Source: Cliona cf. orientalis
Lineage: Eukaryota; Porifera; Demospongiae; Clionaida; Clionaidae
DNA: 64,000 bases
Reading direction: 5' to 3'
NCBI GenBank assembly: GCA_963930775.1
Contig: OZ005703.1
Coordinates: forward strand, 5,022,001 to 5,086,000
Part shown: in pieces, positions 1 through 64,000 of the stretch
How the letters are laid out: the number at the start of each line of letters is the position of its first letter
Position numbering within the stretch: position 1 is the first letter of the stretch
Translations under genes and position numbers: made by a program
Notes under the pieces: generated by a model
What the model was told of the DNA's origin: nothing
The model's input: the letters and a program-made list of their open reading frames with translations, nothing else
The model's database searches: none

Positions 1-2073
1 ATGGTAGCCAAAATTGCCGACTTGGGCGTGGCTCGTATTGTGAACCTCCAACCAGACCAGCTAGCTACAATGACCCGAGGACCTGGAAATATCGTCTACA
101 TGCCCCCCGAGGCAATGGGGGAGCACACACAATATAATACCTCACTCGATATCTTCTCATTTGGTAATATTTCTCTCTTTACCCTCACCCAGGAGTTTAT
201 TGGACCAAAGCTCAAGGCTGCTACTTACACTGATAATGCAGGAAAGATCAATGCACGCTCTGAAATTGAGCGACGCGAGTATGGCTTTTGTATCATTTAT
301 TGTGGTCTGGGAAAAGATAATGTACTTGCACAGCTAACACGAGACTGTCTTCAAAACCACCCCGCTTACCGCCCTAACGCTGCTGATCTTGTTGAAAGGA
401 TCAAGAGAATATCATCAGATATGGTACTGCCAAGCAAACTTGACTTGATGAAGCAGCTGTCAAGTAAGGAGAAGGAAAACAAGGAGATGGCAGATCAAAT
501 CAAGCTGCTACAAGACATGATGTCGTCTCAACAGCTAACGTTGCAAACACAATCTTCAATTCAACAGAAAGAGATAGAGACCAAGGACACACAATTGACA
601 GAGCTTCAAACGGTGATACATACCCAGGAAGAACAGATACAAGGCATCCAAAAGAGGCTGGCAGACATGCTGGCACAGGTAAACTCCTATAATATTAATT
701 AATTCCATTGCATGGTCGAGTATCAGGTTGAACTGTACCAAGTAGGCCATATAGGCATTGACCATATATTAAGGGTTGATATGTGCTTTGCATACTGAGT
801 AATTTAAGCTTTTTAATTATAGGGAAGTGTATCCAATGAGGAGGCAAGACAACTTCAAGCAGAGATAAACAAAATGAAAGTAAGTGCAGATATCATGCAG
901 TACTTTTTGCATGCTCAGAAGGATATTAAGATAAAACAGCACAATCAATATAATATTGTATTGAGCCTATACACAGTCTGGGCAATTAAATTTTTTAGGC
1001 TATCATATTATTGCAACTTTTTTCGTCCTTTTTATGCAATCATTATTGATGCTGCTTTCTCTCACGTGCACATGCAGCCTGCACATGATGAGGTGATATT
1101 TCCATTGACATTTAAGTGGGAGAAACGAAACAATTTACCTCATTGTGTAAGCACCACAGATTCATGCATCATCAATGGCAAGATGTATATCAATATTGGT
1201 GGCAGTTTTCTTCTTGAATATGCCTCTGAAACTGATACCTGGGCAAATCTATTAGTACCTACTACACAGCATGGACTAGTTTCCCTCAATGGAAAGCTCA
1301 CTCTTGTGGGAGGACTTATGAAAGAATCCACTGAGGTTCTGAACTATTCACGTTCAATTCAAGTATGGGACAGTAATTCTAAGCAATGGACAGAGCCCTA
1401 TCCACCAATGCCAATGGGAAGATGCTACTCAGGCTGTTCCAGTTACAAACACTATTTAATTGTTGCTGGTGGGGAGATAGAAGGACAAGTTCAGACTACT
1501 TCAGTGGAAATTCTAGACACTAAAATTCAACAATGGTTCAAAGCTCCACCAATGATGTATAATGGAAAGAATATTCAATTGGTAACAATTGGAAAATGTT
1601 TATATGCTTATTTTACGTATCGGGGTATGCTTACTGCTTCTAAATTCCTATTGAGGGTCTCCCTACCAACCCTCATCTCACACACTCTGCAAGGAAAGAA
1701 TCATGATACATCCATCTGGGAGAAGATACCAGACGTACCATTGTACTTGACAACACTATTTTCGATCGGCAATATGCTACTGACAGCTGGAGGAAACCCC
1801 AGTGGGATGGTTGGTGCTGTACTATCTGCTCTGCATATCAAAAACAATTACTCAAGTGCAGACATCCACCTCTTCAATCCCCACACAAACCAATGGCTCA
1901 AGATTGGGAAGTTGCCTGAATCGAGAATGCTTTGTGCCTGCTGTGTATTACCGTCAGGTAAGCTGCTAGTGGCTGGAGGAGAACATTTATCAACAATGAG
2001 TGGAAGCGGCACCCTATCCACAGTCTACACAGGAACAATTGCTGGATCATTTTTTGAACCACCACACTACTGA
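1..2073 (+). CDS. Protein kinase with coiled coil and C-terminal kelch repeats (3' part)
   Basis: Three exons are visible: 1-678, 823-879 and 1078-2073 (stop TGA at 2071). Both introns are GT-AG and phase 0. The first exon is the C-lobe of a protein kinase: KIADLGVARI is the magnesium loop with DLG in place of DFG, followed by the YMPPEAM P+1 region, the DIFSFG helix F motif and a late CLQNHPAYRP arginine motif. About 80 residues of Glu/Lys/Gln-rich coiled coil follow, including all of the 19-residue second exon. The last exon (about 331 aa) carries kelch repeats: several 'GG' turns (YINIGGS, LTLVGGL, LIVAGGE, LLTAGGN, LLVAGGE), each followed by a W in an 'xxxxQW' or 'TDTW' strand. The N-lobe, HRD loop and start lie upstream of the window, so the ATG at position 1 is internal. 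Kelch repeats normally form a protein-binding propeller, so a signalling adaptor-kinase is likely; the substrate is unknown. Confidence 0.85.
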
Positions 2074-3587
2074 TAAGTACTGAGTATTTTTAATATACAC
2101 CTTCACAGTAGCTATCAAGTCTTGTTTGTAACCACATGATACCACAAAGTGAACAATCTTACCTACTATATGCATTGTCTGCTTGTATCAATATGGGAAC
2201 AAACAGATGTAATATGGATAATTTGGTATGGTACATTAATTTTACTATAATAATATTATTACACACAATTAGTCTCGCAGAGCCACTCCCTTAAATATAA
2301 CGATCTGCTATGGCCTTAACTTAGGTACTTACCACAAAGAAAAGTTCCAAAAAGACGATCAAAACGTCACAATGAATGCACTGGAATGCAGAATCCTCAC
2401 CACTGCATCACTCCAGATAGACTAAGTATGCATGGCTGTGACTATATTATTCCATAGTACATGCTTGTTCTACTAGGATCAGGAGTAGATTAGAGAGAAC
2501 GAGTGTGTATTGAACTATCTACAGTATACAAACCCTATAGCAGGCCGGGTTCTGGTACTGCTCTCTACAAATCTAAGAGTAGGGTGAAGGAACATGACTA
2601 ATTAGATCGCAGTAGCTATTTGTATCTCAAGTTCTAGGCATCTATGTGTACTATAAAAACAACAAATTAGTACATACCGGTGAAAAACTGGTTTCTACAC
2701 ACTTCGACTTGCTGAAAATGGCTCACTAGTGCTACAAATCATGCATTTCTGTTCAGCATGCCTATGGTTTATCCACCATACCCATTCTACTGGCATGTGC
2801 TGATGTGACTGCATATGCTCGAGATCAGTGAAGGAAGGATTGACAAGTCATAACAATAGATCTGAGTGTTGCAATACAGTGGAACCCCACTTAACGGACA
2901 CCCCTCAACGGCGGACACCTGTGATATAAGGGACAATTCTCAGCCTCAGACTGAATGTCCGGATTGTATTTGCATAGACTCCATTATATTCAAACCCCCT
3001 CCACAGCGGACACCCCGCTATTCCGTATAATGGACACTTATTTTGGTCCCATTCAGCCTGCGCAATAGTGAGCAACCTCGGATAATGGACAGTTAGGCCA
3101 CACCCACCATTTAAATCGTTCAGTTTCAGCGACCAGTAACTACAGTAAAGCCTAAATATTTCTCAAATTCTTCCTTAGGAGCTGTCGGTTGATAGATCTC
3201 TCATCAATACGGCCTTTTTTGTCATTCACAGTAGTGCTTTATCATAGCTGGCCACAATTGTAGGATGGGCGTGGTCAACCACTGATCCCTGAGCTAAGGA
3301 TACCTCGCTGTAGCGGACAAAAATTTTGGTCCCAATGGTCTTTAGAGGGATTCCACTGTACGCTATAATGGCAAGAGAATGTGAGGGATCTAGAAAGCAT
3401 AATGGTTGAGCATGAGTGATAGATAGGGTAGCTAAGCATTGTGTACACGGGTATATCATGTAAAACATTATAGATTCCCATGCAACAACTACACATTTTT
3501 AAATTAGTACATTTTTTGGTACAAAATTTGGTAGAAATATGGCAAGTACGATACAACGTTCTCATGCAAGTGTACACAAATAACATT
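2074..3587. other. Intergenic region between convergent genes
   Basis: The kinase-kelch gene ends from the left and hydrolase gene A ends from the right, so this is a tail-to-tail spacer. Apart from the MITE at 2877-3358 I see no coding exon. Short open frames on both strands fall in or beside the MITE and have no recognisable domain. Confidence 0.5.
2877..3358. mobile_element. Pogo/Tigger-like MITE with TA target duplication
   Basis: It starts TA|CAGTGGAACCCC and ends GGGATTCCACTG|TA, an imperfect terminal inverted repeat flanked by TA. The interior repeats 'CGGACACC'-type words. A second, longer copy lies at 35010-35814. CAGTGGAACC-type termini with TA duplication are typical of pogo/Tigger (Tc1-mariner superfamily) derivatives. 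No transposase is visible, so it is non-autonomous. Confidence 0.7.
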
Positions 3588-6500
3588 TTACTCTTGCAGG
3601 AATTCTCTCATGAACTGGTTGACCTCCTCTGGAGCATCCTGCTGCACCCAGTGACTGCAGTCAGCAATGTGTCTGCAGAGTAAGAAAGAGAAAGAGAGGG
3701 AGAGAGAAGGAGAGAAAGAGAGTGAGAGAGAGGTCGGGGGAATAAATCTTAAAATGAAAACATGAGGAAACAAAAAAAATTATTTACCTGACGGAGATAT
3801 TAGTAACAACAATGTCATGTAAGTCAGCCATGTCTTTCTTTGCAGCCACATCACTATCACCCTGCAGAGTACAAGGCATCCATATAATTAATATCAAATC
3901 TTTGAGTATAATATCTTGTACATGTACATAATCTTAACCTCTCACTTACCCATATGATGAGAGTGGGTGTCTCAATAGCCTTGGGGGTCTCTATCTTCTG
4001 CTTGAACATGCAGCGATAGTAGTTGAGCGGTGCAGTGAGGGCCCCAGGCTGGGAGAACACATACTTGTATGCCTCAACCATCTCAGCAGTGAAGTTACCC
4101 TTGTTCTTCAGACCCTGGATTGTGTTTGACCACTAAATTAACACAAGGTTTAGGAGATGATTATAATCTTACTGCAGGATCAGCTGTGAAGTTATCCTTG
4201 AGAACATTGTAGTCGGCCACACTAAACACCATTTCAGGTAGCTTGGGCCACTGGAACATAAAGATATACTGCACAAAGAAACACGTAAAACATACATGTT
4301 ATTGTATAGAACCTGAAACAATGCTGGTACAGAAGGATACAATACTGTATAATATTATTACAGCTGGAAAATTTCACCAATTATGCTACCTCCAATTTCT
4401 TGTCTGGTATATATGCCATTGAATGATTAGTACTTACAAGATGTGGCAACCTTTATCGCATTGATTCATCAAAATTCAATATTTATTCCACTGAATACTG
4501 TATGGCGGGTAATTGTTGTGGAATGCTAATTTTCGTTATTTTCGTGATTGACTTGGCAATCACGAAATTTTCCCACCCACAAAGATTAATCCCTACGGTG
4601 ATATGGTGAGTTCATGATGATGGGTGTGGCCACAAACATCGTGGCAGCGTGGCCAATACTTCCCAGTGTTAGCAAGCAACAGTAGTCACTGTCATCCAGC
4701 TGTTAGCATCTTCAACACTAACATTCTTTTATCTCATGCTATTTATCCAAGTCTCTATAGGTATGGCTTAGGATCGCGAGCAAAATCGAGCGTGTGTATA
4801 GATTACATCATCGCTTGTGCAGTGCCACGCCCCTGGACTGGCTGCTGTCACGAAATTTAAAATCACAAAAATTAATTTTGAGGGCCTTTTCAGATTTTCC
4901 ACGAGAATAAGCACCCACGAAAATTACCCGCCATACGGTATTGTGCAAAAGCTAACATTGCTAGGCTTAGTGAAATACTATTAAATTTGTCCAGTAAAAT
5001 TAAATTTTTTTGATTATACAATAATACACAATGCTGCTTGCTACTATAATTAATTAGACCTTACCCAAGACATCAGTAATTGCTTGAAATTGCCGAACAC
5101 ATACTTGTGGTAAATTCTGCGAAAGAGAAGTGGATTTTAGTGACAGGTTTTATGAGTGAGAATGGTTCTTACTTTGGATGGGGACAGTTCATGACAATGA
5201 ACCTATCTACTAGTTCAGGATATCGAGAAACAACATTCCTAAATGAATAGTATAATAATTATATTATTTTAATATGCGTACAAATATACAGTCAAACCTC
5301 TAATAAAGGACCCTCTGAGAAGGGGCCACTGTATGTATGTTAAACGTCTCTATAAGGGACACTTTTGGAGGTTCAACTGTAGTGCATAATATTCAGAAAG
5401 CACAGAAAGAGGACTGGTTCATTAATTATTTCTAAATACTCTTTTATTTCAAGTTTGTTCTTGGATTATTTAGCATGTACACACATGGTATTAAATCCGG
5501 AATCAGTAATTTATGTCCATGACCCCTTTCATTATCACATGCAGCCTGACTACCCTATGATTATCTACACTCGTCCCATAGCCCATGATTTTCCAATAAA
5601 ACCTTTGCTTGAGAGGTGATTACAAGCACACATACAAACAATTAGTATACTCACCAGGCCACTCTCCCTCCCCAGTCATGAGCCACTAGGATACACTTGG
5701 AGTGTCCAAGAGCTGGAATGAGCTCCGCAATGTCTTGTGTGAGGAGGTCAATGGTGTAGTCACTCTTATTAGGAGGCCGCTCAGTCTCTCCATAGCCCCT
5801 CATGTCAATGGCTACCACATGATAGTCCTTACTGAACTCGGGAAGCTGGTTACGCCATGAAAACCAGAACTGTGGCATAATAATTGTTATCAAGCAAATG
5901 GGAATACAACTCACGCATATCTGAAAATATACTCACCTCAGGGAATCCATGTAGGAATAGCATGAGAGGTTTGGATCGGTCCCCAGCTGTGACATAGTGG
6001 AACTTGATCCCATTGGCTGTCACATACTCATGACTACCAAGACTGCGATCCAAAAGACAATCAGGAGGAACTGCGCAAAAGTACAGCACTCAGTGTGTGA
6101 ACGATCAGTAACCCATGTTGGTATCATTCGCTCAAACATTATGCATGTACACGTATGATATTACAACAAAGTACGTAGAAAATCCACAAACCTAGCCTGC
6201 TCCGGGCAGCCCTCGCTGAAGCCTAGCCAGGGTCTGGGTCTGGGATAGTCCCACTAGCTAGACCTGCCTCACATGCACTCTATGCACTCTACAGCGTTTA
6301 GTTCATTCAGGATAAAAACCCTGCACAGAGAGTGAGCACTGAGGTCCTGGTTTGCAAGACAAGCACCCAGATTTATGATAGGACTGGGGACTCTGACATC
6401 TATGATCATGACATTGAGTAGGCTATCTGTAGTGGCCCAACTAGCCTCAATTATTTAAATTTACTTGAACACACCATTTCTGACTATCTTCCTGAAGAGG

Positions 6501-6619
6501 GTGCGAGGGTGAATTAGCATAACTGTTAGGATGCCAAGCAGAGCCAGCATCCCTCCAAATACCATCATCACTAGTACAAGAAGAGAGAAACAAACTCTCT
6601 TCAGCAGTGCACTCGCCAT
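3588..6619 (-). CDS. Epoxide hydrolase 4-like alpha/beta hydrolase, gene A
   Basis: Nine exons on the minus strand: 6475-6619, 5937-6070, 5655-5869, 5173-5238, 5065-5116, 4173-4268, 3950-4114, 3788-3861 and 3588-3672, total 1032 nt (343 aa) in frame. Exon 1 begins MASALL and encodes one hydrophobic membrane anchor. Exon 2 has the HGFPE oxyanion loop. Exon 3 has the nucleophile elbow HDWGG (Asp). Exon 7 has the cap-domain YYRCMF tyrosine. Exon 8 starts GDSD after LIIW (charge-relay acid). Exon 9 has CSHW (catalytic His) and ends FLQE-stop. The length and order match the EPHX4 group, which are membrane-anchored alpha/beta hydrolases thought to open epoxides by an ester intermediate on Asp; the natural substrate is unknown. 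Gene B ends 272 bp upstream in the same orientation. The 'DWGGRVAW' Arg is unique to this copy. Exon 7 could instead start at 4132 (adding WSNTIQ). Confidence 0.85.
4498..4938. mobile_element. MITE (CCGTAT family) in gene A intron 5
   Basis: Left end TA|CTGTATGGCGGGTAATT, right end AATTACCCGCCATACGG|TA. The long terminal inverted repeats are followed inward by TTTTCG-type words and flanked by TA duplications. The same end sequence style (CCGTATRGC then TTTTCGTGG) is found at 31326-31904. It is non-autonomous and probably mobilised by a Tc1-mariner-type transposase. Confidence 0.7.
5289..5379. mobile_element. Very short pogo-like MITE (91 bp) in gene A intron 3
   Basis: TA|CAGTCAAACCTC at the left and GAGGTTCAACTG|TA at the right give near-perfect 12-bp terminal inverted repeats with TA duplication. 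The interior (AAGGACCCTC, AGGGACAC) is again inverted, so the whole element can fold back. Confidence 0.7.
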
Positions 6620-6891
6620 TATTATAGGTTCAAAGGTCGGAAGGCCAGGCATCGAAGTAGCCCCACCCACACGGACAACATGTACAGTAGCCTCATTTCC
6701 CCCAAGTGTATTATACTACTTCGCTAAAGTTGATAGATTGACAAGAGGTGTGCACATACCATGGCCAGCTCAGCAATAATAATAATTGACCCAATCAAAT
6801 CTAGTTTACAAACTTTTTAATACCAAAATAATATCATTCGAACACACTGCAAGACGCGATACAGCAAGAACAAGGAATAGGTTAGAAAAAT
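6620..6891. other. Spacer between hydrolase genes A and B
   Basis: 272 bp separate the gene A start codon from the gene B stop codon, so the gene A promoter must sit here or overlap gene B. No GCGCATGCGC box like those upstream of genes B-D is present. Confidence 0.4.
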
Positions 6892-9800
6892 TTATTCTTG
6901 GAGAAATTCCCCCATGAACTGGTTGACCTCCTCTGGAGCATCCTGCTGCACCCAGTGACTGCAGTCAGCAATATGCCTGCAGAGGAAGGAGAGCGAGAGA
7001 GAGAAGCACATTACTGTATGTTAATAGCTACAGAAAAAAAATAACTTTATTTTCAATACCTGACAGAGACATTGGTGGCAACAATATTGTGCAAGTCAGC
7101 CATATCTTTATTCAGTGCAGCATCATCATCACCCTGGACAACACAGTATGGTATAGGTCGTCACATCCACCAGATCAGCCTTAATCATACTCACCCATAT
7201 GATGAGAGTGGGTGTCTCAATAGCCTTAGGGGCACCTTTCTTTTCCCTCGTCTGTTTGAACATGCAGCGGTAGTAGTTAATGGGTGCAGTGAGGGCCCCA
7301 GGCTGGGAGAACACATACTTGTACGCCTCAACCATCTCAGCAGTGAAGTTACCCTTGTTCTTCTTCAGACCCTGGATTAAATGTGTTGCAATCGTACAGA
7401 CTGCTTGCGTAAGTATATTATTATTCCTACCATTGGAGGAGTTGTGAAGCAGTCTGTAAGAGCACTATAGTCTCCCATGCTAAAAGCTAGTTCAGGAAGC
7501 TTCGGCCACTGAAACATAAAGACATACTGCAGAAAGAGAGAAAAGAGAGAGAAACAGAAAGAGAGCGAGAGAGAGAGAGAAAATAGTGAAATGAGAATGG
7601 CGGCACAGAAAGAGAGTAGCTAAAAATTACCCAAGACATGAGAATCTGCTTGAAGTTCTCGGAGACAAATTTGGCATAAACTCTACAAAAAAAAGAATGC
7701 AAGATACATATGTAACTGTATAAAGGGTATGTTTCATAATCACTTTGTATTTGCTTCTTACTTTGCGTGGGGGCAGTTCATAGCAATAAATTTCTCAATC
7801 AGCTCAGGATGTCGAGAAACAACACGCCTATAAGTTAAAGCAATCTGAGTAAGAGCAGCTTGGGAGATACAAATTCTGAATAAAGGAGATGCTTTTAATT
7901 TAACTATAAATTTCTATCCTCATCCCCAGGCCCTCTCTCCCAGCTTTCTAATGTTGCACACCACATTCATGAAAAGCATGAAATACTGAAAGTTGGGAAT
8001 GGGCATGAGACAAGCTAAGAAACTTTCCTTTGTGGTGTGCATGACAACTTAAGTATTTCACTCACCAGGCCACCACCCCTCCCCAGTCGTGAGCCACTAG
8101 GATACACTTGGAGTGTCCAAGAGCTGGAATGAGCTCTGCAATGTCTTGTGTGAGGAGGTCAATGGTGTAGTCACTCTTATTAGGAGGTCGCTCAGTCTCT
8201 CCATAGCCCCTCATGTCAATGGCTACCACATGATAGTCCTTACTGAACTCAGGAAGCTGGTAACGCCATGAAAACCAGAACTGGGTGCGTTGTGAGTGTG
8301 TGTGCATGTATGTTTGTGTGAGTGTGTGTGTGTTTGTAATATCAAAGAAATAGTGATAAGCGGGGAAGCGTCTGGCATGTGACATCATGGTTTCAACCAA
8401 AGAATTGTAAGGCAAAAAATTTTAGAGTCAGGGCTAAGAGCATGGCACTACAGCACCAAGAAGTTACCATAACATCTTCATACACGAACTTATCCTTAGG
8501 CCTCAGTACATGTACATGTGCCATAGGCCATACAATTACCATACTTGGTATACGTGTGTCTATGTGTCTGGTACCACACTAGCAGCTACATATACAAGTA
8601 CATCCTGGTTATACACTGTCCAAAGTCAGGCAATTGAGATCATTATAATCATTGTATGGACTACACCAAAATGTGCTATTTAAGAGATATGGCTTATTTG
8701 CCTGTCATAATAATCGGTAACTCGGCTTTCTCGATAAACAAAGCAGTAGTCATTGATACGATTACAGACAGCTACATGTATCTAAAATCCTTGGTTATCA
8801 GGTGGTTTAAAGCTGAGAGTTTTTTTGCTGACTCATTGATCATGATATAAGCACGTTTACCCATGGCCCAGCTGGCCTGACCAAATGGCACACAATGTAA
8901 GCACATTCTTGTGGTGTGGATACTCCAGTATACCACACTCAGCACATTGGAGGGTTTACTATAGTGATATAGGGGACGGTCAAAACATGTTTGTGAATGG
9001 CCCCTCACACAAAATTGCTAATAATTAAATCGTTTCACTCACCTCAGGGAATCCGTGTAGGAATAGCATGAGAGGTTTGGATCGGTCCCCAGCTGTGACA
9101 TAGTGGAACTTGATCCCATTGGCTGTCACATACTCATGACTACCAAGACTGCGATCCAAAAGATAATCAGGAGGAACTGCAAGAGTACCAAGTACATGTG
9201 CAATGATCAGCATCATCAAAGTGAATGAGCTAGTGCAGTCATTTAGTTACTACCATACCCACGACAGGTGGAGAGGATTGCATATGCAACTGGTTTATTA
9301 TTGCAAACACACATGTATGCAGCTTTCATGTGAAATGTCAGCATATTACCACACAGCAATCCCGGTGTGTACATTCAAACCTTCAGCTACTAAGCTCCAG
9401 TGTCCCACTGTATCGCCCATCATAAGCTTACTCTATTGAAACATTAATTATTTAGACCGTCTATTCTCACTCGTTTGGGCGTGACCAGATGTAAAATAGC
9501 CCCTATTTCATGACATCATATATATCCTGATCAGCCTTGTATCCTAGGCAACAGCCATGGTTTAACTGTGATATTCACCAGGAAATATCACTGATATTTC
9601 CCTTGTCTTGTAAATTTAAATTACAAGCCTCTGGCTATTATTCTGCCATTCCTCTATATAGTAGTACCTACCTTTATGTGTGCATCTATGGTTTGCATAC
9701 ACTATAATACAGTGTTATGTATGCACACAGTGACATAGGCAGCAGACATTGTTTACACAGACACAGAAACACACACACACTAATTGAGACTAATCAGGAA

Positions 9801-12128
9801 CCAATTAGTTATCTCTCAATCTGGCAGTTCTGCCACGTGGCAAAGTTCAACAGTGAAGGAGAGTATGTAGCTGATTTTGCCGAGGGGTCCGCAACGAAAG
9901 AAATCTCGTACACCTTCCCCAGAAATCAAGTGAAATCACTGGAAATCAACAGAGAAATCAATAGAAATCACATGAAATCAATCAAGAAATCACTAGAAAT
10001 CGACCAGAAATCCGACGTATAATGTAGACACGCCCCTTGGTCCACCCACTTTTAATTGATTTTGCCACTCCCCCTCACTTTAAGGGGTGTGGTCTATGCT
10101 GCCATGCTCGAGCTCTCGCTCTAGCTGTTCAAACTGAATTGCGAAATAGCATTGACTTTTAATGCTGTATAGTATAGGTATTTGTAGTAATGATTTTAAA
10201 ATGCTATGGTGATAAACATGATCATCACTATTACATGATACTGGTGAACAATGTAGAAATCAAACAGAAATCTGAAGGAAATGCATGAAATCAGAGAGAA
10301 ATCAATTTGAAATCAAGAAATCACAATAGAAATCAAGAAATCACCTTAGAAATCAGCTATCAGAAAGAAATTATGTAGAAATCAATTGGAAATCAGGAAA
10401 CATAGGAAGTCATACCAGAAATCTGGAAATCCATTCCTGAAATCAGGTGATTTCGAAATCTCGTACATAAAATTAGGTCGTTGCGGACCCCTCGGATTTT
10501 GCAGTCTAATAGTTAATAGCGTAGCTCTAGTAGCCGTCGCTCAGGAGTTTGTTGAACATTGAAACTACTTTTGAATATGGTTTCGAAGCTACCTGGCTGT
10601 CTTCCACTCACTAAAAGCTGAAGCACTGGTCTGGCTCTGCACTGGTTGACTCCACTAGCTACTCATTCATAATTTTAACATTCTGTGCAACTCTCTTCTG
10701 CTCTTCTGTTCAGAATTCTATTGTTGCTAGGTCAGAACGGTTGTAGCTATGCATGTACACTATGATGCGCCCGTGACTTTCGGCCAATCAGGTGGGATAT
10801 ATAATACTTATAGCACGGTTGCCAGGGATTTATGGCAACGTAAACCACCCTTGTCCTCGGGCTTCGCCCTCGAACTCGGGTCGGTTTACTGCCATAAATC
10901 CCTAGCACCTGTGCTATAACTATAACTTAACCGTGCTTATATCCCGTTGCTATGTTGTTGCTATGTGCTATATTAGCCATATTGCATTGGTAACTGTGCA
11001 ATATGAGTAGCCTCAGGTAAATTTACTGTGCAATATTAAATACTGCAGGCCTTGAACAATAAACATGTTGGTAGCAACAAAAGTAAAACTATCAATGGAG
11101 CGTCTCGCGAGACTAAATGGAACGTATGGCAGGAAAGGTAGCGGGAGATCGCCAATTCGAAGAGATGGGCGGAGTCGTCGATCGATGGATAGATCGCGAG
11201 TCAACACAGTGTACGCGTATCCAGGTAAGCTTACTGTGTAGGCACGTAGCCTCATTTTTAGGATAATAAACAGCTCGAGCTTCATTTCTTGGCTTCTGAG
11301 CTCGACGTTGCAGGTCACGCTAACGATGGTAGTTCATTGTCAAGCGTCGGGTGGCTGTAGCAAGCTAGCTGTGTGGGTTTGACCACACCCTCGATCACGA
11401 GACGTTCAGAAGTTTGATTGACGTTCGAGAACTGGACTCAGAGAGCGGCTTTGTGTGTCTGTTTTGAGTAAGATAGCTTTGCCTTTTCTTTCTTTTTTAG
11501 TGTTCTATGCGTATCTATGGTAGCTATGCCCACGGGATATAAACTAGTTACATCACGCGCACTCGGGTTGCATGGCATTTATTGCCCTCGTGCTTCGGTG
11601 CAATAAATGCCATACATCCCTCGCGCCCGTCATACATGTATAACTATTACATAATTCATCAAGGTTAGAACTACTGCACACTTGCACTGACCCCTTCACC
11701 TGAGCTGTGTTTTGATCCCATTTTCCTACCTGGCTACTGAATTGTACACGTACATGTATTATGTACAAAAACGTCGTAGACAAAGAAACCCTCCACATGA
11801 TATAAAAGTGGGCGGGTCCAGAGGAGGCTCACTTACACCTTCTCTCAAGATTGAAGGGAGGTGACTAGCTAGTGAGACGAAGGCCATCCCTCAAGTATAC
11901 ACAGTGGCTACCCCTTAAGCTTGTATCATTTTTAGCAGCCTCGACCACACGTTAATAGTAATAATGTGATACATTATAAAGCTCACCATTTCTAGGCACT
12001 TTCTTGAAGACGGTCAAAGGTCGAGTAACAATGGCCCAGAGGATCCTGAGCAGAGTCACCAGGCCGCCGATCAGTACCATCACCGCCATGAGTATCATAA
12101 AACTGAGCTTCGTCGTCACACTCGCCAT
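6892..12128 (-). CDS. Epoxide hydrolase 4-like alpha/beta hydrolase, gene B
   Basis: Nine exons: 11987-12128, 9043-9176, 8066-8280, 7762-7827, 7631-7682, 7431-7526, 7195-7371, 7060-7133 and 6892-6976; 1041 nt, 346 aa in frame. Exon 1 (MASVTTKLSF...) is a membrane anchor. HGFPE (exon 2), HDWGG nucleophile (exon 3), NYYRCMF cap tyrosine (exon 7), GDDD acid (exon 8) and CSHW histidine (exon 9) are all intact. The cap-domain hinge insert after MFKQ (TREKKGAPKA) is three residues longer than in gene A. Intron 1 is about 2.8 kb because it holds 2.1 kb of sequence absent from the corresponding gene C intron. A GCGCATGCGC box lies about 105 bp upstream of the ATG. Exon 1 and its upstream flank are almost identical to gene C. 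Confidence 0.85.
9881..10494. mobile_element. hAT-type MITE filled with an AAATCA tandem repeat
   Basis: The ends are CGAGGGGTCCGCAACGA at the left and the inverted TCGTTGCGGACCCCTCG at the right. They are flanked by a perfect 8-bp direct repeat GATTTTGC (9873-9880 and 10495-10502). An 8-bp target duplication is characteristic of hAT transposons. The 614-bp interior is mostly degenerate tandem copies of a 10-12 bp word containing GAAATCA, with a unique patch around 10020-10250. No transposase is present. Confidence 0.8.
10794..10952. repeat. Hairpin repeat with roughly 60-bp arms
   Basis: Left arm GGGATATATAATACTTATAG...CAGGGATTTATGGCA and right arm TGCCATAAATCCCTAG...GCTTATATCCC are inverted copies around a GC-rich loop containing CTCGGGCTTCGCCCTCG. 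A related hairpin is at 11545-11650. It is probably a small foldback MITE. Confidence 0.55.
11065..11224 (+). other. Possible short coding exon, Arg/Ser-rich
   Basis: ATG at 11065 opens 53 codons rich in Arg and Ser, ending at a consensus donor (CAG|GTAAGC at 11225). No downstream exon could be linked and the stretch lies in an intron of gene B on the opposite strand. It is listed only as a candidate and may be chance. Confidence 0.15.
11545..11650. repeat. Short hairpin repeat related to 10794-10952
   Basis: GGCATTTATTGC and GCAATAAATGCC are inverted around a CCTCGTGCTTCGG loop, with GC-rich outer arms. The loop and arm words resemble the hairpin at 10794-10952. Confidence 0.5.
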
Positions 12129-12230
12129 GGTGCTCTTTTCCTTAAGTCAGAGACTAGGTACTTCTCTGGATTTTGATTTTACCTCCGGCGTTGAAATGAA
12201 ACGGTAAGGGTCGACAATAATTCCTAACGA

Positions 12231-12242
12231 TGCGCATGCGCG
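12231..12242. promoter_or_regulatory. NRF-1-like palindrome upstream of gene B
   Basis: TGCGCATGCGCG lies about 105 bp upstream of the gene B start codon. It matches the animal NRF-1 consensus (YGCGCAYGCGCR). Equivalent boxes lie upstream of genes C and D. Function is inferred from motif and position only. Confidence 0.45.
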
Positions 12243-12337
12243 TAAAAGCGGTTTGAGTGCAGTGCTAGTGAACATGTGACCAGCTATGAGAAAAGGGACC
12301 ATTTGGGAATTTTTTTTGTTCATAGTACATGTATGTA

Positions 12338-12629
12338 CAAGGGCGTAGACACAATTTTCAAAGTGGGGGGGCTTTGTGACAACTGCGCGCAAAAAATTTT
12401 GATCCTATTGTGTCCAGAACCTTAAAAATGCATTAAAATTAGCTATTTCCAGCAATTATTTCCCAAATTTGTTGCACATTTTTGGCTATCCAACTATGAT
12501 TACAGTGAATACAACTAGAATTTCATCTAACTTTAACAATCCCATATAATATAGTACATGAATTATTGCTCAAAAAGTTGGGGGGGGGGGGCTTTAGCCC
12601 CCCCAAGCCCCCACCTGTCTACACCCTTG
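12338..12629. mobile_element. G-run/C-run MITE, CAAGGGCGTAGACA termini
   Basis: Left end CAAGGGCGTAGACA, right end TGTCTACACCCTTG, flanked by ATGTA direct repeats (12333-12337 and 12630-12634). Runs of G then C near the right end form an inner inverted repeat (GGGGGGGCTTTAGCCCCCCC). Members of the same broad type are at 29588, 34544, 35411 and 44338. Confidence 0.7.
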
Positions 12630-13375
12630 ATGTAGCTTGTTGCATGTATGGAGTAATGTACTGTACATGTAGCTGATCCACTCAGTTTGTGCCTATAGTA
12701 CAAACATAGGCTGTAGCTATTCACTACCAGCTACATAAGTTTGTTGAAACCAAATTAAGCTAATTGCCTCTGGTGTCGTCAGTGCCTCTGGTGTCGTTGG
12801 TGCCCCTGGTGTCGTAGATGCCTCTGGTGCCCTTGGTGCCCCTGGTGACTCTGGTGTCGTTGGTGCCCCTGGTGTCGTAGGTGCCTCTGGTTCCCTTGGT
12901 GCCCTAGCCTGGTGCCTCTGGTGTCATTGGTGCCTCTGATGTCGTTGGTGCCCCCGGTGCCTCTGGTGTCGTAGGTGCCTCTGGTGCCCTTGGTGCCCCT
13001 GGTGCCTCTGGTATCGTTGGTGCCCTTGGTGCCCCTGGTGCCTCTGGTGCCTCTGGTACCCTTGGTGCCCCTGGTGCACATTTTTGGCTATCCAACTATG
13101 ATTACAGTGAATACAACTAGAATTTCATCTAACTTTAACAATCCCATATAATATAGTACATGAATTATTGCTCAAAAAGTTGGGGGGGGGGGGGGGGGGC
13201 TTTAGCCCCCCCAAGCCCCCACCTGTCTACACCCTTGATGTAGCTTGTTGCATGTATGGAGTAATGTACTGTACATGTAGCTGATCCACTCAGTTTGTGC
13301 CTATAGTACAAACATAGGCTGTAGCTATTCACTACCAGCTACATAAGTTTGTTGAAACCAAATTAAGCTAATTGT
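12474..13375. repeat. Duplicated MITE half flanking a copied minisatellite block
   Basis: Sequence 12474-12764 is repeated almost exactly at 13077-13373, including the G-run/C-run MITE end and its right flank. Between the copies sits a 311-bp minisatellite block (12765-13075). That block is identical to part of the foldback array at about 14217-14535 apart from one 9-nt unit. Confidence 0.75.
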
Positions 13376-13523
13376 CATAAAAATTTATTGTCCACAAATG
13401 GTCCCTTTCTCACAGCAGGTCTCATAATTAAAGTCTCAATTAGTGACTGTAGTAACCTTGTTAATAAGTAACCAATATACATGAATTTTTATTAAATAAT
13501 CCCTGGGATTTTTGTGTGATTAG

Positions 13524-16500
13524 GTGCAGCTGTCTTACCTTCACGAGAGGGAGGGAGGTTGGGACACGGTACAGGACTGGATGGACGTCCTCAGTGGGGG
13601 AGAGAAGCAACGAATGGCTATAAGATGGTCATGATTATCTTGGATGATTATAGCAACTCAATTTTTTTCAGGTAGTGAGCTCATGTAAGGTGTATCTAGA
13701 AACTGAAAGTTAATCCAATTATTATAATTAGGGTTGTTATTTCTGGTGCTCTTGGTGCCCTTTGTGTCAATGGTGCCCTTAATGCCTCTGGTGTCGTAGG
13801 TGCCCTTGGTGTCCCTGGTGCCTCTGGTGTCGTTGGTGCCCCTGGTGTCGCCGGTGCCTCTGGTGCCCTTGGTGCCTCCGGTGTCGTAGGTGCCACTGGT
13901 GCCCTTGGTGGCCCTGGTGCCTCTGGTGTCATTGGTGCCCCTGGTGCCTCTGGTGTCGCTGGTGCCTCTGGTGCCCTTGGTGACCCTGGTATCGTAAGTG
14001 CCTATGGTGCCCTTGGTGCCCCTGGTGCCCCTGGTGCCCCTGGTGCCTCTGGTGTCGCTGATGCCCTTGATGCCTTTGGTGTCATAGGTGCCTCTGGTGT
14101 CGTTGGTGCCCCTGATGCCTCTGGTGTCACTGATGCCCTTGGTGCCCCTGGTGTCGTAGGTGCCTCTGGTGCCCTTGGTGCCCCTGGTGCCTCTGGTGTC
14201 ATTGGTGCCCCTGGTGCCTCTGGTGTCGTCAGTGCCTCTGGTGTCGTTGGTGCCCCTGGTGTCGTAGATGCCTCTGGTGCCCTTGGTGCCCCTGGTGACT
14301 CTGGTGTCGTTGGTGCCCCTGGTGTCGTAGGTGCCTCTGGTTCCCTTGGTGCCCTAGCCTGGTGCCTCTGGTGTCATTGGTGCCTCTGATGTCGTTGGTG
14401 CCCCCGGTGCCTCTGGTGTCGTAGGTGCCTCTGGTGCCCTTGGTGCCCCTGGTGCCTCTGGTATCGTTGGTGCCCTTGGTGCCCTTGGTGCCCCTGGTGC
14501 CTCTGGTGCCTCTGGTACCCTTGGTGCCCCTGGTGCCTCTGGTGCCCTTGGTGCCCCTGGTGTCGTAGGTGTCTCTGGTGCCCTTAGTGCCCCCGGTGCC
14601 TCTGGTATCGTCAACTTGGTGCCCTTGGTGCCTCTGGTGACGTAGGTGCCTCTGATTTCCTTGGTGCCCCTGGTGCCTTTGGTGTCGTTGGTGCCTCAGA
14701 TGTCGTTGGTGCCCCTGGTGCCACTGGTGTCATTGGTGCCCCTAGCGCCTCTGGTGCCCTTGGTGCCCCGGTGCCTCTGGTGTCTTTGGTGCCCTTGGTG
14801 CCTCTGGTGATGTAGGTGCCTCTTGATGCCCCCGGTGCCTCAGGTGTCATTGGTGTCTCTGGTGCCCTTGGTGCCCCTGGTGCCTTTGGTGTCGTTGGTG
14901 CCTCTAGTGTCGTTGGTGCCCCTGGTGCCTCTGGTGTCGTTGATGTCTCTGGTGCCCTTGGTGCCCCTGGTGCCTCTGGTGTCGTTGGTGACACTGGTGC
15001 CTCTGGTGTTGTAAGTGCCTCTGGTGCCCTTTGTATCGTTGGTGGCCTTGGGGCCTTTTGTGTCGTTGGTGCCTCTGGTGTCATTAGTGCCCTTGGTGTT
15101 GTTGTTACCTCTAGTGCCCTTGGTTTTTTTGTTGGGGCCTCTCGTGTCGCTTCAGCCTTTGCACATATGACATGCATATACACACATGAAGTACGGAGTA
15201 CAACTCCTGATCCGCATTGTATGGTTTTGGTGCTATTTTGCTATTATTGCTCTTTTGCTATTGATAGTAGCAAAATAGCCCAAATAGCAAAATAGCACAA
15301 CTTCCAAAACTTTCTAATTAAAATATCACAATAGCACTGCATAGCATAGCAAAACATCATCACTTACAATGATCATCATCAACCATCAATCATAATTTTA
15401 TTATCTCATTATCATAATTACAACAATATTATTATAGTACACTTATTAAAAATTTAATTATCATGATTACCGATTGATTGAATATTACATATAATTATAC
15501 GAATGATATATATAAACGAGCATTACAATCATTCATCTATGGGTGAGACAAAGATTAGATCTAAAGTAAAATAGAAACTGCTGGAGTAGTGGCATGTGTA
15601 ATACAAATTATGCGGATCCGGAGTTGTACTCTGTACTTCATGTGTGTATATATGTATGTCATATGTGCAGGGCTTCAACGACACCAGATAACAAACCAAG
15701 GGCACTAGAAGCACCAAAGGCATCAAAGGCACCAACGGCACCAAGGACACCAGAGGCACCAACGACACCAGAGGCATCAGGGGCATCAAGGGCACCAAGG
15801 GCACCAGAGACACCAATGACACCAGGGGCATCAAGGGCACCAGAGGCACCAGCGACACCAGGAGCACCAATGACACCAGAGGCACCAGGGGCACCAAGGG
15901 AACCAGAGGCACCTACGACACCAGAGGCACCAGGGGCACCAAGGGCACCAGAGGCACCAGCGACACCAGAGGCACCAGTGGCACCGACCTCACCAGAGGC
16001 ACCAGTACCAGGGGCACCAAGGGCACCAGAGGCACCAGCGACACTAGAGACACCAGAGGCACCTACGACACGAGGCACCAAGGGCACCATTGACACAAGG
16101 GGCACCAAGAGCACCAGAAATAACAACCCTAATTATAATAATTAGATTAACTTTCATTTTCTAGATACACCTTACATGAGCTCACTACCAACTTTCAGAT
16201 GGCGAGGCTGTTCTACCATCGACCTCAGTTTGCCATTCTTGATGAATGCACCAGCACTGTTAGTGTCGACGTGGAGGGATTCATATACTCACACTGTAGG
16301 GAGGTCAGTCGCAGTTAGCATGTGGCCAGTGCTGTCAGCTAGTCCCCGGAGGCTGGCTAAGGCTCCAGCATCTTAGCAGCATATTAGCAATGCTGCATGT
16401 GCAACATGGGAGTATACTAGTAATACTGTTGTGTTCTTGGGTTGATTGAAGTTTTTTTACTTTTGTTCCTCCTTACAGAAAGGGATCACTTTGTTCACTG

Positions 16501-16669
16501 TTTCTCATCGAAAATCACTATGGAAACACCACGAGGTATGTGATTATAACAAAAAGTGGAGGTAATTAGTAAGTTATTGTTTTAGTTGCTGCAGTACGTT
16601 CTTCAGTTTGACGGAAGAGGGGCTTACGAGTACAAACCAAATAACTCAAACAATGAAGAGTTTGGCTAG
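13524..16669 (+). pseudogene. 3' end of a peroxisomal ABCD-type ABC transporter, probable gene remnant
   Basis: Four phase-0 exons: 13524-13619, 16199-16303, 16479-16535 and 16595-16669 (TAG). They encode the end of an ABC nucleotide-binding domain of the ABCD (ALD) family. Visible are the signature LSGGEKQR, the Walker [10 protein letters not shown] with catalytic Glu, the D-loop VSVDVEG, the H-loop VSHRKSLWKHHE and the final YVLQFDG strand. ABCD proteins are half-transporters that import fatty acyl-CoAs into peroxisomes. The Walker A and membrane domain exons are absent from the window. Exon 1 is followed by ATAAGA where the donor GTAAGA is expected, and the first intron is filled by a 2.5-kb foldback element, so normal splicing is doubtful. 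The downstream reading frame is intact, so decay is recent or the donor change is a sequencing error. Confidence 0.75.
13671..16189. mobile_element. 2.5-kb foldback element with collagen-like minisatellite arms
   Basis: Left terminus GGTAGTGAGCTCATGTAAGG and right terminus CCTTACATGAGCTCACTACC are exact inverted copies. Inversion continues through TAGAAA and the AATTATTATAATTAGGGTTG stretch into a 9-nt minisatellite (unit GGTGCCNCT) at 13740-15150 and its reverse complement at 15675-16120. The inner ends (15160-15230 and 15600-15672, TCATGTGTG words) are again inverted around an AT-rich spacer of about 370 bp. The right arm is shorter. The array reads Gly-X-Y on the plus strand for the left arm. 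It sits wholly inside an ABCD transporter intron. No transposase is visible. Confidence 0.7.
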
Positions 16670-17765
16670 GAAAATTATTAATAATAATATTATTATTTTG
16701 TTATTATTATTATAACTATAATATTATTTTGAAGAACAACTAAGAAATACCTGGCACATAATAGAACAGTATGATGACAATTATCGATATCTACCGTGTT
16801 TATGCTAATAGAATGCAAGCTAAAAGATTTTAAATCTTGCGTGTTTTTCTGGTAAAGGTCGTCATGCCTCCATTAGGATACACCATGAAAAGTCCTAGAA
16901 CGTGAATTTTCTTACGCTAATTAGATCATGCGTTTATTAGCATAAACATGGTATGTTATTTCAAGTTATGCATGATGCTATCACTACTAGTTATAGCCAT
17001 AATGATTATTATAGCTAGTTGAATACCAAGATAAGAGAGGATGTGATCAGAAGGAGGGAGATCACTGGTGCCAGCTGAACACCTCGGCTCATTGGAGTTG
17101 GAGATTCAATCCCTGCATGACAATACAAATTCAATAGTTACTAATTACTGCTATCAGTAAGAGTATACAGAATATTATTATGAGGAGAGTTGCATGTCAT
17201 AATAACATGCTCTGGAAGGTCAGGACAAGCTATAGTAGAAAGAGAGATGGATGCAACATGAGCATGTCAGTGTATGCAACAGTTTAACCACATGCTATAC
17301 AAAAAACCTACCACCCCTACATGTAGCTACATGTAGTTCGCAAGGGCCGGCTACTAGTCACCTGTCTAGACTTCAAGTGGCTCTACTTTTTATTGTTTGC
17401 CTGAGCATGCAGGCAATGGGATGGTTGCCCTTGGCCGTATATACATAATATTATAATTATTATAATATTATTATTATAATATACCCTTAAGACCTAGCCC
17501 TAGTTAATAATAATAGAATTATCATTACTACAGCATATCAACATTCATTTGGTCATCATTACCCTATGGAATGGAAGGAACACCTCTCGATCTTCACCTA
17601 GCCACACAAGACTCAAGATTATCAACTATAAGGATGGTATATAGGCACACAAGCATGCCACAGTATACATACAATCATGCATCATGCCATGTACTAATAA
17701 GCTGATACGTGATAATAATAATAATAATATACCCAGTATCACAACAGATTATATATAGAGCTCAC
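16670..17765. other. Intergenic DNA between convergent genes
   Basis: No exon is recognised. 16940-17110 resembles 22550-22700, marking the edge of a duplicated segment (see 22345-22710). The rest is AT-rich with TAATAATA microsatellite patches, for example 17447-17482. Confidence 0.45.
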
Positions 17766-19747
17766 CTTGAACTGTGACTGTGATACGTTCTGCTTCAGGC
17801 CCATTGGCATTTGAGGATCGACACTCAAATATTGCTCCATCATCTTGTGGGAATCTCACACTCTCGAAGAGATATGTCACCTCAAATGTTCTATCACCCA
17901 TGGAACTGGACACATTGGCCACCACTTCCTCTCCATCAGATGTAATACGAACTATCTCTGAAAAATTTGCGAGTGGTTCTGCTGTGACGATACATGTTAA
18001 TATCGTATTCATAGTTACTGGCACTCGAGGTGGGTTGGCTGTAAACCGGATTTGAGGAGTAACTGCAAAATGATAGAGCCAAAAGTGTTCTGTTTAAAAT
18101 CATGCTCACCCAGTTGAAACCTGGCATGGGCCCAGGAGCGGGGGTGGCATTTCAATTCATTTTGCAAAAATTACCAGGATTTGTACATAGAAAGTGCACA
18201 TCATTCACTCCAGGGCCTAGAGGAATGGAAATTAATGGGTTTTTTTCACCAGCCAAGAAAATGTAGCTATATTTGAGATAATCAGGGTTCTGGTCCGCCA
18301 CCAACCACCATTCTGCCATTATACCATGTGCCGTTAAGAAATACTCGTACATACAATATCATAGAAAAATTAATGCTGAAATGCTAGCTATACACTCCAT
18401 GCAGTCGATAATATTTCAGGTAAAAGCTCTTGTAGTGTGCCACAATGGCTCCGTGCCACGATGGCTCCGTGCGACGTGCTGGAATGGCCATAGGGAGGCA
18501 CGCGCAACAATGGTTCTACTAATATACGTATACGCGGTATGGATTGGAGGGGCTGGGTTGCCAATGGTTAGCAGGGTTGGATGGGAGGGGCTGGGGGGTT
18601 GGGGATGGGTTGCCAATGGTTAGCAGGGTTAGTCTGTAGGGTTTGTCCATTGCGCAATATGGATGGGAGGGGCTGGGAGGGGGGTTGGGGATGTTGCCAA
18701 TGGTTAGCAGGGTTAGTCTCTAGGATTTGTCTATGATAGGGGGGAAATAATAATTAGCAGCAGCGGCAACAGCGGTGGTGTAGTGGTTGGGGCTCTTGTG
18801 TGTGGAACAGAATGTAGCGGGTTCAAATTTGGCTTTATACTTCGTTTTTTTTTTTTTCTTTTTCACTTTATCAAAATTTTCTAAGTTCTCGCGAGCCATT
18901 CCAGCACGGAGCCAGTATAGCATGCTGCAGCTCTAACCATTCTGAACAGAACCCTGGTGCAGTACTTACGGAGCACATTGACAGTGGCATTTTGTTCAAT
19001 AGGGACTATTCCATCTCTGTTAGAAACCAGGCACCAGTACACTCCACCATCAGTCGCCATCACAGAATCAACGACAAAAGTACTGTTGGTGATGTTGTTA
19101 GGCAGCCTAATCTCATTCACTTGTGGATCATCAATGGTGTATAATCTCTGTGGGAATCGACTATCAAATGAAGTGAAAAACCAGTTGACTCTCAGTGGCA
19201 TGGTAGCATCTTCATTATTCTGTCCAATGCAGTTAAGAACAAGCCTTTTCCCAGCATGTAGCTCTTGATCATCTGGACCAACAAGAATCATTGGACCTAC
19301 CGAGAGAGAGAGAAAGATAGAGAGAAGGGGGAGAGAAAGGGGGGGGGGGGGGAGAGGGAGAGAGTCAAAGTGTCAGTATAATAATAAGATGTAGCTAAGT
19401 TGCTGTCTAGCCTGCAAAGCAAGCAGGAAGCCCCGAGTACATGTACACACCAGGGGATGTGAGTGTTCCAGTTGCTGAACCAATCTCCATGCTATTGATG
19501 GAGACAGTGCAAGTGTAGTCAAAGTCCTGCTCCAGTCCACTAAGATTAATTATACTCAGCATAGACGTCCTCAAGCCAATAACACGATCTTCATAGATTA
19601 CAAACGGGAACCTGTTCTCAGGGATCATTCCATTCAGTGATTGTGTCCAGAAGTAGCCAATGTTGTCAGCACCACCAGCACCAGTAACATTGCAAAAGAA
19701 CACAGCAGTTGCAGTGATCCCAGCGGTAACATTAGCAACTTCAATCA
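17766..19747 (-). CDS. Multi-Ig-domain protein (three internal exons seen)
   Basis: Three Ig-fold exons in minus order: 19451-19747, 18970-19296 and 17766-18062, each bounded by AG/GT and each a symmetric phase-1 exon. The first has FFCNVTG...YFWTQS...DYTCTV; the second VLNCIGQ...VNWFFTS...GGVYWCLVS; the third ILTCIVT...GAIFECRSS. These are the paired Cys, core Trp (in the first two) and (D/G)xxxYxC features of Ig domains. I found no signal-peptide exon upstream and no membrane or tail exon downstream before 17400, so the gene may extend into unrecognised exons or be incomplete. Probable cell-surface or secreted adhesion protein. It is not a close copy of the Ig genes at 51821-62959. Confidence 0.65.
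18530..18725. repeat. Tandem repeat of a GGTTGCCAATGGTTAGCAGGG word
   Basis: The words GGGAGGGGCTGGG, TTGCCAATGGTTAGCAGGGTT and TAGTCT recur at about 18537, 18605 and 18660-18720 with differing spacing. It lies in an intron of the Ig gene. A related GGTTAGCAGGGTT word recurs at 20219. Confidence 0.5.
18768..18870 (+). mobile_element. Probable tRNA-derived SINE
   Basis: TGGTGTAGTGG (box A-like, from about 18775) and GGTTCAAATT (box B-like, 18820) have tRNA-like spacing and are followed by a long T tract at about 18846. This looks like a short tRNA-derived retroposon rather than a functional tRNA, since no acceptor-stem pairing was found. Confidence 0.4.
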
Positions 19748-20775
19748 CTGCAAGAGAAATACAACATGTACATAATATGATAGCGGGAAACTTTGGCAAG
19801 ATTTTTAATTTGGTAGCTAATTTGGCAACTTCAGTATAGATCACCAAACTAAAAATTCACCAACCACTGCTCAGCACTGCACTGAAGGGTGTAACTAAAA
19901 ATTTAATAAAATAAAACTACACATGCATTTGGGTGCACAGGTGGGTGTAAAAACCCACATGCATCCCCCTGGCAACGCCACTATACTGTTGTAGACATGA
20001 CATTCAAAACTGCACGGGCATAGGCATAGGAACCACGGGGGCCATGGCCTTTCACGACAAATTTGGATCCCCCCCCCCTTTTTTGTTCCCCCTGGTCCAT
20101 ATGTTTCGAAATATTTGGACCCCCGGCTCTTATATTTCAGAAACATATGGATCCCCCATGCATGTTATCAACTATAGCAGAGATTCAGAAGGGTCGGGGG
20201 CTGCATTCTGGGTATGAATGGTTAGCAGGGTTTAATAGTTTCCAGGGTCTGTATGGCAGGGTTAGTCTTCAGGGTCTGCATGCAGGGTCCAAATATTTCA
20301 GGGGTCCAAACATCATGTGACAGGCCCCCACCATCGATCATCTCACCAAACTCACTGAGCCCAAGATACAGATACTTCAGCAAAGACAACTGAGACAACA
20401 CGTGAAATTTCCATAAACAAGCAGCTAAAAAGTATGCTTTGCTTGACTTAGCTACTGCTTAATATTCTACAGCCATGAAACCTTTTGCCTCACTGTTTTG
20501 ATACCTGTGTGCAAAGCGCACGAAATTTTTCCCTAATTGTATCCACAACCTTAAGTCCTGCCCAGTGGTATAATAGTGTGCAGTTGTGGTTGCCATTCTG
20601 TGCCTTGCTGGTCAGTTGTCAATGCAGTGACAGTGTAAACAGGCAGCGGCTCTCAAGTGCATAATTCAGTTTAAGTAGTCACAGAGGCTTTCAGTTATTA
20701 TAGTGACATAGGCAGGTGCCTTCCCCCTAGCCTATATCATGCACTGACTCTGAAGAAAACTGGAGTACCTAGGCC
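19748..20775. other. Non-coding stretch upstream of the Ig exons and LINE
   Basis: No exon recognised. 19890-20335 is repeat-like, with CATATGGATCCCCC and TTTGGACCCCC words in both orientations and a C run at 20069, suggesting a degraded inverted-repeat element. 20340-20775 shows nothing I can name. Confidence 0.4.
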
Positions 20776-21816
20776 TCAGGTGCAGGGTATGTAGTCTCTG
20801 GTGTCCTCCAGGGAAGTCTACTTGGCCCTCTTCTGTTCCTCATATACATAAACGATCTATCATCCACCATGAAACACTCTAGTACATTCCTATTCACTGA
20901 CGATACCAAGTGTCTTAGACCTATACACTCCCCACATGACTGCATCCTATTGCAAGCCGACCTAGATGCACTATCTACATGGAGCTCCAACTGGAAAATG
21001 AAGTTTAATGAGTCCAAATGCTTTCTCCTTTCTGTCTTCTCAGGCCGTGCACCAACCGCATCTTGTGACCACCAATACCTCATTAATGAACTACCTATCT
21101 CCACAAGCAACCAGCAAAAAGATCTTGGCATAATCATATCCTCTGACTTATCGTGGTCCTGTCACATATGTAAGATTGTATCAAAAGCATACAAAATACT
21201 TTGCCTGCTTCGCCGAACTTTCTGTTCTTCTAATGACACCACCACAAAGAAAAGACTTTATATATCTCTCATAAGATCTCAGGTCATGTATGGCTCCCAA
21301 ATCTGGCGACCTCTGCTGATCAAAGACATGAAGCCGATCGAATCATTACAACGTCGAGCCACCAAGTATATACTCAATGACTACACCTCAGACTATCGCT
21401 CAAGATTAATCCAGCTTAAGCTCCTACCACTAGCAATGCAACTGGAACTCAATGATATATGTTTTTTTATTAAGTCTTTAAAGCTCACTTCATCTAGTAA
21501 CTCCTTCAACATCTCAATGTACACATCATTCAGTGTCAACCCGACAAGATCTGGTAGCTACAGAAAACTTGTCCAACCCCTTGTAAAGAGCAACAGAGAC
21601 AAACAATTCTATTTTAACAGGCTTCCCTATCTCTGGAACTCCCTGCCCCCAATCGATCTCAGCTTGTCACTCAGCAGCATCAGACTAAAACTGATAGACA
21701 TCTTCTGGGACTCGTTCCTAAAAAGTTTCAACCCCGACATCCTCTGCACATACTATTTCTCATGTCCTTGTCACAATTGTTTCCAACAGCCTAGATCAAG
21801 ATTCACCACTATGTGA
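20776..21816 (+). mobile_element. Non-LTR retrotransposon remnant: C-terminal half of a reverse transcriptase
   Basis: An open frame encodes SGVLQGSLLGPLLFLIYIND (normally GVPQGS...GPLLF), then the catalytic FTDDTK motif (usually FADDT or YADDT), and the thumb/tail region ending YFNRLPYLWNSLPP and a stop at 21816. This is the RT palm-to-C-terminus of a Jockey/CR1-like LINE. The endonuclease and early RT motifs are missing, so it is 5'-truncated, as is usual for LINE copies. The frame is still open for more than 330 codons, indicating a fairly young insertion. Confidence 0.8.
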
Positions 21817-21987
21817 TCTATATCTTTGTTCATAGTTTATAATAATATTATTATCCATGAGATTATACATAGTCTTGCATCTCAGTCGTCGTCCACCAGC
21901 AATCATTATAATAATATATTTAAGGTTTTGTTTCTGTAGAGTTTTGTCAGGCTGCTACAATTCGTAGCTGTCCTTCAGCTTTCATTG

Positions 21988-22090
21988 CTGTAAAGTAATA
22001 ACAATAATAATAATAATAATAATAATAGTATCGAACCAGATACATACTACCATATTATGGTAGTATATGTATCTAGTTCAATACTCCTTA
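21988..22090. repeat. ATA microsatellite next to a near-perfect 28-bp-arm palindrome
   Basis: (AATAAT)n runs 21995-22028. It is followed by AGTATCGAACCAGATACATAC...ATGTATCTAGTTCAATACT (22027-22084), a palindrome centred on CATATTATGG. Confidence 0.6.
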
Positions 22091-22344
22091 TTATTGAGCA
22101 GGCAGACACACTGAGATATGCTAGCTACTATAGATCTACATGTGCATGAGTCATGCATGCGTGTAGCGGTGAGGGTTTTGCACTCCTGTGCATTCATTAA
22201 ATTTTGCAACCGGCTGTTCAGTTTAATGATGAATATCTAGTTACATAACTGGCATGGTTGACCATCTATGCCGAACATAATATATTATGTACATATTATA
22301 TACATAATAATATTATTATATAGTGCATAATATTATTATTAGTG

Positions 22345-22710
22345 ATCTTAGTAACCTTGTTAATAAGCAAGGTCACTATTAGGGAAGGATCCAACTAGTA
22401 CACATGAATTATTATAATACAATTTTCTTAATCTGTTTTGTGTGTGTGTGATTAGGTGCAGCTGTTATTTAATATGCACACATAAGGTATTATTATTAAT
22501 TTTATCACTAATTATAATTATCGATATCAGACCTGAATATCATCTAGACTATAATATTATTCATGATTCAAGTTGTGATGCTATCACTACTAATTATAAT
22601 AACTATAACTAGTTATTCGACATTGAATACCAAGGATGTGATGATGAGGAGAAGGAGGAGAAATACTGGCACCAGCTGTGGAGCACCTCGGCTCATGGAC
22701 TCAACCCCTG
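22345..22710. repeat. Internally deleted copy of the ABCD-gene flanks
   Basis: 22345-22475 (GTAACCTTGTTAATAAGCAA ... GTGTGATTAGGTGCAGCTGT) matches 13448-13536, including the intron end and first bases of the ABCD exon. 22550-22710 (GATGCTATCACTACTA..., CACCAGCTG..., ACCTCGGCTCAT) matches 16975-17110 downstream of that gene. The coding exons between are gone, so this is a deleted duplicate. Confidence 0.6.
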
Positions 22711-23230
22711 ACAGATATAATAATAATATTCATTAAGTGTGATCAGTTAAGGGCACAGGATACAGAGCCCAGCTGGGGGGACCGGGAGAGAGGAGAGTAG
22801 CTAGCATGCTATTGTAGTCACATTCCTGTGCTAAGTTCAGTAGAGGTCACAGGAAACAAACCAGGTCCTATGATAATAAGATAATTTATTATGGTCAATT
22901 CAATTAGTCACCACAGCATGCAGTGATAGCATGGTTGAGTGGGATGTGTTGACATTGCATGTCTATATAGTCACACTGTCAGATGTGACGATTATACAGG
23001 AAATCGAAGGCCCATGAACCCTTGCTTATTTAGCTTATACTACACCCTTCTCTCTCCTCAACACGTTTTGTACCCTGCATGGATGTCATGACACTGTAAT
23101 TAAAATGGACGTACTTAGCACATCAGTCAGTTCACTGTCCACAAAATTTAATATTGAAACCTATAAACAATATCATAATAAAATTATGATCATTAAAGTA
23201 GCTCAGAATAATTAATAATATTACTGACTC
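22711..23230. other. AT-rich intergenic sequence
   Basis: No coding exon, RNA gene or defined repeat end was recognised here. Confidence 0.35.
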
Positions 23231-23765
23231 ACGTCTATGGTGGAGTAGAGCCTGATAAAGATGTAGTAGTCCACTCCAACCTCGGGAGGAGGGTTGGTAA
23301 ATCTAGTGCCAGTGCCATCAGTGGTCACAACATTGTCTCCAATGGTAATCGTGGTACCTAATCTTCGTAGTCGACGATCATCTCCATAATATTATGCCAC
23401 ATAGTAGCTGAAAGGGTAATATTTATTATTAACGTCTATAGATCAATCATACTGGGAGAAAAACGTCCTCCAGGTCTAAGCAAACAACTATAATAGCTAG
23501 TTACTAGTTATGTTCAAGATCTTATGCTCTAGGATATTTAAATTTACCAGCTAGGTATGTATGGCATTACATGAATGGTGAGATTCCAAATGGTGCAAGT
23601 GAGTTGTCCGGGATGTCCCTAGGTTCAACACGACTGCCACGTACCACCACAACCTTGAGGATGCCCACTCCACCAAGGTAATCACTGAAAGGACGCGTGA
23701 TGATCGTAAACAAAGGATTTCCAGAATCTCCAACAGTATTGCTAGAAATGACTGGTTGAACAATA
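23231..23765 (-). pseudogene. Fragment of an FN3-type receptor juxtamembrane region
   Basis: On the minus strand 23570-23760 encodes a stretch with NPLFTIITRPFSDYLGG and VEPRDIPDNSLAPFGI. About 23231-23358 encodes GTTITIGDNVV...VGVDYYIFIRLYSTID. The 'VGxDYYxFIRxYS' strand followed by a TRPFSDxxGP-like segment is a pattern I associate with the last fibronectin-III region before the membrane in receptor-type kinases and phosphatases. No kinase, phosphatase or membrane exon is found, and a foldback element abuts it at 23771, so it is treated as an isolated remnant. Confidence 0.45.
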
Positions 23766-23770
23766 ATATT

Positions 23771-24187
23771 ATGGCAATCCAAACATGACAAAATTATCAA
23801 AATTCAAATTCAAGAGTGTAAAAGTACAAATTTTGCATATGGAAGAGTGCAAAAGGTCAAAGCTGCAAACTCAAGGGTGCAAAAGTACAGAGCTGCATAT
23901 GGAAGGGTGCTAAAGGTCAAACCCGCAAACTCAAATGGAAGGGACTGGTGTAGCTAACTAGAATGTTCATGGGATCTCTATGTTTACATCCTTGAATTTA
24001 TAGGTTTGACCTTTTGCACCCTGCTATATGCAGCTCTGTACTTTTGCACCCTTGAGTTTGCAGCTTTGACCTTTTGCACCTTCCATATGCAAAGTTTGTA
24101 CTTTTGTACCCTTGAGTTGGTATTTATCCTACATTTGCATAGTTAAGTTTGAATTTTGATAATTTTGTCACGTTTGGATTGCCATAT
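23771..24187. mobile_element. Foldback element separating two gene fragments
   Basis: TATGGCAATCCAAACATGAC at the left and GTCACGTTTGGATTGCCATA at the right are inverted copies. Inversion continues through AAATTATCAAAATTCAA and several tandem GTGCAAAAGGTCAAA units, with a short unique centre near 23935-23995. Confidence 0.7.
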
Positions 24188-24365
24188 GCCATAGCCTTCT
24201 TACTCTCAGGGATGACAGCTGACCAGATATTGGACATGGCCAGCTGGATCCGAGGATTGGGATTATACTTGTAGCGATAGAGCCTCGGTACGAGCGTGGG
24301 AAGGTAGGCGGCCAGGTGCTCCTGCGGGCCTGGCCGGCTATGCTACCAAACCCAAAGGCAGCACC
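24187..24365 (-). pseudogene. Single-exon fragment of a proteasome scaffold ECM29-like gene
   Basis: On the minus strand the exon begins GAAFGFGSIAGQA and, after a one-base frame shift near 24326, continues EHLAAYLPTLVPRLYRY, then NPNPRIQLAMSNIWSAV. The 'AAFGFGxIA...LPxxxPRLYRYxxxPNxxIxxAMxxIW' pattern is recalled from the HEAT-repeat proteasome adaptor ECM29 (ECPAS). Only this one exon is present, with a frame shift and a foldback element at its 3' edge, so it is a dead fragment. Recognition is by memory of the family pattern, not alignment. Confidence 0.5.
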
Positions 24366-24553
24366 CTGCACGCATGTGTGAATCATTGCAGGCAGGTTAT
24401 ACGTCACGGATTAGATACGTAAAGCCTACGAATTTGAGGCTTATTAATATAACTATAATATTTTGATATAATATAGACTATAGTTCTTGGTACAAAATTA
24501 GCTTAATCAGCACTTGAGTCATGGTAGTAGTGTAAAAGTAATAGTATAGTACA

Positions 24554-27500
24554 TTACTCTTGCAGGAATTCTCTCATGAACTGGTTGACCTCCTCTGGAG
24601 CATCCTGCTGCACCCAGTGACTGCAGTCAGCAATGTGCCTAAGAGAGGACAGAGAGGGAGGGGGAGGGAGGGAGGAAGGGAGGGAGGAATGTTGTTAGCT
24701 CCTTGCTACAGAAGGAAAATAAAAAGGTACCTAACAGTGACGTTGTTGGCGATAAGATCATGACCGTCAGCCATCCCCTTCTCCACAGCTGCATCATCGT
24801 CACCCTAGGTAATGGTCGTCAAATCACAATACTGAATTCTAGCTGACACGATGTGCCTTTATGCTAACATATATATACAGAGGAAAAAAATAATAGTGAT
24901 AAGAGCTAAAATTTTGTGCATTTAGCAAAATTAATTTTAATGATCCAAATCTGAAGCAGAAGCCGATCGAGGCGACTCATTTAGATATAATGTGCTGATA
25001 GTGTAAGGAGCCTATCACTTTCAAATCAGTGGTCACCCATACTGCTAAAGTAAATTTGACTCTGAGGGGTAGACGTGTATAATAATCATTAAAGCATTCC
25101 TTTCTTGTTTGATTTTATAGTGTTTTGTGCAATACACCCACTTCTTATGACATTGTGCTACCTGTGTACTGATTGTGTCCAACCTCCTCAGAAACTCACC
25201 CAAATAATGAGAATGGGAACATCAATTTTCTTGGAACCCATTTTCATCTCCATCATTTGGAACATACAGCGATAGTAGTTGAGCGGTGCAGTGAGGGCCC
25301 CAGGCTGGGAGAACACATACTTGTACGCCTCAACCATCTCAGCAGTGAAGTTACCCTTGTTCTTCTTCAAGCCCTGAAGTATACCATTCACATAGTCACA
25401 CACTGAATACATACGTACACCACATGCAACCTATATAGTACTCACACCACATACACACATATCCAGCATAGACTGTATACACTGTGTGCATGATTGGTAC
25501 AATCTTACCATTGGAGGTTTTGTGAAGAAGTCGCCGATAGCCTTGTAATCTCTGATGCTCAACAAAATCTCTGGAATCTTGGGCCATAGGAACATATAGA
25601 CACGCTGCACAAAGAAGGTAATGTGTAAAATTTAAAACATGCTATATTAATATTTGGTGTGCTAGAAAATTATATGAACAGTTCTTATGTAAGAAATGTT
25701 TCATGGCTATTACTGAACTATTAACAAACATTGATGGATGTGCATTTCAATTAGCACTTGGCTTGCTGAATAATGCTTACAAACATAATAGTGCTTTACA
25801 GCAGTGTACCTACATGTACACGTATTACCATGTAGCGGGCAACTTTGGTGAGCATTATATTTGGCGAAATGGCTCTCCATTGGTCTTGGTGAATTTAAAT
25901 TCTGAATGCTTACCACCATTGTTGCATGTGCATTAAATTAAATTGGTAAGATTTAATTAGGCAATTCAATCTATACCAAATTCGCCAAATTAACTAAAAC
26001 CTCACAAAAATTTCCCACTGTACAGTAGTAGGAGCTTAAGCTCCTGATGAAAGTACTGAGAGAAGTAATTAGTTCCTCTTACCCAAGACATGAGACGTTG
26101 CTTGATGTGCTTTGAGGCATACTCAGCAAACACTCTGAACACAAAAGTAACAGGAGTACAATACTTCAAGCATATGGGCTACTGTGGGAAGATTAAAATT
26201 AATGCTCCAGCTAAGAATATTACATGTACGTCTGGGAACAAGGCTGAAAGGAGTTTAGACACCTATGAACTATGAGTGGCTGATCAGGACTCTAACTTGA
26301 CCAGCTCACCATAAGATGTCTGTTAGCAATTGCATAGTACCCCACCCACAACAATAGTAACCCAAACTCTAACCCCTACCCAGGCTACTCTGCCTAATCA
26401 CTGGCCTGGGCATGCCTACCCTCGTACCCAGGCCCTTTGAGGGGGAGAAGAAAGGGCCTGGTACCTATTGCACACACATGCGCCAACTACCCAAGAAAAC
26501 CTGGGGTGCCGCCAACGACTGTACGCTTTTTTGTCCTCCTCCCGTGGCCTAGGGTACGACGCTGCACCGATATCGCCTCGTACCCTAGGCGCGAGAGGAG
26601 AGCGAAAAAGCATACAGTCGTTTGCGGCACCCCAGGTTTTCTTGGGTAGTTGGAGTATGCATGTGCAACAGGTACCAGGCCCTCTTTCCTCCTTCCGGGC
26701 CTGGGTACGAGGCTAGGGCATGCCCAATCCACATTTTCCCGAAGAAAATCCTACAGCCATACACCCTTACTCACTTCATGTGGGGAGAGTCCATGACAAT
26801 GAACTTCTCCACCAGGTCAGGATGCTGGTCAACCACAGCCCTACATACGCGGTAAACATCAGTCAAAATTTACAAATCACTATAAAACGATAATTGCTGT
26901 CCTAGGCCTTCCAACATCACACGAAATTTCTCTCCCTCTCCCTCTCGTTATATCACTCACCAGGCCACCACCCCTCCCCAGTCATGAGCCACTAGGATAC
27001 ACTTGGAGTGTCCAAGAGCTGGAATGAGCTCCGCAATGTCTTGTGTGAGGAGGTCAATGGTGTAGTCACTCTTATTAGGAGGCCGCTCAGTCTCTCCATA
27101 GCCCCTCATGTCAATGGCTACCACATGATAGTCCTTACTGAACTCAGGAAGCTGGTAACGCCATGAAAACCAGAACTGGGTGCGTTATGAGCATGTGTGC
27201 ATGTGTGTTTGTAATATCAAAGAAACAGTGACAAATAGGGAAGGGTCTGTGACATAGTGGTTTCAACCAAAGAATTAAGTCAGAGTCAGGGCTAAGAGCA
27301 TGGCACTACAGCATCAAGAAGTTACCATAATATCTTCACACACGAACTTATCCTTAGGAGTCAGTACATGTGCCATAGGCCATACAATTACCATACTTGG
27401 TATATAATCATTGTATGGACCTCACCAAAAATATGTTATTCAGGAGATATGGCTTATTTGCCTGTCATAATAATCAGTAACTCGGCTTTCTCGACAAAAA

Positions 27501-30249
27501 AAGCACATAACAGTAGTCATTGATACAATTACAGATCAGTCTACACTAAGGTGCCTGATTTATCAGAAAAAGGAAGTTGTAAAATATTCATAGCTGGCGC
27601 GCCACAACGCGTCACACATTGTAATTGTGGTTACCTCATGCGGACTACTCCCCATATGCCATATAATATTTCTATAGACAAAGGGCGCGGGCCCCACTGC
27701 TACACTTAGAAGCCAGGCTGTTTAGTGAACTTTTTCCAGATTTCCAAGGCTTCATTCTCAGACAGTTTACACCGTATCGATTCCATGCCACTGCTGCAGG
27801 TTAAGGATATAGTATGGATTGTAAATCTACCCTTGTTTTCATTCTAGGATGTCCATTACTGATTTGCACAAAATTCAAAGTTCATTCCAGACAGCACTTT
27901 GTCCATAGTCAGCAGACAACACGGCTCACTACGAAGAATCTATTTGCCACGAAGAGTTTTCGCTTGGACTGTAGCTAGTACTAGTACTAAAGTTTAGCCT
28001 GACTTGTGTTTGATAGCTTAGCTATGTTGTACTCTGAATGGAGATCCATCTAAAGTCATGAATTATTTGTTCTTTTAAAGTGTGTTTGGTGTTCACCAGG
28101 TAAGTCCAGTACTCTTCAAATTGTACTTAAAGATAGTTCTGATACTTACCTATTTGTAAACCAGGGCCTAGAGGTACAGCCTGCCCATTACTGATTTGCA
28201 CAAAATTCAAAGTCTGTCCTAGCCAGGCGCGGGTTGACCACCGTGGCCGCCATTGTCACTAGTAAAGACTACACTTCTTGATGATCTTGATACTGTTAGA
28301 AAGCGCTTTTTGTGCTCTCTTCAATGGCGCCTTAGACAAGGTCATAGCTTGTTCACAACAAAAGTTACAAGCTGAATAATGTAGCTATAATTTTTGCCGC
28401 CACGTGCGCGGCTTGCATATCATTAACCCCCATATACGTAATACAAAATTCCATTTTCCGATAAAATGTATGGACTTCCGGTCACCTTTGAGATGGCATG
28501 ATAAACAAACTGCTAACTACATACATGTACATGTAAAAAGTGACAGCTATCTTCCTTGTCTGTCACCTGCTGTCTTGGGGTCTAAGCCTGAGAATTTTTT
28601 TGCTGACTCATCGATCATGATCTCAGCACGTTTACCCATGGCCCAGCTGGCCTGACCAAATGGCCAATGTAGCACACAATGTAAGCACATTCTTGTGGTG
28701 TGGTATACCACACTCAGCACATTGGAGGGTTTACTATGGTTATAATATAGGGGATGGTCAAAACATATTTGTGGAAGGCCCCTCACACAAATTGCTAATA
28801 ATTAAGTCGTTACACTCACCTCAGGGAATCCATGTAGGAATAGCATGAGAGGTTTGGATCGGTCCCCAGCAGTGACATAGTGGAACTTGATCCCATTGGC
28901 TGTCACATACTCATGACTACCAAGACTACGATCCAAAAGACAATCAGGAGGGACTGCAGGAGTACCAAGTACATGTGCAATGATCAGCATCATCAAAGTG
29001 AATGGGTGCAGTCATTTACTGTAGTTACTATCATACCCACCACAGGTGGAGAGGATTGCACATGCAACTGGTTTATTATTGCAAACACACATGTATGCAG
29101 CTTTCATGTGAAATGTCAGCATATTACCACACAGTACCGCCCCAAAAACATTCATTTCTGTTGCAATCAAAGGTTCAATCCCGGTATGTACATTCAAACC
29201 TTCAGCTACTAAGCTCCAGTGTCCCACTGTATCGCCCATCATAAGCTTACTCTGTTGAAACATTAATTATTTAGACAGTCTATTCTCACTCGTTTGGGCG
29301 TGACCAGATGTAAAATAGCCTATATTTCATTACATTGTTTAACCGTGCATAATTCACCAAGATTTGAACTACTGCACATTTGCACTGACCCCTTCACCTA
29401 AGCTGTGTTTTGATCCCATTTTCCTACCTGGCTACTGAATTGTACACGTACATGTATTATGTACAAAAACGTCGTAGACAAAGAAATCCTGCATATGACA
29501 TAAAAGTGGGCGGGTCCAGAGGAGGCTCACTTTAATACACCTTCTCTCAAGATTGAAGGGAGGTGGCTAGCTAGTGAGACTAAGACCCAGGGGCAGATCT
29601 AGGATTTTTAGTATGGTGGGGTTGTAGGTTTAATTGCGCGCAAAGCGCGCGAATTTTTGGCGACCACGCCCACTTTTTATGAGCCACGCCCACTTTTAGT
29701 CGCCCCAGATGACCTGCAGTAACACTAGACCACGCCTAGCACCACAGCTGACTCTTGTGGTCTACAGTAGATTATTCATAGCTGAAGCCATGTTCAGGGT
29801 GTACCACTAACCCACCGTGCACCACCTGTTGGTTTGAGGCCAATTATGTACTATACAGCTTGTCTGCTGCTAACCATACAGTGGCAACTACTGTGCCAAG
29901 CTATAGTAAGCCTTGTATATAAGTGGGAGGGGCTGCTCAAAATCGTTTGGGGGGGGGGGGGTTGCAACCCCAGCAACCCCCCCCCTAGATCCGCCCCTGT
30001 AAGACCATCCCTCGAGTATACACAGTGGCTACCCCTTAAGCTTGTATCATTTTTAGCAGCCTCGACCACATGCTAATAGTAATAATGTGATACATTATAA
30101 AGCTCACCATTTCTAGGCACTTTCTTGAAGACGGTCAAAGGTCGAGTAACAATGGCCCAGAGGATCCTGAGCAGAGTCACCAGGCCGCCGATCAGTACCA
30201 TCACCGCCATGAGTATCATAAAACTGAGCTTCGTCGTCACACTAGCCAT
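24554..30249 (-). CDS. Epoxide hydrolase 4-like alpha/beta hydrolase, gene C
   Basis: Nine exons: 30108-30249, 28820-28953, 26961-27175, 26775-26840, 26083-26134, 25509-25604, 25200-25373, 24731-24804 and 24554-24638; 1038 nt, 345 aa in frame. The membrane anchor (exon 1) is almost identical to gene B. The HGFPE loop, HDWGG nucleophile, YYRCMF tyrosine, GDDD acid and CSHW histidine are intact. Exons 4-6 differ from A and B: AVVDQHPDLVEKF, VFAEYASKHIKQ and RVYMFLWPKIPE. The hinge insert is QMMEMKMGSKKIDV, shared with gene D. Intron 4 holds a long palindrome (26417-26715), intron 2 a 1-kb extra sequence, and the upstream flank a MITE (29588-29999 within intron 1). Gene D ends 233 bp upstream in the same direction. 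Confidence 0.85.
26417..26715. mobile_element. Long-TIR palindromic MITE, Mutator-like (gene C intron 4)
   Basis: Arms of about 145 bp run from TACCCTCGTACCCAGG to CCTGGGTACGAGGCTA and are nearly perfect inverted copies with almost no spacer. The 9-bp direct repeat GGGCATGCC flanks it (26408-26416 and 26716-26724). Long arms plus a 9-bp duplication are features of Mutator-like elements. The orthologous copy in gene D is at 33477-33764, so insertion predates the C/D duplication. Confidence 0.7.
27535..28510. other. About 1 kb present in gene C intron 2 but not in gene B
   Basis: The flanks match gene B intron 2 (8380-8770 and 8810-9000). The extra piece has a direct repeat (ATTACTGATTTGCACAAAATTCAAAG at about 27856 and 28190). 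No ORF or clear terminal repeat was identified. Confidence 0.5.
29588..29999. mobile_element. CAGGGGCGGATCTAG-type MITE with a paralogous empty site
   Basis: The termini CAGGGGCAGATCTAGGAT and CTAGATCCGCCCCTG are flanked by TAAGACC (29581-29587 and 30000-30006). The homologous position near gene B (about 11875-11890) is unoccupied and carries a single copy of the target. A G run followed by a C run lies near the right end. Confidence 0.8.
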
Positions 30250-30366
30250 GGTGCTCTCAGAGACTAGGTCTGTCCGTCTCTGGATTTCCCCCTTTTTACC
30301 GTCACCTTTCAGGCGAACTTTCAGGGCGTTGAAATGAAACGGTAAGGGTCGACAACAACAAACGAC

Positions 30367-30376
30367 GCGCATGCGC
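30367..30376. promoter_or_regulatory. NRF-1-like palindrome upstream of gene C
   Basis: GCGCATGCGC, about 118 bp upstream of the gene C ATG, within flank shared with gene B. Confidence 0.45.
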
Positions 30377-30482
30377 GTAAAAGCCGTTTGCTTAGTGAAC
30401 AGATAATAATTATTACAATATTACTAAATTAGCTTAATCAGCACTTGAGTCATGGTAGTAGTGTAAAAGTAATAGTAGTACA

Positions 30483-33400
30483 TTACTCTTGCAGGAATTC
30501 TCTCATGAACTGGTTGACCTCCTCTGGAGCATCCTGCTGCACCCAGTGACTGCAGTCAGCAATGTGCCTACAGAGAGATAAGAGAGGACAGAGAGGGAGA
30601 GAGGGAGGGAGGGAGGGAGGAATGTTGTTGGCTCCTTGCTGCAGAAGGAAAATAAAATGTAAAGGTACCTAACAGTGACGTTGTTGGCGATAAGACCATG
30701 AGCGTCAGCCATCCCCTTCTCCAGAACTGCATCATCATCACCCTAGGTAATGGTCGTCAAATCACAATACTGAATTCTGGCTGACACAATGTGCCTTTAT
30801 GCTAACACATACATACAGAGGTATGCAATAGTGATACAAGAGCTAAAATTTTGTGCACGTAGCAAAATTTAATGATCCAAATCTGAAGCAGAAGCTGATC
30901 GAGGCAACTCATTTAGATCTAATGTGCTGACAGTGTAAGGAGCCTATCACTTTCAATCAGTGGTCACCCATACTGCTAAAGTAAATTTGACTCTGAGGGG
31001 TAGACGGGTATAATAATCATTAAAGCATTCCTTTCTTGTTTGATTTTGTAGTGTTTTGTGCAATACACCCACTTCTTATGACATTGTGCTACCCGTGTAC
31101 TGATTGTGTCCAACCTCCTCAGAAACTCACCCAAATAATGAGAATGGGAACATCAATTTTCTTGGAACCCATTTTCATCTCCATCATTTGGAACATACAG
31201 CGGTAGTAGTTGAGTGGAGCAGTGAGGGCCCCAGGCTGGGAGAACACATACTTGTACGCCTCAACCATCTCAGCAGTGAAGTTACCCTTGTTCTTCTTCA
31301 AGCCCTGAAGTATACCATTCACATACCGTATAGCTCCAAATTTTCGTGGTCCAAAAATTTCGTGAAATTGCTGAAAATCCCATGAAAGAAAATTTTCGTG
31401 ATAAAAATTTCGTGATCGCTACATTTTTTCGTGATTACTGCCGCGCGGCAACGCCCGTGCGGACAATTCACGTTGTCGGTCCGCCCACAACTGCACGTGG
31501 CTCGCATTTTGCTATAGTGTGAAGATCTAGAGAAAGATGATACGATTCAAGTCCCAGTCACGGGCCTCTTTTTCTGCCTTTAGCGCCTTCCGCTGTCGTC
31601 TCTTTGGCTACCTCTTCAACGTGATTGTTAGCGGATTCGATACAAGAAGAAAGAAGTTGTTTGGACGTCCTTGCGGATTTGGCAGGCAACTTTTGCTCGT
31701 TTTTTGAAAGTAAGCACACAGAGTCTGAGACAGCTTTAACATACTTAGGTTCCACACGTTCACTAGCACTCGGGTGTACACACGATCGCTTGGGTAGCCA
31801 CGCCCACAATAGTACTAAATTTTCGTGAGGAAAATTTTCGTGATCAGAAGTCAAATCACGAAATTCACGAAAATATTGTGCCACGAAAATTTGGAGCTAT
31901 ACGGTACTCACACACTGAATACATACACCATATGCAACCTACAGGGCCGTAGGACGCAATTTGATACTTGCACGGCCATCACCCACAGTGTGTGACCACA
32001 CCCATTTAGAAGATTAAGCGTGCAGTAATACTGTATAGGTCATGATCAGTGATACTGCCACACTGTGGGCCAAAATAGCTAGCCTGGTAATTTTAGTACA
32101 TTTTTTGTAATTTTATATTATTACTACCTGACTGAAGTGCTTTTACGCAAGTAAAGCAATAGGCCAAGTCGCTTGATGCGTCTTAGTGTAGCTAGCTAGC
32201 TATTTCCTAGGGCTGAAGTGCTCCTGAAGAAATTTGCTTATGTTTTTCCAAAACGCCATACAGAAAAGACAATGTGGTGCTATACACAATGTTAGAGTCG
32301 GACGAGAGCTGGAGCTAGCCACCTTTGTCTACAGCTATATAAGCGCTAACTAGGCGATATTGGCCACACCCACAATTTATGTGCGCGTACAATAATATTA
32401 TATGTATGGAGGAAAAAAACTTCAACGGCCATGGCCGTTGCGGCCGTTGCGGCCGTTGCGGCTCCTACGGCCCTGACCTATACTCACACCACATATATAC
32501 ACACATATCCAGCATAGACTGTATACACTGTGTGCATGGTTGGTACAATCTTACCACTGGAGATTTTGTGAAGAAGTCTCCGATAGCCTTGTAATCTCTG
32601 ATGCTCATCAAAATCTCTGGAATTTTGGGCCACTGGAACATATAGACATACTGCGCAAAGAAGGTAAGTAGTAGTTGTGTAAAATTAAAACATGCTATAT
32701 TAATATTTGGTGTGCTAGAAAATTATATGAACAGTTCTTATGTAAGAAATGTTTCATGGCTATTACTGTACTATTAACAAACATTGATGAATGTGCATTT
32801 CAATTAGCACTTGGCTTGCTGAATAATGCTTACAAACATAATAGTGCTTTACAGCAGTGCACCTACATGTACATGTATTACCATGTAGCGGGCAACTTTG
32901 GTGAGCATTAAATTTGGTGAAATGGCTCTCCATTGGTATTGGCGAATTTAAATCAGGCTATCTGAATGCTTACCACCATTGGTGCACGTGCATTAAGTTA
33001 AATTGGTGAGATTTAATTAGACAATTCAATCTATACCAAATTCACCAAATTAACTAAAACCTCACAAAAATTTCCCACTGTACAGTAGTAGGAGCTTAAG
33101 CTCCTGATGAAAGTACTGAGAGAAGTAATTAGTTCCTCTTACCCAAGACATGAGACCTTGCTTGATGTGCTTTGAGACATACTCAGCAAACACTCTGGAC
33201 ACAAAAGTAACAGGAGTACAATACTTCAAGCATATGGGCTACTGTGGGAAGATTAAAATTAATGCTCCAGCTAAGAATATTACATGCAGGTCTGGGAACA
33301 AGGCTGAAAGGAGTCTAGACACCTATGAACTATGAGTGGCTGATCAGGACTCTAATTTGACCAGCTCATCATAAGATGTCTGCTAGCAATTGCATAGTAC

Positions 33401-36290
33401 CCTACCCACAACAATAGTAACCCAAACTCTAACCCCTACCCAGGCTACTCTGCCTAATCACTGGCCTGGGCATGCCTAGCCTCCTTTGAGGGGGAGAAGA
33501 AAGGGCCTGGTACCTATTGCACACGCATGCGCCAACTACCCAAGAAAACCTGGGGTGCCGCCAACGACTGTACGCTTTTTTGTCCTCCTCCCGTGGCCTA
33601 GGGTACAACGCTGCACCGATATCGCCTCGTACCCTAGGCGCGAGAGGAGAGCGAAAAAGTGTACAGTCGTTTGCGGCACCCCAGGTTTTCTTGGGTAGTT
33701 GGAGTATGCATGTGCAATAGGTACCAGGCCCTCTTTCCTCCTTCCGGGCCTGGGTACGAGGCTAGGGCATGCCCAATCCACATTGTCCCAAAGCAAATCC
33801 TACAGCCGTACACCCTTACTCACTTCATGTGGGGACAGTCCATGATAATGAACTTCTCCACCAGGTCAGGATGCTGGTCAACCACAGCCCTATATACACG
33901 GTAAACATCAGTCAAATTTGCAAATCTCTACAAAAACGATAATTGCTGTCCTAGGCCTTCCAACATCACACGAAATTTCTCTCCCTCTCCCTCTCATTAT
34001 ATCGCTCACCAGGCCACCACCCCTCCCCAGTCATGAGCCACTAGGATACACTTGGAGTGTCCAAGAGCTGGAATGAGCTTCGCAATGTCTTGTGTGAGCA
34101 GGTCAATGGTGTAGTCACTCTTATTAGGAGGTCGCTCAGTCTCTCCATAGCCCCTCATGTCAATGGCTACCACATGATAGTCCTTACTAAACTCAGGAAG
34201 CTGGTAACGCCATGAAAACCAGAACTGGATGGGAGAACATACACAGTAAGATGTTAGTACACTCTTGAGTTGGGACAGTGAGCTAGAGGATAAGGGGCAC
34301 AGGGGAGGGATTAGGGATAGCACCAGAACTGTAGAGTTGGTATTGTTGTGGGAAGGTTACTGCTGGGTCAGTACAAATCATGACAATATAAAAGTGCACT
34401 TCAATTGTAGGTGGCTTATGACCTTATTATTATGACCTTTAGCCAGAAGCCCCTTTGTTGACAGCGGTATTAGTAGCTATTAGTGGACTACTAGTACCAT
34501 GCAACTGGAATTTGGTGTTAAATTAAAATCAGCAAGGCAATCCAGTGGCGTAGGCAGAGGGGGGGGCTTTGGGGGCTCGAGCCCCCCCCCTTCGTCATCA
34601 GCCAAAGTGGGCGTGGCGACAGTTAACATTAGCTTCCTTGCAGTAAGTACTCATGAATACTACACTATACTGCTCAACTTACATCTTAACAATCCATTTC
34701 AGCTGTAGAAATCCATACCTTTCAGCGCTTGAAGCACGGCGGGCGATGTATAAGAACTCGCGCAAGCTTACTATACTTTAGCTTAGAGTTCGAAGCTCAA
34801 TTGTCAATATGCAATCACGTGATCCTAATTAGTGGGCGTGGCCAAGGCGGAAACTTTCGCGCATTGTCAAGCCCCCCCCCATGCTCAGAATCCTGGCTAC
34901 ACCCCTGCAATCCCATACCAAATGAAAATTTAAATCCTTGCAAATGCAATTTGAATTGGGACCCAACTGCCAAACGTAATCCCTGCACACATTACATGTA
35001 GATGGAATACAATGGAACCCTGCTTAACGGACACCCCTCAACGGTACGGTGGACGCCGGTGATATAACGGACCATTCTAAATGTCCACGTTGTATTTCCA
35101 TAGACTTCAATATATTCAAACCCCCTCAACAGCGGACACCCCACTATTCCGTATAACGGACACTTATTTTGGTCCTGTTCGAGCCTGCACAGTATTGAAC
35201 AACCTCGCATATATAATGGACAGTTAGGCCACACCCACCATTAAAATCGGTCTGTTTCAACGACCAGTAACTACAGTAAAGCCTAAATATGTCTTAAATT
35301 CTCGCTTAGGAGCTGTCAGTTGACAGATCTCTCATCAATGATCTTTTCGTTGTCCACAGTAGTGCTTTATCATAGCTAGCCGTGATTGTAGGAGGGGCAT
35401 GGTCAACCACAGTGGCGTATCCAGGATTTGAAGGAAGGAGGTGCTAGGTTGATCGTGCGCAAAGCGTGCGTGCAAAATTTTTAGCCACGCCCCAAAACGT
35501 TGACCATGCCCCTCATTTACACGTTCTTGAAGACAAAGAAGGCTGTTTTAGGCCTAGTGACAATGAGAAAACGCTGTTTAAGGAGCGAATTTTAGAGGCC
35601 AGTAAGTTTATTGTTGGTAGGAACTGCCAGTTATCGATTATCATTGACAATATTTGTGCTGAGGTACTGAGCTGGCTGTTGTGCCAGAGCTGAGGGGGGT
35701 GCTCAGCACCCTGAGCTCCATGCTAGATACGCCACTGAACCACTAACCCCTGAGCTAAGGACACCTAGCTACAGCGGACAAAAGTTTTGGTCCCGCTTTA
35801 GATAGGTTCCACTGTATAGATTATCTACAGTGGGAGGCTTTGACATACAAAGTAACATAAATATCAGAATATTTAATAGTGGAGGGAGACTCACCTCAGG
35901 GAATCCATGTAGGAATAGCATGAGAGGTTTGGATCGGTCCCCAGCTGTGACATAGTGGAACTTGATCCCATTGGCTGTCACATACTCATGACTACCAAGA
36001 CTACGATCCAAAAGACAATCAGGAGGAACTGCAAGAAAACAAATTGCGTTCAAACAAGATTTGATAGAAGTAAACTAGACTACGTGCAGTCCTAATCATT
36101 TCCCTTGGCAAGCCTAGCTTTCCAATCTATGGTAGACTATATAGAAGGCTAGCTCACCATTCCTAGGGATCTTCTTGAAAATGATGAAGGGATGCGTTAT
36201 CACCTCCCAGACGATCATGAATAGAGCTATTATCCCTCCCACCACCATCATCACTAGCCCGAACAGCAGATTCCCAAGGATACTCGCCAT
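30483..36290 (-). CDS. Epoxide hydrolase 4-like alpha/beta hydrolase, gene D
   Basis: Nine exons: 36158-36290, 35895-36028, 34010-34224, 33824-33889, 33143-33194, 32555-32650, 31131-31304, 30669-30742 and 30483-30567; 1029 nt, 342 aa in frame. Exons 4-9 and their introns are closest to gene C, but exon 1 (MASILGNLLFGLVMMVVGG) is unlike the B/C exon 1, so the C/D duplication or a later conversion replaced one end. Catalytic elements are all present: HGFPE, HDWGG, YYRCMF, GDDD, CSHW. Exon 3 has KLIPALG where the other copies have ELIPALG. The introns contain five transposon insertions described separately. The start codon faces the death/Roc gene 470 bp away. Confidence 0.85.
31326..31904. mobile_element. 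CCGTATAGC MITE in gene D intron 6, absent from gene C
   Basis: TA|CCGTATAGCTCCAAATTTTC at the left and GAAAATTTGGAGCTATACGG|TA at the right. Gene C reads CACATAGTCACAC at the same point with one TA, which is the empty site. A 108-codon open frame inside (31558-31884, minus) has no recognised domain. Confidence 0.8.
31942..32475. mobile_element. CAGGGCCGTAGGA MITE in gene D intron 6, absent from gene C
   Basis: CAGGGCCGTAGGACGCAA at the left, TTGCGGCTCCTACGGCCCTG at the right, flanked by ACCTA (31937-31941 and 32476-32480). Gene C has one ACCTA at the matching site. Near the right end GCGGCCGTT repeats in tandem. Confidence 0.8.
33477..33764. mobile_element. Mutator-like palindromic MITE, gene D copy
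   Basis: Same position and same GGGCATGCC target duplication as the gene C copy (26417-26715), with an 11-bp deletion near the left end (TAGCCTCCTTTGAGG). Confidence 0.7.
34544..34906. mobile_element. AGTGGCGTAGGCAG MITE in gene D intron 2
   Basis: Flanked by GCAATCC (34537-34543 and 34907-34913), with ends AGTGGCGTAG and CTACACCCCT, and paired G/C runs at about 34559 and 34872. Confidence 0.65.
35010..35814. mobile_element. Pogo-like MITE, second copy, interrupted by a nested MITE
   Basis: TA|CAATGGAACCC at the left and GGTTCCACTG|TA at the right. The interior matches 2877-3358 except for the 327-bp nested element at 35411-35737. Confidence 0.75.
35411..35737. mobile_element. AGTGGCGTATCCAG MITE nested in the pogo-like MITE
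   Basis: Ends AGTGGCGTATCCAGGAT and GCTAGATACGCCACTG, flanked by AACCAC (35405-35410 and 35738-35743). The unoccupied site is seen in the other pogo-like copy at about 3277-3282 (GTCAACCACTGATCC). Confidence 0.75.
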
Positions 36291-36760
36291 ACCTCGCTCT
36301 TATGCAGCCATACTCTGTGTGGGGTTAGTCGAATGCATCTGCGCATGCGTATTTATAAGCGATGTTACAGTAGTGATTTTTGATGGGTGAGGCTTGTAAC
36401 GACTAAAACCACAAAATTTTAATGGCGGAGCAGGCGGTGTCAATAAACAAACCCAGCGGCCGAGAGGGTGAGCAAATTAGTATGGATGAGCATTTAATAA
36501 TAATCAAAGGAAAAGAGTAAACTCTATAGAGATTGACGAGCTAGTGTGTTGGGCGGTGTGGTGTGGGCTAGCTGAACCGCTATCTCCATCCACTAGTATA
36601 AACATTTCTATTGGTGGATCCACTATAATAATATTATATATATGTAATATAGCATTGTACGCTCTGCTCCATGGCTGTACAAGTAGTAGGAGTCCTGATT
36701 CACAGAAATTGAGCTGGGGAAAGGATTGTGTCACTGAGTAGCTGTGTGTCAGATCTGTAC
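36291..36760. promoter_or_regulatory. Head-to-head promoter region of gene D and the death/Roc gene
   Basis: 470 bp separate the two divergent start codons. It contains an NRF-1-like box at 36341 and AT-rich stretches (TAATAATATTATATATATG at 36626). It may act as a shared, bidirectional promoter. Confidence 0.4.
36341..36350. promoter_or_regulatory. NRF-1-like motif upstream of gene D
   Basis: TGCGCATGCGT, about 51 bp upstream of the gene D ATG; third member of a set also found upstream of genes B and C. Confidence 0.4.
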
Positions 36761-39700
36761 ATGTCTGAGTATGGATGCATGGGGGAAATGAACGGTGTTT
36801 GTGAATGTCATCTACCCTACCCAGCCCTACCCCTCACTGTTGATAACGTATTTGAGGCGGTGAAGACAGTGAGGCTGAGCTGGAGTCAGCTGGCCTGGGA
36901 GCTGGGGCTGTATAAGCTACGTGCCATCAAGTGTCAGCATGACTCTGACGAGGCTCATCTAAGAGCTGTGGTGGCAGCATTCCTCCTGGGGGAAGGTATG
37001 TATCAACCCTCGTGGAGGATGCTCATTCATCGATTACATAAAGCAGACAAAGGCCATCTGATTGAAAAGATTAAGACCAATGCCGAACCACACCAAGGTG
37101 AGTGGATGTCATCATGCAGTGTAGAGTGGGAAGTAATTACGCTTTTCACATACCATAGTGGGAAACCTTCGAGGGAGAGCTTGGCAATTTTCATGAATTT
37201 CACAGTTTAAGAGCCACCTACGAAAGTTTCTCCATGGCATGCCACACCCACCTACATGATTTATTTACTTCAATCTTTTTCATTTCCTACTGATCCTTGA
37301 AAACTTTCTCCCTCGAAAGTTTCTCGCTATACAATAAAATGTATACACCTTTGCTTGTTGGGATCAGGTGCATGTATACGTGAGAACAGTGTTGTGTGTG
37401 CTGAAGTGAGGATCTATGGCTTCAAAGATAATTATAAGAGCCAATGGCCATCTGGGGCCTGGGGGCATGCCCCCCCCCCCCCCCCCCCCCGGAAAATTTG
37501 ACCTTAATGGAGTGCTTTTGAGGCCTTCTGACCACCTTCTTCTGATTGTATAAAGGCATGAAAAAATGCACTTAAAATTCAAAGAAATGAGGGGGCTTAG
37601 CCCCCCTTCCATAGGCGGCAATAGCCTTATATCAGTTCTGAGTCAAAAATATGCTAGTTTCATTGCTGCTCTCTTTGAAATCGACTATTTTTTTGCCAGT
37701 TGTCCATCGTTGTTTCTAGATTTTCACGAACACGATACCGCTAATTAGTGGGCACGGCTTAAAGTTTTGCGCGTGGATCCTCTTACATCTTAGCCCCCTC
37801 ACATTCAATATGCTTCCGCCACCTACGCCTTCTTTCAAACAGGGGAGCTAAAGCCCTCTGTGCCCCCCATATTTTTCGACCTATGAGTGGTGTGTGTGTG
37901 TGTGGTACATGAAAATTCAGTAGGTTTATCTTCTACTACCAATCCAAACCTAAGGGGAAAACCATCTCACTGCCTGCTCAGGCAAACCTAATTTAAGCAA
38001 AAGGCAGAGCCACATAGGTGCCTAGCCTTGAGAACTAGGGGTGGTACACCTAGTGATCGAGTAGCATCGTAATAATACCGTACCCTCGCGAAAGAGGGCC
38101 CACTACGGAATGTTGGCCCACCCCCCACTTTGCGCTCAATTTCCTGCTAAGGTCTAGTGTTTACTCGAATATGCGCCCATGTGTAGCTGCCCTTGAAAAC
38201 CCAGCTCAAATGGCTGGTTTATAAAGACTGAACTTCGAATAGTCTATATAAGATCGATAAGTAACGTGCTAAACAGCTGTAAAACTAAGCCTAGGAGGCT
38301 TTATGCCACATTTTAGCACAAATAAACCATCGTACACGGCTAGCAATTGTACCCACGCCCACTTGATATGGCTGCTCTCAACGACATACGGTGAAGTATC
38401 GCGGCTGCCCTTGCTCTGGATTGGTAACCGTGCTTGAATAAGGCTGAAATCAATAGTAGCCGCTGCTACTATTGAAATTATGATGCTAGCGTGGGTAACT
38501 TACCTGGGCGCTCTTTCGTATGTAAATGCGATACTGATACCTCGAATATCGGCCCATCCCCCGATCTTGGCCCAATGTGAGGTGCACCGTCCATGGGCCC
38601 TCTTTCGTGAGGGTATGGTACATGTAACTTTATTACTATGTACCTATAAATGCCTACCTAGTTGTAACATAATGATCAGACCTCAAGGGGATAACTCGTC
38701 CATAGCACGAGTCATTATAATGAGTATATTGCTTCTGTTCCCCCAGACCCCTCTATGATAGTTGATAATGTCACTCAAATACTGAACAAGATACCAGCAG
38801 ATAAGTGGGATGAGGTAATGGATGAAAATCTGGGACTTGGTATTCCCAAGCCGCTGCAGAAGGAGAGATACTCCACTGACACAGAGAAGATCCATGCATA
38901 CGCAGATTACTATGTGAATTGCCATCCTTGGGCTGATTGGGAACATCTTACTGTGATACTGTATCAAACGAAGGAATATGCCTTAGCAAGGGAGTCCAAG
39001 TCATTCATATCAACTGGTAAAAGAATACTACCACTACATATCTAAGCTACTGTACCGACATGCTCGTATGATAAAGTTATTGATACACCTGCTGTGCTCA
39101 TTATATCCCGCAGTAGCAATTTACTTTTCTGCGGTTATTAGGTAATTATGATGTAATTGTGAGGTAGAACTAATATCGTAAAATTAGGGCTTCGACAGAG
39201 CTCATTTGAGACCTGAAAATTCGCTGAGGTATAGATTGACTTACACATAATATATCCAGCGAATACCTTAGAAGTTCCATGTTACAAGTGCCACTGTTGT
39301 AATTCCACGAGTTTTCTGGGCTGACGTATGGTATAGCACTACATTTAGCATGTGTATGGTATAATTATATAGTGCGCATGCTTACCGTTCTATGCACGCG
39401 TCACAACCAATCTGTACAGTGCTGTTGAGTTCGTCTCTGTGATTAAAGCATTCTGACTTGTCACTATTGAGTTTGAGAATCGGTCTCAGACTCCATCATT
39501 GTCAACTTCTGACATCTCTGAGATTGAGCATAAGGCATCACCATATTGACAATGTTTTAGCTACCATATGCACAAGTACAACTATGCAGGTAGTGGGGAC
39601 ATGGTCAAGTGTTTCATTAATTAGCATTATATACCATGCACCCTACACACTCTGGTATATATGAACTTGTAGGATTTAGTGTGAGGTGTAGTAGTGATGT

Positions 39701-42700
39701 TGTCCACCCTCTTCCCCCCAGACCCCACTCTGACAGTAGAAAACGTCAGTCGTATCATGGAGAAGGTCGAGCCAAAAGTGAAGACACAGGTGTGGGAGAA
39801 TGCTTGTGATGCCAACATGGAGAGAGAGAAGATGAAGGAAGTGTGCATATCTGGGAAGGAGGATGAATGTGCTAACTTATATGTCAACTATAACCCATAT
39901 TCTTCATGGGAACGGCTTGCCAGGTCACTATACCGTCATCACCAGATGGTTGCAGTTGAGGAAGTGAGGTCATATCTCCCTCCTAGAGGTGAGCCTTGCT
40001 CTACATGTTGCTTATATTTTGTGCCATGATTCTCATTGAGTAATATACAAACACTTAATTGTCCTTTGCACAGACCTCACTGTGACTACTAAGAAACAAA
40101 TGGAACTGTTTGCACCACTGCACCCTGATAAGGTAGATGAACTTGGCTACTACCTAGATCTACCACAGTCTGAGATAGACAGAATACAGAAGGACTACCA
40201 GAGCCCAACCCAGAGGAAAGAGGCCTACTTAGACCTCTACGTCCATCAACATCCCTGCCCTAGTTGGAGCTGGGTTGCTAGAGTACTCCGTTATATGATC
40301 AATCTTCACCAGCAGGCTGATTTGGTGGAGAATACTTATGTCAAAGGTGCACAAGACACACTGTAGTGAGACTGTTGCCTGTGTAACATCAACCTACTGT
40401 ATTAATGTAGCTCATTAGTCATGCTTTAGCCACCACCTTTGGTCATTCGTTTGGAGGATGCGTGTGTATGCATTGTATGTACGTATAGGAGTACATAAAC
40501 CACCATATTGCAAAAAGGCCGGGGTCCCACTTTGCGCTTTCGTGGATAACTACGAAAATTAAGTATGCATCTAATGTAGCAATGTTTGTGAACCATGCTA
40601 TAGTCCCCACATTAATTATTTTGTATGTATTGATGTGGGGATGTGTGTATAATTTTGGATGATAATGTGCTGTGTGTATTGGATGTTCAATATAGTGTGC
40701 ATGCATGCATACACATACACTTGATGATCTCAATAGAGTTAATATCAGCCAATTGTATTTCAAGCCTTTTTCTCACACAAATCAGTACACCAGCTATATA
40801 TCTCACGTTTAGACTTATATACGATTCCTTGCTTTATTCTGTTCCTACAGTTAGTGAGAAAACCCAGCGGTGCTTTGATGTAGCCATGATAGAGGGTGAA
40901 GTGTTGTTGCGAAATGGCAGTGCCTTGCTCTTAGGGGTGGGAGGATCAGGAAAAACGCACATCCTTGCAGCTTTCCTCAAGGAAGATCCTCCGTCAATAC
41001 GAGAAAGCACTCCATGTGCAAAGAAGCCAGTGAGAGCTGTAGCTCGCTGTAAGGCAGGAGTGAGCGATGACCACTTTGTACGAATCACTGATGATTACTA
41101 TTCTGATATGCTTGTAACAACAGCTGAGACATTACCTCAGTCAACTGATAGTGAAGCTGTTGCTAAACCTTCTACCCAAGCCGAGGCTAAGAATGACCTG
41201 AACAGTTTAGCTAGTTCTTCATCTCCTAGTCAGAAGGAAACCACGAGGCAGCCATCATCAGCTGTCAAAGTAGATGCTTCACGACGAGAGAAAACATGGT
41301 GTGTTCGTCGTGCTATGAAGAGACAGTACCTGAGTCGAATGCAGGCAGGAACAAAGAAGAAAACCAACCTCAATGACAAAGATTTGCTTGACATCGATGA
41401 CACAGGAGGCCAGCCTATGTTTCACGAGGTCCTCCCTGTGTTCGTCCAAAACACCATGCTTGGCATACTGACAGTGAAGCTCAATGAGCCCTTAGACAGC
41501 TTTCCTCAAGTCGAGTTCTACACCAGAGGACAACGTGTTGGGGAGCCATTCAATTCACCTTTTACACACTTGGATACACTTCGTCACTGCATGAGGGTGA
41601 TACGATCAACCTGTGACCACAACACATGTCCAAAGATTGCATTTGTGGGCACACACAATGATCTCCAGCACGAATGCCCACAGGAGAGCATAGAAATAAA
41701 GGAGAAGAAGCTTCGAAGCATCATACCTCAGGAGATGGAGGATAATATTATCATCAATGGAGAGTCACTGCTGCTTGCTGTCAACGTAAAAACACCAGGA
41801 AATGAAGATGAGAAGGTGATATCCATTTTGAGGGAGAAGGCAATTGTAGAATTGCGTAAATTGAAGCCGAAAAAGATGCCACTTCGATACATACCCTTGG
41901 AAATGGCCTTTCAGCGAATAGCCAAGGAGCAACGAAAATCAGTGATGAGCAAAGAAGAGTGCTTTGAAGTAGCAGCTACCTACAATTTTACACAAGAATC
42001 ATTTGAGGCGGCACTGAAGTACCTTCATGGGCTGAAGCTGATCTTCTACTATGAAGAAGTTCTTCCGAATGTCGTGTTCATCGATGCCCAGGCCATCCTC
42101 GATAAAATTACCGAACTTGTAGTGCACAGCCTATCATTGCAAGCGAAATCAAGTGGTAACCTTCTTGGAGCTCTGAAGAAATTCGTGAAACGTGGAATCG
42201 TGACAGCGGAGATACTTAAACAGTTCTCATCTCATTACATCCCTACGTTATTCATGAAGGAGCAGCTGATCTTGGTTCTCAAGCATCTGAGGATCATGGC
42301 AGAGGTTGGAAAAGGTGAGTATCTCATGCCCTGCCTCCTGAGGAAACAAGACATGCCACATGTTGTGGCAGGTGTTTCATTGTTAGTCATCCCTGCTCTT
42401 CTCTTCTACTTTGGTCGAGACGGCCCCAAGCTTGGAGTTTACTGCTTTCTCCTTGCTTCTCTCATCACTGAAGCCAAGTGGGAGCTTCTTGAAGAGGATG
42501 GCTACCCTGTACAAGTTTCTCGCAACAGTGCTCAGTTCACTGTCCCGGGAAAGAATCCAGGATCCATCACAATCACAGATTCCTTTTCTTCATACCTTCA
42601 CGTCAGCATCGACTTCCCTGCCTCTGTCAGCCGAGAAAGAGCTCAAGAAATCTGCGAAAAGGTTTGTCCAACGATTCGTGAAACGGTTCTAACTGGAATT

Positions 42701-43604
42701 CGCAAAGCATCTCAGAGACTGAACTATAACAATTCAATTCCCTCCATTGCATTCCCATGTTCAGGACACAAAGACACACCCCTGCATCCTGCTACGCTTT
42801 CTGAAGATGAAAAGCTGCTGATTTGCTCCACACACCCAGCCAAGGTGTGCAGTGAGGTGACTGAATGGCACAAGATTTGGATAGGGAAAAGATTGTTGAA
42901 GGATGGAAGTGACAAAGGTGAGAAAATGGTGATGGACCATGCAATGCATGTACAATTGATTTTTCCCTGCCCACCTCATGCATAAACCCCCTCCCCTTTT
43001 TACCCATGATAGCATGCAGAAAGAAGGATACATAATTATTGAATCCTTCATAATTGTAGGTTAGGTTCTCTACAGTAGCTATTGACAACAAGCTCTATGT
43101 ACCATCATAATAATTATAATAATAATATTATTATTATCACTGTATATAGGAGAAGCAAGTCCTAAAGGTCGAGAAACTTATGCCAGTGGTCCTGCAGCAC
43201 CACCTCCACAAATTGCCACTATTGGTGAGAAATTGCAATTCAATGAACTTCAAGGTATGATTACATGCTCTTATTATTCATACAGATGCTACTCCAACCC
43301 TCAAGAATTTATCAATTTTGAGACAGCTGAAGGAAAGAAAATCAAGATAATTTCAACGGTTGCATCGAGATGGAGAGCACTAGGAGACCAGTTGGAATTT
43401 GACGAGCTCGGTTCAAAATTGGATACTATCAAAACCAAGAACAACAATGATCCGGAAGAATGCTGTCGTGAAATGTTCCAACACTGGTTGAAGGGGAGTG
43501 GAGTAAGACCTTGCTCGTGGCGCAAACTCATTGAACTGCTCGAAGACTGTGACTTTGAGATGCTGGCCGGACAGGTGAATTCTGTTTTTAATGCAAAAGT
43601 TTAA
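36761..43604 (+). CDS. Death-module repeat / Roc-COR-type GTPase / death-domain protein
   Basis: Seven exons: 36761-37097, 38747-39016, 39722-39988, 40074-40346, 40851-42917, 43150-43254 and 43306-43604. Every junction is phase 1 and the sum is 3618 nt (1205 aa). Exons 1-4 each encode one ~90-residue module starting with a TVxNV-like strand and ending with an SWRxLIxxL or SWxxLAxxL helix; module 1 is clearly death-domain-like, the others are more diverged. Exon 5 holds a GTPase: P-loop GVGGSGKT near residue 411, DDTGGQPMF (G3) and FVGTHND (G4), then a COR-like region with VFIDAQAILDKI. After a Pro-rich linker the last exon encodes a C-terminal death domain (WRALGDQL...SWRKLIELLED). Likely a cytosolic signalling GTPase in apoptosis or innate-type signalling; this is inferred from domains. 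The last intron is uncertain, because 43255-43305 is also open in frame. An upstream start is possible. Confidence 0.75.
37435..37870. repeat. G/C-run repeat in intron 1 of the death/Roc gene
   Basis: GGCATGCCCCCC... at 37463, GGGGGGCTTAGCCCCCCTT at 37589 and GCTAAAGCCCTCTGTGCCCCCC at 37848 resemble the interiors of the G/C-run MITEs elsewhere, but clear terminal repeats were not found. Confidence 0.4.
38077..38618. mobile_element. MITE with TACCNTACCCTC ends in intron 1 of the death/Roc gene
   Basis: TA|CCGTACCCTCGCGAAAGAGG at the left and CTCTTTCGTGAGGGTATGG|TA at the right, with further inverted GGGCCCA and TTGGCCCA words. TA duplication suggests a Tc1-mariner-type source. Confidence 0.7.
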
Positions 43605-43671
43605 AATTCCCCATGACATTGTATCATACTATTGCTTTTTATGAATACCTTTTTGCAAACTTATTAATAAT

Positions 43672-43915
43672 AATTGAAGGGCCGAGAACCATAGTGGGCT
43701 TACCCCAAATTAAATGTGGGAAATTGTCTAAAAAGCCAAAAAATGGACTAAAAACCATACATTGTACTCTACCAAGCTACTGAAATTTTCAGAAATGTGA
43801 ATTTTTTTTGCAGCTCATGAAACACATTAAACATAATATTTTTAAGATTCAGGGGGCTAATTCAACATTAATTTTGTGGGTTAGCCCACTATGCATGGTT
43901 CTCAGCCCTTCAATT
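43672..43915. mobile_element. MITE downstream of the death/Roc gene
   Basis: AATTGAAGGGCCGAGAACC and GGTTCTCAGCCCTTCAATT are inverted termini; GTGGGCTTACCCC / GGGTTAGCCCAC continues the inversion. About 244 bp. Confidence 0.7.
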
Positions 43916-44337
43916 ATTATTATGACACAAATGCTTAGCAATTACTTTTTGTATCGTGCATAACTTAATGCCTATGGATCACATTAATTTTTCATAATGT
44001 TCGATGAGTGCATTACATGCATAATATAATTGTTTAGTTTCAGCATTCAATGTTATTATGAACACAGGGATATACTATCATTATTATTAGTCTGGCTACA
44101 ATAATAATAATAATAATATTGATTATACAGGTCTATTTAAGCATCGAATAATAATAAATTATTATAATGTGTTAGCACCACCTCCCCAGCTAAGATGGCG
44201 CCAGCTGGCCATGGATGGGAACAATAATAATACAATTATTTTGCAATTGCAAGACTAGTACTAATGATTCAAAAGTGCAGTGATACTGACCTCTCTATAG
44301 TAATATTTTACAGCAAAATCTTATTTCAAATGATATT

Positions 44338-45300
44338 CAAGGGCGGAGAACAGGTAGCAAAAGTGGGGGGGCTCAGACCTTTGACTGTGTACTGTGATAA
44401 CTGTTAGGTACCCACAGCCCACCTAGGGGGGTCTGGGGGCATACTCCCCCAGAAAATTTTGGAAATTTCGACTCTCTGAGAGCGTTTCTGATGCAATCTG
44501 GCACCAATTTTTGGACGATTTTAGTATATAGCAATTTTTAACCCTCGGCGCATGCGCGAGGGGTACGGTAGTCGTTCTGTGTGTGTGTGTGTGTCTGTGT
44601 GTGTGTGTGTGTGTCTGTTACTGCGCTAGCTGCTACATACCTGTTTTATACGTTGAAAACAAGGTACCATTAGGCTTTTCGTGGTAGTTTCAAGATCTGA
44701 ATTGTGTGGATTTCGTTGAAAACGCTTCGTTCAAAAGTTCTGGCGACATTTGCTGACCACCATGGCCTTCTTCGCTTCTTGACGAGCTCTCGATCGATGA
44801 AAGAGATAGCGATGGCTTCATTTCAAGATTAGTAGTGTGTAGCTCTAGCGATAGTTCTTGGAACTTAACTGACTCATCACAGATCACAGTAGGCTATCAA
44901 CTACGCTTCTTGGCTTTACTTTGTACTAAATCTGCTGACCTGGCATGCACGTGGTACTATTACCTAATTGCATGCAATCGTATAACTGCATTCTTGTGGT
45001 TACTCTCTACAACTGTTAACTAGAGCTGTACACTGTACACTGTACACTTACAGTGTTGCTTGAATATGCAGACTAGCCTGGGTTCAGGCTATACAGACTC
45101 AGCTATTGCTCTTGCGCCGAGGGTTTTGCACTATAGTGCTTCATTACTTTAGCACTCTTTACAAACACCTAGAATTATGACAGAACTATGTTGCTGTAAT
45201 TTTGTAGTATGGGCATGTGATAAAATGGGGGGGCTCAGCCCCCCTTGTTTCCAAAGTGGGGGGGCTGAAGCCCCCCCTGCCCCCCCTATTTCTCCGCCCC
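44338..45300. mobile_element. Large G/C-run MITE between the death/Roc gene and gene E
   Basis: CAAGGGCGGAGAA at the left, TTCTCCGCCCC at the right, flanked by TGATATT (44331-44337 and 45301-45307). Inside it, AACCCTCGGCGCATGCG (44539) and TGCGCCGAGGGTTTTG (45114) are a second inverted pair, suggesting a nested element; a (GT)n tract lies at 44579-44618. It accounts for most of this 1.8-kb gene-free interval. Confidence 0.65.
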
Positions 45301-45423
45301 TGATATTATATTACTTGAGTACTGATACAATGTCATAAGACAAACCACATTTTGCAGCATAATTGTATGTATAGCACAATCACAATAAGAACTAGTCAGT
45401 TATTAATTATTGTTCTTTTCAAG

Positions 45424-48400
45424 TCAATCCTGCAGAAATTCTCTCATGAACTGGTTGACCTCCTCTGGAGCATCCTGCTGCACAAAGTGACCGCAGTCAG
45501 CAATGTGTCTGTAGAGGAAGAGAGATGTACATGTAGGTTTGTAAGTGGGTACAAGAGGCAAGTTGCATCTGGGTACAAATACCACCCCACCCCTCTAATA
45601 TTGGCTAATACTTTGCTCCCTTGAGAGATGACCTTGTAGATTTATAGTGCAACTTCAATATGGCAGTTTGCCTCCATCCAGTACACCAGAAAGGACATTC
45701 CCCCAAAATATTATGACATGGTGCACATCAATAAATTAACTTAATTATGCTAAAGTACAACATTCAAGGAGCAACATCATAATAATTATTATACATGATA
45801 ATGATAATTGTAGTACCTGACAGTGATATTAGTGGCTACAAGATCATGGCAGTCAGCCATCTCCTTGTCAAGAGCAGTATCATCATCACCCTAAAATATT
45901 TTGTAGCAGAAGAATGGGTAAAGGTCGTCATACTTATAAGCTGCAGCTGACACTAATTATTAGTACCCTACGGTGGCCGAGGGGGACACTGCCGCGGCGG
46001 CCCAAGCCGCGTTGGGGCCGCCCAAAAGCCGCCATTGGCCGCCAAAGGGCCGCCCATCAGTGCGGCTGCGCTGGCCGCTGCAGCTTAGCCGCGCCCGCCA
46101 AAACTTTAAAATCGTTATTCAGCTCACAAATGGTTAACTGGACAACGGTAGGTGTGGTCTAGATCTTGGTTGATCGAGTTTACTCTGGAATTCAGCCACA
46201 AACAAACTGACCCCTTGCGCATGCGTGCGGGATAATAGTTAACCAGTCATAAGCTCGAGAATCAATTTTCAAACAGATTGGCGGGCGCGGCTGAGCCGCA
46301 GCAGCCAGCCGCAGCCAATGGGCGGCCCTTTGGCGGCCAACGGCGGCTTTCGGGTGGCCCACGGCGGCTTTGGCTGCCGCGGCAGTGTCCTTCTCGGCCA
46401 CCGTAGTACCCAGATGATGAGGATGGGAACTTCAATCTTTTGGGTGCTCTGTTTCGCTTCCATTCTCTTCTTCCTCTGCTTGAACATGCAGCGATAGTAG
46501 TTGAGTGGAGCAGTGAGGGCCCCAGGCTGGGAGAACACATACTTGTACGCCTCAACCATTTCAGGAGTGAAGTTACCCTTGTTCTTCTTCAAGCCCTGAA
46601 GTAAGAAATCACATCAATCTTCAAACACTATAGCTAGTAGGAATGGAGGTTTGCATACAGTAGGAGGTTTTGTGAAGCAATCTCCTAGCAACCTGTAGTC
46701 ACTCATGCTCATCATAATCTCCGGAAGCTTCGGCCACTGGAACATGAATATGTACTGCACAAAGAAAGTAGGATGATTTCACGATAACATCACAGAATGA
46801 CACTGAAAACAACCCTACATATTCACACATAAACACATACATAATATACAATGTCATACATCATATACATGTACATGTACATGTACATCAATGTACGGTT
46901 TCATCCCCATGCCAATGCACATGCAGAAAAATGGGAGGATACTCCCAGATTTTAACATGTATCACTGAAAAACAAGGAGTGGCCTACACAAGGCTATACA
47001 ATAATATTATTATGTACATGTAGGTCTTTACACACATACTTATACACTCACATCACCTAAGCTCATGCACACACACACAAATACATGTACATTGTATACA
47101 CACACGCCTAAGCATACACCTACATGTACAATGTCATGTAAGCAATAGACTCACTGCAGACATGAGACACTGTTTGAAGTGCTGTGAAGCATACTTGGTA
47201 AAAACTCTGTACAAAAGAAGAGAATACAGAGATTTATTTTTTTATAGAGGGTAAAAAAATGCTTATGTGCTATCGAGTACCCTAATAAGGGAGTCCAGGG
47301 GACATATGCCCACCCCCCCCCCCCTCCAGGAAACCTTCGACCTCTGAAACTGCTTCTGATGGCTTCTGAGACCACATACACAATGAAGAGTTACGTAGTG
47401 TCCCGGGGAAGTGCTCATGGCACCCTACCATACAATGTAACTCTCAATTTTCACTACCCTGGCACTTATCCCTGGTATGATTATCGTCACAGCATACACA
47501 ATGTTCTGTCCTACCTGCCGTGTGGGCAATCCATGACAATGAACTTCTCTATCAGATCAGGGTGTTGATCAACAACGGACCTGGAGGTGGATGGTACACA
47601 TACATTTATCACAACAACACGAGGAATCGCCTCTTCTCTCTCTCTTTCTCTCTTTCTTTGTCTCTTCAGCTCTCCTCCCCCCTCCTCTCTCTCCTTGCCC
47701 CTCTATCTCTCTCTATTTTCTCTCTCCCTCTCTCTCCTTCTCTCTCTTTTTTACATACGCACACACTCACCAGGCCACTGCTCCTCCCCAATCATGAGCC
47801 ACTAGGATACACTTGGAGTGTCCAAGAGCTGGAATGAGCTCCGCAATGTCTTGTGTGAGGAGGTCAATGGTGTAGTCACTCTTATTAGGAGGTCGCTCAG
47901 TCTCTCCATAGCCCCTCATGTCAATGGCTACCACATGATAGTCCTTACTGAACTCAGGAAGCTGATTACGCCATGAAAACCAGAACTGGGTGGGAGAGGG
48001 ATACATGTAATTATGCATTATTATTATACTCAACATCAGTAACAGCTGCTTGTACTAGTACACAGTACAAATTAACACAAGACATTTAAACTACTGTATT
48101 TCCTCAAAATCTTGCCATACCTCAAATTCTGGCTGCCCTCAAAGTGACCTATAATTCGGGGCGAGCCTGAGTGAGCCCTCAGGCTAGCCCCGAATATATG
48201 AGACGGCAAGCAGTTACATGTATAGATACTGCTGTGGGGAGATCGTTTCAGTGAAGAGAGATTTAAATGTTGAGCCATGCATAGGTAATGGTCGTCACAT
48301 ACATACACTCACACTTGTGTACACCACAACTTGGCATTGCAGACAAAAGCATGAACAAAAATGGAAAGAGTACTAAAACACACAGGAAGGTTTGGATCCA

Positions 48401-49869
48401 GAATTAACATCACTAGAAATAATACTGATACATGTATATACATACTTCCCTGAGCATGATGGTGACTGGAGGCTTGTCCTCTGGCTACCACTACTTGGAC
48501 TCACGATGGTCTCGCATGACATATAGCCTGGCCCACTATTAAACTCGAGGTGCTCAGCATCATTGAACTACTAGCAATCTATGATACCCTTGCTCTTGGG
48601 GTAGTTTCTCTGACAGAAACCAAGCCTACATGCATATTATGTGTATCATGCAACTGAATCAGATTGACTGACATGCCACTGTAGTTTGGGGTACCAGCTC
48701 CATGCAGCTCAGGATGGTAGTCTATCCATACCAAAAGCATGCATCAGATCTTTCGTATGATTTTCATGAATTTCTCCCCCTAAATTCTGCCCTCAAAATC
48801 TTGCCACATGACCACTGACCATGATCATAGCACAGCACATGCACATCATACTGCATGCTCATGTGGACTATAGAGCCGATTGTTGAAACTCACAATACAT
48901 GCATATTATGTTTGTGATATTACATGTATGTACACAATATGTTTAAGCAGGATATACTACAGTAGTAATAATTCTACGTAAAATTTTAAGCATGCACAGT
49001 AGGACTAACAATTTATACCTCAGGGAATCCGTGTACAAATAGCATGAGAGGTTTGGATCGGTCCCCAGCTGTGACATAGTGGAACTTGATCCCATTGGCT
49101 GTCACATACTCATGACTACCAAGACTGCGATCCAAAAGACAATCAGGAGGAACTGCAGTGGAAGAAGTGCAAGGATCTATACAACTTGTGTATCACACAA
49201 AGATATAAATTCTTCACCGATAAATTATGTATACCTATAGGTAGGGCATACCTACATGTATAGGTAGGTGAGATCCAACGGGCACGTTCAAACTAAAGGA
49301 CGATCCGTTAGCAGCCCTTTAAGTTAAAGCTAGTTTTTTTTTGCCACTGTTGACGTTGTAAAAGCACTGGGCACTTGCTAGGACACCAGGCAACTCTCAA
49401 ATGCAGTTGTGAGGGTTCTTTTACCCATTAAGTGCAGAGAGGGGGGAACAAGCATCCAAAAAAATTGTCATTGAGAAGCATACCCACATGAGTGAAGGGT
49501 GTTTCGTCAATGCACCACCTCCCAGGGACCACTACAGCCTGGCTGAGCCATGGCAGGTGTATTGCTGAGGTGTACTTTTGGGTGTGTCACACCATGCATA
49601 CCATGCGCCATAACGTTTAGTTCTTTCAGTATGTACGCATAAGAAGGAATCAAACGCTACAGAGTGTGTCTGGCCAGCTTTCCGCGATATTAGTGACACT
49701 GCGTCACTCAGTGCAGTGGCTCACCGCTCCTAGGGGTCTTCTTGAAGAAGGTGAAGGGACGAGTGATCAACTCCCAGCCGATCGCGAGCAGAGCCATCAT
49801 CGGGCCTCCCACCAACAACATCGCCAACCCGTAGAGCATCAGTCCGATTCTTCGCAGCGCACTCGCCAT
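45424..49869 (-). CDS. Epoxide hydrolase 4-like alpha/beta hydrolase, gene E
   Basis: Nine exons: 49725-49869, 49019-49152, 47771-47985, 47515-47580, 47155-47206, 46659-46754, 46410-46595, 45817-45890 and 45424-45508; 1053 nt, 350 aa in frame, the longest copy. Exon 1 (MASALRRIGLMLYGLAMLLV) is a membrane anchor. HGFPE, HDWGG, YYRCMF, GDDD and CGHF (catalytic His; the other copies have CSHW) are present. Exon 5 ends LMSA where the others have LMSW. The hinge insert between cap and catalytic domain is the longest (MFKQRKKRMEAKQSTQKIEV). The protein ends FLQD rather than FLQE. An inverted-repeat element lies six bases into intron 7. Most divergent full member of the array. Confidence 0.85.
45969..46404. 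mobile_element. GC-rich element with ~140-bp inverted arms at the exon 7 donor of gene E
   Basis: TACGGTGGCCGAGGGGGACA at the left and TGTCCTTCTCGGCCACCGT at the right, with GC-rich arms (CCGCGGC, GGGCCGCCC words) to about 46105 and from 46265. Target duplication AGTACCC at 45962-45968 and 46405-46411; the right copy spans the gene E exon 7/intron 7 junction. The central ~160 bp is unique and AT-richer. Confidence 0.75.
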
Positions 49870-50446
49870 TCCTTTGAGTAGTCTCGCGTAGGGATCAAGG
49901 AGAAAAACAACCAAAAATAGCTGCAACGTCCCTGGCTAGGCCGCTCCCCTAGTTGGGCGGGTCCGCGGAGGTTACGTCCCGCCCAACTACATGTAGTCTG
50001 CTTGCATAGTACAAAAGGACATTAATTGCACCACGAACACATAGCCTTGTATATACCCGGGCTCAAGAGGGGCAGTCTGGGTACCACAAGTACAGACAGA
50101 ACGAAATTATCAACGCACCTTTAATACCCAGAAAAATCTTTTTTAGGTATAATAAATATTGCAAATGTAGCTATAACTTCCCTATACTAATTATTGTGGG
50201 AACAGGGGTGTAGCTATCTTTAATAGATGTGTAAACGCTACTTTACAATGCAACTTAGAGCGGGCTATACAGTATGCAGAGAAAGACTGGACTGACCAGC
50301 AAGACAATGATGCATTGAATATCACGGAGATGGTTATTCAAGGTGGGTGATGAAACAGAAAATCAGATCAGCATTATCCAATCTTAATTTACAGCATAAC
50401 ACAGTATGATAAAAAAAATCAGTTATGAATACATTTTTCAAATCAC
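49870..50446. other. Gene E upstream region
   Basis: GC-rich promoter-like sequence (GTTGGGCGGGTCCGCGGAGG and the inverted ACGTCCCGCCCAAC near 49954-49988), without the NRF-1-like box of the other copies. 50100-50440 shows no recognised feature. Confidence 0.4.
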
Positions 50447-50985
50447 TCTTGCAGGAATTCTCTCATGAATTGGTTGACCTCCTCTGGAGCATCCTGCTGC
50501 ACCCAGTGACTGTAGCTAGTCAGCAATGTGCCTATAATTAAGAGGGAGAGATAAACAAATTCTCAGAACATCTTGCCAAAGTATACGTAAATACATGCAA
50601 CTGCAATGCTCAATAGAATGTAATATACGGTGAATACAACATGATGCTCATGATATCATTATTGTAATACCTGATAGTGACATTAGTGGCTACAAGGCCA
50701 TGGCAGTCAGCCATTCCTTTATCAAGAGCAGTGTCATATCCCAAGGAAATTGGTAAAAGCCGTCATACTTTTAAACTGCAGCAGACATTATTTTACACAT
50801 GCAGATAATGAGAATAGGAACTTCAATTAATTTTCTTGTGTGCTCTTTTCCATCATCCTCAGCTTGAATATGCAGCGAAAGTAGTTAAATGCCGCAGTGA
50901 GGGCCCCAGGCTGCAGCTGGGAGAACACATACTTGTAAGCCTCCGTCACATCAGCAACTTCAGTTGAGAAGCTTGCAATCTTGCA
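50447..50985 (-). pseudogene. Epoxide hydrolase exon 7-9 fragment, copy F
   Basis: Degenerate versions of the last three hydrolase exons: 50803-50985 (YYRCMF region, written with a Phe), 50672-50745 and 50447-50530 (CSHW region with a 4-base TAGC insertion that shifts frame). No exons 1-6 are found upstream. It starts the duplicated block that also carries the Ig receptor. Confidence 0.75.
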
Positions 50986-51820
50986 GCTCTAGAGTAAGAA
51001 TACCTATTAATAACTATATAACATCAAGAACTTCATCTAGCATATAGAAAGTCCTCAATGGGCAATGTATACGCAAGTATATCAGCCATCCATCACACCC
51101 AGTGCTCTGCAGCTTCAATTAATAGGCAATCAGCTCAATCACCAGAACACCAATCCTTATAATCATTATGGTACACAGTTATTGTGAGACAGATACTATT
51201 TGATCAGTGCATCCTCCCAGACACCACTGCAGTATAAGAATTATATGATGGGCTGGGGTGCAAATAGCTAGACCTGGAGATGCTTCGAATCATTTGGCAA
51301 GGCCCATGACTCATGAGCACTGCAAATGGTCTAATGCATGTATCCAGTGAATATGCGTGCTACTTTACTACTGAATTGCATATCAGCTAGCAGCAAATAA
51401 AATACCGCATAGATTGATGGCAAAATCAGGGGACAGGAAACAAGACTTAGTATAATATTATTATTGCAAGTCATGGACTTACAGTGATAACATTATACGT
51501 AGCTATAATTCTCTCTTTATTCTCTTCCAGAGGGTGAGGAGTTTCAATTTCTGCTCCTACTTTATTCATTAAATAATATACCTCAATGATAATGATAATA
51601 TTTATTTTTTTTATTGATCTACCTATGACTGTTTGCATCTGTCTCATACACAACATTGTTTATACTATACTATCATAATAATTATACAGGCTATAATACA
51701 TTGCAGTGTTTATATTTGTGACTGCTACTGTTTGTCATGCAAAGTCATATTAAAAGTTATGCTGCAGTGTTGTATAAACTTTTGAATTGGAACACGGAAG
51801 TATAATTCAAAGACAACTGA
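50986..51820. other. Spacer downstream of the Ig receptor gene
   Basis: No exon recognised. Part (51466-51570) matches 58190-58290 in the second duplicate. Confidence 0.4.
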
Positions 51821-54800
51821 TCAGTTGATTGTGCCCACATGTACAGTGTCCTCCACACTGGCATACTCTGGAGCTTCTGGTGTACTACTATTGGATTCAT
51901 TGATGCTTGCTCCAGCCTTCAATATTATTCTATCAAGTTTCTCATTCTCTCCACCATCAACCCCTCCAGCAGTAGATTTCAAATTGACGTCATCATAGGC
52001 CATGTTCACTGATACTGCAAAACTATTCTTATTCTTAATTAGTTTACTGTACCTGCAAATTATAACAAAACATGCAATATGGATATTATGCAGCTAATCT
52101 CCATCCCCAGTTGAGCTCTCTGCATTCTCTTTAATACCTCCACAAACACAGTACCACAGTGACAGTGATCACTGTGACAATCAGAGACTCCACCACGGTC
52201 ACTGCTCCAGCAGTGATGCCAATTTCACTGGCACAAGAACACACAGTTGCTATGTCAATAACAGGATCAACTAAAGTAGGAGCTGCAGGGAAAGAGATGA
52301 AAAGAATTCGAAGATACTATTATGTATAGAAAGTGGGAGCAGATAAAAGAGCATAATAATACGTAAATGCATACACAAATAACTCCTAAGTATAGTAGCT
52401 AATTATATGCTAAAATGAAAATTTTGGAACAAAATAATTGAATTTGATTGTTTCATAGTTAAATAGCTACCTGACAATTGAAAGCAAGGAACAATAATCA
52501 TTATTACAATACAGTAACTAATATATTATACTTACCATGAGTTACAGGTACACTGATGAGCTCACTGTAGAGTTGGTCAGACTCAGAGCAAATGGATACA
52601 TTACGACCAACATAGTCCCCATCCACATTCAAACCGACTGAAGTAATGGCAGTTACCAATTGCACAAGTACATTCTGCCCATTGCCATAGAAGATCCTGT
52701 ATCCAGTGATGCTGTTAGCTCCATCAGATGGAGGACTCCAGCTGACTTCTACTGGGGCAGATGAACCAGATTGAGTGGCTCGGACGTTGAGAGGGGAAGA
52801 AGTAACTGTGAATAAAAATTTAATACTAACAGCTATTATGTTACATTGCATGCATACACTACTACCATTGAACATCATACCAGCTTTGATACTGATTGAA
52901 TCAGACGTCAATGTTTCATTCCCAGTGAGGTACGTTGAAGTTGGCTGTGGTTGGATAGTAGCTGTGCAGGTATAGTTTCCAGAGTCACTCCTCCCAAATG
53001 ATTCAAACCGCCTGGTATAGGTGAAGGTTGTGCCAGACACTGTTGGTGCAGTTAGAGCCAGTGGAGTTCCGTCCCTGGAGAGCTGTACATCTACTATCAA
53101 TAAATCGATCTCAGAACTGTGTATGACTGAATTTAACTCCACAGCACAGGTTAAAGTTACATCAGACCCAGTGATCTGGATGCCAGAATTCCCCCCACTG
53201 CTTATCAGCATAATAGAAGTTTGAGTTGGGACTACAAAATGCAAATTTTAAATATTCGTGATACACTGAGCTTTGTGTGTTAAACATCAAATTTGATATA
53301 GCTGTACCTTGAATTCTGATGTCACGAGAATTGGCCATCACAATATCTCCAGCTAGAAAGGTTGAAGTAATTGTAACTGTACATATATAGCTTGCAGCAT
53401 CAGATAATTGCAGCGGAGTGAACGAGAGAGTGTTTGAGTTGGCTCCAACTTGAGTCTGACCATTGCCACAGTTCTTAGTCCACTGATATGCAATATTAGG
53501 GTAGAGATTTTCAGCTCCAGATACATTACAGATCAGCCGATAATCTTCTCTCAAAGAAGGAGTAGCTCCACTATCACTGATCCTGACTAATAGAGGGGGA
53601 GCTGGAGAGGGAATATAAGATTAAAACAAAATGTTAGGTATTGTAGACTAATAATATTAGTGGCACTACCATTTACTGCAACAGTTATTGGATCAGATAT
53701 TAAAGTTGATCCATCGCCGATAGTAGCATTCCATTATCTGATTACTTAGCTGGCCTAAATTGAAGTTGACTTGAAATAATTTTGGAGGCAATATTCACTC
53801 GTGGGCTGTTCTCGACAACCAATGTCTTCCCATCCGAGGAGGTCCTAGCCACTGAAAGACTCCCTCAGAGACACCTGCTGAACACTCCAGTGTGTAGCTC
53901 TCACCAGCAATGGGAGAGCCAGAGGCCGTAATGGACAATCATAATATTGATGGGTGCATCACTATCCTAACCATTATCTACTCCTGAATAATATGACTAG
54001 TAATGGTGCATGAACTTACCAATGTACACACAGAGAGTTTGATTTGTGCTGGTAGCATCAGGTACCTCACAACACAACTGTCAGGTTGATGATTCAATCT
54101 CGCTGGGTCGATTCAAGAATACCTCTCCATTGTCTCCTCTGGTTCTATAAAATGCTGTGGTTGAAATAGCCCCTTGCACTAGTGCTCCATTTGGTTGGTA
54201 CCACTCCCCAAGTCGGGGATTCTGACTCGAGCAGCAATGAACATTGTCAGTGATGCACTTTGCAGCACCAATGGGATTGTCAAAACTTTGGCCAATATTT
54301 CTGATGTTAATGTAGCTGTTGTTATTGATGTGTACACCTCTCAATGCAAGGTAAACACCTGAAGAATATATAAAGAAGCAGTGGTAATCATCAAAACATA
54401 ACAAGAGCATGGCCATAAACACCTCACCAGTTGTGACTCTAAATGAATGATGTGCAGTGCTACTGCCACTGATGTATGCATTTGTAGACGCCAAATCAAC
54501 GGTAGCTCCACAGACGTAGATTCCCGAGTCAGTCCTCCCAAATGAACTAATTAGGAATGTAGAGGTGTAACTAGTATTGCTTCCCATAACTGGCTGTGCA
54601 GTGCTAGTACGTGTGAACCCGTCTGGTGTAGTCAATGCTGTGTTCACAGCTACCGAAACATCCACTGCCGGACTCAACTCCACAGCACAGGTCAGATTAA
54701 TGTCAGATCCAAAAGGCGGTATGGGATTGGGAATGCTACTTGACAATGCTACAGAAGTAGGAGCTGAAACTGCAAAATTAGGATAGACAATTGAAGTCTA

Positions 54801-55142
54801 TCTCAACCCAAGTTCATACGACTTCCTCAATAAGCTTATATTAAGCAGCTCACACTCTGACAATTTGAGGGTCATGTGTACGATCATAATAATAATAATT
54901 ATGCTACTAAGAAATTTGGCTTCATGCAAAGTACACAATATTGCTCTAAGTCATCTTTCAATTTTAATATTATAGGCAATTTGACTCACTTTGAAGTGTA
55001 ACATCTTGTGTAGTCATGATAGTGATGTCATCAATGAGATAAGGTGACCTAACAGTAGCCTGACAAGTGTACCGTCCTGCATCAGATGGCCTGAGATGAG
55101 AGAAGGAGACTCTAGGATTATCAATATTTCAGAAGGGGGGGC

Positions 55143-55187
<45 letters not shown>

Positions 55188-56813
55188 AATCAGGCTTGAT
55201 ACAAAACTTTGTGTATGTATTCTTCCAATTTCATCATAATATATCAGACATTCAATGTAAAAGTCTGGTTTAAATTACTAAAATACAACCTCTACAAAAG
55301 AATAATTGTGGTCACAAAATTCAGTAATCAAAGCCACACCCATAACTTGTATCGGTGGCCCCTGCAACACGCAATTGCTTCCTACTCCACTGTATCTTCA
55401 TCATTTTGTATTTGAGTCTGAGTCCAATTGTTCTTAGTCGACTGGTAGGTTATGGAGGGGCTGAGATTTTCAGCTCCAGTAATGCCACATGTTAGGGAGT
55501 AGCCACTTTGTCCTAGCAATAGAGAACCACTAGTAGTGATCTGGGCAGAGAAAGGGTGGAGCTGGAAAGAAAGATAGCATTCCAGATCAATAACGCACAC
55601 AGCCACATTAGTGCATATACCATTCACTGTAACCACTGCACTATTCTCTAGTCTTCCAGGCCCAAGTCTACATGTGTACATCCCTGCATGTGAAGACTGA
55701 CTCAGGGGAAAGTTAAACTGCAGAGTACTGCTGTAGGTCTCGCTAGTGGAGTTGCTGCTGCTCATAACAGTTGGTGTAGCTGTTACACCAGAGGGAAGTA
55801 AAATACTTCCATCAACAGACCACTGAAAGTTAGGTAATGGTACATTGTCTGGTAGAGAAATGGGATCAAAGAGAGTTGCTGAGCATGTCAGTGAGTAGTC
55901 TCTCTCCCCAGCAGAAGTGGCAGCAAAACCAGTGGAGGGAGAGATGGTCACATGATCAATGTCATATCTGAATCCAAAATTCACTGTGGAAATAATGGGA
56001 AATATAGCTAATAATATTATTGGTACACATTAATCAAGTAACAAACTCACAAATATTCACATAGAGGACCTGATTAACAGTGGGATCAGCAGCATTGGGT
56101 AGCTCACAGAAGAAACGACCTCTTCCTGGTACACCACTGAATCTACGAAAGAGACGAACTGAGCCATTAAACTGTTGCCCATTTATGACTTCATTTGGAC
56201 CTCTGTTTACTAGAAACCGAGTACCACCACCAAATTCAACTCTGCGCCCATCAGGAAAGTACCAATCACCACGTTCAGTGCGCACAGTACCTGACTCTGT
56301 ACCACAACAGTCTACTAGATCAGTTACGCACTGCAATGCTCTCTGACTGTGATTTCCATTTGATGGAACATTATCAAAACTAGAACCAGTTCCAATATTC
56401 AAAACATCATCAAAATCCACAAAGCTGTCACTGGGTAAAGTCTCTCCAAGAAACAACAGAGACACACCAGCTGCATCATAGATAATATATTATGGTGGCA
56501 TATTCTGAGCGTAGCAAAATCATTGAGCATATCAGGGGCTGATACAGGAGAAAATAGAGTGCATGGATAACTACACACTTCTGAATTCACTCAACTATTA
56601 ATTTTATATGGAAATGGTGTGCCATCAATATCAATTAGAGCCACCCACCTTGAAAAATTTACTCAGTCCTTCTGCATATTAATTTTAATAACATGCGAAT
56701 TAAAATCATGGCTTACCTTGTTGTCCACAAGCAAGGGGGACATAAAGACATAGCTGAGTGAATAATAACAGTATCCCCAAAGAGAACAGCCGTCTGCCGT
56801 TACTACCATCCAT
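51821..56813 (-). pseudogene. Ig/FN3 transmembrane receptor gene 1, ectodomain exons broken
   Basis: Twelve exons in minus order: 56717-56813 (signal peptide MDGSNGRRLF...LACGQQG), 56051-56470, 55621-55983, 54990-55561, 54428-54769, 54020-54358, 53670-53961, 53308-53601, 52881-53231, 52536-52805 (FN3), 52138-52282 (transmembrane helix AVTVVESLIVTVITVTVVLC) and 51821-52052 (tail, stop TGA). Exons 2 and 6 share a module with a DxVxCC pair, W-(Y/F)-x-P-x-G and FxCE(L/V)P; the others are Ig. The tail has two YxxV motifs, YDDV and YASV. Damage: exon 4 has a 270-bp insertion, exon 6 a premature TGA near 54088, exon 7 a frame-shifting deletion at about 53733 and further indels. The anchor and tail are intact, so decay is recent. 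Probable single-pass surface receptor before inactivation. Confidence 0.75.
55123..55392. mobile_element. 270-bp insertion with a long C run in Ig exon 4
   Basis: Flanked by TATC at 55119-55122 and 55393-55396. The uninterrupted counterpart in gene 2 (about 61525) shows one TATC. The left part is G then a C run of about 40. No terminal repeats were found, so the mechanism is unknown. Confidence 0.65.
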
Positions 56814-57106
56814 AATTTTATGGAATGTGATCATGAGAGATAGCTTTGCTTGCATCATGAAGAGCATCATGGATTTATATGCTGTCAGCAATTTTGGTAG
56901 TGGTCGTCACTCGTGCAATGCACTTGACCACGCGAATTTTTCCATTAACTGCGCATACGCAAAATTTTGCTCCTACATGTAACGATGACTTCTAAGTCAT
57001 CAATCGCAAAAAGTAAGCACATGCATGATGACTACTAGCTAGAACTGGTGTACAAGAAACAGAATGTGCAATCAAACAAAAAAAAATGCAGCACAGGTCA
57101 GTCACT

Positions 57107-57615
57107 CTTGCAGGAATTCTCTCATGAACTGGTTGACCTCCTCTGGAGCATCCTGCTGCACCCAGTGACTGCAGTCAGCAATGTCACGTGGCCTGTAATT
57201 AAGAGGGAGAGATAAGCAAATTCTCAGAGACTGAGAATATCTTGCCAAAGTAAATACATGCAACTGCAATGCTCGACAGAACGCAATATACGGGGAGTAC
57301 AACATGATGCTCATGATATCATTATTGTAATACCTGACAGTGACATTAGTGGCTACAAGGCCATGGCAGTCAGCCATTCCTTTATCAAGAGCAGTCACGT
57401 CACGGTCAATCATCACCCAAGGAATTGGTAAAGGTCGTTATACTTTTAGACTGCAGCAGACATTATTTTACCCAGATAATGAGAATAGGAACTTCAATTT
57501 TTTGTGTGCTCTTTTCCGTCTTGTTTGGCTTGAATATGCAGCGAAAGTAGTTAAATGCCGCAGTGAGGGCCCCAGGCTGCAGCTGGGAGAACACATACTT
57601 GTCAGGCTCCTGCGT
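57107..57615 (-). pseudogene. Epoxide hydrolase exon 7-9 fragment, copy G
   Basis: Three degenerate exons: about 57472-57610, 57334-57415 and 57107-57195. The CSHWVQQDAPEEVN part of exon 9 is intact, but the splice-proximal base context is altered and exon 7 is cut short (TACTTGTCAGGCTCC). No upstream exons. Sits just 5' of Ig gene 1. Confidence 0.75.
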
Positions 57616-58505
57616 GCTGCTATATAGCTATATATATGGTAGAGAGCCACACAAAATTTATTACACCACAAACTCCCATTCTGAGTAGATTGAGTAAAGT
57701 AGCTAGAGCTGCACTAGGTAGATATATCTGTCCAGAAAGTGTTTGTCAAGCATAAGTAGCTACTTGGTATTGCATGTAGGCATCCTAACCGAGATCCTAA
57801 CTTGAATTTCTTTACAAGGAATGTTTACTAAATGATTGTCAACGTACCATGTACCCAAAAACTTGTTTCGGGGCATAATAACTTGTATGGCTTCCTTATT
57901 TGGGGTGTATCTTTATCCCAAGTAGCAGTTTACTTTTCTGTGGTTATGTATATCAATGATGAAAATGGTGTAATTACATCTATGGTGTAATAATTATTTA
58001 TGAGGCAATCGTTCTATGGAGCCTTTCTGAGGCTTGAAATCAGTAGCTAGCTAAGTATAATAATACTATGTTATGCTTGTATCCAGCTACTCAACTGTAT
58101 ATATCAGCTAATAAAATATCTGCCCGCCCGCATGGATTGATGACAAATTAGGGGACAGGAAACAAGACTTAATTAGTATATTATTACAAGTCATGGCCTT
58201 ACAGTGATAATAGTAGTGAATTAATATTCTCTCTTTACTCTCTTCCAGAGGGTGAGGAGTTCAATTTCTGCTCCTATTTTATTCATCATAGAGTCGGTAG
58301 ACTCTATAAGTAGGGATGGCCCGGATATGCCATATATATAAGACATTACAAATCCCTAAATATCTCAAAATAGGTAATTTTGTGAAATTTCTAAGTGTGA
58401 AAATCAGAATCTTCAGCAAATTGTGCATCTAGCAAGACCAAGATCATTCATCAAAACAATTGTACATGCCAGAACCAGATGTTTGAAAAATAGCCCATTT
58501 GTCAT

Positions 58506-58557
<52 letters not shown>

Positions 58558-59293
58558 TTTCATTATCAGGGCTAACTCAAGACTGTCTGGACCGCTCGCC
58601 TTAGTTCTCGTATAAATCCACTCCATTTTGTAGCGCGCAGTGCAGTGTCACGCTAATTTTCCGTTATCTTGACGGCTACGTAGTCGTGGGTGTGTACCGC
58701 GCGTTAACGATTGGGTGTGTCCAAGACGCGCCATTTTGTGATATAATGCGCATGCTCACAATGTGTTGCCATGGTGAAGTCATGTGAATGTAGTCAGCGG
58801 CGCGCGCCACGGCATCCTTTGGGGGGTGGGGTCTGGAGACGAGACTGTACTACCAGCGCGAGTGATAGCGAGCGCTAGCGCTAGCTAGCAACTAAGCTAT
58901 CTTCGGGCGTGGCCCCTCAGTAGTCAGCCAGCTCAATACCTCAGTGATAAAGATAGTGGTAGCTACTAGCAATACTTTGAATAAATTCTCTCTCTACCAA
59001 AGTCGGAGTCTCATGGCAGCTTCTTTGTTAGGCCACTATGGATTGGCCATAGATTGGCCAGGCACAGGAACGTGAGGGGCGTGGCTACGAATTTTGCACG
59101 CACGCGCGAATTTCGGCACCTCCCATCTTCTATTGATGGATCATTGAGAGTAAACCATGACATTGTAAGATGGCATTGATAAATTACGCTGACAGCAATA
59201 AAAAAAGAACAGAAACAAGTATAAAAACAAATTAATACTAACAGCTATTATGTTACATTGCATGCCATACACTACTACCATTGAACATCATAC
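57616..59293. other. Junction region between the two duplicates
   Basis: 57616-58290 belongs to the duplicated unit; 58300-59220 replaces the 3' exons of the Ig gene and has no recognised gene. A (CTTT)n microsatellite lies at 58505-58560, and GC-richer sequence at 58650-58930 with inverted GCGCTAGC words. Confidence 0.5.
58505..58560. repeat. (CTTT)n microsatellite
   Basis: About 13 uninterrupted CTTT units. Confidence 0.95.
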
Positions 59294-62200
59294 CAGCTTT
59301 GATACTGATTGAATCAGACGTCAATGTTTCATTCCCAGTGAGGTACGTTGAAGTTGGCTGTGGTTGGATAGTAGCTGTGCAGGTATAGTTTCCAGAGTCA
59401 CTCCTCCCAAATGATTCAAACCGCTTGGTGTAGGTGAAGGTTGTGCCAGACACTGTTGGTCCAGTTAGAGCCAGTGGAGTTCCGTCCCTGGAGAGCTGTA
59501 CATCTACTATCAATAAATAATTGATTGCAGAACTCTGTATGACTGAATTTAACTCCACAGCACAGGTTAAAGTTACATCAGACCCAGTGATCAGGATGCC
59601 AGAATTCCCCCCACTGCTTGTCAGCATAATAGAAGCTTGAGTTGGGACTACAAAAATTTAATGCAATTTTTAATGTTTGTGATACGCTGAGCTGTGCATC
59701 AAATTCAATATAGCTCTACCTTGAATTCTGATCTCACGAGAACTGGCCATCACAATATCTCCAGCTAGAAAGATTGAAGTAATTGTAACTGTACATATAT
59801 AGCTTGCAGCATCAGATAATTGTAGCGGAGTGAACGAGAGAGTGTTTGAGTTGGCTCCAACTTGAGTCTGTCCACTGCCACTGTTCTTAGTCCACTGATA
59901 TGCAATAGTAGAGTTGAGATTTTCAGCTCCAGATACACTACACGTCAGCTGATAATCTTCTCTCAAAGTAGCTATAGGAGTAGCTCCACTATCACTGATC
60001 CGGACTAATAGAGGGGGAGCTGGAGAGGGAATATAGGATTAAAACAAATGTTAGGTATTGTAGACTAATAATATTAGTGGCACTACCATTTACTGCAACA
60101 GTTATTGGATCAGATATTAAAGTGGATTCATCGATAGTAGCATTGCATGAGTAGGAGCCATTATCTGTTTGCTGAACTGGCCTAAATTGAAGTTGACTTG
60201 AAATAATATTGGAGGCAATATTCACTCGTGGGCTGTTCTCGACAACTGGTGTCCTCCCATCAGGAGGTCCTAGCCACTGAAAGACTCCCTCGGGGCCACC
60301 TGCTGAACACTCCAGTGTGTAGCTCTCACCAGCAATGGGAGAGCCAGAGGCCGTAATGGACAATCCTAATATTGATGGGTGCATCACTATATAATTATAA
60401 TAAAGTAATGGTGCATGAACTTACCAATGTACACACAGAGAGTTTGACTGGTGTCGGTAGCATCAGGTACCTCACAACAGAATTGTCCAGTTGGTGATTC
60501 AATGTCACTGGGTCGATTCAAGAACACCTCTCCATTATCTCCTCTGGTTCTATAAAATGCTGTGGTTGAAGTAGTCCCTTGCACTAGTGCTCCATTTGGT
60601 TGGTACCACTCCCCAAGTCCTGGATTCTGACTCAAGCAGCAATGAACATTGTCAGTGATGCATTTTGCAGCACCATTTGGATTGTCAGAACTTTGGCCAA
60701 TATTTCTGATGTTAATGTAGCTGTTGTTATTGATGTGTACACCTCTCAATGCAAGGTAAACACCTGAAGAATGTAAAGAAGCAGCAGTGATCATCAAAAC
60801 ATAACAAGAGCATGGCCGTAAACATCTCACCAGTTGTGAGTCTGGTTGAATGAGTTGCATGCATGCTGCTGCCACTGATGTATGCGTTAGTAGATGTTAA
60901 ACTGACAGTAGCACTACAGGTGTAGATTCCAAAGTCAGTCCTCCCAAATGAACTGATTAGGAATGTAGAGGTGTAACTAGTATTGCTTCCCATAACTGGC
61001 TGTGCAATGCTAGTACGTGTGAAAGCTGGTGTAGTCAATACTGTGTTCACAGCTACCGAAACATCCACCGCTGGACTCAACTCCACAGCACAGGTCAGAG
61101 TAACATCAGATCCAAATGGTGGTATCGGATTGGGAATACTTGATAATGCTACAGAAGTAGGAGCTGGAACTGCAAAATTAGGATAGATAATTATTGAAAG
61201 TCTATCTCAACCCACATTCATACAATTTCCTCGATAAGCTTAAATTAAGCGACTCGCACTCTGACAATTTGAGGGTCATGTGTACGGTCATATGCTACTA
61301 AGAAGTTTGGCATTGTACCCTTCATGCAAAGTACACAAGATCATAATAATTGCTCAGTCATCCTTCAATTTTAGTATCGGCAATTTGACTCACTTTGAAG
61401 TGTAACATCTTGTGTATTCATGATGGTGATGTCATCAATGAGGTAAGGTGACCTAACAGTAGCCTGACAAGTGTACCGCCCTGCATCAGATGGCCTGAGA
61501 TGAGAGAAGGAGACTCTAGGATTATCTTCATCATTTTGTATTTGAGTTTGAGTGCCATTGTTCTTAGTCCACTGGTAGGTTATGGAGGGGCTGAGATGTT
61601 CAGCTCCAGTAATGCCACATGTTAGGGAGTAGCCACTTTGTCCTAGCAATAGAGAACCACTAGTAGTGATCTGGGCAGAGATGGGTGGAGCTGGAAAGAA
61701 GGAAATTCAATGCATAACATTCCAGATCAATAACGCACACAACCACAATATTAATGCATATACCATTCACTATAACCATTGCACTGTTCTCCAATATTCC
61801 AGGCCCAAGTCTACATGTGTACATCGCTGCATGTGAAGACTGACTCAGGGGAAAGTTAAACTGCAGAGTACTGCTGTAGGTCTCGCTAGTGGAGTTGCTG
61901 CTGCTCATAACAGTTGGTGTAACTGTTACACCAGAGGGAAGTAAAATACTTCCATCAACAGACCACTGAAAGTTAGGTGATGGTACATTATCTGGTAGAG
62001 AAATGGGATCAAAGAGAGTTGCTGAGCATGTCAGTGAGTAGTCTCTCTCCCCAGCAGAAGTGGCAGCAAAACCAGTGGAGGGAGAGATGGTCACATGATC
62101 AATGTCATATCTGAATCCAAAATTCACTGTGGAAATAATGGAAAATATAGCTAATAATATTATTATTGGTACACATTAATCAAGTAACAAACTCACAAAT

Positions 62201-62959
62201 ATTCACATAGAGGACCTGATTAACAGTGGGATCAGCAGCATTGGGTAGCTCACAGAAGAAACGACCTCTTTCTGGTATATAACTGTACCTTCGAAAGAGA
62301 CGAACTGAGCCATTAAACTGTTGCCCATTTATGACTTCATTTGGACCTCTATTTACTAGAAACTGAGCACCACCACCAAATTCAATTCTGCGCCCATCAG
62401 GAAAGTACCAATCACCACGCTCAGTACGCACAGTACCTGACTCAGTACCACAACAGTCTACTAGGTCAGTTACGCACTGCAATGCTCTCTGACTGTGATT
62501 TCCATTTGATGGAACATTATCAAAACTAGAACCAGTTCCAATATTCAAAACATCATCAAAATCCACAAAGCTGTCACTGGGTAAAGTCTCTCCAAGAAAC
62601 AACAGAGACACACCAGCTGCATCATAGATAATATATTATGGTGGCATATTCTGAGCGTAGCAAAATCATTGAGCATATCAGGGGCTGATACAGGAGAAAA
62701 TAGAGTGCATGGATAACTACACACTTCTGAATTCACTCAACTATTAATTTTATATGGAAATGGTGTGCCATCAATATCAATTAGAGCCACCCACCTTAAA
62801 AAATTTACTCAGTCCTTTTGCATATTAATTTTAATAACATGCGAATTAAAATCATGGCTTACCTTGTTGTCCACAAGCAAGGGGGACATAAAGACATAGC
62901 TGAGTGAATAATAACAGTATCCCCAAAGAGAACAGCCGTCTGCCGTTACTACCATCCAT
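59294..62959 (-). CDS. Ig-domain receptor gene 2, ectodomain intact, 3' exons missing
   Basis: Nine exons: 62863-62959 (signal peptide), 62197-62616, 61764-62126, 61394-61690, 60831-61169, 60425-60763, 60087-60386, 59720-60019 and 59294-59647. All open with consensus splice sites. Order: signal, Cys-pair module, Ig, Ig, Ig, Cys-pair module, Ig, Ig, Ig. Ig hallmarks include LTCGITG...YQWTKN...GRYTCQA (exon 4), YTLECSA...GSYSCNA (exon 7) and LTCSVSG...ASYICTV (exon 8). The FN3, membrane and tail exons of gene 1 are absent. The last exon has a consensus donor (AAAGCTG|GTATGA) but no partner exon in the next 1 kb; read-through from it meets a stop after about 13 codons. It could yield a secreted ectodomain or be non-functional. 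Confidence 0.7.
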
Positions 62960-63249
62960 ATTATTATGGAATGTGATCATGAGAGATAGCTTTGCTTGCA
63001 TCATGAAGAGCATCATGGATTTATATGCTGTCAGCAATTTTGGTAGTGGTCGTCACTCGTGCAATGCACTTGACCACGCGAATTTTTCCATTAACTGCGC
63101 ATACGCAAAATTTTGCTCCTACATGTAACGATGACTTCTAAGTCATCAATCGCAAAAAGTAAGCACATGCATGATGACTACTAGCTAGAACTGGTGTACA
63201 AGAAACAGAATGTGCAATCAAACAAAAAAAATGCAGCACAGGTCAGTCA

Positions 63250-63765
63250 CTCTTGCAGGAATTCTCTCATGAACTGGTTGACCTCCTCTGGAGCATCCTG
63301 CTGCACCCAGTGACTGCAGTCAGCAATGTCACGTGGCCTGTAATTAAGAGGGAGAGATAAGCAAATTCTCAGAGACTGAGAATATCTTGCCAAAGTAAAT
63401 ACATGCAACTGCAATGCTCGACAGAACGCAATATACGGGGAGTACAACATGATGCTCATGATATCATTATTGTAATACCTGACAGTGACATTAGTGGCTA
63501 CAAGGCCATGGCAGTCAGCCATTCCTTTATCAAGAGCAGGTCAATCATCACCCAAGGAATTGGTAAAGGTCGTTATACTTTTAGACTGCAGCAGACATTA
63601 TTTTACCCAGATAATGAGAATAGGAACTTCAATTTTTTGTGTGCTCTATTCCGTCTTGTTTGGCTTGAATATGCAGCGAAAGTAGTTAAATGCCGCAGTG
63701 AGGGCCCCAGGCTGCAGCTGGGAGAACACATACTTGTCAGGCTCCTGCGTGCTGCTATATAGCTA
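63250..63765 (-). pseudogene. Epoxide hydrolase exon 7-9 fragment, copy H
   Basis: Near-identical to copy G at an offset of 6145 bp, except that 10 bases (TCACGTCACG region) present at 57394-57403 are missing here. Exons 7-9 only; frame not restorable. Confidence 0.75.
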
Positions 63766-64000
63766 GCTATATATATGGTAGAGAGCCACACAAAATTTAT
63801 TACACCACAAACTCCCATTCTGAGTAGATTGAGTAAAATAGCTAGAGCTGCACTAGGTAGATATATCTGTCCAGAAAGTGTTTGTCAAGCATAAGTACTT
63901 GGTATTGCATGTAGGCATCCTAACCGAGATCCTAACTTGAATTTCTTTACAAGGAATGTTTACTAAATGGTTGTCAACGTACCATGTACCCAAAAACTTG
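63766..64000. other. End of window, continues the duplicate
   Basis: Matches 57616-57875. Nothing coding is seen. Confidence 0.5.

Follow-up and report, generated by a model that had tools for sequence, protein, structure and literature searches.

Within a window of 64,000 nucleotides from the sponge Cliona cf. orientalis (the whole stretch of contig OZ005703.1 that was analysed, in whose numbering positions are given), we find a gene of eight exons on the forward strand. It occupies 36422-36467 and 36825-43604, has seven phase-1 introns and encodes 1192 amino acids, laid out as four death-fold modules (M1 to M4), a Roc-COR segment, a linker and, at the C-terminus, a death domain (Table 1). 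The gene model is built on splice signals and paralogs, and these uphold the serial order, ending at 43604, that the initial annotation had read, as well as its proposal that each module sits on a single phase-1 exon, since the splice signals recur in the paralogs.

Table 1. Exons and GTPase motifs of the gene, in window coordinates.
Feature	Position	Strand	Basis
Exon 1, start codon and short N-terminal peptide MAEQAVSINKPSGRE, phase-1 donor	36422..36467	+	conserved upstream block
Exon 2, module 1, death domain	36825..37097	+	Pfam Death 19.3 bits, AlphaFold2, Foldseek, acceptor position
Exon 3, module 2, divergent death-fold module	38747..39016	+	hhalign to module 3 and module 4 profiles
Exon 4, module 3, divergent death-fold module	39722..39988	+	
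Exon 5, module 4, death domain	40074..40346	+	Pfam Death 25.0 bits, above cut-off 22.6
Exon 6, Roc-like GTPase, then COR	40851..42917	+	COR-A E 4.5e-7, Roc E 4e-4
G1/P-loop GVGGSGKT	40934..40957	+	direct reading
G3 motif DTGGQ	41399..41413	+	D184, T185, G186, G187, Q188 invariant in 20/20 aligned copies
G4-like motif THND (THxD)	41651..41662	+	T268, H269, D271 invariant in 20/20 aligned copies
Exon 7, linker	43150..43254	+	splice signals and phase
Exon 8, C-terminal death domain and stop	43327..43604	+	Pfam Death E 1.4e-7, 32.0 bits

The start codon had previously been placed at 36761, which is ruled out, as the module 1 exon opens at an acceptor at 36825. In six of the seven paralogs examined, an in-frame stop lies 25-52 bases upstream of this acceptor and no ATG intervenes; in the seventh (L037) the stop lies 127 bases upstream and an ATG is present. 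Further upstream, a block of the form ATG...G/GTRAG (the slash marking the splice site) is kept in 7/7 paralog sequences and in the window, with other candidates for the exon 1 counterpart fitting too in paralog L019. Phase-1 AG acceptors and G/GT donors are found at 32/36 M2, 40/41 M3 and 41/41 M4 exons of the paralogs, with terminal exons of loci and the L041 copies excluded. Conservation of the module exons extends to dozens of paralogs, which on sequence grounds is beyond chance, and the gene is judged real with its corrected start.

Two domains, module 4 and the C-terminal one, score above the Pfam Death cut-off of 22.6 bits, and module 1 falls just under it. For module 1 the Pfam scan, the AlphaFold2 model and the Foldseek run all used the stretch from 36761, so that about 21 N-terminal residues of the model are intron; the model has a pLDDT of 74.8, and the first 28 Foldseek rows are all death domains, each with E > 0.001. 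With Pfam Death, 0/18 members of M2 and 0/18 members of M3 were matched at E ≤ 1. Upon profile comparison with hhalign, module 2 scored 97.2% against the module 4 profile (E 4e-11) and 99.6% against the module 3 profile, and AlphaFold2 predicted for module 3 an antiparallel six-helix bundle of the death superfamily, the outcome anticipated when this check was first proposed. The modules missed by Pfam Death are tied to the death fold by profile comparison and, for module 3, by the predicted structure; M2 and M3 are called death-fold via this chain of fold and profile, and the structure predictions cover modules 1 and 3. The expectation that ordinary domain models would miss modules 2-4 holds for M2 and M3 and fails for M4. 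Similarly, the shared motifs described in the initial annotation (a TVxNV start, a Trp/Leu core and a final SW-x-x-L) are partly kept: M4 starts with TVTTKKQ, M2 has DW in place of SW, and one W and one L are the only residues invariant across the five modules. Searches of the PDB with the M4 and M2 profiles returned four and three rows, respectively, none with a death domain.

Exon 6 carries GVGGSGKT, DTGGQ and THxD, which we take to be the Roc G1, G3 and G4 motifs, and a long low-complexity insert separates G1 from G3. In an alignment of 20 of the 28 distinct Roc-COR copies, residues G29, G31, G32, G34, K35 and T36 of G1 are invariant (20/20). The window exon matches Pfam Roc at residues 164-210 (21.0 bits, cut-off 27), followed by COR-A at residues 345-497 (model positions 2-143 of 143; 30.3 bits, cut-off 35.3), and at E ≤ 0.01 COR-A is found in 20/20 and Roc in 18/20 of the aligned copies. 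Because both matches lie under the curated cut-offs, which are library thresholds and not biological definitions, we label the segment Roc-COR-type and ROCO-like and not a certified ROCO. With the Roc-COR segment, phmmer against the PDB gave three weak Rab21 rows only, and the Roc-COR profile gave one chance-level row; the exon 7 linker matches no Pfam family at E ≤ 10. GTP-controlled assembly of the gene product remains plausible.

The gene is one of at least about 130 close copies, some of them partial or with stops, a family size that goes beyond the first reading of the locus. For the Roc segment, the best 150 of 430 candidates comprise 65 at ≥75%, 65 at 61-69% and 20 at 41-46% identity, and of 569 candidates for the Roc-COR exon of the window, 65 were scored (self included), with clusters on C8, C5, C11 and C9. 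In-frame stops occur in 3/30 Roc-COR exons (L001-L030). The modules follow the order M1-M2-M3-M4 in 31 of 33 loci and include a second M3 in the other two, counts that describe a non-random sample, as these loci (L042-L074) were chosen for closely spaced module matches. Additionally, an array at C8:7636001-7653200 holds two M1, seven M2-type, one M3 and one M4 exon, and together with the second M3 it bears out the earlier proposal that such phase-1 exons can be duplicated. The array was dropped as one intact gene, with no Roc-COR within 4.7 kb after M4. Relatives were sought in viral contigs, where the single pattern match was not confirmed, and in those of bacteria and archaea, where none of 35 pattern matches was, and these searches thus yielded no homolog from another species. 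A description of the family was not found in titles and abstract starts on sponge death-domain, ROCO and allorecognition work, which came mostly from outside subscription journals.

The four N-terminal modules are hypervariable, again beyond what had first been read, and the signal of diversifying selection is confined to them. Comparing codon models M2a and M1a, 2ΔlnL was 263.8, 192.6, 163.7 and 200.3 for M1, M2, M3 and M4, and 121.9, 162.9, 87.6 and 127.0 on codons away from gaps only. As same-family controls, seven Roc-COR segments gave 0.1, 7.6, 1.3, 0.3, 0, 4.2 and 0, of which the maximum is marginal (p 0.02) and sits in the low-complexity insert. Two sets of the C-terminal death domain gave 0 and 0, a weak null result because they hold 8 and 7 sequences only, and they span two of the three C-terminal death-domain classes. 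Among eight null simulations on the M4 tree, the highest value was 1.6. The codon tests were run in our own implementation, not PAML (fixed FastTree topology, scaled branch lengths, Nelder-Mead, naive posteriors), on 34, 37, 42 and 42 sequences for M1 to M4 out of 38, 47, 61 and 61 matches, after excluding identical copies and L041 copies and, earlier, matches covering less than ~85% of the module (~72% for M1); the M1 set is without the window's own copy, and selection was estimated from paralogs of one genome drawn from the best matches to the window. For closest pairs, tree-free dN/dS was 1.7-3.9 at selected sites versus 0.46-0.88 elsewhere, these sites having been picked from the same data as the codon models. 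The same sites are rare in helices H1, H4 and H6 (2/137 versus 52/239 elsewhere; Fisher p 2.8e-9), with helix limits drawn once the selected sites were known and those of M2 and M4 transferred by alignment.

Such a signal could also arise from relaxed constraint with birth-and-death noise, in which modules drift, gene conversion reshuffles segments and the codon tests are inflated. Stops in some copies would be in line with this, as would discordant exon histories and uneven dS: pairwise dS correlates between exons at only 0.29-0.79, and its median is 0.114 for M4, 0.300 for Roc-COR and 0.398 for M3. Gene conversion in the family is likely and can mislead codon models, and dS is also elevated at selected sites in M1-M3. 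Furthermore, whole-module ratios are below 1 (parsimony 0.71-0.81; pairwise 0.57-0.83 versus 0.24 for Roc-COR), and testing site by site with parsimony gives a weak result, with 5, 5, 2 and 1 sites in M1-M4 at uncorrected p < 0.05. However, drift alone does not produce dN > dS at clustered sites while helix H4 of M4 has an omega of ~0.03-0.05. The Roc-COR signal is at most marginal, the null simulations stay below 2 and the gap-safe columns still reach 88-163, and we consider this alternative quite unlikely.

Strong diversifying selection on the modules, and not on the GTPase or output domain, points towards recognition or specificity. The initial annotation had favoured a single scaffold, a reading that is set aside given at least about 130 close copies and selection in the N-terminal modules only. 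A multivalent death-fold scaffold of a generic kind, assembled under GTP control and playing no part in recognition, would agree with the domain order and with the human ROCO protein MASL1, in which GTP binding governs complex formation (PMC3995007), but it leaves the expansion and the module-confined selection unexplained and is highly improbable.

We give an even chance to the possibility that this large, tandemly expanded intracellular death-domain/Roc-COR family is a diversified recognition system. The gene structure, the family, the death-fold modules and the selection signal are computed, and from them we infer the partners, the switching and the downstream recruitment. The variable faces of the N-terminal modules, namely helix 2, the H2-H3 loop, helix 3, the H4-H5 loop, helix 5 and the H5-H6 loop, would bind fast-changing partners, of which the likeliest are molecules by which pathogens target death-domain signalling, or ligands of self and non-self. 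Partner binding would alter the Roc-COR switch, a dimer or oligomer state that depends on GTP, and the C-terminal death domain, which is steadier, would in turn bring in a shared adaptor or effector acting downstream. The symmetric phase-1 exons would allow modules to be gained, lost and exchanged with the frame intact. Overall, one would expect this layout in a candidate sensor for immunity or for self/non-self, not in a one-off scaffold.

Standard death-domain contact surfaces include H2/H3, the H4-H5 loop and the H5-H6 loop (PMC7054835), and selected sites on elements making such contacts would also be expected of insulated assembly, in which paralog-specific homotypic platforms diverge in their faces so that more than 100 paralogs avoid cross-assembly. 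The variable partner would then be the module itself or a dedicated adaptor, not a pathogen. The coexistence of many copies and the little or no selection signal in Roc-COR and the output domain fit this scenario; however, co-diverging self-contacts should vary on both sides, and H1 and H4, the type I partners of H2/H3, hardly vary (1/40 and 0/56 selected sites). We regard it as unlikely, though deserving of weight. Allorecognition, with the family marking self and non-self for tissue compatibility in a sessile colonial animal instead of sensing pathogens, would match a tandem hypervariable family with a steadier output. A mitochondrial gene also fits an animal of this kind: a demosponge-like COX1 fragment matched two contigs at 93%, with two in-frame TGA, consistent with a sponge or cnidarian. 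Of 116 cathepsin-family matches, five were inspected for silicatein; four carry the catalytic Cys motif and one could not be read in frame, so that no silicatein was shown. Against this explanation, the predicted exon 1 encodes a short polar peptide and the recognised parts are intracellular signalling domains, with which direct cell-surface sensing would be unexpected, and we hold this explanation to be very unlikely.

Returning to a diversified recognition family, it is a serious but tentative possibility that the death domain itself acts as the hypervariable recognition module, combining serial exon-encoded death folds of constant framework and diversified faces with a GTPase switch and a steadier death-domain output, across well over 100 loci. 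Death domains are usually seen as conserved adaptors. If true, this would be a third route to a diverse germline recognition repertoire, besides the LRR-based and immunoglobulin-based ones, and sponge-grade animals may possess large recognition repertoires made from signalling domains; the present analysis supplies concrete sites and exons for testing.

Among known systems, Roc-COR is common to the Cliona protein and the animal ROCOs DAPK1, LRRK1/2 and MASL1/MFHAS1. In DAPK1, a death domain stands at the end, after Roc-COR. The DAPK1 death domain is named in PMC3995007. Relative to these proteins, the window protein has no Pfam match to kinase, ankyrin or LRR families, belongs to a large family and carries its death modules at the N-terminus, in the place of the kinase and ankyrin repeats of the DAP kinases.

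Sponge-scale, lineage-specific expansion is also seen in the Amphimedon death-like/TRADD-N families, mostly with 1-3 N-terminal death-superfamily domains and with immunity proposed (PMC8195603). These carry TRADD-N and variable C-termini, whereas in Cliona the N-terminal death modules vary most. In PMC8195603 the TRADD-N domains were reached by transitive searches and their diversification was inferred from column entropies, and the terms "positive selection" and "hypervariable" are absent from its main text; in the window protein TRADD-N has no Pfam match, a Pfam scan not being equal to transitive searches. Likewise, sponge NLR repertoires (Dysidea avara; PMC12909245) are large NTPase families with death domains. 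NLRs use NACHT and LRR, whereas the whole Cliona protein has no match to NACHT/NB-ARC or LRR at E ≤ 10 and a weak match to AAA_16 (E 0.049).

By analogy, the Cliona protein resembles the brown-algal LRR-ROCOs (Ectocarpus, Saccharina) in design and not in membership, sharing a Roc-COR core, variable N-terminal repeats with one per symmetric exon, and a large family. In the algae, PMC11378527 reports one LRR per exon, exon shuffling of the repeats and diversifying selection on the repeat binding face, and proposes these proteins as immune receptors. The likeness is probably convergent, as the lineages are distant, and the parallel would make Roc-COR a repeatedly used chassis for exon-shuffled repertoires. 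The algal repeats are LRRs on 72-bp phase-2 exons (same paper), whereas in Cliona whole death folds lie on ~270-bp phase-1 exons, and the Cliona protein adds a C-terminal death domain.

The initial annotation had proposed a gene of four serial death-like modules, a Roc-type GTPase and a C-terminal death domain, and we find that this gene is present, but with a different start. Splicing by rule from the sequence first gave an open frame over seven exons, with introns all in phase 1. In 6/7 paralogs, the reading frame meets a stop 25-52 bases before the conserved acceptor ahead of module 1 (M1), without an intervening ATG, and in the seventh paralog this distance is 127 bases, indicating that the module 1 exon had been begun too early. 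A short exon 1 of the form MAxx...G|GT is present upstream in the window and in 7/7 paralog sequences. The corrected model is predicted to have eight exons, encoding 1192 aa without internal stops, and seven introns, each in phase 1; phase-1 splice signals were also found for 32/36 M2, 40/41 M3 and 41/41 M4 exons of paralogs. A run of 21 C at window 37470-37490, in the intron between M1 and M2, is a possible assembly weak spot. The domains are of known kinds, namely a Roc-COR-type GTPase and death domains. The motifs ascribed to the modules are only partly shared, and module 4, one of three that domain models might have missed, is detected by Pfam; the original observation is confirmed and its interpretation supported, each in part.

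Predicted exons of the death-domain/Roc-COR gene and a neighbouring exon (window coordinates)
Feature	Position	Strand	Remark
Exon 1	36422-36467	+	paralog-guided
Exon 2	36825-37097	+	paralog-guided
Exon 3	38747-39016	+	
Exon 4	39722-39988	+	
Exon 5	40074-40346	+	
Exon 6	40851-42917	+	
Exon 7	43150-43254	+	
Exon 8	43327-43604	+	
Alpha/beta hydrolase exon	34006-34356	-	Abhydrolase_1, E 7e-15

Across the searched assembly (216.8 Mb in 149 contigs, window included), the Roc-COR exon returned 65 scored matches of 569 candidates, itself included, many at 83-89% identity, and these scored matches cluster on contigs C8 (2.66-2.87 and 9.00-9.57 Mb), C5, C11 and C9. A 107-residue Roc segment gave at least 150 scored matches, a few of them partial or stop-bearing; among the best 150 of 430 candidates, identity was at least 75% in 65, 61-69% in 65 and 41-46% in 20, and the first two groups thus place the close loci at no fewer than about 130. 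Queries with each module and with the C-terminal domain likewise yielded at least 150 matches each. Some near-identical C8 copies around 2.8 Mb may be assembly duplicates. Members at C8:2763151, 2802472 and 2840674 are separated by 39.3 and 38.2 kb and score equally or almost so, which would suit either segmental duplication in the very recent past or duplication during assembly.

Among 33 loci chosen for closely spaced module matches (L042-L074), the order is M1-M2-M3-M4 in 31, and two carry an extra M3. On the minus strand of C8:7636001-7653200 (L041, L075, L076), M3 and M4 are preceded by two M1 exons and by seven M2-type exons that are nearly identical and spaced about 540-580 bases apart, with Roc-COR absent from the 4.7 kb read past M4. 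By coordinates alone, several M2-like exons also precede the Roc exon in other copies (e.g. C8:8068285-8081115). A more distant cluster at C18:5207816-6481573, at 41-46% in the Roc segment, encodes Roc together with a C-terminal death domain in single long open frames, has weak M4-like exons nearby, and is possibly an older, simpler form of the family.

The family's C-terminus is constant in kind. In the window copy and 29 other Roc-COR loci (L001-L030), scores against the C-terminal death domain of the window copy separate three classes of this domain (9 loci at 167-203 bits, 7 at 36-47 and 13 at 18-28), with no match in L020, and two examples from each of the other two classes exceed the Pfam Death cut-off (4/4, 25.0-30.3 bits). 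At least three classes are seen downstream of the Roc-COR exon in these loci; some copies have the domain on a separate exon, and in others it shares one open frame with Roc-COR.

Modules M1-M4 are hypervariable. In aligned paralogs, the module ends and helix 4 (H4) are kept, with strong variation, including indels, from H2 to H3 and also around H5. By parsimony counts, whole-module omega is 0.71-0.81, with nine-codon windows peaking at 1.93 (M1), 1.73 (M2), 1.75 (M3) and 1.87 (M4) and reaching lows of 0.23, 0.12, 0.17 and 0.03, respectively; the M2 helix-5 region stays at 0.7-0.95, and single sites at uncorrected p < 0.05 number 5, 5, 2 and 1. Pooling sites in codon likelihood models gave 2dlnL of 263.8, 192.6, 163.7 and 200.3 for M1 to M4, with omega of 3.7-4.7 on 21-28% of codons. 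The Roc-COR exon served as control (28 copies, seven segments of similar length) and gave 0.1, 7.6, 1.3, 0.3, 0, 4.2 and 0, the value of 7.6 (p 0.02) belonging to a low-complexity insert; two C-terminal death-domain sets of only 8 and 7 sequences gave 0, and eight null simulations at most 1.6. After dropping codons within two columns of any column below 95% occupancy, 2dlnL was 121.9, 162.9, 87.6 and 127.0. Counted without a tree on the 12 closest disjoint pairs, dN/dS was 2.10, 2.18, 1.73 and 3.92 at selected sites and 0.65, 0.57, 0.88 and 0.46 at remaining sites, ratios that are biased upwards because the choice of sites drew on these same data; dS is also raised at selected sites in M1-M3.

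Exon-scale exchange or gene conversion is the main technical threat to this test. Of 15 genes tried, 14 had every part (the window copy being without M1 in this set), and in these the pairwise dS had medians of 0.225 (M1), 0.288 (M2), 0.398 (M3), 0.114 (M4) and 0.300 (Roc-COR), with rank correlations between exons of 0.29 to 0.79; these values fit exchange or conversion between copies. Whole-exon dN/dS was 0.57-0.83 in modules versus 0.24 in Roc-COR.

H2 and H5 are adjacent in the death fold. With helix limits taken from AF2 models of M1 and M3, carried over to M2 and M4 and drawn after the selected sites were known, selected codons number 2/137 in H1, H4 and H6 (1/40, 0/56 and 1/41) versus 52/239 elsewhere (Fisher p 2.8e-9, sites treated as independent), namely H2 7/42, H2-H3 loop 14/31, H3 5/37, H4-H5 loop 5/22, H5 14/41, H5-H6 loop 4/13 and other 3/53. 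In the MyD88 filament, H1/H4 meet H2/H3 in type I contacts; in type II contacts, H4 together with the H4-H5 loop meets H6 together with the H5-H6 loop (PMC7054835). Given these contacts and the per-element counts, there is overlap between the variable elements and one side of the standard contacts, with the H1/H4 side fixed. Variable N-terminal faces with a constant switch and output form a receptor-repertoire layout; the main rival reading is many parallel self-assembling platforms insulated from each other. As a receptor repertoire, the death modules would recognise putative ligands, the Roc-COR state would change, and the C-terminal death domain would then recruit. The switching step is plausible because the human ROCO protein MASL1 forms complexes in a GTP-dependent manner (PMC3995007).

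The closest design is the brown-algal LRR-ROCO family, in which each LRR occupies one 72-bp phase-2 exon subject to exon shuffling, model comparisons M1/M2 and M7/M8 support positive selection at four concave-face sites, and a role as immune receptors is proposed (PMC11378527). Sponges are known for huge death-superfamily expansions: Amphimedon has 357 TRADD-N proteins of the NCOA6 clade, whose architectural types mostly carry 1-3 death-like domains at the N-terminus (PMC8195603), and Dysidea avara has 128 DEATH genes (PMC12909245). Among the titles and abstract openings listed from a literature collection with few subscription journals, none describes Roc-COR proteins that carry death-domain arrays with diversified faces. 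Taken as a system, this large family, its death-domain arrays hypervariable, is a new variation on known kinds of domain and merits follow-up.

The alpha/beta hydrolase gene, with possible further exons at window 35769-36299 on the minus strand, is divergent in orientation from the death-domain/Roc-COR gene; the stretch 35769-36074 has no Pfam match. At window 12765-15124 and 15695-16118, we observe GC-rich tandem repeats with units of 9, 18, 27, 36 and 45 bases, which, translated by eye, would read as Gly-X-Y collagen-like, the two blocks being oppositely oriented. Finally, COX1 matches at C111:18775-19431 and C149:4243-4899 score equally, each contain two in-frame TGA, and are probably two mitochondrial genome copies in the assembly.
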